DNA of 41,933 nt from Nodosilinea foveolarum (lineage in GTDB: Bacteria; Cyanobacteriota; Cyanobacteriia; Phormidesmidales; Phormidesmidaceae). This document shows positions 1 to 41,933 of the stretch, piece after piece (position 1 is the stretch's first letter; each line of letters starts with the position of its first letter). The stretch spans positions 1-41,933 of the forward strand of contig QBMC01000021.1 in assembly GCA_003242035.1 (NCBI GenBank). The letters run 5' to 3'. The notes under the pieces are model-generated. The model did no database searches. It worked only from the letters and a program-made list of their open reading frames with translations, and had not been told where the DNA came from. The position numbers were made by a program, and so were the translations under genes.

Positions 1-34
1 CTAACAAAACGCTACCTATTGAGTATCCTGCCTT

Positions 35-589
35 TTAGAGTATGCGTTTGCCCTGGGCATCGGCCTCTGTTAGATGCAGTCTGGGTAGCGGAAAGGCTTT
101 TTTCCAGATAACTTGCCGCGAAGTCTTTGAGTTTTTGTCTAGCCCGTAAAGTCGAACGGTTTCTACGGCATCAAGACCGTAAGTACCAAGGTTTTCTCCG
201 CTCAAGAATTGATAGACTTGCCCTTTAATCACGCCGGGATCTGTTGCCGCATCAACTCGGATGCCGACGTGCAGCGTTTTTTCTTGAAGCCGAATTTGGG
301 TTGTTAAACCGAGCTGCTTTAATGCGGTTCCTAAGGCTGCTATCGGCGTCATCTCAGAATCTGCCGAGGGCGAAACATCCGACGCAATAGCGGACTGATG
401 CCCGATAGTCTGCAAATGAGCCTTAATCTGATCGCGAGCTATCTTCAGCGCAGCCAAGTCTTGCCGAGCATTTTCTCGAATTTTTTGCGCTCTGAGCTTG
501 AAGTAGGCTTCGTCTACAGTCTGCGAAGTAGCCCCTGTTTGTAAATGCAACTGCCGGTAATACGCTGACAGCTCGTTAGCGGGTGCCAT
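35..589 (-). CDS. J-domain-like cyanobacterial protein
   Basis: A 184-residue protein with an ATG start at 589 and a TAA stop. Residues about 8-60 (starting AYYRQLHLQTGAT) look like a degenerate DnaJ-type J domain: the early Tyr-Tyr, a helix, then a charged helix. I do not see a clear HPD tripeptide, so Hsp70 stimulation cannot be assumed. The C-terminal half (about 80-175) has the look of a small alpha/beta domain ending in a VETVRLYGLD stretch, a pattern I associate with J-like proteins of cyanobacteria. There is no signal peptide or membrane segment. It lies 85 bp downstream of the DUF1361 gene on the same strand and could be co-transcribed with it. The coding call is solid; the function is only a family-level guess. 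Confidence 0.65.
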   Translation of the reverse strand: MAPANELSAYYRQLHLQTGATSQTVDEAYFKLRAQKIRENARQDLAALKIARDQIKAHLQTIGHQSAIASDVSPSADSEMTPIAALGTALKQLGLTTQIRLQEKTLHVGIRVDAATDPGVIKGQVYQFLSGENLGTYGLDAVETVRLYGLDKNSKTSRQVIWKKAFPLPRLHLTEADAQGKRIL

Positions 590-674
590 AGCTTTAATTT
601 GGGTTGAGTCTTATTGACCAGTTTTCCCAGCAGCTAGTTTTCAAATCCAGAATCTTTGATGAGCTTTTTACGCC

Positions 675-1544
675 TTATAAATCGAGGGCATCAATTCCCT
701 TCCGACTATAGTAAATGCGTAGCTTGATGCCCAATGTGATTTGCTTCATGACCCAATAAAGCACCGTTAAAATGATAAAGGTGACAAAGACCACGGCGGC
801 TGGGCGTTTTGTAGTCAGGGCGTTGAGTGTTGTCAGGGCCACGCTAGTTGGATCGGTAGCCAAATCCCAGCTATTGAGCCGAACAAATCGACCCAAATAA
901 ATACCGATGGCGCTGAGGGCATGAAACAGCAGTTCGGTTTGCAGAATAAAGCGCTGGTTACCTTTTTGCTTGAGGTAGTGGGCCTGATTGATCAGCGCGA
1001 TTACGTAAGCTTCGAACCCTAATAGGATGGCAACTGTGTGTAAAGGAATCAGCACTAGCGCCACAACCCACGTGCGCAGAACTCCCGAACTGGTTGCTCG
1101 AATGAGATGAATAATGTCTGTGAGGACGTAGGGGGCGTTGGGTAAGAAGGCAATAAAAGCGATTAGGCTGAGCCACCAGATGGCGGTGCGTCTGCTTTTT
1201 TCTCGTTGGAACAGAGAGAGGCTAAGGGTCAGGGAGAGTGCGGCTAGTGCAATCCACCAGATGAGCTTGAGTTGGGCGGTGCGATCGCCCGAAACTAGCG
1301 CGTTCATCATCTGCATTTGCGCCCCTAGCACTCTAGGCAACCGAGGCCATAGTCCAACGGTGCCGACAACGCTCATAACGACGAGCGCGCCCCAGATCTT
1401 TGTGGGAGAAAGGTCTTTACGCCGAAATAGGATGTAGCTGAGAAAAAGGGGAATGAACGCTAGAAATAAGTTCCATAAAATCCAGCCGCTGTAGACGCTG
1501 GAGAAAGCGATAGAAAGATCTCTGAGCACTGTGCGCAAGAACAT
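675..1544 (-). CDS. DUF1361 domain-containing integral membrane protein
   Basis: A 289-residue, very hydrophobic protein with about seven or eight predicted membrane helices by eye. The segment FIAFLPNAPYVLTDIIHL (about residues 131-148) is the signature stretch of the DUF1361 family, a bacterial inner-membrane family of unknown function. The protein ends in a basic cytoplasmic tail. ATG start at 1544. The next gene downstream is the J-domain-like gene, 85 bp away on the same strand. A 255-bp gap separates it from the glsF stop; that gap carries the glsF terminator. No catalytic residues can be named. Confidence 0.85.
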   Translation of the reverse strand: MFLRTVLRDLSIAFSSVYSGWILWNLFLAFIPLFLSYILFRRKDLSPTKIWGALVVMSVVGTVGLWPRLPRVLGAQMQMMNALVSGDRTAQLKLIWWIALAALSLTLSLSLFQREKSRRTAIWWLSLIAFIAFLPNAPYVLTDIIHLIRATSSGVLRTWVVALVLIPLHTVAILLGFEAYVIALINQAHYLKQKGNQRFILQTELLFHALSAIGIYLGRFVRLNSWDLATDPTSVALTTLNALTTKRPAAVVFVTFIILTVLYWVMKQITLGIKLRIYYSRKGIDALDL

Positions 1545-1741
1545 AGCGTGGCATTAAAGGATAATTGAGCGTCCAATCTCACCACAGCCTAACCCGGAAG
1601 GATTCCGTCTGCATTTTGAGATAGCCCCTTTATAGCTTGTCTGACCAGTCTCTATAAGTGATGTCATCGTCATTTAACAGACAGCCGCTGCCTAAAATTG
1701 AGTTTTTCTGTTGCCTATATAGACGAAATACCTGAAACGCG

Positions 1742-1776
1742 AAAGCCCCAATTTCTCTAAAGAAGACTGGGGCTTT
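1742..1776 (-). terminator. Probable intrinsic terminator of glsF
   Basis: A perfect 9-bp inverted repeat, AAAGCCCCA at 1742-1750 and TGGGGCTTT at 1768-1776, with a 17-nt loop. It lies 24-58 nt past the glsF stop. Because the arms end in A/T it could work in both directions; the T run is slightly longer on the plus strand. Confidence 0.6.
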
Positions 1777-1799
1777 TATCATGATTTTGCTGCCTGAAT

Positions 1800-4700
1800 C
1801 TAGCCGACAGTGGTAGTGATTTTGCTCTCCTTAACAGCAGCTTCTAGGCTCTCTGCTTCAGAAGGAGGCACCACTTGCCAGAACTTAGGCAGGTAATTGT
1901 CCCAATCAGCTAATATTTCCTTAGCCTTGGCGCTACCCGTTCGCTCGGCGTGAGCTTCAATCATAGACTTTAGCTGTTGTGCACCTGCATCGCTGCGGAC
2001 TTTCTGCACCTGTACAATCTCAGGATTTACCCGCGTTTGGAAGTCGCCTGCTTCGTCGAGGAAGTAGCCGAGTCCGCCGGTCATGCCTGCGCCTACGTTG
2101 CGGCCAACGCCACCGAGAACAACGATGACGCCGCCAGTCATATATTCGCAGCAGTGGTCGCCTGCGCCTTCGATGACGGCTTTACCCTTGGAGTTGCGTA
2201 CAGCAAAGCGTTCGCCCGCAATGCCGTTGGCGTATAGGGTGCCGCCGGTCGCACCGTAGATGCAGGTGTTGCCAAGGATGACGTTGTCGGTTGCCGCGTA
2301 GGTGATTTTCTCGAAGGGGCGAATGACGATTTCGCCGCCGTTCATGCCTTTGCCGACGTAGTCGTTGGCTTCTCCGATGAGAGTTAGATTCATGCCGGAA
2401 AGGTTGAACGCACCGAAGCTTTGGCCGATGCTGCCGTGGAAGGTGAGGTTGAGTTCGCCTTTGAAGCGGTCGTTGCCGTACTTTTGGGCGATCGCTCCCG
2501 AAATCCGCGCCCCCACCGTCCGATCAGTATTAATCACCTTCCAGCTCTTTTCAGCCTTACCGTGATTTTCAATCGCATTAGCAATGCTCGCATCCAATAG
2601 AATTTCGTCGTCTAGAACTGGGCCGTTGGTGTGAATATCACCATGATTTAGCCAGGTGCGATCGCTCTTCACATCGGGCAACTGCACCAGCGTCGAAAGA
2701 TCCAAAGACTTAGTTTTTGCCAAAGAAACATCGTTACGAGGCACCAGTAAGTCGGCGCGTCCGATAATCTCAGTCAGCGAGCGATAGCCTAGCTTAGCGA
2801 GTAAGGAACGCACTTCCTCCGCAATAAAGTAGAAGAAATTGACTACTTTTCCGGGCGTTCCCGAGAAACGTTTGCGCAACGTTTCTTGCTGAGTCGCGAC
2901 GCCTACCGGACATTGATTAGTGTGGCAAACGCGGGCCATAATGCAGCCTTCAGAAATCATGGCAATAGAGCCAAAACCATATTCTTCAGCGCCCATCAGT
3001 GCGCCCATAATCACGTCCCAGCCGGTTTTAAGACCGCCATCTACTCGCAGAGTGACGCGATCGCGCAACTTATTTTCCATCAGCGATCGATGCACTTCAG
3101 TCAGACCCAGTTCCCAAGGCATCCCGGCGTGCTTAATCGAGCTGAGCGGCGACGCGCCCGTCCCCCCATCGTGGCCCGAAATCTGAATCACGTCGGCGTT
3201 AGCCTTGGCGACACCCGCTGCGATTGTGCCGATGCCGATCTCGGCGACCAGCTTCACCGAAACGCCCGCTTTTGGGTTAATTTGGTGCAGATCGAAAATT
3301 AGCTGCGATAGATCTTCAATCGAATAGATATCGTGATGCGGCGGCGGCGAGATCAGCGTGACGCCCGGTTTGGACTTCCGCAGAGAAGCGATATACTCAC
3401 TAACTTTCTTGCCCGGTAGCTGACCGCCTTCCCCTGGTTTTGCCCCCTGAGCCATTTTGATCTCGATTTGCTTAGCGCTCATCAAGTACTCGGGTGTGAC
3501 GCCAAAGCGACCTGAGGCTACCTGTTTGATGGCCGAAGAAGCCGTGTCTCCGTTTTCTAGTCCCTTTAGATGAGGCAGCGTTGGTGAGAGACCGTCGCCA
3601 TCTACGTCGTCTAACACTTTGAAACGCACTTTATCTTCGCCGCCTTCCCCAGAGTTCGACTTGCCGCCGATCCGGTTCATGGCAATGCCCAACGTTTCGT
3701 GAGCTTCACGAGACAAAGACCCTAAAGACATCCCGCCCGTGCAGAACAGTCGCATGATGGACTCGACGGGTTCAACTTCGGATAGCTCAATGGATTCGCG
3801 ATCGCTCTTAAAGTCGAGTAGGTCGCGCAAAGCCGCAATCGGCCGACCGCTGAGCTGTTCGCGATATAGCTCGTAATGGTCGTACTGCTTGGTTTCTACT
3901 GCTTTGTGCAGCAGTTTGGTCATGGCCGGGTTGTTCATGTGGTACTCACCCGATGGCCGCGACTGCACAAAGCCCATATTGTCCAAGCGTTTGCGCGTTA
4001 GCTCGGGGAATGCCTTCTCGTGGAAGGACATAGTTTCTTGGGCTAGCTCTTCGATTTTGAGTCCACCGAGACGCGAGACGCTGCCTTTGAAGGCGATATC
4101 CAGTAAGTCTTTACCAATGCCGACAGCCTCAAAAATCTGAGCACCCCGATAGCTGCTCAATAGGGAAATGCCCATTTTAGAAAGGATCTTGAGCAGGCCG
4201 TTGTCTACCGCTTTGCGATAGTTGGCCTGAGCGCCGTTGAGGGTGGAGACGGGCAGCTTGCCAGACTCCATTTGCTTTTGCGTTTTCTGATCGGCCCACC
4301 AGTGGCGAATGCTCTCTAACGTCAGGTAAGGACAGATAGCGGTTGCGCCGTACCCTAGCAGACAGGCGTACTGATGCGTACTCCAGCACTGCGCAGTGTC
4401 TACGATCAGGGAAGTCTTCATCCGCAGCCCCTGGGCAATTAGGTAGTGATGGACTGCGCCGACAGCAACTAAGGGAGGAATGTAGGTTTGGGTGTCGGAG
4501 AGCTTGGTGAGATTGCCTTCTGTATCGAGGCGATCGCTCAAAATCAAAATCTCACCGCCTGCTCTGATGGCTGTCGCAGCGCGATCGCACAATGCCTCAA
4601 TCGCCGCCTTTAGCCCCGCAGGGCCACCTTCTAGTCTATACAGCGTCGAAATTTCCTCTACCGAAAAGTCCGATGCTCGAATCATTGCCATCTCGGTATC

Positions 4701-6476
4701 GTTGATGACGGGCGACTCTAGCTTAAGCAGTCTGGCCTGCTCGGGATGTTCTTCGAGCAAGTTACCCTGAGCGCCTAGCTGAAGGCCCAAAGACATCACC
4801 AGCCGTTCGCGTAAGGGATCAATCGGCGGATTTGTGACCTGGGCGAAGCGCTGCTTAAAGTAGTCGTACAGCAGGTGAGGCTTATCCGATAGGACAGCCA
4901 GCGGCGTATCGTTACCCATGCAGAAAGTAGGTTCTTTGCCCTGGGCGGCCATGTCTTGAATGATCATGTCCATGTCTTCAGCGGTAACGCCAAAGGCTGT
5001 CTGCTGGGTGAGCAAGTCCTGTTTTTTCAAACGCGTCTCTTCGCTAAAGAGCTGAGGAGAAATTTCCTGGCGTCTTTCTGCTAGCCATTTGCCGTAAGGC
5101 TGCGATTTAGCAATGCGCTGCTTAATCTCCCAGTTCTTCAGAATTTCGTGACCTTCTTCGAAGTCCACCGCAATCATCTGACCAGGGCCGAGCCTGCCTT
5201 TCTCGACGATATCTTCAACCGGAATATCGACCACGCCTGCTTCGGACGAGACGACGACGTATCCCGATTTGGTGATGACGTAGCGAGCCGGACGCAAACC
5301 GTTGCGATCAAGCGTTGCACCAACCTGTTTGCCATCGCAGAACACAACTAGCGCGGGGCCGTCCCAGGGTTCTTGAATGCTGCTGTAGTACTCGTAGAAG
5401 TCAACAATTTCTGGATACTGGGTTAGCTCGGGCTGATTTTTATAGGCTTCTGGCACCATAATCATCAGAGACTGAGCGGGCGATCGCCCCGTCCGCACCA
5501 GCAGCTCCATCACGTTGTCTAAGTTGGAAGAATCGCTATTTCTAGCATCGACGATAGGCTTGAGGACTTCTAGATTGTCCTCCCATACCGGATGGGATAA
5601 ATCGGCTTGGCGAGCGGTCATCCAGTTGATGTTGCCGATGAGCGTGTTGATTTCGCCGTTGTGACCTAGCAACCGCATCGGGTGAGCTAACGGCCACTTG
5701 GGGAGTGTGTTAGTGCTGAAGCGTCGGTGGTAAACCGCAAACGCGCTTTCGTAGTCCGTATCTTGAAGATCCTCGTAAAATCGGCCTAAGACTTCAGATT
5801 TCACCATGCCTTTGTAGACAATCGTGCGCGTGGAGAAGGAGCAAACGTAGGCGTTGTCGAATGATTCGGGATTGTCTGAGCGAGCAATGAGTTGGTCTCT
5901 AGACTGCTCGAAACGGCGGCGGGCGACGAAGAGCGATCGCTCCAATTCATCCCCAGTCAGGCTGCTCGAAATCACCACTGCCTGAGCAATCTGCGGCTGA
6001 AAATCCCTAGCTAGCTGACCTAGCGTATCAGGCTGCACCGGCACTTCTCGCCAGCCAATGAAGGTTAGCCCCGTCTCGCTAACCGACTTTTCAAAGACTT
6101 TTTTTACGGCTATAGCAGCGTCGTTGTCCTGGGGCAAAAACACCATCGCCACGCCCGTTTTCCCAAAGGCCAGCTCGTCAATTCCCTGCTCATCAGACCA
6201 CTTTTCCAGCAGCTTCCACGGAATAGCGGTCATAATCCCTGCGCCATCCCCCGACTCCTGATCCGCACAGCAGCCGCCTCGATGCTCCATACAGGAGAGC
6301 GCAGTCAGCGTATCCACAACTAGGCGATGGCTAGCGCGACCCTGCTGATCGGCAATGAAGCCAACGCCGCAGGCATCGCGCTCTTCTACTAGCCAGCTAG
6401 GGCCTAATGGCTCTAATACATCCGTCTGAAATGTTGTTTTATGGGCTGTCTGAGAGGCGGTCGGATTTACAGTCAC
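1800..6476 (-). CDS. glsF: Ferredoxin-dependent glutamate synthase (Fd-GOGAT)
   Basis: A 1558-residue GOGAT large subunit. It transfers the glutamine amide to 2-oxoglutarate using reduced ferredoxin, the second half of the GS-GOGAT cycle. A 35-residue leader precedes Cys36 (DACGVGF), which becomes the N-terminal nucleophile of the class II amidotransferase domain (about 36-440) after propeptide removal. The FMN-binding synthase domain follows, with the 3Fe-4S cysteines at Cys1178, Cys1184 and Cys1189 (C-x5-C-x4-C), then a C-terminal Gly-rich beta-helix domain. Length matches cyanobacterial and plastid Fd-GOGAT, and no small NADPH subunit (gltD) is nearby, which favours the ferredoxin type over GltB. 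The start is GTG at 6476; there is no Met before Cys36. The Shine-Dalgarno sequence is weak. Also called gltS in cyanobacteria. Confidence 0.95.
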
Positions 6477-7149
6477 TCGTGCGTTACCTGTTGTTGAATG
6501 AGAATGAACGAAGCTAAATAAATGAAGCTATGCCTAAGAATTATAGAAAATTATTAAGCAACATTGAAGCTGAAATAATCTGAAATTGAAACTGATTCGT
6601 TTGCGAGCGGTTTGTACAGTGCTATATCTGCATATTGCTTTATGAATTAATGAAAACAGATTTAATGGTCTGAAATCGTGTCTAAAACTACGGTTTTTTA
6701 CGCACTGCCCTAATCGACTACTTAGATTCAACGTCTGGCAGTCTTCATATCTCGGTCATATTTGTCGATAACCTCTCGGCGAACGGCAAGCAAAAACTCT
6801 CTGAGAGAGTAACTGCATCCTCCGTATCCTTACGGAAACCTAAAGCATCTCCAACGTAATCTCCGCAGAAACTGCCTGCATTTCGTAGACAGTAAAACCA
6901 CTGTCAGATTTCTAACGAGCTGCGCCTGTCGTCCACTTAAACTTTAATTATCGTTTATCGCTCAGGGTGCGGTGGGGAAGTCTTGAAAGAGTCGAGAGTT
7001 CTTGAGGACACACTGCTAGATAGCCGCCGCAACTTTTCGTAAAGCTCTTTAATTAAAAGTCTTGAATTTACGGTGCCTTTTTGTGTGAATCTTGTCACCA
7101 CTCATGGCTCCAACTCTCTTTACTCGTCTGGAACTCTACTCAGCAATCT
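6477..7149. other. Divergent intergenic region, glsF / glycosidase-family gene
   Basis: About 670 bp between two divergent genes, with no convincing gene. It holds the candidate glsF promoter, a 15-bp palindrome at 6796-6810 (ACTCTCT-G-AGAGAGT) and a 6-bp inverted repeat at 6821-6836 (TCCGTA, 4-nt loop, TACGGA). The palindromes sit roughly in the middle, where a regulator could serve either gene. Confidence 0.5.
6540..6568 (-). promoter_or_regulatory. Candidate glsF promoter
   Basis: On the minus strand, TTCAAT (6563-6568) and TATAAT (6540-6545) are 17 bp apart. The -10 matches the consensus fully. It would give a leader of about 57 nt before the GTG start. No exact NtcA site (GTA-N8-TAC) was found upstream. 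Confidence 0.45.
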
Positions 7150-9114
7150 ATGAAATCGCTATTTCGTCGTCAGCCGGTTTCTCCTCGCCGATTATCTAGG
7201 CGGGAGAACAACCCACTCCCCTCAAAAGCACCGGTTGACAAAACATTTGGAACGTCTGGCTTGACGCTGGCCAGAATTGCTTTGCTAGGTGCTACGACTG
7301 CGCTGGCCTGGGTTTTCGTCAGTTCAGTGGCGCTCAAGAAATCTCCGGTTACTCAACTAGCGTTAGATGAGACAGCGCTATTGTTGGACGCCGAGTTGAC
7401 GTCGGAAGTTTCTCATCTGGAGCCGCTTCAGACGTTTCAGCTAGCGGCCAGCGCCAATGATTTTCCAACTTCGTCGGGAAACAGTATTCGAATAAACGGG
7501 CAGTCGCTGGCGGGAGGCTGGCAGCAGCGTAATGGCCGGTTGGGGCTTTCGAGTGCGGCTGTTTCGAGCCTAATTGGAGCGGAGCTGCTAAATACGACAG
7601 ATGCTTCACAGCAGCCTATCCGCTGGTTCCCCACGACCCAGGATGGGGTGAATTATCTACCTGCCTGGTGGGACAGTACCAATCGGTATATAGATATCAC
7701 TGATTTTGCCGCGCGAGCGGGTTGGACAACTCAGGTCTCAGGGTCTACCTTGCAGCTTGGGTTGCCAGCGGCGACGGTCAGCGGTGTTCGTCAGGGGAGA
7801 CAAACTTGGGGCGATCGCATCGTCGTCGATCTCTCTGGCCCCGCCAACTGGCAAGTTGAATCTTCTGATGTCTTTACGATCAAAATTGCAGGTACTATCA
7901 CGCCCCAAATGGTTTCCGGCTTTAAGGCCGCAAAAGGTAATCTGATTACTCAGCTTGATGTTGCGCCGCTCAGTGGCCAAACTGTCGTCAAGCTGAAGAC
8001 CAAAGGCGGCGCGAGTCCTCAGGTTTGGTCCACCGGGAACCCAGCCAGGGTCGTCATCGACATTCGTAAGGATGCGATGGTCGAACGGGACATTGCCTGG
8101 GCCACTGGGCTGCGTTGGCGTCAGCAGTACGTAAACGTAGGCGCTAACCGTTTTCCGGTGTATATGTTTATTGCCAAACCCGATCCGACGATGCTGTCGA
8201 TGCGGCCGATTCGCAGCAACCCTAGCAGTGCCACTGGCATCGCGCCGATTATCACTACGGCTCAGCAGCAGCGGGCAGCAGGCGCGGTCAACGCAGGCTT
8301 TTTTAACCGCAATAATCAGTTGCCTCTAGGCGCTGTGCGTCACGATGGGCAATGGCTATCTGGGCCAATTCTGGGCCGAGGCGCGATGGCCTGGAACGAC
8401 CAGGGCAATTTGATTATGGATCGGCTAGCGCTCTCGGAAGTCGTGAGTGCGGCTGGTAAGTCGTTTCCCGTGCTGACGCTTAACAGCGGCTATGTACAAG
8501 CAGGCATTGGTCGATATACCTCAGCTTGGGGCGCTGCCTACAGCCCGATTGTGGATGGCGAAATTGTGGTGACGGTTCGCAATGATGGGGTGACCGCTCG
8601 CCAAACGATGGGTAAAGCGGGCAGTGGCAGCATTGCGATTCCTAGTGATGGCTATTTGCTGGCGTTTCGCAGTAATAGTGGCAATTCGGCTGGGTTTGTG
8701 ACCGGCACCCAGATTGGTCTTTCTAGCCAGAGTCAGCCCTCAGCGTTTGATCAATATCCTAATGTGATGGGCGGTGGGCCGCTTTTGATTCGCGATCGCA
8801 GTATCGTGCTCAACCCACAGCTAGAAGGTTTTAGCACTAACTTCATACAGGGTTCCGCGCCCCGTACTGCTGTAGGCAAAACCGCAGACGGCACCTGGAT
8901 AATCGCCACCATGCATGATCGCGTAGGTGGAAGCGGACCTAACCTAACCGAAACCGCTCAAATTATGCAGCAACTAGGGTCAGTAGATGCGCTGAACTTA
9001 GACGGCGGCAGCTCATCTAGCCTCTACTTGGGCGGACAACTGCTGAATCGTCCGCCCCAAACGGCTGCTCGGGTCAACAACGGCATTGGCTTATTTATTC
9101 TGGGTCGGGAATAA
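7150..9114 (+). CDS. Membrane-anchored phosphodiester glycosidase family protein
   Basis: A 654-residue protein from the ATG at 7150. The frame also opens at a TTG at 7081, but the ATG gives a normal basic N terminus (MKSLFRRQ) followed by one membrane segment at about residues 36-61, probably a signal anchor. A copper-amine-oxidase-N-like region follows (from INGQSLAGGWQQRNGRLGL), then an AMIN-like beta region (GDRIVVDLSGPANW). The C-terminal half is the phosphodiester glycosidase (NAGPA, PF09992) fold: VNAGFFNRNNQLPLGAV, MGGGPLLI, APRTAVG and LNLDGGSSSSLYLGG, the last being the conserved active-site region. Relatives cleave phosphodiester-linked sugars or act on the envelope; the substrate here is unknown. 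It probably acts outside the plasma membrane. Confidence 0.85.
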   Translation: MKSLFRRQPVSPRRLSRRENNPLPSKAPVDKTFGTSGLTLARIALLGATTALAWVFVSSVALKKSPVTQLALDETALLLDAELTSEVSHLEPLQTFQLAASANDFPTSSGNSIRINGQSLAGGWQQRNGRLGLSSAAVSSLIGAELLNTTDASQQPIRWFPTTQDGVNYLPAWWDSTNRYIDITDFAARAGWTTQVSGSTLQLGLPAATVSGVRQGRQTWGDRIVVDLSGPANWQVESSDVFTIKIAGTITPQMVSGFKAAKGNLITQLDVAPLSGQTVVKLKTKGGASPQVWSTGNPARVVIDIRKDAMVERDIAWATGLRWRQQYVNVGANRFPVYMFIAKPDPTMLSMRPIRSNPSSATGIAPIITTAQQQRAAGAVNAGFFNRNNQLPLGAVRHDGQWLSGPILGRGAMAWNDQGNLIMDRLALSEVVSAAGKSFPVLTLNSGYVQAGIGRYTSAWGAAYSPIVDGEIVVTVRNDGVTARQTMGKAGSGSIAIPSDGYLLAFRSNSGNSAGFVTGTQIGLSSQSQPSAFDQYPNVMGGGPLLIRDRSIVLNPQLEGFSTNFIQGSAPRTAVGKTADGTWIIATMHDRVGGSGPNLTETAQIMQQLGSVDALNLDGGSSSSLYLGGQLLNRPPQTAARVNNGIGLFILGRE

Positions 9115-9345
9115 TTTACTTAATCTTCATCAAGTTTCTCTGCTTACCTTTTCTGTTTGCCTTTAATTTGAGTTCATGCGGATGAAGACTTAGTAGGGAA
9201 CGCCCTTGAGTAGCTTCGTCACCTACAGACTAGGGAAGCGGATTGTTAGAATCAACCAGCGTTGAAATCTGTATCTGTACCAGCTATCACACAGCCTGCT
9301 TTTACTGCGGGTGCAAACTATATCTCTAAAAGGAAAATGATTATC

Positions 9346-9768
9346 ATGGTTCAAACTAAAGAGCGTACTCAGTCGGACAAGGCTTCGGTTACTTCTAGCT
9401 TTGAGGGCATTGCGGCGGCGACCGAACTCAGACCTTGGGGTTCTTTTACGGTGCTAGAATCAGGATCGGGCTACAAAATCAAACGCATTGAGGTAAAGCC
9501 GGGTCATCGTCTGAGCTTACAGATGCACCACCATCGCAGCGAGCACTGGATTGTGGTCTCGGGTACGGCTAAAGTGACCTGCGGCGACAAGGAAACCATG
9601 CTGTGCACTAATCAGTCTACGTATGTACCCGCCTGTACGACCCACCGCCTAGAGAACTCTGGCGTCATTCCTTTAATTTTAATCGAAGTGCAGAACGGCG
9701 AGTATTTGGGCGAAGACGATATCACTCGCTATCAGGACGACTATGCTCGTCACTCTGACGGCAAGTAA
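9346..9768 (+). CDS. Cupin, mannose-6-phosphate isomerase type II-like
   Basis: A small single-domain cupin of 140 residues. The frame stays open upstream, with an in-frame ATG at 9337 and a TTG at 9262. I chose the ATG at 9346; an AGGA at 9331 could serve either ATG. The sequence LRPWGSFTVLESGSGYKIKR followed by KPGHRLSLQMHHHRSEHW is typical of the stand-alone phosphomannose isomerase/GDP-mannose-pyrophosphorylase cupin domain (PF01050), with the His cluster as probable metal ligands. The larger nucleotidyltransferase domain of the bifunctional enzyme is absent, so isomerase activity is plausible but unproven. No operon partner is evident; a hairpin follows at 9854-9882. Confidence 0.85.
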   Translation: MVQTKERTQSDKASVTSSFEGIAAATELRPWGSFTVLESGSGYKIKRIEVKPGHRLSLQMHHHRSEHWIVVSGTAKVTCGDKETMLCTNQSTYVPACTTHRLENSGVIPLILIEVQNGEYLGEDDITRYQDDYARHSDGK

Positions 9769-9853
9769 TATTGAACGGCAGTGCAATCTGATTGGCTACG
9801 AAGTCAACCTTTAGGTGCTGATCTGTTTTACTTTTTGCTAATTCCCTGCTTTG

Positions 9854-9882
9854 GGGAGGACACTGATTTTAGGTGACCTCCC
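9854..9882 (+). terminator. Possible terminator after the cupin gene
   Basis: GGGAGG-A-CAC (9854-9863) pairs with GTG-A-CCTCCC (9873-9882): nine pairs with one A-A mismatch and a 9-nt loop. The following tail is only moderately T-rich, so termination is likely but not certain. Confidence 0.5.
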
Positions 9883-9951
9883 TATTCTTATGGTTTTATG
9901 CGGCTAAAAATGGTTCTATAGACAAATAAGATTTCTCGTTTTTGTACTTGC

Positions 9952-10311
9952 ATGATTGAGCTGACGGTGGCTGCTCGCCAGGAAATTAATCGGCTGCGCC
10001 AGCGGCAGGGTAAGCCTAAAATTTCCTGTCGGCTGAGTTTGCAACCCAGTAGCTGCGCTCAGTGGGCCTATGCGCTGAGCCTCGATGCTGAGACTGAGGC
10101 GGATGATGAGATGTATGCGTTTGGTGATGTGAGACTGGTGGTGAAGTGCGATCGCCTCCCCTACATCCAAGACCTCAAAATTGACTTTTCCGAAGACCTG
10201 ATGGGTGGCGCTTTTCGCTTCGACAATCCGATTGCGACCGAAACTTGCCGGTGCGGTTATGCCTTTTCAGCCAAAAACTTTCAGGTAGAAGCTGATGTTA
10301 GTCCTATCTAA
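9952..10311 (+). CDS. A-type iron-sulfur cluster carrier-like protein (IscA/HesB family)
   Basis: A 119-residue protein starting IELTVAARQEINRLRQRQ, the N-terminal helix pattern of the IscA/SufA/ErpA family. Cys35 and the C-terminal Cys99-Arg-Cys101-Gly motif keep the three cluster-binding cysteines at the same positions as in E. coli IscA. Sequence around Cys35 (SSCAQWAY) diverges from the canonical GCSG, so it is a distant member rather than a plain SufA. The predicted role is to hold or deliver Fe-S clusters or iron in the cytosol. It sits 79 bp upstream of rpsL on the same strand, but a good promoter in that gap suggests the ribosomal genes are also transcribed separately. Confidence 0.75.
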   Translation: MIELTVAARQEINRLRQRQGKPKISCRLSLQPSSCAQWAYALSLDAETEADDEMYAFGDVRLVVKCDRLPYIQDLKIDFSEDLMGGAFRFDNPIATETCRCGYAFSAKNFQVEADVSPI

Positions 10312-10314
10312 AGA

Positions 10315-10344
10315 TTGACAGGATGAAAAAACACTTGATAGAAT
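10315..10344 (+). promoter_or_regulatory. Promoter of the str operon (rpsL)
   Basis: A perfect -35 TTGACA (10315-10320) and TAGAAT (10339-10344) with an 18-bp spacer. Transcription would begin near 10351, about 40 nt before the rpsL ATG. This is the best sigma70-like promoter I saw in the window. Confidence 0.65.
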
Positions 10345-10390
10345 CGTTTCTCATGACAACTTATCTTGCGGAGTAATTAACCCCCGCCTT

Positions 10391-10771
10391 ATGCCAACGA
10401 TTCAACAGCTCATTCGCAGTGAGCGCTCTAAAGCCACTAAAAAAACGAAGTCTCCCGCCCTCAAGAGCTGCCCTCAGCGCCGTGGCGTTTGCACCCGCGT
10501 ATATACCACCACTCCTAAGAAGCCCAACTCGGCGCTTAGAAAAGTGGCCAGGGTTCGTTTAACGTCTGGCTTCGAGGTCACTGCTTACATCCCTGGTATT
10601 GGCCACAACCTTCAGGAGCACTCAGTGGTGATGATTCGCGGCGGTCGGGTTAAAGACCTACCGGGCGTTCGCTACCACATCATTCGCGGTACTTTAGACA
10701 CGGCTGGCGTCAAAGATCGCCGTCAAAGCCGTTCTAAGTACGGTGCTAAAAAGCCTAAAGCGGCCTCCTAG
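10391..10771 (+). CDS. rpsL: 30S ribosomal protein S12
   Basis: A 126-residue S12, full length for bacteria. It shows the universal loops [12 protein letters not shown] (about residues 39-51) and [17 protein letters not shown]. The first contains the decoding-centre lysines whose mutation gives streptomycin resistance; the wild-type lysines are present. The second contains the Asp commonly methylthiolated by RimO. It is the first gene of rpsL-rpsG-fusA-tuf-rpsJ. A 294-bp gap before rpsG is long for this operon; I found no gene or clear second promoter in it. Confidence 0.98.
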
Positions 10772-11065
10772 CCGTAGGTTTATTTGAGGCACTGAAGGTA
10801 ATTTTCTAAGTGTAGACCTAGCAAATTTGATTCAGAAGAGTGATGCTGAAGCTCGTTTGATAATCAATTTGTTAGCGACGTTGCATTTCTACACTTTTGC
10901 TGCTGTGCTTTGAGAACTGGCAGGGTGACGTGGTTAGTTGGGTTGCCTGACTGCTTGCCCCATAACGTACCAACTTAATAGTCTTTTCTGAGAGTCCTAC
11001 CGCAACCAGGACTCGTGCCATAGGCATAGATTCATTTCACATCATCTAGTAAAGGTCAAATCCTC

Positions 11066-11536
11066 ATGTCTCGCCGTTCAGCCGCCCAAAAGCGTATCGT
11101 CCCCCCGGACTCTGTCTACAACAGCCGTCTGGTTAGCATGATGTCTCGTCGCATTATGCAAAGCGGTAAGAAATCCGTTGCTAACAAAATTCTCTACGGT
11201 GCCTTCAAGGTCATCGAAGAGCGCACGGGTAACGATCCCCTTGAAACGTTTGAAACAGCCGTGCGTAACACGACACCACTAGTGGAAGTTAAAGCGCGTC
11301 GAGTGGGCGGTGCTACCTATCAGGTGCCGATGGAAGTGCGCTCTGAACGGGGGACAGCGCTTTCTTTGCGTTGGTTGACTCAGTTTTCGCGATCGCGCGG
11401 TGGCCGCACCATGGCCTCAAAGCTTGCCAACGAACTCATCGACGCAGCGAATGAAACGGGCGGCGCAGTTCGTAAACGCGAAGAGACTCACCGCATGGCT
11501 GAAGCAAACAAAGCGTTTGCTCACTATCGCTATTAG
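11066..11536 (+). CDS. rpsG: 30S ribosomal protein S7
   Basis: A 156-residue S7, standard length. It nucleates assembly of the 30S head by binding the 3' domain of 16S rRNA and contacts the E-site tRNA. Recognisable stretches are [10 protein letters not shown], the [15 protein letters not shown] helix, [23 protein letters not shown] (the conserved core and beta hairpin) and the C-terminal [14 protein letters not shown] weak AAAGG precedes the ATG. It is the second gene of the str operon. In E. coli S7 autoregulates this operon from the S12-S7 spacer; whether the spacer here does so is unknown. Confidence 0.98.
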
Positions 11537-11574
11537 ACACTTCTGGCACTGACTGGCCGTTTTATGCCTTTGCA

Positions 11575-11611
11575 AACAGGTCTTACTGGATAATTTTTAG
11601 TAAGACCTGTT
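11575..11611 (+). other. Strong hairpin between rpsG and fusA
   Basis: A perfect 13-bp inverted repeat, AACAGGTCTTACT (11575-11587) and AGTAAGACCTGTT (11599-11611), with an 11-nt loop. It lies 39 nt after the rpsG stop. The following bases are not T-rich, so it is not a classical terminator. It may be a partial attenuator, an RNase processing site or a 3'-end stabiliser for the rpsL-rpsG transcript. Confidence 0.7.
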
Positions 11612-11718
11612 GCGTCTGGTCAGTCTAAACGGATGCTGAGCGATCGCTCTGACAGATTACAGACAGCGCTTCAAAAAACGTACGGTTATCTGTTACGCGA
11701 ATTTTCTTAAGTAGTTTC

Positions 11719-11724
11719 TATAAT
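11719..11724 (+). promoter_or_regulatory. Possible fusA -10 box
   Basis: A TATAAT lies 55 bp upstream of the fusA start and downstream of the rpsG hairpin. No good -35 is seen at 16-18 bp, so an independent fusA-tuf promoter is only suggested. Confidence 0.3.
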
Positions 11725-11766
11725 AGTTCAGTCGCAGAAAAGCTCCTTCATCTTGCGACAGGCTTC

Positions 11767-11773
11767 AAGGAGG
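11767..11773 (+). promoter_or_regulatory. Consensus Shine-Dalgarno of fusA
   Basis: AAGGAGG lies 5 nt before a GTG codon at 11779. It is the strongest ribosome-binding site seen in the window and fixes GTG as the fusA start. Confidence 0.8.
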
Positions 11774-11778
11774 TTTTT

Positions 11779-13854
11779 GTGGCCCGTAAAACTCCACTCG
11801 ACAAAATTAGAAATATTGGCATTGCCGCTCACATCGACGCGGGCAAAACAACGACGACTGAGCGCATTTTGTTCTACTCGGGCGTTGTCCATAAAATTGG
11901 TGAAGTCCACGACGGTAACGCGGTTACCGACTGGATGGAGCAGGAAAAGGAGCGGGGGATCACTATCACCGCTGCGGCCATCACAACCAATTGGCGCGAC
12001 CACCAGATTAATATTATCGACACGCCGGGTCACGTAGACTTTACTATTGAGGTAGAGCGCTCCATGCGGGTGCTAGATGGCGTAGTGGCCGTTTTTTGCT
12101 CTGTGGGTGGTGTTCAACCTCAGTCTGAAACGGTTTGGCGGCAGGCTGATCGCTATAAAGTGCCGCGCATCGCGTTCGTCAACAAAATGGACAGAACTGG
12201 CGCAAACTTTTTTAAGGTGTTCGAGCAGGTGAAAGACCGGCTGCGAGCTAAAGCCGTCGCAATTCAGATTCCGATTGGGGCTGAAGACCATTTTGAGGGC
12301 GTGATCGATCTCATTGAGATGAAAGCGCATATCTACACCAACGATTTAGGTACGGATATCAAGGTGACAGACATTCCCGAAGGGATGATGGATCAGGCTC
12401 AAGAGTATCGTACGTTGATGCTGGAGACCGTTGCTGAAACCAATGACGCATTGATGGAGCGCTACTTGGAAGGCGAGGAGATTTCTTCTGAAGAACTGAT
12501 GCTGGCCATTCGCAAAGCCACTATCAGCGAGAATATGGTGCCGATGCTCTGCGGCTCTGCCTTTAAAAACAAAGGTGTGCAGCTCCTTCTAGATGCGGTC
12601 GTTGATTATCTGCCTTCGCCGTCGGAAGTCCCAGCAATCCAGGGCACCTTGCCAAATGGCGAAATTGGTACTAGACCGGCCAACGACGAAACCCCCGCTG
12701 CGGCACTGGCGTTCAAGATTATGGCTGACCCCTACGGTCGCCTCACTTTCATCCGCGTGTACTCCGGTGTGCTCACCAAAGGCAGTTACATCTACAACGC
12801 GACGAAAGACAAGAAAGAGCGAATCTCTCGCCTGATAATCCTCAAAGCTGACGAGCGGATCGAAGTGGATGAGATGCGAGCGGGTGACTTAGGTGCGGCG
12901 TTAGGGCTTCGTGACACATTTACCGGAGATACTATCTGCGACGCGGATGATCCGATTGTGTTGGAGTCGCTATATATTCCTGAGCCGGTGATTTCTGTGG
13001 CGGTAGAGCCTCGGACAAAGCAGGACATGGAAAAGCTCTCGAAGGCGCTACAGTCGCTTTCTGAAGAAGATCCCACTTTTCGGGTCAGCATCGATCCCGA
13101 GACCAACCAGACCGTGATTGCCGGGATGGGGGAACTGCACCTGGATATTCTCGTTAACCGCATGTTGCGAGAATTTAAGGTGGAGGCGAACATTGGTGCG
13201 CCTCAGGTGTCTTACCGGGAGACGATTCAGAAGCCTGCAAAGGCGGAAGGAAAGTTTATTCGGCAGAGCGGCGGCAAGGGTCAGTTTGGCCATGTCGTGA
13301 TTGAGATGGAGCCTGGGGAAGAGGGCACGGGCTTTGAGTTTGTCAGCAAAATTGTCGGCGGTACAATTCCAAAAGAATTTATCGCTCCGGCTGAGCAGGG
13401 GATGAAAGAGGCTTGTGAATCTGGTATTCTAGCCGGATATCCATTAATTGATGTTAAGGTCACTTTGATGGACGGCTCTTATCACGACGTTGACTCCTCG
13501 GAGATGGCATTTAAAATTGCTGGCTCTATGGCAGTCAAAAACGCTGCGATGGAAGCCTCTCCGGTTCTTTTGGAACCCATGATGAAGGTCGAAGTGGAAG
13601 CTCCAGAAGATTTCCTCGGAGACGTGATGGGAGACTTGAACTCTCGTCGCGGTCAAATTGAGGGGATGGGATCTGAAGACGGCGTTACAAAGGTTTCCGC
13701 CCAGGTGCCTTTGGCCGAAATGTTCGGTTACGCAACCGATATTCGCTCCAAAACTCAGGGAAGAGGCATCTTCTCTATGGAGTTCAGCCAGTACGAGGAA
13801 GTTCCGCGTAATGTGGCTGAGGCGATCATCGCCAGGAACAAAGGGAACGCATAG
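11779..13854 (+). CDS. fusA: Elongation factor G
   Basis: A 691-residue translational GTPase that drives ribosome translocation and, with RRF, recycling. The G1 loop AHIDAGKT is at residues 17-24. The RGITITAAA switch, DTPGH and [10 protein letters not shown] motifs follow. Domain II and the C-terminal domains (including [11 protein letters not shown] and the domain V RGQIEGM) are intact, so this is a complete EF-G. The start is GTG with a consensus Shine-Dalgarno. It is separated from rpsG by 242 bp containing a strong hairpin, and from tuf by only 28 bp, so fusA and tuf are surely co-transcribed. Confidence 0.98.
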
Positions 13855-13882
13855 TTAGTTTTAGGAACACACAGAAAAATTC

Positions 13883-15112
13883 ATGGCACGCGAAAAATTT
13901 GTAAGAAGTAAACCCCACGTCAATATTGGTACTATTGGCCACGTTGACCACGGTAAGACGACGTTGACGGCCGCTATTACTATGACCCTGGCGGCATCTG
14001 GCGGTGGTAAAGCTCAGAGCTACGCTGAAATCGACTCGGCTCCTGAGGAAAAAGCGCGCGGTATTACGATCAACACCGCCCACGTAGAGTACGAGACAGA
14101 AGCTCGTCACTATGCTCACGTGGACTGCCCCGGACACGCTGACTATGTGAAGAACATGATCACGGGTGCGGCGCAAATGGATGGCGCTATCTTAGTTGTG
14201 TCTGCCGCTGATGGCCCTATGCCTCAAACTCGCGAGCACATTCTGCTGGCTGGTCAAGTTGGCGTACCCAACATTGTTGTGTTCATGAACAAGCAAGATC
14301 AGGTAGACGACGAGGAGCTGCTTGAGCTAGTTGAGCTAGAAATCCGTGAGCTGCTTAGCTCTTACGACTTCCCTGGTGACGATATTCCAGTTACTGCGGG
14401 TTCGGCGCTAAAAGCAGTTGAAAAGCTGATTGCTACGCCGGGTACAAATCGTGGTGATGACGAGTGGGTCGATAAAATCCATGCCTTGATGGATGAAGTC
14501 GATGCTTACATTCCGACGCCTGAGCGTGAAGTTGACAAGCCTTTCTTGATGGCTGTTGAGGACGTATTCTCCATTACAGGCCGTGGTACGGTTGCAACCG
14601 GCCGAATCGAGCGCGGTGTCGTCAAAGTGGGCGAAGTTGTTCAGCTTGTGGGTATTCGCGATACTCGTGAGACCACGGTTACTGGCGTCGAGATGTTCCA
14701 GAAGAGCCTTGAGTCTGGTATGGCTGGCGATAACGTTGGCGTACTGCTGCGGGGTCTCCAAAAGGAAGACATCGAGCGCGGCATGGTGCTCGCTAAGCCT
14801 AAGAGCATTACACCTCACACTGAGTTCGAATCTGAAGTGTATGTGCTCAATAAAGAAGAAGGGGGCCGTCATACGCCGTTCTTCCCTGGCTACAAGCCTC
14901 AGTTCTATGTGCGTACAACCGACGTAACGGGTTCCATTGAGAGTTTTACTGCTGACGATGGTAGTGAAGCTGAGATGGTGATGCCGGGCGATCGCATCAA
15001 AATGAACGTAAAGCTAATCAACCCAATTGCGATTGAGCAAGGGATGCGATTTGCTATTCGTGAAGGTGGTCGTACGGTCGGCGCGGGCGTTGTTTCGAAG
15101 ATCACTAAGTAA
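13883..15112 (+). CDS. tuf: Elongation factor Tu
   Basis: A 409-residue EF-Tu, the usual length in cyanobacteria and plastids (E. coli has 394). It delivers aminoacyl-tRNA to the ribosomal A site. The GTPase motifs are GHVDHGKT (residues 19-26), [21 protein letters not shown] and [10 protein letters not shown]. The cyanobacterial/plastid-type insertion around residues 180-200 ([18 protein letters not shown]) is present. Domains II and III end with the usual [15 protein letters not shown]. Codon choice is C-rich and regular, as expected for a highly expressed gene. It is 28 bp after fusA. Confidence 0.98.
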
Positions 15113-15138
15113 TTGATCGACGGATAACGCGATATTAT

Positions 15139-15169
15139 GATGGGGATAGGTTTTAAACCTACCCCCATC
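15139..15169 (+). other. Hairpin between tuf and rpsJ
   Basis: GATGGGG-A-TAGGTTT (15139-15153) and AAACCTA-C-CCCCATC (15155-15169) form a 14-pair stem with one A-C mismatch. It lies 27 nt after the tuf stop and 57 nt before the S10 start. No T-tract follows. It could reduce read-through or protect the tuf 3' end. Confidence 0.6.
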
Positions 15170-15225
15170 ACTCTTCATTGCACCTAGAAAACTAAACATT
15201 GGCGCATAAGGCGCTTAACTCTTCG

Positions 15226-15546
15226 ATGGCTACTACTGTTCAACAGCAAAAGATCCGCATTCGCCTCAAGGCTTTCGACCGCCGCCTGCTGGATACTTCT
15301 TGCGACAAAATTGTCGAAACCGCAAACCGCACAAACGCGACTGCCGTTGGCCCTATTCCCTTGCCGACTCGCCGTAAAATTTATTGTGTGCTGCGATCGC
15401 CCCACGTAGACAAAGACTCTCGTGAACACTTCGAGACGCGCACACACCGCCGCATCATAGACATCTACCAGCCTTCTTCTAAGACCATCGACGCGCTGAT
15501 GAAGCTCGACTTGCCAGCCGGTGTGGACATCGAAGTTAAGCTGTAG
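15226..15546 (+). CDS. rpsJ: 30S ribosomal protein S10
   Basis: A 106-residue S10, starting [20 protein letters not shown] as in other cyanobacteria. The frame opens at a TTG at 15199, but the extra nine residues are not part of the family, so the ATG at 15226 is the start. The conserved GPIPLPTRR loop, the [20 protein letters not shown] segment and the C-terminal [11 protein letters not shown] are present. S10 belongs to the 30S head and, in other bacteria, also to Nus antitermination complexes. It closes the str operon in cyanobacteria, whereas it opens the S10 operon in E. coli. An intrinsic terminator follows 27 bp after the stop. Confidence 0.97.
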
Positions 15547-15573
15547 TGTCCTAACATTTCTATCTATTAGAAG

Positions 15574-15607
15574 AGCCTTCTCATCTTGATTGATGAGGAG
15601 GCTTTTT
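15574..15607 (+). terminator. Intrinsic terminator of the str operon
   Basis: A 12-bp stem, AGCCTTCTCATC (15574-15585) and GATGAGGAGGCT (15592-15603), with one G-U pair, a 6-nt loop and a TTTTT run. A textbook rho-independent terminator after rpsJ. Confidence 0.9.
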
Positions 15608-15733
15608 GCGTTTTCTTTGTGCATTTTATCTGGCGCGTCTTTTTCTACAGGGAAAGGATGCTTAGGTTAGAATGGAGATGCTTTTGCGCTTGCCATTTAG
15701 ACGAGTTCGAAGGTTTGATTTACCCTGCAAACA

Positions 15734-16375
15734 ATGGCTTTTTCCTCTTCAGTGGCAGTCCGTGAATTGCCCCTTTTTCCGCTGCCGGAGCTAGTGCTTT
15801 TTCCCGGTCGGCGGCTCCCGCTTCAGACATTCGAATTTCGCTATCGGATGATGATGAACACGATTCTTCAGGGCGATCGCCGCTTCGGTGTCCTGATGAT
15901 CGATCCCACTACCGGCGAAATTGCCAAGGTTGGCTGTTGCGCTGAGGTGATTCATTACAAACGTGACAACGACGACAAAATGAAGGTCATGACGCTGGGT
16001 CAAGGTCGCTTTCGTGTACTGGATTACGTGCGTGAAACGCCCTACCGAGTAGGCTTAGTAGAGTGGATTGAAGATGAGCCAGTTAAGGAGAACTTAAAGC
16101 CGCTAGCTGGCGAAGTCGATCAACTGCTGAGAGATGTCGTGAGGCTATCTGCGAAGCTGACTAGTCAGGATATTGAGTTCCCCGAAGAAATTCCTGATTT
16201 GCCCCTGGATCTTTCATATTGGGTTGCGAGTACGCTATACGGCGTTTCCTTAGAGCAGCAGTCCTTGCTAGAGATGCAGAGTACGCTAAGCCGACTAGAG
16301 CGCGAAGCAGAAATTTTGAAGTCTACGCGTAATAATCTAGCGGCTAGAACAGCCCTCAAGGATGTGTTGGAATAG
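15734..16375 (+). CDS. LON peptidase substrate-binding (Lon N) domain protein
   Basis: A 213-residue protein consisting essentially of the N-terminal substrate-recognition domain of Lon protease (PF02190): LPLFPLPELVLFPGRRLPLQ, then FEFRYRMM, FGVLMIDPTTGEIAKVGCCAEV and the GQGRFRVLDY strand. There is no AAA+ or Ser-Lys protease domain, so it is not itself a protease. A helical C terminus (about 160-213) follows. Such stand-alone proteins are common in cyanobacteria and plants; their role is not settled, though protein quality control is a reasonable guess. It ends 3 bp from the pheA stop on the opposite strand (convergent). Confidence 0.88.
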   Translation: MAFSSSVAVRELPLFPLPELVLFPGRRLPLQTFEFRYRMMMNTILQGDRRFGVLMIDPTTGEIAKVGCCAEVIHYKRDNDDKMKVMTLGQGRFRVLDYVRETPYRVGLVEWIEDEPVKENLKPLAGEVDQLLRDVVRLSAKLTSQDIEFPEEIPDLPLDLSYWVASTLYGVSLEQQSLLEMQSTLSRLEREAEILKSTRNNLAARTALKDVLE

Positions 16376-16378
16376 CGA

Positions 16379-17221
16379 CTATATCGGCGGCTCTAGCTGC
16401 GTTAGGTCGTAGCTGCCGAAGTTTTTGTAAGTAGCGGTGTGAAGCTTCAGAAGTGCTAGCGCTGTTTTCATGATGGGATCGCTCGCTCCTGCCTCTATGT
16501 CTATAAAGAAAATGTAGTCGCCGAGTAGCCGCTTGGTGGGGCGTGACTCAATGCGGCTCATGTTGAGATTGAGCGCTGAGAATAGCTGGAGCGGCTTGAG
16601 TAAGGCGCCCGGTTCGTTGCTGAGTAGTTTTAGCGCGAGCGAAGTATGCTGCCCTGTTTGGGTGCGCTGCTTGCTGAGCACCCAGAAGCGGGTATGGTTA
16701 TCGGCGTAGTCGTTGATGGGGTGGGCAACAACCGACAGGTTATAGACTCTAGCGCCCCATTTGGATGCGATCGCCCCTGTCCGAGGATTTTCCTTTAGTC
16801 TGGGCAACGGTTCAGCGGTAGAACTAGTGGGGATAAGCTGCACGTTAGGCAAATTGTCAGCTAACCAGTCACGACACTGACTCAGCGCCTGCGGATGAGA
16901 ATAAACCGCATCAATTTCTGAGAGGCTTTTAGCGTTAGAGATTAACGCTTGCTGTACGGGTAGCGTGAACGCCTGCTGAATTTGAAGCGTTTCAATCTCC
17001 CATAATGTGTCGAGCGTAAGCGTCACGCCGCCGTTAATCGAGTTTTCAATCGGCACGACGCAGCAGTCTGTTTCTCCCTGTTCGGTCGCGTTAATCGCTT
17101 GAGAGATCGTGTTGTATGCCTTAAGATGGCTAGCTTGTTCGCCTAGACTGTCGGCATAAGCCGCTGCCGCAAATTCTGAGAAAGTGCCCTTAGGTCCAAG
17201 ATATGCAATAGAGAGCGTCAT
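16379..17221 (-). CDS. pheA: Prephenate dehydratase
   Basis: A 280-residue monofunctional prephenate dehydratase, which converts prephenate to phenylpyruvate in phenylalanine synthesis. It begins IAYLGPKGTFSEFAA, followed by DCCVVPIENSINGGV and the NHTRFWVL motif, whose Thr-Arg-Phe is catalytic in the family. The C-terminal ACT domain (about 190-270) carries NEPGALLKPL and SRIESRPTK, the phenylalanine-binding GALV- and ESRP-type motifs, so feedback inhibition is expected. There is no chorismate mutase domain, unlike E. coli PheA. ATG start. It is convergent with the Lon-N gene and divergent from the DUF1997 gene. Confidence 0.95.
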   Translation of the reverse strand: MTLSIAYLGPKGTFSEFAAAAYADSLGEQASHLKAYNTISQAINATEQGETDCCVVPIENSINGGVTLTLDTLWEIETLQIQQAFTLPVQQALISNAKSLSEIDAVYSHPQALSQCRDWLADNLPNVQLIPTSSTAEPLPRLKENPRTGAIASKWGARVYNLSVVAHPINDYADNHTRFWVLSKQRTQTGQHTSLALKLLSNEPGALLKPLQLFSALNLNMSRIESRPTKRLLGDYIFFIDIEAGASDPIMKTALALLKLHTATYKNFGSYDLTQLEPPI

Positions 17222-17414
17222 AGCTTATGTATAAATAGTAAGATTAATGACTTCGCCTTTGTTGCGCTTTCAACGCCTGTGGCAATCGTACGAAAATTCA
17301 TGCAGAAAGGTCATATGAATATCATTCTTTATATTTCGATAACGCCTTAATCTGAGCGTTTGAGGGTGTTAAGGTGAGCCTATAGTCTTTTTTCAATTCC
17401 CACTGACTGCTGCT

Positions 17415-17960
17415 ATGGTTCGCTTCAGCGCTTCCCAATCGGTTTCTATTTCGGTGCCGCAGCGGCCTTTGCCTATCGAAGCATACTTAAGTGAACCGAG
17501 TCGGTTGGTCTATGCACTGGCCGAGCGGCAGCAGGTAGAGATGCTTAGCCCGACGCTATTTCGAATGCGGATGAAGGCAATTCGCTTTTTTAGCATCTCT
17601 ATCCGACCAGTTTGCGATATTAAAGTTTGGCTAGAGCAAGATACAGTTCGGCTCAGTTCCAACCATTGTGAAGTAGAAGAGTACGACCTGCTGAATGACA
17701 GCTTCTCATTGAATCTTCAGGGCTATTTAGTCGTGCAGTCTACGCCTAAAGGCAAGCAGCTACGCGGACAGGCCAACTTAATGGTTGATATTGATTTGCC
17801 GCCTATATTGGGCTTTACGCCTAAGACCTTAGTGGCGCGAACAGGCAGTAGCCTTCTCAACGGCATTTTAATCACGATGAAGCAGCGCTTGATGCGTCAG
17901 CTAATCGACAATTATTCTGTATGGGCAGCAGCATCGTCTCAGGTATCGAGCCTGACATAA
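17415..17960 (+). CDS. DUF1997 domain-containing protein
   Basis: A 181-residue protein of the DUF1997 family, found mainly in cyanobacteria and plastids, of unknown function. The family pattern is visible in AYLSEPSRLVYALAERQQVE, MRMKAIRFFSISIRPVCDIKVW and LPPILGFTPKTLVARTGSSL followed by the helix LNGILITMKQRLMRQLIDNY. The fold resembles START/SRPBCC-like lipid- or ligand-binding proteins by pattern (long strands, then a C-terminal helix), but that is inference. No signal peptide or membrane helix. It is convergent with rnhB, 53 bp away. Confidence 0.88.
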   Translation: MVRFSASQSVSISVPQRPLPIEAYLSEPSRLVYALAERQQVEMLSPTLFRMRMKAIRFFSISIRPVCDIKVWLEQDTVRLSSNHCEVEEYDLLNDSFSLNLQGYLVVQSTPKGKQLRGQANLMVDIDLPPILGFTPKTLVARTGSSLLNGILITMKQRLMRQLIDNYSVWAAASSQVSSLT

Positions 17961-18013
17961 GTCGTTTGTAAGTGCAGTCGCTGAAGTGCAGGTGCTTTAT
18001 CCTCATTGTCCCT

Positions 18014-18613
18014 TCAATGCATTCTTATCGAGACTTGTAGCTGACAGCTTTTAAAGGATGTTCGGTGCTGGCGCGTAATTCCCAGGGTTTCTATACCGGC
18101 AAGATGCTTAGCGCTACCATAGCCTTTGTTAGAGGCCAAGTCGTAGCCGGGATAGTAGCTATCCAATCGAGTAATTAGCTCGTCTCGCCAAACTTTAGCG
18201 ACGATGCTAGCCGCTGCGATCGCCAATTCATTCAAATCACCCTTAATGACAGTTTGCTGCTCCATCGGGAGTTGGGGAATTGGCTGATTGCCATCTACCA
18301 AGCAGAAGTCTGGCTGGGGTACGAGTCGGCTGACGGCCCGACGCATGGCCAGCAGAGATGCTTGCAAAATATTGATTCGGTCGATCTCGTAAACAGATGC
18401 CATGCCGACTGCGCAGTGAGCTACCTGTCTAATCTGTTGAGCTAGATGCTGACGTCTTTTCGCCGAGAGCTTTTTGCTGTCGGTAACGCCTGCTGTGGCT
18501 AAGGGCGCGATCGCCCTATCCGGCAATATCACAGCCGCCGCTACGACTGGCCCAAACAGTGCACCCCGTCCAACTTCATCAACGCCAGCAATGAGGTTAC
18601 TATTTCTACTCAC
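18014..18613 (-). CDS. rnhB: Ribonuclease HII
   Basis: A 199-residue RNase HII that cleaves the RNA strand of RNA-DNA hybrids and removes misincorporated ribonucleotides. The AGVDEVGRGALFGPVVAAAV block holds the catalytic Asp12-Glu13. DSKKLSAKRR, a further acidic VDGNQPIPQ, and ELAIAAASIVAKVWRDEL (with the catalytic Asp), then GYGSAKHL, complete the set. Start is GTG at 18613. It lies 48 bp after the rne stop on the same strand, so rne-rnhB is probably an operon, an order I recall from other cyanobacteria. Confidence 0.96.
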   Translation of the reverse strand: MSRNSNLIAGVDEVGRGALFGPVVAAAVILPDRAIAPLATAGVTDSKKLSAKRRQHLAQQIRQVAHCAVGMASVYEIDRINILQASLLAMRRAVSRLVPQPDFCLVDGNQPIPQLPMEQQTVIKGDLNELAIAAASIVAKVWRDELITRLDSYYPGYDLASNKGYGSAKHLAGIETLGITRQHRTSFKSCQLQVSIRMH

Positions 18614-18661
18614 CTTTTATTCACCGGCTTGACCCGCTGCTAATTGTATCCACAACTAGCT

Positions 18662-20998
18662 TTACTCACTGGCGGAAGAGCGACGGCGACGGCGACGCAC
18701 GACTGGTTCCTCGATTGGCTCTTCCTCGGTTGGTGCATCTAACGTTACGGGCGTAGCCCTTTTAGGAGCTTCGATGGGAGCTGCTGTTGCTGCTTCAGAT
18801 GAGTTAGTCAGCTCATCACTCGGTGTATTCTTGCGGCTAGCGGAGCGTCTGCGCCTTCCAACCGGCACGTCGCTAGATAGCTCTTCAGTTTCACCGCTGC
18901 TACCGTTAAGCACTGGCGCTGCACGGTTATTCTCTGAAGGAGAAGCTCCGTCAGCGCTCTCAGTCTCAGTCGTTTGCTCGCTGTCCAATCGACTAGGCGT
19001 CTCTATAATTCGCTTTTGCGGGGGTGCTTTTTCCTCGTTGTCGGTGTCTTCTATCGCCGCAGTTGCCTGGGTTTCGGCCTGGAGTTTTTGTCGGAATGCC
19101 TCTGCTTCACCCGGCAATACAACCGAAATCAGAGCGTTCTGGGGATTCTCAACGGCTTGCTCGCTGAGAACTAGTGGTGAAACCCCCATAACTGCATAGA
19201 TCCGCTGCTGCTCTTCAGTCATCTCAACGACTACAATTTCTGGCGGCTCTTCTAGCTTACGGCGACTGTTACGAGTGCGTTTGGTTTTAGCGATTGTTGT
19301 TTCTACGGCAGCGTCATTGTCTTTCGGCTCTGGAGCTTCTGGGGTGCGCTCCTCATCATGACTGCTGACTTTGTCCTGGCGACTGACGCTGCGATCGCTT
19401 CTATCTCGATCTACTGTAATGGGGATCGTAGGCGAGCTAGAAGACCTACGACTTCGAGGAGGCCCATTATCCGAGCGACTGCCATTATCCGAGCGACTGC
19501 CATTATCCGAGCGACTATCTGATCGGCCATCGGGTTTTTGCCGACGACGACGGCGACCGCCGCGACCATTCTTATCTTGGTAGCTAGGATGATTCATTAG
19601 ATCTAGCTCTTGTGGCTCAGTCTGGGGTTCCAAGCTCAGGGGTCTATCTCTGTTATTGCTCTCTTTCGCAGAAGGACGATTGGAAAAGCTTTGCGAAGGT
19701 GAGCTATAACCTGTTCCGCGAGTAGGGACGGCTGACATCTGAATGGCCGCTACAGGCTCCTCGCCTGGAACATGTGCTAGGTGGCCTAAGCCGCCGCAGG
19801 TCGGGCAGGTCTGTCCAAACAGCTCGTAAACGTTTTGGCCCTGGCGTTTTCGAGTCAGTTCTACTAATCCCAACTCAGAGAGCTGCGATATTTGCGGCCT
19901 AGATTTATCGGGTCGAATAGCCTTGCCGAACATCTCTAGCACCTGCATCTGATCGCGGCGGGTGTCCATGTCGATAAAGTCAACGATAATGACGCCTGCA
20001 ATATTGCGCAGGCGCATTTGCCGCGCAATTTCAACGGCGGCTTCGCAGTTTGTCCAAAGCACCGTTTCGCGGGCTGTGGCTGAGCGAGTAAATGAGCCAG
20101 AGTTCACGTCAATAACGGTGAGTGCTTCAGTCGGCTCAATGATAATGTAACCGCCCGAAGGCAAGTCTACCCGAGGCTTAAGTGACTCGCGAATGGCCGC
20201 ATTAACGCGGAAGTACTCCAAAATGGGCGTCCGTTCTTTGTGGTAGTCGAGGAGGATGCCGGTGGGCACTCGACTGTCGTCACTCCAGCTCGTGAGATGC
20301 TTGCGAGTGCGCTCAAAGCCGCTTTCTGTGTCGGTAACGATGCGATTAACATCGTCGCTATAAACGTCGCGCAGTACGCGCTGAATGAAGTCGTCGTCTC
20401 GGTTGAGCAGGGACGGTGGCCGAGTTGCCATAGCCTCTGCTTGTACTGATTCCCAGCTACGCTGTAGCGTTTCGAGGTCTTCAATAATGGCGTCTTCAGA
20501 AACGCCTTCCGCTTCGGTTCTAATCAGCAGCCCCATACCGGGCGGTTTGACTAAAATACCGAGCGCTCTTAGCCGGTTACGCTCACTCTCGGTGCGGATG
20601 CGTCTAGAAAGATTAACGCCTTTGCTGTAGGGCATCAGCACTAAGTAGCGACCGGGCAGCGTAACTTTGCCTGTCAGCCGAGGACCTTTGTTCCCCGTTG
20701 GCTCTTTCATGATTTGAACAAGCACTTTTTGCTGCGGCACAATCAGCTCAGTGATTGGGCCAGCCATGCGTTTGAGCTTGAGCGGCCCCAAGTCGGAAAC
20801 GTGCATAAAGCCGTTTTTGTCTTTGTCGCCGATGTTGATAAAGGCGGCATCAATACTGGGGAGAATGTTTTCCACCGTACCCAAGTAGATGTCGCCTACC
20901 TGATGACTGCCGGTGGCAACGATAATCTCTTGGATCTGATCTTCTGAAAAAACAGCGGCTATGCGGTGCTGCTCTGCAATAACTATTTGCTTTGGCAT
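18662..20998 (-). CDS. rne: Ribonuclease E/G (RNase E)
   Basis: A 778-residue endoribonuclease for mRNA decay and rRNA/tRNA maturation. The S1 domain is at about 34-125 (VGDIYLGTVENILPSIDAAF). Catalytic Asp297 (VIDVNSGS) and Asp340 (IIVDFIDM) are 43 residues apart, as in E. coli. The Zn-link CPTC (Cys398, Cys401) supports tetramer formation. The catalytic part ends near 420; the rest is a disordered, charged tail with Arg-rich patches. The very C terminus has RRRRRRSSA, the motif reported to bind PNPase in cyanobacteria. Three 18-bp in-frame repeats (19464-19517) encode Ser-Asp-Asn-Gly-(Ser/Pro)-Arg-type units. ATG start with AGAGGAA before it. A long leader lies upstream. Confidence 0.97.
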   Translation of the reverse strand: MPKQIVIAEQHRIAAVFSEDQIQEIIVATGSHQVGDIYLGTVENILPSIDAAFINIGDKDKNGFMHVSDLGPLKLKRMAGPITELIVPQQKVLVQIMKEPTGNKGPRLTGKVTLPGRYLVLMPYSKGVNLSRRIRTESERNRLRALGILVKPPGMGLLIRTEAEGVSEDAIIEDLETLQRSWESVQAEAMATRPPSLLNRDDDFIQRVLRDVYSDDVNRIVTDTESGFERTRKHLTSWSDDSRVPTGILLDYHKERTPILEYFRVNAAIRESLKPRVDLPSGGYIIIEPTEALTVIDVNSGSFTRSATARETVLWTNCEAAVEIARQMRLRNIAGVIIVDFIDMDTRRDQMQVLEMFGKAIRPDKSRPQISQLSELGLVELTRKRQGQNVYELFGQTCPTCGGLGHLAHVPGEEPVAAIQMSAVPTRGTGYSSPSQSFSNRPSAKESNNRDRPLSLEPQTEPQELDLMNHPSYQDKNGRGGRRRRRQKPDGRSDSRSDNGSRSDNGSRSDNGPPRSRRSSSSPTIPITVDRDRSDRSVSRQDKVSSHDEERTPEAPEPKDNDAAVETTIAKTKRTRNSRRKLEEPPEIVVVEMTEEQQRIYAVMGVSPLVLSEQAVENPQNALISVVLPGEAEAFRQKLQAETQATAAIEDTDNEEKAPPQKRIIETPSRLDSEQTTETESADGASPSENNRAAPVLNGSSGETEELSSDVPVGRRRRSASRKNTPSDELTNSSEAATAAPIEAPKRATPVTLDAPTEEEPIEEPVVRRRRRRSSASE
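19464..19517 (-). repeat. Three 18-bp tandem repeats in the rne tail
   Basis: CCATTATCCGAGCGACTG is present three times (19464-19481, 19482-19499 and 19500-19517; the last copy differs at one base). The units are in frame, so copy-number change would alter only the length of the disordered tail. Confidence 0.95.
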
Positions 20999-21132
20999 TC
21001 AATATTCCTCTGAACCCTATCGGCTAGTGCCTATCCTTTAGGCGTCACTATGGATGGATTCTTGAGTTAAAAATTAGGTGAAAGAACGGGTCTTTGAACT
21101 GGGCTTGAAGCTGATCGTTAAAACTGACTGGC

Positions 21133-21163
21133 TAAGAGATTTTTAGTGAAACAAAATCTCTTA
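21133..21163 (-). other. Hairpin in the rne leader, 11-bp stem
   Basis: TAAGAGATTTT (21133-21143) and AAAATCTCTTA (21153-21163) pair perfectly across a 9-nt loop. The stem is A/T-rich, a style of structure RNase E can bind beside. Confidence 0.6.
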
Positions 21164-21277
21164 ACGGCTAGCTACGCTGCAAGAATTTGAAAGAGTAAGG
21201 TTTAGAAGACAAGCACTTGGAAGCGAAAACTAAGTGAGAAGTCTCTTTCTCCAAATAGATTGTTCTTCTGTTTGAGG

Positions 21278-21298
21278 CCGTTTCCAATTTAGAAACGG
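21278..21298 (-). other. Hairpin in the rne leader, 7-bp stem
   Basis: CCGTTTC (21278-21284) and GAAACGG (21292-21298) form a perfect stem with a 7-nt A/T-rich loop. Confidence 0.5.
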
Positions 21299-21384
21299 TT
21301 GCAGATGGCTGCTAAGGCGATCGCCTATCCTCGGACTGAACTTTTCTCCAGTTCTTTCTTAGTTCTTTATCAATAGTGCGTACT

Positions 21385-21407
21385 GGTATCTTGCTATGCA
21401 AGATACC
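21385..21407 (-). other. Tight 10-bp hairpin in the rne leader
   Basis: GGTATCTTGC (21385-21394) and GCAAGATACC (21398-21407) with a 3-nt loop. It is the most stable-looking element of the leader, extended by further pairs after one mismatch. Confidence 0.65.
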
Positions 21408-21526
21408 GGCATCTGCAACCTTGACGAAGAACAATTCTAAATTCAGCGTTGGCCATATCCCCCAATATTGACTAGCGCTCAGCTCATCCGGGCTAGTCTC
21501 GATCTGGTTACGGCTTCCGTGGCTGT

Positions 21527-21555
21527 ATTATAGCGCCAGTGGTGATTTTGTGGAA
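21527..21555 (-). promoter_or_regulatory. Candidate rne promoter
   Basis: On the minus strand TATAAT (21527-21532) lies 17 bp from TTCCAC (21550-21555), which is a poor -35. The -10 is perfect. The position fits a long autoregulated leader. Confidence 0.35.
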
Positions 21556-21659
21556 TTTTTCGATACAAAAACTTAATAAGTGGCTTTTTTGGCTACCTAT
21601 CTTTGCCTTTAATTTAGCGTCCCAGTACGATGCCTAACCTCTATGGACTGCTTCATCTT

Positions 21660-21700
21660 AAAAACGGTCAAAGGCTGAGTATCAAGCCTTTGACCGTTTT
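21660..21700 (-). terminator. Intrinsic terminator of rnj
   Basis: A perfect 16-bp inverted repeat, AAAACGGTCAAAGGCT (21661-21676) and AGCCTTTGACCGTTTT (21685-21700), with an 8-nt loop. On the minus strand the stem ends in TTTTT. It lies 70 nt after the rnj stop and insulates rne from the upstream operon. Confidence 0.9.
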
Positions 21701-21769
21701 GGCGGAGCTATTCTCTAGATCTATAAAGAACCTAGAATTTAGAATTCGTAAGCGGGCACGGTGTCTCTG

Positions 21770-23647
21770 TTAAGACGCGGATGCTGTGGAGAGCGATCGC
21801 CGACGCCGTCCATCCGATCCATTCCGCTTGATCGGCTCAGATGGGTCAGAATTATCGCCCTTAGCCGATGTATCTACGCTGTCAACATGCTGAAGCATTA
21901 ACACGGCCACCGGATACTGCTTGGGCAGCTCGCGGCGAATAAAGCGACGGAGGTCTTCTTCGAGGCGCGACTGCAAACCCGTCCAGTTCACGGTAGGTCG
22001 CTGACTGTCTGGATTCTCGACGACTTCCTTGAAGCGATCGCGCACCGACTTCTTCACTACTGGAATGGCACTGCGCTCCCACTGCTCCTGAGTCTTGGTG
22101 GTCACCACGCCGCGTAGATTAACCGCAGGCTCACCTAGTAGCTCACCTTGGCCATTAACCGTAGCCGAGACGGTGATAATGCCGTCCTCTGCTAGCTGCT
22201 GACGCTCCTTGAGAACGGCGTGCTCAACGATACCTGTACGGGAAGCATCAACGAGTTCAATTCCGGCAGTTACTTTCCCATCTACCTTCATGCTGTCGGA
22301 AGTGATTTTGACCACGTCGCCGTTATTCAAAATGGCGATATTGCCCGCTTCAACGCCTGATTGCTGAGCCATTTCTGCGTGCTTAACTAACATCCGGTGT
22401 TCGCCGTGAACGGGGATGAAGAACTTGGGCCGCGTGAGGGCCAGCATCAGCTTATGGTCTTCCTGATAGCCGTGGCCAGAAACGTGAAGCCCTTTACCCT
22501 TGCCGTACATGACGCGAGCGCCCTGCTGCATGAGCTTGTCAATGGTATTGACTACGCTAATAGTGTTGCCAGGAATAGGGTTGGAGGAAAAGATGACGGT
22601 ATCACCTTTCTGAATTCTAATCTGACGGTGGGAGTGGTTGGCGATCCGGGTTAGCGCTGCCATCGGTTCACCCTGTGATCCGGTCGTCAAAATCATCGCC
22701 TTCTCGTCGGGGCACTGCTTGAGCATGTTCAACGGCTTAAACAAGCTGTCGGGTGCGTTGATATAGCCCAGGTTGCGGGCGTGAGCGATGACGTTGAGCA
22801 TGGAGCGGCCAACGACAAATACGTCGCGCTTATGCTTTTGAGCTAGCTCTAGCAACATGCTGACGCGGTGCACAGAGGAGGCAAAAGTGGTGACAAACAG
22901 CCGTCCTTGGGCGTCGTTGAACTCCCGATCAAGGTTAGGAAATACAGCGCGTTCGGAAGGCGTATTACCTGGAATCTCAGCGTTAGTAGAGTCGCTAATT
23001 AGGCAGAGGACACCTTTCTCGCCGTATTCTGCAATTTTTTGAAAGTCGAAGAATTCGCCGTCTACCGGAGTGTGGTCTACTTTGAAGTCGCCGCTGTGGA
23101 TAATCGTGCCCACAGGCGTTTCGATGGCCATGGTAAAGCTATCCGCCATGGAGTGGGTGTTGCGGATGTACTGCGCCTTAAAGTGCTTACCAAACTGGAC
23201 AATGTCGCGTGGGCCAACGGTGTGGATGACGGTGCGATCGCGCACACCCGCTTCTTCCAATTTCCCTTCTAGCAAAGCCATCGCCAATCGAGGGCCGTGA
23301 ATGACTGGAATATTGAACTGCTTGAGGTGAAAAGCAATGCCGCCAATGTGGTCTTCGTGACCGTGGGTGACAATCATGCCCTTGATTTTGTGCTGATTCT
23401 CTTTGAGATAGGTAATGTCGGGCAGCACGATGTTGACGCCGTGCATCCCTTCTGTAGGGAATGACAGACCCGCATCTAGCAGGACAATCTCATCGTCGTA
23501 TTCGAAGACGCAGGTGTTTTTCCCAATCTCGTGCAGGCCGCCCAACGGAATAATTTTTAAGGTCTTGCTGTCTGACTGCTTAGGGCTTGGCTTTTTATCT
23601 ACCTGATTGGTTTTACTGGGTCTGCTTCTACTGATAGTTCTACTCAT
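21770..23647 (-). CDS. rnj: Ribonuclease J
   Basis: A 625-residue metallo-beta-lactamase/beta-CASP nuclease with 5'-3' exo- and endoribonuclease activity in its family. The zinc site THGHEDHIGG has His95, His97, Asp99 and His100. IRNTHSMADS, IHSGDFKVDHTP, ISDSTNAE and the later PVHGEHRM are further metal or core motifs. There is a basic N-terminal extension of about 28 residues and a basic C-terminal tail of about 35. The start is ATG at 23647 with AAGGAAG 4 nt before it. It is the distal gene of a minus-strand asd-dapA-rnj run, although 629 bp separate it from dapA, so it may have its own promoter. Confidence 0.96.
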   Translation of the reverse strand: MSRTISRSRPSKTNQVDKKPSPKQSDSKTLKIIPLGGLHEIGKNTCVFEYDDEIVLLDAGLSFPTEGMHGVNIVLPDITYLKENQHKIKGMIVTHGHEDHIGGIAFHLKQFNIPVIHGPRLAMALLEGKLEEAGVRDRTVIHTVGPRDIVQFGKHFKAQYIRNTHSMADSFTMAIETPVGTIIHSGDFKVDHTPVDGEFFDFQKIAEYGEKGVLCLISDSTNAEIPGNTPSERAVFPNLDREFNDAQGRLFVTTFASSVHRVSMLLELAQKHKRDVFVVGRSMLNVIAHARNLGYINAPDSLFKPLNMLKQCPDEKAMILTTGSQGEPMAALTRIANHSHRQIRIQKGDTVIFSSNPIPGNTISVVNTIDKLMQQGARVMYGKGKGLHVSGHGYQEDHKLMLALTRPKFFIPVHGEHRMLVKHAEMAQQSGVEAGNIAILNNGDVVKITSDSMKVDGKVTAGIELVDASRTGIVEHAVLKERQQLAEDGIITVSATVNGQGELLGEPAVNLRGVVTTKTQEQWERSAIPVVKKSVRDRFKEVVENPDSQRPTVNWTGLQSRLEEDLRRFIRRELPKQYPVAVLMLQHVDSVDTSAKGDNSDPSEPIKRNGSDGRRRRSLSTASAS

Positions 23648-24276
23648 GTAGCTTCCTTTAGTTAAAAAATTGAAGGCTGGAAAAACGGTTGGGTCATGTT
23701 TTCGAAACAGTCGGCAAAAAGTGGACTACTTGGCCCTGAGGTGATTTTTGCCGACGTTCGATTGACCCTACTAGCTCGCTGCTGGGGCTTGGGCCTGTTG
23801 ACGCTCTGCGGGCGGAAAGTAAGCGCAAGAACGAGCGAATGCGGTGATTTTTTTAGTCGTCAAGGTATCTTCCTGTTTTTAATAAATTGCATTGATGGCT
23901 GCACATGTTCTGTCCGACTGTGGATGAATCGTTTGTAAAACCAGTGATTTTCAGATGGAGGTATATTGAGAATTGGGCTGTCAGTGGCGGGTTCTGAGGG
24001 TGGGCTGTAGAGTGATAGGTGGTGGCTATGGCCTTAAAATTTCGTTAGCTGCTTCAGGCTATATGAGGGTGTTTGCCCGAATTTAGCGCTACTCATAGAA
24101 TGGTTTGGAGAGAACTGACTGATCAAACCAGATGTAGAATGCCTACTGTTTTACGTTCTCTACCTGTCTCTATTCTACCTGATGTCAGTATGTCTGTACT
24201 GGATAAACGTTTGGGGTGTTTTCCACCGGTGCGTTGTCGGTGGATAACCTTCTCGGAATTTCTAGTTTGTCAGAGC
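23648..24276. other. Gene-poor spacer between dapA and rnj
   Basis: 629 bp with no protein I recognise. Small open frames exist on the plus strand but have no family features and no ribosome-binding site. The stretch must contain the rnj leader and perhaps its promoter; I could not identify a convincing -35/-10 pair or terminator. Confidence 0.4.
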
Positions 24277-25203
24277 CTAGCTTACTTTCAGCAAGTTCAT
24301 CTGAATGAGCGTTCTTTCAATCTGCTGCTGCAAGTCGAGCGAGCCTTCACATAGGGGGAGTCGGCAGTTGCCTACTTCCCATCCCTGCAATGTTAGCGCT
24401 ACTTTTAAGGGAATGGGGCTAGTGACCGCAAACAGTGTTTTGAATAGCGGAAAAAGTTCTAGATGTAAGGCGGTGGCCTCACTGACCTTGCCCGACGCAA
24501 ACGCCCTGACCATTTGCTGTAGCTTATCGCCTACCAGATGACTTGCTACGCTGACAACGCCGACAGCTCCTACGGAGAGCATCGGCAACGTTAGGGAGTC
24601 ATCTCCAGAATAGATTTCAAAACCGGCCGACCCCTGCTGCTGAGCGCGCCGACTGATTTCGCTGACCTGATCAAGGTTCCCACTAGCTTCTTTGATAGCA
24701 ACGATGTTAGGAATGCTTGATAGTTCGACGACGGTTTCAGGTAATAGATTGCAGCTAGTGCGCCCAGGCACATTGTAAAGCATGATTGGCAAGTCGGGCA
24801 CTGCACGGGCGATCGCCTCAAAGTGTCCCTTCAATCCGGCTTGTGGCGGCTTGTTGTAGTAAGGAACGACCTGAAGAGAGCCGTCTAATCCCAACTTATC
24901 CGCTTTTTGGGTGGCTTCTATGGCCTCTTGGGTGCTGTTAGAGCCGGTGCCCGCTAGGATTTTGGCGCGATCTCCCACTGCCCCCTTTACAACTTTAAAC
25001 AGCTCATATTCCTCAGCCCAGGTCAAAGCCGGTGACTCGCCGGTTGTCCCACACACCACCACCGCATCGGTGCCATGATCCACCAGGTAGTTAGAAAACT
25101 TCTCGACTACCGGATAATTCACTTTTCCAGAGGGCAAAAAAGGCGTAATCATCGCCGTCAGCACCCGACCAAAGTAAGGCGCAGCGCTATCAGAACTCGT
25201 CAT
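24277..25203 (-). CDS. dapA: 4-hydroxy-tetrahydrodipicolinate synthase
   Basis: A 308-residue class I aldolase that condenses pyruvate with aspartate semialdehyde, the first committed step of lysine and diaminopimelate synthesis. Lys171 (AIKEASGN) is the Schiff-base lysine and Tyr143 (LYNVPGRTS) its partner, 28 residues apart as in E. coli. [16 protein letters not shown] carries the Thr-Thr pair of the active site, and [12 protein letters not shown] is the usual late motif. ATG start at 25203, without a clear Shine-Dalgarno. It lies 53 bp after asd, which makes its substrate; the two are surely co-transcribed. Confidence 0.97.
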
Positions 25204-25256
25204 GCTAAGTACTCGTCGTATGTCATAAAACCTCAGATAATCACCGGCTAAAAAAT

Positions 25257-26297
25257 CTACACAGAAACCGCTGTCGGCTGCTTAAGCCACTGTTTCGCCA
25301 CCACTAATTCGGCGATTTGTATTGCATTCAGCGCGGCTCCTTTACGAATTTGGTCGCCACATAGCCACAGCTCCAGTCCGTTCGGATGGGATAAGTCCTG
25401 GCGAATACGTCCGACTAGCACGTCATCTTCGCCGCTGGCATCAATCGGCATAGGAAAGTAGTTAGCTTCCCAGTCTTCTTTGAGGGTTACGCCTTTTGCT
25501 TGGGCGATCGCCTCTCTTGCCTCAGCCACCGAAAACGGCTGCCAAAACTCTAAATTCACCGCCTCCGAATGCGCTCTGAGCACCGGCACTCGAATGCAGG
25601 TAGCCGACACTCTCAGGTCAGAAACGCCAAATATTTTCCGCGTCTCATTCACCATTTTCATCTCTTCCTCGCAGTAGCCCTGCTCATTCAGCGGCGAGTT
25701 GTGAGGAAAGAGATTGAAGGCCAACGGATAAGGGAAGCTCTCGGTCGGTGGCGTTTTGCCATCGAGTATAGCCCGAGCCTGCTGCTTCACTTCTTCCATC
25801 GCCCGAGCGCCCGCCCCGCTAGCCGATTGATAGGTCGCTACGACGACCCGACGAATTGGTTGAATTTGATGTAGCGGCCATAGGGCAACGCTCATCAGAA
25901 TGGTGGTGCAGTTGGGGTTGGCAATAATGCCCGAGTGGTCTTTCGCGTCGTCAGGATTCACTTCAGGAACAACCAGCGGAACCGAAGCTTCCATTCTGAA
26001 AGCGCTAGAGTTATCAATCATCAGTGCGCCTGCATCGACGATTGCCTTCGCCCACTGCTTCGACGTGGAGCCACCTGCCGATGCCAGCACAATGTCTACG
26101 CCCTTAAACGCTTCGGCACTGGTTTCCTCAACCGTTAGTGACTTTCCTTTGAAGCTAACCTGTTTGCCCGCTGATCGTGGCGAGGCCAATAGCTTCAACG
26201 ACTTAATAGGAAAATTGCGCTCTTCTAACAGGGCGAGTAATTCGGTGCCAACAGCACCGGTAGCGCCCATAAGGGCAACGTTATAAGCGTCAGGCAC
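25257..26297 (-). CDS. asd: Aspartate-semialdehyde dehydrogenase
   Basis: A 346-residue NADPH-dependent enzyme that reduces aspartyl phosphate to aspartate semialdehyde for the lysine, threonine and methionine pathways. The Rossmann start is [23 protein letters not shown]; the catalytic Cys130 sits in NPNCTTI; later motifs include [18 protein letters not shown] and [16 protein letters not shown]. The start is GTG at 26297, preceded by a strong GGAGG 6 nt upstream. It is the first gene of asd-dapA(-rnj) and is divergent from tig across a 339-bp region with direct repeats. Confidence 0.97.
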
Positions 26298-26376
26298 GAG
26301 TGTCCTCCAGGTTGGACTTACGACTCCACAGCTTGTGAATGTCAGCCCAAAAAAGTATTAGGCTGTGCTCATATTA

Positions 26377-26403
26377 TCTGTATATCTGACTTTCTGTATA
26401 TCT
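26377..26403. repeat. 11-bp direct repeat pair upstream of asd
   Basis: TCTGTATATCT occurs at 26377-26387 and again at 26393-26403, a 16-bp period. The repeats overlap where a -35 for the candidate asd promoter would lie. Confidence 0.85.
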
Positions 26404-26538
26404 AGCTATTCAATGATCCTGATTAACGACCTTGATTCAAGTTTCTTCAGAATCAATATAATTCAGGTGTATGATACTCAACTGCACTAGGCATTTCTGC
26501 ACTCTACATGGTTTCAATCAACGTATAGTCCTCAGACG

Positions 26539-26589
26539 CATACAGTCTTTGAGTCCATACAGTCTTTGAGTCCATACAGTCTTTGAGTC
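26539..26589. repeat. Three perfect 17-bp tandem repeats upstream of tig
   Basis: CATACAGTCTTTGAGTC is repeated head to tail three times without mismatch (26539-26555, 26556-26572 and 26573-26589), ending 47 bp before the tig ATG. Lying downstream of the candidate promoter, they would be in the tig 5' leader. Confidence 0.97.
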
Positions 26590-26636
26590 GTAGAGTGTCC
26601 GAAATGACCAGTCAATTACCACCACCGTATTTGTAA

Positions 26637-28271
26637 ATGAAAGTTACTCAGGAAAATTTGCCCGATAGCCAAGTCGGACTGGAGATAGAAGTTCCCGCAG
26701 ACTTGTCTAAGCAAGGCTACGAAAAAGTGTTGCGTGACTATATGAAGTCGGCCAACATTCCTGGGTTTCGTAAGGGTAAAGTGCCTCGCCAGATTCTCAT
26801 TCAGCGCATCGGCACAATGCAGCTTAAAGCGGCAGCGCTAGAAGAAATTGTCCAGTCTGTGATTGAAAAGGCTATTAAGCAAGAAGAAATTGACGCACTG
26901 GGCAACTACCAGTTGCAGTCGAACTTCGAGGAGCTGATGGGGACTTACAAGCCGGGTGAACCTTTCACGCTGTCGGCTTCTGTGGACGTACCGCCTAGAG
27001 TAAAGCTCAGCGAGTACAAGGGGCTTTCTGTGCAGGCTGAAGAGATCAAAACCAAGGAAGGCCGTGTTGACGAAACGCTAGAGGGCTACCGGGAGAATCT
27101 GGCTACTTTGGTGCCTGTAGAAGATAGAGTGGCCAAAGAAGGCGATGTCGCCGTTGTAGACTTTGTGGGCAAGGCTGAGAACGCTGAAGGCGAAGTGGAA
27201 GCTTTCGACGGGGGAAGCGCCCAAGACTTCCAGGTCGAGATTAGCGAAGGCAAGTTTATTCCTGGCTTTGTAGAAGGCATGGTGGGAATGGAGCTAGAAG
27301 CCGAAAAAGACGTAGAAGTGACTTTCCCTGAAGACTATCCTCAGGCTGAATTAGCGGGTAAACCAGCTACATTCACGATTACGCTGAAGGAGCTGAAGGA
27401 GAAAGAACTGCCAGAAATTGACGATGATTTTGCTGAAGAAGTTAGCGAGTTTGAGACGCTCGAAGAGCTGCGTCAGTCCTTAGAAGAGCGCTATCAGAAA
27501 GAAGCGACCGATGCGACCGATGCGAACATCGACCAGGCTTTGCTTAATGAGTTGGTAAAGCATGTTGAAGCTGAGATTCCAAAGACTTTAATTCAGCGCG
27601 AAGTTGACTTCATTGTGACGCAGACCGCAATGCAGTTGAGCCGTCAGGGGATTGACCTAAGCAAGTTTTTGACCAAGGATTTGGTTGACAACATGCGTGA
27701 GAACGCTAAGCCTGAGGCTATTGAGCGCTTGAACCGAACGCTGGCGCTGGGTGAGATTGCTAAGCAGGAATCGCTTGCTATTACAGACGAAGAAGTAAAG
27801 GCTCGAACTGAAGAGATGATGGCTGAGGTTGATGATCCTAGCCAGGTCGATCCGGAGCGGTTGAATCAGGTCGTGAACGAGGATTTGCTGAAAGAGAAGA
27901 TTCTCGGCTGGCTGAAAGAAAACTCGAATGTTGAGCTAGTGCCTGAGGGGTCATTGGCTCCTGATGAAACGGAGGCCGGCGAGAGTGAAAGGGCGATCGC
28001 ATCTGACGGGACTGTAGACGTTGAGTCTGTAGAAGTGGCTGAAGAAACGGTTGAGACGCCTGAGGCTAAAGAAACGGCTGAGAATGAGAGCGAGGAAATG
28101 GTCTCTGAGTCTGCTGAAGTGCCAGCCGAAACTAAAGTAGCTGAGACTGAACCTGCTACATCCAAGGAACCCAAGGCTGAAAAAGCTAAGACTGAAAAAA
28201 CTGAAGGTGGGAATAAGAAGTCTAAGAAGAAGTCTAAGGGCGGGGCTAAGAAGCCTAAAGGTAAAAAATAG
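26637..28271 (+). CDS. tig: Trigger factor with long charged C-terminal tail
   Basis: A 544-residue ribosome-associated chaperone and peptidyl-prolyl isomerase. The ribosome-docking loop is GFRKGKVPR (43-51). The FKBP-type domain lies at about 165-245 (EGDVAVVDFVGKA, FIPGFVEGMVGM), and the helical C-domain follows to about 440. Usual length is 430-480; here residues 441-544 are an extra low-complexity tail, first acidic (Glu, Val, Ala, Thr) and then very Lys-rich (last 40 residues). ATG start. It is first in tig-clpP-clpX, with a 178-bp gap before clpP. Three 17-bp repeats lie just upstream. Confidence 0.96.
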   Translation: MKVTQENLPDSQVGLEIEVPADLSKQGYEKVLRDYMKSANIPGFRKGKVPRQILIQRIGTMQLKAAALEEIVQSVIEKAIKQEEIDALGNYQLQSNFEELMGTYKPGEPFTLSASVDVPPRVKLSEYKGLSVQAEEIKTKEGRVDETLEGYRENLATLVPVEDRVAKEGDVAVVDFVGKAENAEGEVEAFDGGSAQDFQVEISEGKFIPGFVEGMVGMELEAEKDVEVTFPEDYPQAELAGKPATFTITLKELKEKELPEIDDDFAEEVSEFETLEELRQSLEERYQKEATDATDANIDQALLNELVKHVEAEIPKTLIQREVDFIVTQTAMQLSRQGIDLSKFLTKDLVDNMRENAKPEAIERLNRTLALGEIAKQESLAITDEEVKARTEEMMAEVDDPSQVDPERLNQVVNEDLLKEKILGWLKENSNVELVPEGSLAPDETEAGESERAIASDGTVDVESVEVAEETVETPEAKETAENESEEMVSESAEVPAETKVAETEPATSKEPKAEKAKTEKTEGGNKKSKKKSKGGAKKPKGKK

Positions 28272-28449
28272 CTCTGGCAGCTAGTACGGATTCCCGATAA
28301 ATCAATCAATGTCAAAATGAGGCGACTTCGTTAGATTAGTAGCGCGTTTTAGTTCGAGGGTTAACCAAGGTTGATTCTGGAGGTTTAGCCCAAGATTGAG
28401 TTGAGATGCGGTACATTAATCACGTATACAAGGCAACTGCTTTAGGTTT

Positions 28450-29142
28450 ATGGATAGATTTAGTCAGAAGTCAGTGGTCGCTCCGGGCGAATTTTCTCCG
28501 TTTGGTAGTTTTCCTGTGGGTCAGCCCTCCGGCGCGATCCCGATGGTCGTTGAGCAGTCTGGGCGAGGAGAACGCGCTTTTGATATTTACTCCAGGTTAC
28601 TAAGGGAACGAATAATTTTCCTGGGTACGCCGGTGATGGACGAAGTGGCTGATTCTATCGTCGCTCAGCTCTTATTTCTAGATGCTGAAGATCCTGAGAA
28701 GGATGTCCAGATTTACATCAACTCTCCGGGCGGCTCGGTTACGGCTGGAATGGCCATCTACGATACGATGCAGCAGATTCGCCCGGATGTGGTAACGATT
28801 TGCTTTGGGCTAGCTGCTAGCATGGGAGCGTTTTTGCTATCAGGCGGAGCCAAGGGCAAGCGCATGTCTTTGCCGAGTTCTCGCATTATGATTCACCAGC
28901 CGTCTGGCGGCGCCCAAGGACAATCTGCTGACATTGAAATTCAGGCGCGTGAGATCCTTTATCTCAAAAAGCGGCTGAATGAGATGCTGGCTGAGCATAC
29001 GGGTCAGGATTTGGAGAAAATTGAAGCGGATACTGAGCGGGACTTTTTTATGTCTGCTGAGGAAGCGATGGAGTACGGACTGATTGACAAGGTCGTTACT
29101 CAAAAAATGCTCTCTGATACTAAGCTGACCGCAGTAGGTTAA
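28450..29142 (+). CDS. clpP: ATP-dependent Clp protease proteolytic subunit
   Basis: A 230-residue ClpP serine peptidase. The triad Ser124 (LAASMGAF), His149 (IMIHQP) and Asp198 (DTERDFF) has the same spacing as E. coli ClpP. The [15 protein letters not shown] segment and the [10 protein letters not shown] helix are typical. Residues 1-33 are a Gly/Pro/Ser-rich extension likely removed on maturation; a second start at Met32 is possible. It forms the protease chamber used by ClpX, whose gene begins only 6 bp after its stop. By position it is the ClpP2-type paralogue that accompanies clpX in cyanobacteria. Confidence 0.96.
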
Positions 29143-29148
29143 CCGGCT

Positions 29149-30486
29149 ATGTCTAAGTACGACTCCCATTTGAAGTGCTCTTTTTGCGGTAAGTCGCAAG
29201 AGCAGGTGCGGAAGCTAATCGCAGGGCCTGGGGTCTACGTTTGCGATGAGTGCGTTGACTTGTGCAATGAGATTCTGGACGAGGAGCTATTTGATTCTGG
29301 CTCCTCTGTGGCGTCTCCTTCGCCGCGCCGCGAGCAAAATCCGGAGAAAAGGCGGAAGTCCTCTTCTCCGCTAGCGCTCAACCAAATTCCTAAGCCGCGT
29401 GAGATTAAGTCTTATTTGGATGAGCATGTCATTGGTCAAGATGAAGCTAAGAAGGTGCTCTCTGTAGCGGTGTATAACCACTATAAGCGTCTGAGCTTTG
29501 TGAATCGCGATGAGGAAGATGAGCTTGAGGATGATATCGAGCTACAGAAGTCGAACATCTTAATGATTGGCCCGACGGGTTGCGGTAAGACGCTGCTGGC
29601 TCAAACGCTGGCGACGATTTTAGACGTTCCCTTTGCGGTAGCAGATGCAACTACGCTGACCGAGGCAGGCTATGTCGGCGAGGACGTAGAGAACATCTTA
29701 TTGCGACTGCTTCAGGTTGCAGATTTAGACGTGGATGAAGCTCAGCGCGGCATTATTTATATTGACGAGATTGATAAGATTGCGCGTAAGAGCGAGAATC
29801 CTTCGATTACCCGAGATGTTTCGGGTGAGGGCGTTCAGCAGGCGTTGCTGAAGATGCTAGAAGGGACGGTTGCTAACGTGCCGCCTCAGGGTGGACGCAA
29901 GCATCCCTATCAGGACTGTATTCAAATTGATACGAAGAATATCTTATTTGTCTGCGGGGGTGCGTTTGTGGGTCTTGACAAGATTGTAGAGCAGCGTATT
30001 GGTAAGAAGTCGATGGGCTTTGTGCAGTCGGGCGATTCTGCGAAGACGGGCGTTAACTCGGTTGCAACGCTGAAGCATTTAGAAGCGGACGACATCGTTA
30101 AATTTGGGATGATTCCTGAGTTTGTTGGCCGTATCCCGGCCATTTCGATTGTGGAGCCGCTAGATGAGGGTACGCTAGTTTCTATTTTGACGGAGCCGAA
30201 GAATGCTCTGGTGAAGCAGTTTAAGAAGCTGATGCGGATGGATAATGTGGAGCTGGAGTTTCAGCCGGAGGCGATCGCTGCGATCGCCAAAGAAGCCTTC
30301 AACCGCAAAACTGGCGCTCGCGCCCTCCGCAGCATCATTGAAGAAATTATGCTCGACGTTATGTACGAGCTGCCCTCCCGCGACGACGTGACCCACTGCG
30401 TTTTGACCAAAGAGATGGTGGAGAATCGTTCGACCGCAGAATTGCTCATGCATCCAACGTCGATTCCTGAGCCTGAGTCGGCTTAG
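29149..30486 (+). CDS. clpX: Clp protease ATP-binding subunit ClpX
   Basis: A 445-residue AAA+ unfoldase that selects tagged substrates (such as ssrA) and feeds them to ClpP. The N-terminal zinc-binding domain has Cys10, Cys13, Cys32 and Cys35. Walker A is GPTGCGKT (141-148), the pore loop [12 protein letters not shown], Walker [11 protein letters not shown], and the IGF-type ClpP-docking loop is represented by [23 protein letters not shown] is the sensor-2 region. It is 6 bp after clpP, so the two are translated together. Two HIP1 palindromes lie 1 bp apart in its 3' part. Confidence 0.97.
30271..30287. repeat. Two adjacent HIP1 palindromes inside clpX
   Basis: GCGATCGC at 30271-30278 and 30280-30287, one base apart, encoding Ala-Ile-Ala-Ala-Ile-Ala. 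In the 60 nt before the pair I count 23 G and 7 C; in the 60 nt after, 12 G and 20 C. The same switch is seen at most other HIP1 copies in the window. Confidence 0.95.
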
Positions 30487-30528
30487 TCCACCGGTCAGAC
30501 TGTAGGCGAACAATAAAGGTGAATCTAT

Positions 30529-31431
30529 ATGTCCTACGTAAGCGTTAACGGTGTCGATCATTACTACGAGTGGATTTCAAGTCAGGATAACCCAGGCGAC
30601 TATTCGAAACCAGTGATGGTATTCCTGCACGGTTGGGCGGGGTCTGCTCGCTACTGGGAATCGACGGCAAGAGCGATTCAATCTGAATATGACTGTTTGC
30701 TTTATGACATGCGGGGGTTTGGGCGATCTTCCGCAGGAAGGGCCACGCCAACGCGTCCTGCCAACCCAGGAACCCTAGCTACTAACCCATCTCTAAACAC
30801 GCTAGAAAGCTTCGCGGACGACCTTTTAGGTTTACTAGACGCTCTCGGCTTAGATAAACCGATATACATGAACGCCCACTCTCTAGGCGGCTCAGCTGGT
30901 CTATATTTTTTAGACCGCTACCCAGATCGCGTTGAAAAAGCGATCCTGACCTGTAACGGCAGCTTCCCCTATCAAAAAATTGCCTTCGAGCTGTTCTACT
31001 TCTTCGGCGGTGGCGTCGTTGCTTTTCGACCTCAGTGGCTCGGCAAAATTCCGCTTGTTCCTCAAATGTTTATGTCGCGCTTCCTCAAGCGTTCGATTCC
31101 CTACAGCGAGAAAAAAGCCTTCCTTAATGACTTTTTAATGGCCGATGGCCCCACCTCAATGGGCACACTCAAAGCCGCTGTGAGTAAACATGCAACCGAG
31201 GCAATGCCGGTTGCTTTTTCATCGCTGAAAGTGCCAACGCTGATGATCTCTGGCGAGTATGACAAGATTACGCCTGCAAAGTTGGGGAAAGAGGCGGCTG
31301 AAATGAGCGATCGCATCGAATATGTCCTCATGCCAAACACCGCCCACTTTCCAATGTTGGAAGACGCAGATAACTATTTAAAAATAATGAACTCGTTTTT
31401 AGTAGGTGCTGAACTCCCTATTAGTGTGTAA
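30529..31431 (+). CDS. Alpha/beta hydrolase
   Basis: A 300-residue alpha/beta-hydrolase-fold protein. The oxyanion HGWAGSARYWE motif, the YDMRGFGRSS turn, the nucleophile elbow NAHSLGGSAG (Ser118), the acid in ISGEYDKITP and the His in NTAHFPMLED complete the triad, so it should be active. A Thr/Pro/Asn-rich insert of about 20 residues follows the RGFGRSS turn. Substrate unknown; many relatives hydrolyse esters or lactones. There is no signal peptide. AAGGTG lies 7 nt before the ATG. It is 42 bp after clpX on the same strand and may be read with it. Confidence 0.88.
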   Translation: MSYVSVNGVDHYYEWISSQDNPGDYSKPVMVFLHGWAGSARYWESTARAIQSEYDCLLYDMRGFGRSSAGRATPTRPANPGTLATNPSLNTLESFADDLLGLLDALGLDKPIYMNAHSLGGSAGLYFLDRYPDRVEKAILTCNGSFPYQKIAFELFYFFGGGVVAFRPQWLGKIPLVPQMFMSRFLKRSIPYSEKKAFLNDFLMADGPTSMGTLKAAVSKHATEAMPVAFSSLKVPTLMISGEYDKITPAKLGKEAAEMSDRIEYVLMPNTAHFPMLEDADNYLKIMNSFLVGAELPISV

Positions 31432-31458
31432 TTGCTCGGCCTGCGGCCATTTTCAAGT

Positions 31459-32025
31459 TTAAGTTACTCTGAGGTATCCAAAAAGGTCTTGTACTGCGAG
31501 CTGTAGTGGGTTTGCAAATGTAGGCATAATTAGGTGATCGCCCGCTTTCTCCAAAGACAATGGAGTCTGCTCAGACCGATAAACCAAGACAATCTTTTCT
31601 GCTGGATCGACTAGCCAGCCTAAGGTAGCACCGTAATTTAAACAGTGCAGAATATTACTGGTTACCCGAGTAGAAGACTGCCCTGGACTTAAGATTTCGA
31701 TTGTCCAATTTGGCGGTTGATTAAATTGATTCGCGACTGTTCCATCTTCATTAGTAGGAATACTCTCCCAACTAAAGACTGCAATATCTGGGACAATTGA
31801 ACGCCCTCCAAATGTGCAGCGTAACTCTGGGAAAGCCCATGCAGTCTTTTGTATTTGCGTAACGGCATTTATCTGAGTCGTCAATGCACCCTGGATCGTA
31901 CTGTGCTGGCCTTGAGGCATCGGCTTCTGAATAATTTGGCCGTCAACAAATTCGCTGGTAGGCTTAGCTTCTGGCAGCGCTAGAAAGTCTGACAGAAGAA
32001 TCGGTTTGGTGAATGCTTGAACCAT
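31459..32025 (-). CDS. Uma2 family protein (DUF820)
   Basis: A 188-residue protein of the Uma2/DUF820 family, which is greatly expanded in cyanobacteria and has a restriction-endonuclease-like (PD-(D/E)xK) fold. Visible motifs are KPTSEFVDGQIIQKPMPQGQHS, SIVPDIAVFSW (the conserved Pro-Asp), WTIEILSPGQS (the conserved Glu) and the late GWLVDP. Whether these proteins cut DNA is unproven, and their function is unknown. It is convergent with the hydrolase gene (27 bp) and lies 64 bp after the GntR gene on the same strand. Confidence 0.9.
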   Translation of the reverse strand: MVQAFTKPILLSDFLALPEAKPTSEFVDGQIIQKPMPQGQHSTIQGALTTQINAVTQIQKTAWAFPELRCTFGGRSIVPDIAVFSWESIPTNEDGTVANQFNQPPNWTIEILSPGQSSTRVTSNILHCLNYGATLGWLVDPAEKIVLVYRSEQTPLSLEKAGDHLIMPTFANPLQLAVQDLFGYLRVT

Positions 32026-32089
32026 AGCTAGATCGCTGATGAACTAACAAATCTGCTCGGCTATTGGTCAGACTGCTTTTCTAATTGAT

Positions 32090-33070
32090 CTAGTCTAAAC
32101 CCAATTCACGCTTAAGCAATTCAATAGATTTTTCGCCGATGTAGTTGCCACAGCGAATAATCTCAGGTGGACGGATAATGTCGTTTCTAGCGCTCAGCAT
32201 CGCTTCTTTAATGATTGGATAGCTAGCATTGTCGGCCAGGATTGTTTGAGCGCTACGGACAACTGCTGATAGCTTCTGAGCGTCTTCTGCTTGTGCGGTC
32301 ATGACTAGAATGTCGTCGCCGCGCAGACTGTAAGAAAGGACTTCGGCGATGCGGATGATGCCTGTACTGAGGCTGACGATGCCTAAGCAGGTATCTTTCG
32401 GTAGCTCTTTGATGAGTTTGCGCTCTGCGACGTAGTCGTTGATGTCGATGGGGATGACGCGGACGGACTTGGGGGCGGCGATCGCCTCCGCCTCACTGAT
32501 AAAGTACCGACTGGTCACCACCGTCCCTGATCGCGTCTGGGCCAATACCTGATCGAGTTCTTCTAGCGGCACCAACTGCACTGGAATTTTTAGCGCCTGC
32601 TCTAACTCGCGCACCATCAGTTCGCCTGCACCATCTTCTTTTTTTATGGTAACTAGCACCCGAGCGCTACAGCGCAAGCGCCAGTCTACTTCGGTCATAA
32701 ATAGCTCGCGGGCCTGGTGCAAAGAGCAACCCTGACGTAATAGCTCATCTAGGCTATTCTCTACGAGTTCTTGAGCCTTTGGAAACTTATCGAGTAGTGG
32801 CGAACCGGGCTTAACAATTTCTGTGGTGCCCTCTGCTCGAACGTAAATGCCCGATCCTGGCATCGCTTCTACCACGCCTGCATCTTCTAACTGCCGGTAC
32901 ACCTTACTGATGGTATTGCGGTGTAGGCCGGTTTGCATCGCGAGCTGTCGGGTACTGGGCAGGCGATAGCTAGGCGGATATTGGCGAGAGGCGATCGCAA
33001 ACCAAATTTGGTCGTATAGCTGCGTGGACGCTGGTATTTCGCTGTCTGTTTGAATATGAAACTGAACCAC
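32090..33070 (-). CDS. GntR-family transcriptional regulator
   Basis: A 326-residue regulator with an N-terminal GntR winged helix (about 10-80): QIWFAIASRQYPPSYRLPS, the recognition helix LHRNTISKVYRQLEDAGVVE and the wing MPGSGIYV. The C-terminal two-thirds is not an obvious UTRA, FCD or aminotransferase domain; it looks like the effector part of a cyanobacterial GntR group (Synechocystis Sll1961, linked to photosystem ratio, may be the relative, from memory). The start is GTG at 33070. It is divergent from the S1-domain gene with 252 bp between them, a position from which it could control itself or that gene. Confidence 0.82.
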   Translation of the reverse strand: MVQFHIQTDSEIPASTQLYDQIWFAIASRQYPPSYRLPSTRQLAMQTGLHRNTISKVYRQLEDAGVVEAMPGSGIYVRAEGTTEIVKPGSPLLDKFPKAQELVENSLDELLRQGCSLHQARELFMTEVDWRLRCSARVLVTIKKEDGAGELMVRELEQALKIPVQLVPLEELDQVLAQTRSGTVVTSRYFISEAEAIAAPKSVRVIPIDINDYVAERKLIKELPKDTCLGIVSLSTGIIRIAEVLSYSLRGDDILVMTAQAEDAQKLSAVVRSAQTILADNASYPIIKEAMLSARNDIIRPPEIIRCGNYIGEKSIELLKRELGLD

Positions 33071-33255
33071 TGCTAAAGCTCCCGTGCTGCAGATATAGGC
33101 CAGCCTAGCGGTGATGCTAGCCCAACGGAATTCTAATACAAGTTGTCTATAACTAGAGATTAATCGGGAATCTGTCGTTCGTGGCGACGGATTTTAGGTT
33201 TTGCCGGTTTGCTCAATAATTCTTGACGATAGAAGGGCTATCTGGTGAGTGTCAG

Positions 33256-33283
33256 TTGCAAACCACCAATAACCCTCTATATT
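33256..33283 (+). promoter_or_regulatory. Candidate promoter of the S1-domain gene
   Basis: TTGCAA (33256-33261), a 16-bp spacer and TATATT (33278-33283) put the start of transcription near 33290, about 33 nt before the TTG start codon. Confidence 0.4.
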
Positions 33284-33307
33284 TGAAAGACTATACGCCA
33301 AATTTTG

Positions 33308-33313
33308 AAGGAG
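33308..33313 (+). promoter_or_regulatory. Shine-Dalgarno that fixes the S1-gene start
   Basis: AAGGAG lies 9 nt before the TTG at 33323. An earlier in-frame TTG at 33305 overlaps this site and is therefore not the start. Confidence 0.7.
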
Positions 33314-33322
33314 ATTTCTCCG

Positions 33323-34204
33323 TTGACCTTTTCAGCCGAAGATTTTGCAGCAGCTCTAGAAGCGCAGGACTACCAGTTTGCACCCGGTAGCGTGGTGTCT
33401 GGCACGGTAGAAACGCATGAGCCGGATGGGGCCTACGTCGATATTGGCGGTAAATCGGCAGCGTTCTTGCCGATTAAGGAAGCCTCGCTAGAGTCCGACG
33501 TTACGCTCGAAGAAGCCGTGCCCATTGGCACCGAGCGTAAGTTCATCATCGTGCGAGACCAGGATGCTAATGGCCAAATGGTGATTTCTATTCGCCAGAT
33601 GGAGATTAAGGCGCTTTGGGAGAAGCTGAGGGAACGCCAGGAGAATGGGGACGTGCTGGAGGTGACTATTTCTGGCAGTAATAAGGGCGGCGTGACGGCA
33701 GATGTAAGTGGGCTGCGGGCGTTTATTCCGCGATCGCACCTGGGAAAACGAGTAGAAGACCTCGATTCACTGATGGGTGAAACTATCAACGTTGCGTTCC
33801 TAGAAGTGGATGAAGACAACAATAAGCTGCTGCTTTCTGAGCGCGTTGCCGCTAGAGCAACGGCCATGAGCCATTTGAATAAAGGGGAGCTGATTGAAGG
33901 GACAGTCGCTTCGCTAAAGCCTTTTGGTGCGTTTATCGACTTCGGTGGCGCTTCGGGCTTGCTACACATTAAGCAAATTAGTAAGAGCTATGTTTCAGCG
34001 CTGGGCGATGTGCTCGTCGTGGGCGAGCCGATTAAGGCGGTGGTGCTAAATATTGACGAGGAGCGGGGCCGGATTGCGCTTTCTACTCAGGTGCTAGAAA
34101 AGTATCCGGGCGAGATGATGAAAGATAAGGCTACGGTGATGGCCGAGGCTGAAGAGCGGGCTAAGCACGTAGAGAAAACGCTAGCTGCGGGCGACGGCAA
34201 CTAA
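33323..34204 (+). CDS. S1 RNA-binding domain protein (short ribosomal S1 homologue)
   Basis: A 293-residue protein with three S1/OB domains. Domain 1 is at about 20-90 (VVSGTVETHEPDGAYVDIGG), domain 2 at about 108-175 (a diverged copy, GLRAFIPRSHLG) and domain 3 at about 190-260 (ELIEGTVASLKPFGAFIDFGG, SGLLHI). Cyanobacteria usually have two short S1 proteins; this one is the length of the shorter kind (Synechocystis rps1B/nbp1-like), so it may bind mRNA on the 30S subunit or act as a free RNA-binding protein. The start is TTG with AAGGAG. It lies 97 bp upstream of tab2, another RNA/translation gene. Confidence 0.88.
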   Translation: MTFSAEDFAAALEAQDYQFAPGSVVSGTVETHEPDGAYVDIGGKSAAFLPIKEASLESDVTLEEAVPIGTERKFIIVRDQDANGQMVISIRQMEIKALWEKLRERQENGDVLEVTISGSNKGGVTADVSGLRAFIPRSHLGKRVEDLDSLMGETINVAFLEVDEDNNKLLLSERVAARATAMSHLNKGELIEGTVASLKPFGAFIDFGGASGLLHIKQISKSYVSALGDVLVVGEPIKAVVLNIDEERGRIALSTQVLEKYPGEMMKDKATVMAEAEERAKHVEKTLAAGDGN

Positions 34205-34301
34205 ACGCTAGTTGCCACTGCTGTTCGCTGCCCTATTTTTAAGGGGCTTTTCTAAAAGATCTGGATATAAAGCTAGATGAGACTTTTTACATAAGGAACC
34301 G

Positions 34302-35195
34302 ATGGGCACTGTTTGGGAGCTGGATTTTTACTCCAGACCAATCTTGGATGAGCGCAAGAAAAAGCGCTGGGAGATTTTGATCTGCGAGGGCGTACAGGCG
34401 GTGGATGATAATCCTGAAGATCTGTTTCGCTACAGCAAGTACGTGTCGAATAATGAGGTGAACTCGGATCAGCTAAAGCAGGCTTTGGAAGAGGCGATCG
34501 CTCAATCTGGCAATCAACCTACCAAAGTTCGCTACTTTCGCTATCAGATGCAAAATATGATCAAGCGAGCCTGCGAAGAAGTCGGGCTGATTCCTTACCC
34601 GAGTCGCCGGACGCTTGCTTTACAGCGATGGTTGGAAGATCGCCAGGAAACCGTATATCCCAAGGAATCGGGCTATCAAGCTAGCGCTTCTCCTTCGGTT
34701 GCCAAGCCGCTAGAGGTAGTAAGTCCCTTGCCCGATGCGCTCAAGGGGCAACAATGGGCGCTTGTGACCTTACCGGCTGAAGCGTTCAAAGACATGGACG
34801 AGTGGGATATTGGTTTCGGTGAAGCTTTTCCGCTGGGCATGGCAGGCGTAGAGCCGGATACGCAAATTCCTGGATTTATTATCTATTCGTCTCGCGCTAC
34901 GGCCTTAGCCGCTTGGATGTCTGGGTTAGAGATCGCTGCGGTTAGAGCTGCGCAAGAAGAGTCTACGAACTATGCTTCTGGCAATACAGAGACGGCTCGG
35001 GTGCTGATGGATACGGGGACGATTGAAACCTGGCTGTTGGCTGATCTGGTCGGTGAGGAAACTCAGGCGGAGGGTCAGCGGTTTGAGGATGCGAAGCAGT
35101 CTGCAAACAATGTGCACTTCATCGCGGTGCAAGATAGTCCGGAGTCGGAGTCTTTTGCGGGATTTTGGCTGATGCAGTCGCGGGATTTTGGCTGA
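34302..35195 (+). CDS. Tab2/Atab2 family RNA-binding protein
   Basis: A 297-residue member of the family defined by Chlamydomonas Tab2 and Arabidopsis Atab2, which bind the psaB 5' leader and are needed for photosystem translation in plastids. The family start MGTVWELDFYSRPILDERKKKRWE is split by no gap and followed by KVRYFRYQMQNMI, LIPYPSRRTLALQRWLEDR, and near the C terminus ETWLLADL and SFAGFWLMQS. An AAGGA lies just before the ATG. The function in cyanobacteria is inferred to be translation of photosystem mRNAs. The stop codon overlaps the start of the next gene (TGATG). Confidence 0.92.
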   Translation: MGTVWELDFYSRPILDERKKKRWEILICEGVQAVDDNPEDLFRYSKYVSNNEVNSDQLKQALEEAIAQSGNQPTKVRYFRYQMQNMIKRACEEVGLIPYPSRRTLALQRWLEDRQETVYPKESGYQASASPSVAKPLEVVSPLPDALKGQQWALVTLPAEAFKDMDEWDIGFGEAFPLGMAGVEPDTQIPGFIIYSSRATALAAWMSGLEIAAVRAAQEESTNYASGNTETARVLMDTGTIETWLLADLVGEETQAEGQRFEDAKQSANNVHFIAVQDSPESESFAGFWLMQSRDFG

Positions 35196-35197
35196 TG
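35157..35197 (+). repeat. 18-bp direct repeat at the tab2/permease junction
   Basis: GCGGGATTTTGGCTGATG occurs at 35157-35174 and 35180-35197, a 23-bp period. Because 23 is not a multiple of three, the two copies are read in different frames by tab2 and, if its frame is extended back, by the permease gene. Confidence 0.95.
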
Positions 35198-36031
35198 GTG
35201 GGCGAGCGCAGTAGCTGGATTAAATCGACTTTGATGTATTTGCTGCTGGGGGGAATTGCGATCGCCATGCTGCTCCCATTGCTCTGGATGGTTAGCACCG
35301 CGTTCAAATCGCCGAGCGAAGATATTTTCCAGTTTCCGCCTCAGTTCATTCCTAGCTCGCCCACTTTCGAGAACTTTGTGGCTGCTTGGGAGAGTGCACC
35401 GTTTGGCCGGTATTTTTTCAATAGTTTGGTGATTGCGATCGCCACCGTAGTCCTCAACCTCATTCTGTGTTCATTAGCCGCTTATCCATTAGCTCGACTG
35501 AACTTTAAAGGCCGTGAAATCGTTTTCTCCTTGGTCGTCGCCACCATCCTGATTCCCTTTCAGATTGTGATGATTCCGCTATACATTTTCGCCGTTCGGC
35601 TAGGACTTCTCAACACCTATCTGGGCGCAATTTTTCCCTCCATTGCCTCCGCCTTCGGCATTTTTCTAATGCGTCAGGCATTCCAAACCGTGCCCAAAGA
35701 ATTGGAGGAAGCCGCCCGCATAGATGGCTGTAGCGAACTTGGCATTTGGTGGCACATCATGATTCCGTCAGTTCGTCCGGCGCTAGTGACGCTGGCGCTC
35801 TTTGTCTTCATCGGCTCATGGGGCGACTTTCTCTGGCCGCTGCTGGTCTTAGACCGGCCAGAATATTACACCTTGCCGCTCGGTGTGAACCGTTTAGCGG
35901 GCAGTTTCTCATTCAACTGGCGACTGATTTCAGCCGGTTCAGTCATTTCAATTGTGCCGGTAATTCTTGTATTTATTGCGGCTCAACGCTACATCGTGCC
36001 GTCGGAAACGGGTAGCGGTGTGAAGGGGTAA
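35195..36031 (+). CDS. Carbohydrate ABC transporter permease (MalG type)
   Basis: A 278-residue inner-membrane permease with six membrane helices. The start is the ATG at 35195 inside TGATG, overlapping the tab2 stop; an upstream TTG at 35165 would repeat the tab2 end and is unlikely. LPLLWMVSTAFKSPSEDIFQFPPQF is the usual N-terminal MalG-family sequence and EAARIDGCSELGIWWHIMIPSVRPA is the EAA loop that contacts the ATPase. The family imports sugars or sugar derivatives with a MalF-type partner, a binding protein and an ATPase. None of these is in the window, so the substrate cannot be inferred. Confidence 0.92.
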   Translation: MVGERSSWIKSTLMYLLLGGIAIAMLLPLLWMVSTAFKSPSEDIFQFPPQFIPSSPTFENFVAAWESAPFGRYFFNSLVIAIATVVLNLILCSLAAYPLARLNFKGREIVFSLVVATILIPFQIVMIPLYIFAVRLGLLNTYLGAIFPSIASAFGIFLMRQAFQTVPKELEEAARIDGCSELGIWWHIMIPSVRPALVTLALFVFIGSWGDFLWPLLVLDRPEYYTLPLGVNRLAGSFSFNWRLISAGSVISIVPVILVFIAAQRYIVPSETGSGVKG

Positions 36032-36346
36032 TGGCGTTGCCGACTGGCGCAGAGCGATTTTCGAGCAATGCAGCAACGCTCCCGACTAGTGCAGAATGAT
36101 CCCCGAGCAGTGCAGTAACGCTCCCGACTAGTGCAGAGTCGTTCCCGGTCAGTGCAGAATGATTTTTGGGTAGTGCAGTATGACTTCTGGCTGGTGCGAA
36201 GCGATCGCAGACGAAATACGTCCATGCCCCAGATGCTCAGCTAGTCTGACCAATGCAGCATCTGCTCTATCCTTACGTTCTATCTCCTCAAGCTCCACAG
36301 ATCGCTACTATAAAGGCAGTGAATAAAACAGGACGATAGCTCAGCT
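36032..36346. other. Repeat-bearing spacer after the permease gene
   Basis: 315 bp, most of it taken up by the 21-bp repeat array at 36046-36213. The last 130 bp carry the upstream region of the SDR39U1-like gene; no convincing promoter or ribosome-binding site was seen there. Confidence 0.5.
36046..36213. repeat. Array of about eight 21-bp tandem units
   Basis: Consecutive 21-bp units start at 36046, 36067, 36088, 36109, 36130, 36151, 36172 and 36193. Units 3-7 all begin AGTGCAG, for example AGTGCAGAATGATCCCCGAGC without its last base; the first and last are more degenerate. Even units resemble even ones (36067 and 36109 share GCTCCCGACT). On the minus strand the array is open in one frame and reads as heptapeptides such as SFCTDRE, RLCTSRE, RYCTARG and SFCTSRE. 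Confidence 0.93.
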
Positions 36347-37273
36347 ATGAAAATTGCCGTTACGGGTGCTACGGGCTTGGTGGGTACTCGCTTGGTCGAG
36401 CGTTTGATTGATGAAGGCCACGATGTGCGGGTGTTTACGCGCAGTGTAGAGAAGGCTCGCCGGGTGTTTGCTGCGCCGAAGTATAAGCAGTCGGTGGAGT
36501 ATGTCGCCTATACCCCCACAGAGTCGGGCGATTGGCAAAAGGAAATGTCGGGTTGCGATCGCGCCATAAACCTAGCAGGCGAACCCATCTCCGAACGCTG
36601 GACGGCTGAGCGTAAGCAGCGCATTCTTAACAGCCGCAAGCTAGGCACTCAAAAGCTAGTAGAGGCCATCGTCCAAGCAGAGCCTAAACCCACTGCGCTG
36701 ATTAGCGGATCTGCGATTGGCTTTTACGGCACCAGCGAGTCGGCAGAGTTTTTTGAGACGAGCGAACCGGCTGAGAATGACTTTCTTTCACAGGTTTGTC
36801 AGGCATGGGAAGCGGAGGCTAATAAGGCTAAGGATGCGGGTGTTCGAGTGGCGATTATTCGCACTGGAATTGTGCTGGGTGATGGGGGAGGCGCGATCGC
36901 CAAAATGCTTACTCCCTTCAAGCTCTATGCGGGTGGACCTATTGGCAGCGGTCGCCAATGGTTTTCTTGGATTCATATAGATGACCTGGTAAATCTATTT
37001 ATTCAGGCGCTGCTGGATACTTCCATGCACGGCGTCTACAACGGCACCGCACCGAATCCATTACGGATGAAAGAATTTTGCGAAACTTTGGGCGAAGTTT
37101 TAGATCGTCCGTCTTGGCTACCGGTTCCCGATTTTGCGATTGAGGCGCTGTTGGGTGATGGTGCAGTTGTGGTGCTGAAAGGTCAAAAGGTGCTGCCAGA
37201 AAGAACGCAGGCATCCGGATTTTCCTTTGAGTATGACGAAGCTAAAGAGGCCATTAAACAAGTTGTGAGCTAG
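36347..37273 (+). CDS. TIGR01777 family SDR protein (SDR39U1-like epimerase)
   Basis: A 308-residue extended short-chain dehydrogenase/reductase fold. The NAD(P)-binding start is MKIAVTGATGLVGTRLVERL. INLAGEPISERWTAERKQRI and NSRKLGTQKLVEAI are signature stretches of the TIGR01777 family (YfcH, human SDR39U1), followed by SGSAIGFYGT and the PIGSGRQWFSWIHIDDL segment. The C-terminal 50 residues form the DUF1731 domain. Enzymatic activity is unknown; a plant relative is linked to cell division or chloroplast development by memory only. The 3' end overlaps the cobB stop by 4 bp (convergent). Confidence 0.9.
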   Translation: MKIAVTGATGLVGTRLVERLIDEGHDVRVFTRSVEKARRVFAAPKYKQSVEYVAYTPTESGDWQKEMSGCDRAINLAGEPISERWTAERKQRILNSRKLGTQKLVEAIVQAEPKPTALISGSAIGFYGTSESAEFFETSEPAENDFLSQVCQAWEAEANKAKDAGVRVAIIRTGIVLGDGGGAIAKMLTPFKLYAGGPIGSGRQWFSWIHIDDLVNLFIQALLDTSMHGVYNGTAPNPLRMKEFCETLGEVLDRPSWLPVPDFAIEALLGDGAVVVLKGQKVLPERTQASGFSFEYDEAKEAIKQVVS

Positions 37274-38631
37274 ACGCAATTGCCGGCGCATTGTTGAACA
37301 AATCGCCGAGCGATATCGGGTCGATGGCTCCAGTTTAGATGGACGTAAGATGCGTGTAATGTTGGAGTGATGTAGCCTTCTGTCTGAGGATGCGTTTCAC
37401 CCCAATATCTTTGCGTTTCGTAGGCTGGCTGCGTACAGGTAGCGCCAACTACGTCGCTTACTACGCAAGATTTATGAAATTCATGACCAATGACAGACGC
37501 TCCTTTTTTTAGTAAGGGGCCAGATTTTATGGCTGTAGCCTGTCGGTAGCCCAAGGTCAGCTTCTTTTCCATTCTCACGAATTGAGGAATGGTGCCGACC
37601 ATGGGCCAAGCTTGTCCTGCAAAGTCTGTTAGCAGCTCGCTTAAATACATGAGTCCGCCGCATTCTGCATAGGTCGGTGTGCCCTTGGCGATCGCCCGTC
37701 TCACCGCGCTCAGCATAGGCTTATTTTCACTGAGTGAAGCCGCAAATACTTCCGGAAATCCGCCGCCAAAATAAAGCCCGTCGGCAGTAGGCAAAGACTG
37801 ATCTCTAATCGGACTCCAGTAGACTAGCTCTGCGCCTTGTGCTTGAAGGGTTTCAAGATTGTCTGGATAGTAAAAGCTAAAGGCTTCGTCGCGGGAGATC
37901 GCAATCCTCACCTTTTTTCCTTCAACGCCGCTCTCTTCTACTGGCCGAATATCCTCTGTTGTCAAAAATCGTTCTAGTCGAACCCAATCGAAACATCGTT
38001 CTCCCAAATCTGCTAGACGCGCGGCAATCTGACTGAACTCACTAATCTCCTCGGTGGGAATAAGCCCTAGATGACGACTGGGCAACTGAATATCTTTTTC
38101 TCTTCTGAAGACGCCGAAGATTGGCATGTCGATTGCGCTTAGGGCTTCGCTCAGGAGTTCTAGATGGCGATCGCTCCCCACCCGATTGAGCACAACGCCA
38201 ACAATTTTTACCCTGGAGTCAAATGTTTTGTAGCCATGAACTAGGGCTGCGAGCGATCGCGCCATCCGACCGCAATCAACCACCAGCATCACCGGCAAAT
38301 CTAGCAGTCTAGCAACCTGCGCCGTACTTGCCGTATCGTCAATTCCAGTCGCCCCATCGAACAAACCCATCACGCCTTCTACTACTGCGCACTCGGCTTT
38401 TGCAGCTTGTTTAGCATAATTGGCACGAACGTAATCTTTGCTGGTTAAAACGGGGTCGAGGTTATAGCAAGGCCGACCTGTAACCGCTGCGTGAAACATT
38501 GGGTCGATGTAGTCGGGGCCTACTTTGAAAGATTGAACGGTGCGATTTCGTTTTTTCAATGCCGCTAGTAACGCTAGCGTGACAGTTGTTTTTCCGGTGC
38601 CACTGCGATCGCCTGCAATAACAATGCTCAA
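37270..38631 (-). CDS. cobB: Cobyrinate a,c-diamide synthase
   Basis: A 453-residue amidotransferase (CobB/CbiA) that amidates the a and c side chains of the corrin ring with glutamine and ATP. The P-loop AGDRSGTGKTT (6-16) and VGPDYIDPMFH mark the dethiobiotin-synthetase-like N domain. The class I glutaminase domain has GLYFGGGFPEVFA, nucleophile Cys324 (YAECGGLMYL) and the late His in HASYVHLNW. The start is TTG at 38631: an in-frame TAA lies two codons upstream and the P-loop begins at residue 6, so no ATG is available. No Shine-Dalgarno is seen. No other cobalamin gene is in the window. Confidence 0.94.
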   Translation of the reverse strand: MSIVIAGDRSGTGKTTVTLALLAALKKRNRTVQSFKVGPDYIDPMFHAAVTGRPCYNLDPVLTSKDYVRANYAKQAAKAECAVVEGVMGLFDGATGIDDTASTAQVARLLDLPVMLVVDCGRMARSLAALVHGYKTFDSRVKIVGVVLNRVGSDRHLELLSEALSAIDMPIFGVFRREKDIQLPSRHLGLIPTEEISEFSQIAARLADLGERCFDWVRLERFLTTEDIRPVEESGVEGKKVRIAISRDEAFSFYYPDNLETLQAQGAELVYWSPIRDQSLPTADGLYFGGGFPEVFAASLSENKPMLSAVRRAIAKGTPTYAECGGLMYLSELLTDFAGQAWPMVGTIPQFVRMEKKLTLGYRQATAIKSGPLLKKGASVIGHEFHKSCVVSDVVGATCTQPAYETQRYWGETHPQTEGYITPTLHASYVHLNWSHRPDIARRFVQQCAGNCV

Positions 38632-38864
38632 AATTAATTACGCTGTCTAAAGGTCTACCAGCCACCCATCGCTGCTGAAAAAGTTCTGTCGCTTTCAAAA
38701 CAGTCTGTGTAAGCAGACTATGCCACCTATGCGATCTTCACAGCGGCCACAGAGTCAAAAAGCTGGCTGGCTATACTCTACTCGGAGAGGGTCTGCTTAG
38801 TCATTTTTTAGAATGCAACGGCTGTGAGTTTTATCTCTCCACAATCTGTTTAGTTACAACTGCA

Positions 38865-39845
38865 ATGGTTTTCCACCCCCTTCACGCTATGTCGTCACTT
38901 CGTATTCCGCGTTTATCTTCCCACCGCGCAGGCTCATTAGCGACTCGGCTCGGCAGTGGCTTACTGGCGCTGAGCCTCAGTCTGGGTATGGCTTTGCCGA
39001 CGTTTGCTGCCGACCCGTTTAGAACTAGCAACCCGCATGAAATTGGCGACCTGACCGAGGATGCCTTCGAAGCTATTTTTAAGCGAGGTGACTATAAAGA
39101 AGCTGAGCGGTTGCTAGCTCGAGCCGAAACCGCAGAAGCAGACGAGCCACTCGTTCAGGCGATGCTGGCTTCTATAGCCTATTTAAATGGTGAATTTGCC
39201 CAGGTTTCTCAACGCGCTGAGTCAACCAAAAAAGTAGCCCAGGCGCTCGAATCTAAAGATCCGCTCAGAAGCCATCTTTATCAGGCGGTTGGTATCTTTA
39301 TGGAGGGCGCTTCAGTGCTCAAGTCGCAAGGCGTTGCTAGAGGTACGCCCACTGCGCTATCAATGCTACAGCAGGTCTTCAATCACATGGATGCCGCAGA
39401 AGCGATAGATCCGACCGATCCCGAGCTGAATTTGCTTAAGGGCTATATGGATTTGATGCTAGCTGTGAACTTACCGTTCTCCAATCCAGACGAAGCGATC
39501 GCCAGCATGGAGCAGTACGGACAGCCTGCCTATTTGAGCCAGCGCGGTATTGCTATCGGCTATCGCGACCTAGACAGAAATGAAGAAGCCTTGGCAGCCG
39601 TAAACAAAGCAATTGAGGCCGCCAGTAACGCCCCTAACCAGCGCAACCCCGAGCTACTTTATCTGAAGGCACAGCTACTGCTACGGCTAAATCGGGACGA
39701 CGAAGGGGCTGCTTTATTTCGCGAAGCACTAGACTATCGCGATCAGTTGCCTGAAACGGTGACTCAGCGGATCGTCCACGAGGCTTGTGCGGCGGAAGGT
39801 GCGGACGGAGATAACTGCTCGCTGCGGGCTGACAAAGATAAGTAG
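38865..39845 (+). CDS. Secreted TPR-type protein (Sll0314/Alr1548 family)
   Basis: A 326-residue exported protein. A basic N terminus and the hydrophobic stretch LGSGLLALSLSLGMALPTFA lead to a signal peptidase site near AA-DP (about residue 49-50). The mature part is helical with tetratricopeptide-like repeats (LAYLNGEF, DPTDPELNLLKGYMDL, YLSQRGIAIGYRDLDRNEEALAAVNKAIE, ELLYLKAQLLLRLNRDDEGAALFREAL). It matches, from memory, a conserved cyanobacterial TPR family of unknown function; it likely sits in the periplasm or thylakoid lumen as a protein-protein scaffold. A second ATG at 38889 is an equally good start. A terminator follows. Confidence 0.82.
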   Translation: MVFHPLHAMSSLRIPRLSSHRAGSLATRLGSGLLALSLSLGMALPTFAADPFRTSNPHEIGDLTEDAFEAIFKRGDYKEAERLLARAETAEADEPLVQAMLASIAYLNGEFAQVSQRAESTKKVAQALESKDPLRSHLYQAVGIFMEGASVLKSQGVARGTPTALSMLQQVFNHMDAAEAIDPTDPELNLLKGYMDLMLAVNLPFSNPDEAIASMEQYGQPAYLSQRGIAIGYRDLDRNEEALAAVNKAIEAASNAPNQRNPELLYLKAQLLLRLNRDDEGAALFREALDYRDQLPETVTQRIVHEACAAEGADGDNCSLRADKDK

Positions 39846-39904
39846 GCAAAAGGATAAGGAAAAAGCCCTATGTCTTTTCTAAATGAGTGAGACCGCAGGG
39901 CTAT

Positions 39905-39929
39905 AGACGCCGTTAAAAGGTGTCTTTTT
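39905..39929 (+). terminator. Intrinsic terminator after the TPR gene
   Basis: AGACGCC (39905-39911) pairs with GGTGTCT (39919-39925), with one G-U pair and a 7-nt loop, followed by a run of T. It lies 60 bp after the stop. Confidence 0.65.
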
Positions 39930-40002
39930 CCTACCTGATAGACGACTGCACTTGAGATCTTGTTGAGGTTTTGACGAGCTCTTAATGATGCCTGCGTACT
40001 GT

Positions 40003-41748
40003 CTAATAGGCTTTAGTCACAGAAATGGTTTTCAGCGTTCTCAGCCTGCTGATCGCCGCAGATAGCTCAAAGCGACGAAACATTGCTAAATCTCCTAAGC
40101 GCCGTTCGTCTTGATCAACCGCATCTAGTCCGCCCCGCTCGATATCTTCCATCACGCAATCGAGCGTTTCACTCAGGGTTCGATTGGACTCAAAGTAGTA
40201 GCGTTGGGCGTAGAGAATTGCTTGCGCGATCGCTCTTACCTGATGCACCTCCACAATTTGCTCAATTGCCCTCAAGTCTATTTCTTCATAGCCCAACGTC
40301 ATTTTGTCTTTCTGAGCTTTGACTTTAGGCGAGCGGCCATTTCTCCCCGGTGGTAGGCTGTCCGGCAAAACAGCTCGGACTGCTAAGGGAATGCCCTGTT
40401 TGGTAAAATTTATGCCGCCTTCCGACTGCCGTTGATTGGGGTCTGCTTGGGCGATCGCCTTGGCCTGCTCAGTCACTATTCGAGCCTGATAGTTTTCCAT
40501 TGCAATGACCGTATCGGCGACTGAAAAATAATCGCCGCTGCCGCCCATCACCAAAATGGTAGAAATGCCGTAGTCGTCATAGAGCTGACGAACCTTGTCT
40601 ATGAAGGGTGTGATGGGTTCTTTGTCTTTTGAGATGAGCGCTTGCATGTTGCGATCGCGAATCATAAAGTTAGTCGCGGCAGTATCTTCGTCAATCAGCA
40701 ACACCTTTGCACCCGCTTCTATCGCTTCGATTAGCCCTGCTGCTTGAGAGGTGCTGCCGCTGGCATTAGTGGTCGAAAAGTTTTTGGACGAACGCGCTCC
40801 TGGCAGTCGATTGATCAAAGGAGAAATATCTACGCCCGAAACGCTGCGCCCCTCTTCGGCTCGAAGCTTGACGGTATCAGGATGGGAAACCGTGCGATCT
40901 CGCCCATCTCCCGGTACATGGTTATAAACCCCTTGTTCTATAGCTTTGAGCAACGTCGATTTGCCGTGGTATCCGCCACCTACAATCAATGTGACACCCG
41001 CTTTGATTCCCAGTCCCTTTACTTTCCCGCTATGAGGCGTGTCCAGCTCAACCCCTTCATCAGGAATTTCGCTAGGCAAAGTAAACAAATCTGCGCCCCT
41101 GGCGAGCGGTCTTTCATCCACGCCGCTTTGTCTGGGCAAGCAGGCACCTTCTGGAATAAAGGCCACCAACTCTCTTTGCGTTAATTGATTCCTTAACGCT
41201 TCTGCATCCTGAAACGTTTGAACATAGCGCTCCATTCTTGCCGCATCTAATGCTGAGTATTGAAGGCCGTTAGTTACTATCTGCGGAATGTCGTCGCACA
41301 GCAAAGCGGCAGCGGCTTTTCCGGCAATTCGCCGACCCCATGCCGGTAGCCCGACTGTCAGTCTTACCTCAATTCCGTCTGAGTCAATCCAAACTGCTGA
41401 ACGCCTTATCACCGCTTGGCTGGGGGCCGCGATTTTGATTTTTCCACTTTTGCCAGAGCCTCGTTCTTGCTGTAAAGACTGGGCCACTTGAGCAACTTGT
41501 CTGGTTAGGTAATCGGCGATCACTGTTTGCGCCGCATAATCAGTTATCCACCGCACCGGAAACTTAGCGACCTCCTGACTTACCTGAAGGCAAATACGGC
41601 TAGGTGCGGCAAATGGATCGCCTTGCACATAATCCACGCTCAAATTAAATGCTGGAAATCTGTAATCTCCCTTGATGCCTTTGTAGTCTCCATAGCCATG
41701 ACCTTCTAAGTCGATTAGCCGCTGTTTCAGCCACTGGCGATCTTTCAT
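40003..41748 (-). CDS. ABC-ATPase domain-containing protein
   Basis: A 581-residue P-loop ATPase of the PF09818 type (ABC-like ATPase of unknown role, widely distributed in bacteria, fungi and plants). The family start is KQRLIDLEGHGYGDYKGIKGDY (about 8-29). Walker A is GGGYHGKST (257-265, Lys263), followed by VYNHVPGDGRD; Walker B is VLLIDEDTAA (Glu354) and then TNFMIRD. There are no membrane helices, so it is not a transporter. The C-terminal part (about 500-581) is helical. ATG at 41748, no Shine-Dalgarno. It is convergent with the TPR gene across the terminator region. Confidence 0.88.
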   Translation of the reverse strand: MKDRQWLKQRLIDLEGHGYGDYKGIKGDYRFPAFNLSVDYVQGDPFAAPSRICLQVSQEVAKFPVRWITDYAAQTVIADYLTRQVAQVAQSLQQERGSGKSGKIKIAAPSQAVIRRSAVWIDSDGIEVRLTVGLPAWGRRIAGKAAAALLCDDIPQIVTNGLQYSALDAARMERYVQTFQDAEALRNQLTQRELVAFIPEGACLPRQSGVDERPLARGADLFTLPSEIPDEGVELDTPHSGKVKGLGIKAGVTLIVGGGYHGKSTLLKAIEQGVYNHVPGDGRDRTVSHPDTVKLRAEEGRSVSGVDISPLINRLPGARSSKNFSTTNASGSTSQAAGLIEAIEAGAKVLLIDEDTAATNFMIRDRNMQALISKDKEPITPFIDKVRQLYDDYGISTILVMGGSGDYFSVADTVIAMENYQARIVTEQAKAIAQADPNQRQSEGGINFTKQGIPLAVRAVLPDSLPPGRNGRSPKVKAQKDKMTLGYEEIDLRAIEQIVEVHQVRAIAQAILYAQRYYFESNRTLSETLDCVMEDIERGGLDAVDQDERRLGDLAMFRRFELSAAISRLRTLKTISVTKAY

Positions 41749-41933
41749 AAGTAAGTCGTTTGCCGATTGAACCGTGGTTTACAAACTGTCTTAATCAACA
41801 GGTTTTTCGACAGTGAAGTATGCCTTGCAGCAGAGTATATTTTCTTCTTTAAAGGTTAACTTTGATACACCATGTACCCAGGGCTATTTCATTCTAAATA
41901 TACGTTTAAGTGTGTCTAGACTAAACTGGCAGC

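Follow-up and report, generated by a model that had tools for sequence, protein, structure and literature searches.

The spacer between an ABC transporter permease gene and an SDR epimerase gene of Nodosilinea foveolarum holds an array of 21-bp units that is non-coding and that belongs to a family of arrays whose home position is immediately upstream of genes for PQLLE family proteins, a linkage that extends across several phyla. We give odds of roughly two in three to the explanation that these arrays are DNA platforms to which protein binds and that the copy described here is an orphan of the family. By "the window" we mean the whole stretch of DNA that was analysed, 41,933 nucleotides in length; the features discussed are collected in Table 1.

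Table 1. Features of the permease-SDR region and copies of a second repeat. Positions refer to the window unless a locus is named.
Feature	Position	Strand	Basis
ABC transporter permease (BPD_transp_1), ends where the array begins	35165..36031	+	Pfam
Frame of 78 codons with ATG, suggested as a Cys microprotein, not regarded as a gene	35989..36225	-	ORF list, coding tests
Degenerate first unit, overlaps the permease stop codon	36028..36048	+	Unit table
Eight tandem units of 21 bp (consensus GCAGAAnnnTTCCCGACYAGT) that alternate in part as a 42-bp dimer; family member without a gene ("solo")	36041..36208	+	TRF, lag identity, BLASTN, profile
Region upstream of SDR gene, genus-conserved, TCGCTACTAT..AATAAAACAGGA..TAGC.CAGCTATG	36302..36346	+	Seen with and without array
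SDR epimerase (Epimerase + DUF1731), follows the array	36347..37273	+	Pfam
Copies of second dispersed repeat	L026 1031-1108; L032 403-479; L027 1740-1783 (reverse complement); L034 975-1003 (reverse)		

A non-coding array family in the genus

The initial annotation had placed eight units of exactly 21 bp at 36046-36213; the array is real, although its register lies a few bases away from that given (Table 1). TRF reports it at 36062-36197 with periods of 21 and 42, corresponding to about two helical turns for the 21-bp unit, and the top 147-bp lag-21 score is 88 at the array as against 63 elsewhere in the window. Two unit types do alternate in part, as had been noted, with a lag-42 identity (0.67) that exceeds the lag-21 value (0.59). 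The degenerate first unit may be ancestral flank and not array, comparable bases being present after the permease in the array-free genome G001. The conserved segment directly ahead of the SDR gene is probably its promoter and would be independent of the array, within which neither a terminator nor a promoter was found. Two other short repeats occur in the window, a perfect 17-bp direct repeat present three times (CATACAGTCTTTGAGTC, 26539-26589), located outside any ORF and just upstream of ORF 26637-28271, and almost three perfect 18-bp repeats (CCATTATCCGAGCGACTG, 19464-19516) within ORF 18662-20998.

A second array in the same genome (G000:C6) matches that of the window with a BLASTN value of 2e-8, and searches with a consensus at the protein level, followed by a DNA profile, located additional arrays at G000:C2 and G000:C83 and in the sister species G002, G003, G004 and G007. 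Judged by these matches the window unit is a member of a small dispersed array family of the genus. The solo arrays are recovered by a profile for which only PQLLE-linked arrays were used and which matches the window at 36036-36106 (6.6e-4) and 36121-36185 (0.012); its best non-array match, at 0.013, is near the 6.6e-4 of the window, and with G000:C6 scoring 1.7e-11 the relation of the window array is stronger only through C6. Among 386 genomes of the phylum strong array matches were obtained only for G000, which contributed to the model, and G007, and a phylum scan for the GAACnnTTCCCG core returned just two unrelated genomes. A genus-wide excess of 21-bp repeats was ruled out, with only the family arrays present in 349 kb of G000 and none at threshold in 400 kb of G007. 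Two 27-bp arrays (G060:C13:157394-157764 and G069:C6:35180-35473; L123 and L124) share the AACGGTTCCCGG core with the 21-bp family, and a second dispersed repeat (GTCAAAATCGCCATYACCTC..CCCGTAGAGA) is located near several arrays in variable position and orientation (Table 1).

The array had been put forward as a possible Cys/Arg-rich microprotein encoded on the minus strand, and a plus-strand protein of PTSAERF-like heptapeptides can be considered as well. The minus-strand frame is indeed exactly as described, 78 residues from an ATG start with a Cys in nearly every unit, and of six arrays counted in the genus four have no stop in the plus-strand heptad frame. In the window, however, the plus frame is interrupted by three TGA codons, and of five related arrays two have stops in the Cys frame (one in G000:C2, two in G004:C38), which has lost its Cys in both G003 arrays; no open frame is common to the six family arrays of the genus. 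An open frame, it had been cautioned, does not prove coding. Among permutations of the 21 columns that retain composition and divergence 96% have at least one open frame, and the two open frames of the window array lie below the permuted mean of 2.3, so that the openness does not exceed chance. The comparison of synonymous and nonsynonymous change that had been recommended offers no help to the microprotein either, pN/pS lying within the column-permutation null in all six frames, and conservation shows no 3-bp periodicity. Periods of 41 and 43, incompatible with any reading frame, are found upstream of PQLLE genes (see below). A protein encoded on either strand was rejected on the basis of the stops, the lost Cys, pN/pS and the missing 3-bp period, and we consider it extremely unlikely. 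A first attempt at finding relatives, in which genome contigs were scanned with the heptapeptide consensus, had given no matches.

Linkage to PQLLE genes across phyla

In the genus and its sister genus arrays directly precede a PQLLE gene, in divergent orientation, at G000:C83, G000:C2, G003:C3 and G007:C1. The gene adjoining these home arrays is assigned to NCBIfam NF052641, PQLLE family protein, with 238-258 bits relative to a cut-off of 80 (237.8 bits, against the curated cut-off of 80, for the G000:C83 gene, which lies outside the window) and has no Pfam match. The model of NF052641 names only the protein. PQLLE genes are rare, occurring in 5 of 64 genomes of the taxonomic family and in 2 of 386 phylum genomes (G000 and G007). 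The copy at the C2 array (G000:C2:6804-7444, L188/L189) is broken: its two parts overlap, lie in different frames and contain stops.

When public genomes were scanned with a PQLLE alignment, 16 loci were obtained, of which the 13 that are non-duplicate and have upstream DNA were tested; the phyla reached are Cyanobacteria (including Candidatus Cyanaurora), Bacteroidetes/Ignavibacteria MAGs, a KSB1/Phycisphaerae MAG contig and Chloroflexi (Kouleothrix). Within 800 bp upstream of PQLLE a period-21/42 array is present at 11/13 loci, or 9/13 without L193 and L203, which barely pass an array identity threshold (0.54) that was chosen post hoc. The corresponding numbers are 0/13 downstream, 0/44 in far flanks and 6/874 in background windows, one of the six being the C6 array. 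The upstream enrichment (Fisher) is about 5e-20 relative to a background of 5/873 and 4e-11 relative to the loci's own flanks, for loci that are not all independent. Arrays are also present at three additional PQLLE copies in G000 and G007, and the loci lacking a clear array are L202/L187, from a diverged subfamily, and L194. The top lags upstream of PQLLE are 21/42, with 41 and 43 each found once, and the distance from the end of the array to the PQLLE start codon is 24-170 bp in most loci.

Several features of individual loci were recorded as well. L196 and L197 are a single contig (K_merged contig_147921, same length) that has been assigned to two MAGs, one of KSB1 and one of Phycisphaerae, leaving its phylum uncertain. 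In a Bacteroidetes MAG a second tandem array, of period 40, follows the PQLLE gene (L199 3814-4098). A large 21-bp array, GAACCATTCCCGYAAGTTGTG, at G453:C1:2737863-2738271 (L150) has no 10.5-bp signal of conservation; its genome is from another taxonomic family, and no PQLLE gene was found in it. Cyanobacterial PQLLE leaders (L185, L191, L192, L193, L195, L200 and L205) share, between array and gene, a GGGCACYYTWAG-like motif approximately 40-55 bp before the start codon, possibly a promoter or operator element.

No third gene is conserved in common between unrelated PQLLE loci. PQLLE was not found in PLSDB plasmids, phages or IMG/VR, and a plasmid or phage origin was rejected on this account. 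Neither the PQLLE name nor an account of the upstream array was found in the open-access literature, nor was one of 21-bp cyanobacterial arrays; the association of array and PQLLE is a new result, with no earlier description found in that literature.

The AlphaFold2 model of PQLLE (pLDDT 90.8) consists of two tandem modules, each with a helix of ~56 residues, and the protein is predicted to be all-helical. Foldseek searches of the PDB and of viral libraries returned generic long-helix proteins only, none at E<=0.001, and neither a known DNA-binding fold nor a nuclease or transposase match was found. Many members are acidic (pI 4.7-6.6) and the family is not generally basic; in the LEGE 11477 protein, though, net charge is positive on the first of the long helices and on the linker. 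Direct binding of DNA by PQLLE is therefore plausible, and we would put the chance that PQLLE is the protein that binds the array at a little below even.

The coexistence of solo and gene-linked copies in one genome, the patchy distribution and the existence of an empty site recall REP-RAYT, and the array might then be a REP/MITE-like mobile repeat with PQLLE as its transposase-like partner. This is improbable in view of the lack of terminal inverted repeats or hairpins, of a predicted all-helical PQLLE without nuclease or transposase match and of solo flanks that are unlike PQLLE leaders.

Helical phasing and the history of the window copy

From lineage to lineage the unit sequences vary and the period is constant. 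Column conservation has a 10.5-bp component of 0.31, compared with 0.10 for the null (0/2000 permutations, seven separate lineages), which is seen also in the non-cyanobacterial locus L196, and four control arrays show neither a 10.5-bp nor a 3-bp component. A composition bias of ~11 bp is general in the genomes of cyanobacteria (PMC4132750); the present signal, by contrast, is one of conservation between units and occurs also at L196. Conservation peaks separated by 10.5 bp are as would be expected if contacts were confined to a single helical face, and the periods of 41 and 43 are compatible with DNA turns. The initial annotation had named, as an alternative to coding, a DNA element to which protein binds at successive turns of the helix, and it is this suggestion that agrees with the data: the two-turn period is kept while sequences change, and conservation recurs every 10.5 bp, from which we infer binding. 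The unit shows no general signal of dyad symmetry. Only when units are compared on the strand defined by the gene does their similarity track PQLLE protein identity (Mantel r 0.57, 0/5000; -0.09 for the reverse strand), which fits co-evolution of array and PQLLE but could also stem from co-inheritance alone.

The proximity of arrays to PQLLE start codons makes transcription possible, so that the array could act as RNA, be it a structured 5' leader, an antisense RNA or a repeat RNA. Folding of the window RNA is no better than that of shuffled sequences, however (z of +1.2 and +0.8 on the two strands), no Rfam family is found beyond a sub-threshold chance match, and a helical period with conservation on one face is a property of DNA; an RNA role is very improbable.

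For the window copy itself the support is weaker than for the family, with a profile match of 6.6e-4 and a 10.5-bp signal of its own that is not significant (P 0.14). In G001, from the same genus, permease and SDR genes are adjacent without an array, separated by 170 bp as compared to 315 bp in the window, so that the copy was either gained here or lost in G001, and conservation of the array at this junction is ruled out. It had been argued that absence elsewhere would mark the array as a local replication-slippage product. The absence holds for the G001 spacer, but because related arrays exist in the same genome and in sister species the window array is not purely such a product. Some solo arrays outlast speciation, as the NACHT-type gene that adjoins the C6 array is again its neighbour in a different species (G003:C185). 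In G005 the contigs that follow the permease and precede the SDR gene (L045 and L072) both enter the same other repeat (GCGGTGAGACCCTGCGTC..), and the permease-SDR spacer thus seems to collect or tolerate repeat DNA. The window contains no PQLLE gene or relic, and it is for this reason that we refer to the array as an orphan copy; nor is there a match to PQLLE leaders beside it. With relics missing and flanks unlike PQLLE leaders, the notion that solo arrays are PQLLE loci minus the gene was rejected.

The window copy may alternatively be a functionless minisatellite that derives from the family, arrived by recombination or transposition and is now subject to slippage expansion and decay. The array-free G001 spacer, the repeat tolerated in G005, the degenerate units, the non-significant 10.5-bp signal and the absence of an adjacent PQLLE gene are all in keeping with this. 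It is nevertheless unlikely, since the period and helical phasing upstream of PQLLE in several phyla are left unexplained and the solo array at C6 has kept its NACHT neighbour in a second species.

Proposed role and relation to known systems

If the arrays are protein-binding platforms, each 21-bp unit would present two conserved blocks 10.5 bp apart, and eight units about sixteen contacts on a single helix face. With PQLLE the array would then make up a two-part unit, pointing to a DNA-protein system of which no description was found. An array upstream of a divergent PQLLE gene would most likely serve the PQLLE protein, or a partner of it, as a cooperative operator or an anchoring site, probably controlling the gene or anchoring its product. 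The orphan in the window could be an additional dispersed site for binding, close to the SDR gene, or a relic that is losing function; an effect on the SDR gene, like protein binding, would be something that we infer. A more speculative proposal, and a somewhat unlikely one, is that PQLLE is a new type of sequence-specific DNA-binding or DNA-filament protein, whose two-module molecules would assemble along the approximately two-turn repeats, with lineage-specific units, shared geometry and orphan arrays as extra chromosomal docking sites.

In several phyla an uncharacterised gene family is in this way linked to an array in its upstream DNA, of which the spacing is conserved and the sequence is not, providing a concrete hypothesis for an unstudied family, namely that PQLLE binds its own array. 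If true, this would be a DNA-binding architecture for which no counterpart was found among solved structures. Through genome comparison, what appears to be a junk minisatellite can become recognisable as an orphan site, regulatory or structural.

Plasmid iterons and parC/ParR-type centromeres consist of direct tandem repeats that keep helical register and adjoin a small gene, and their units vary between systems; PQLLE arrays share these traits. In contrast to these systems the present arrays are chromosomal, include dispersed solo copies and have no conserved Rep or ParM/ParR-like neighbour, and the candidate partner is without a known DNA-binding fold and is absent from PLSDB. The window array, flanked by permease and SDR genes, is not in a plasmid setting, and its region has no DNA match in PLSDB. 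With REP/REPIN sequences and their RAYT genes the arrays have in common dispersed repeats of which a few copies adjoin one gene family; they differ in having no palindromes, no short hairpin-forming ones being found in the array, and in that PQLLE is not a transposase. In terms of NF052641, the window has no PQLLE gene and the gene at the home arrays is a clear member. The STRR sequences of cyanobacteria are intergenic tandem repeats of exact heptamers, and resemble PQLLE arrays in being intergenic tandem repeats in cyanobacteria. A 7-bp period is absent from the window array (lag-7 identity of 0.31 versus 0.59 for lag-21, k=3 power at null); the unit here is 21 bp, unlike that of STRR, and the architecture occurs also outside cyanobacteria.
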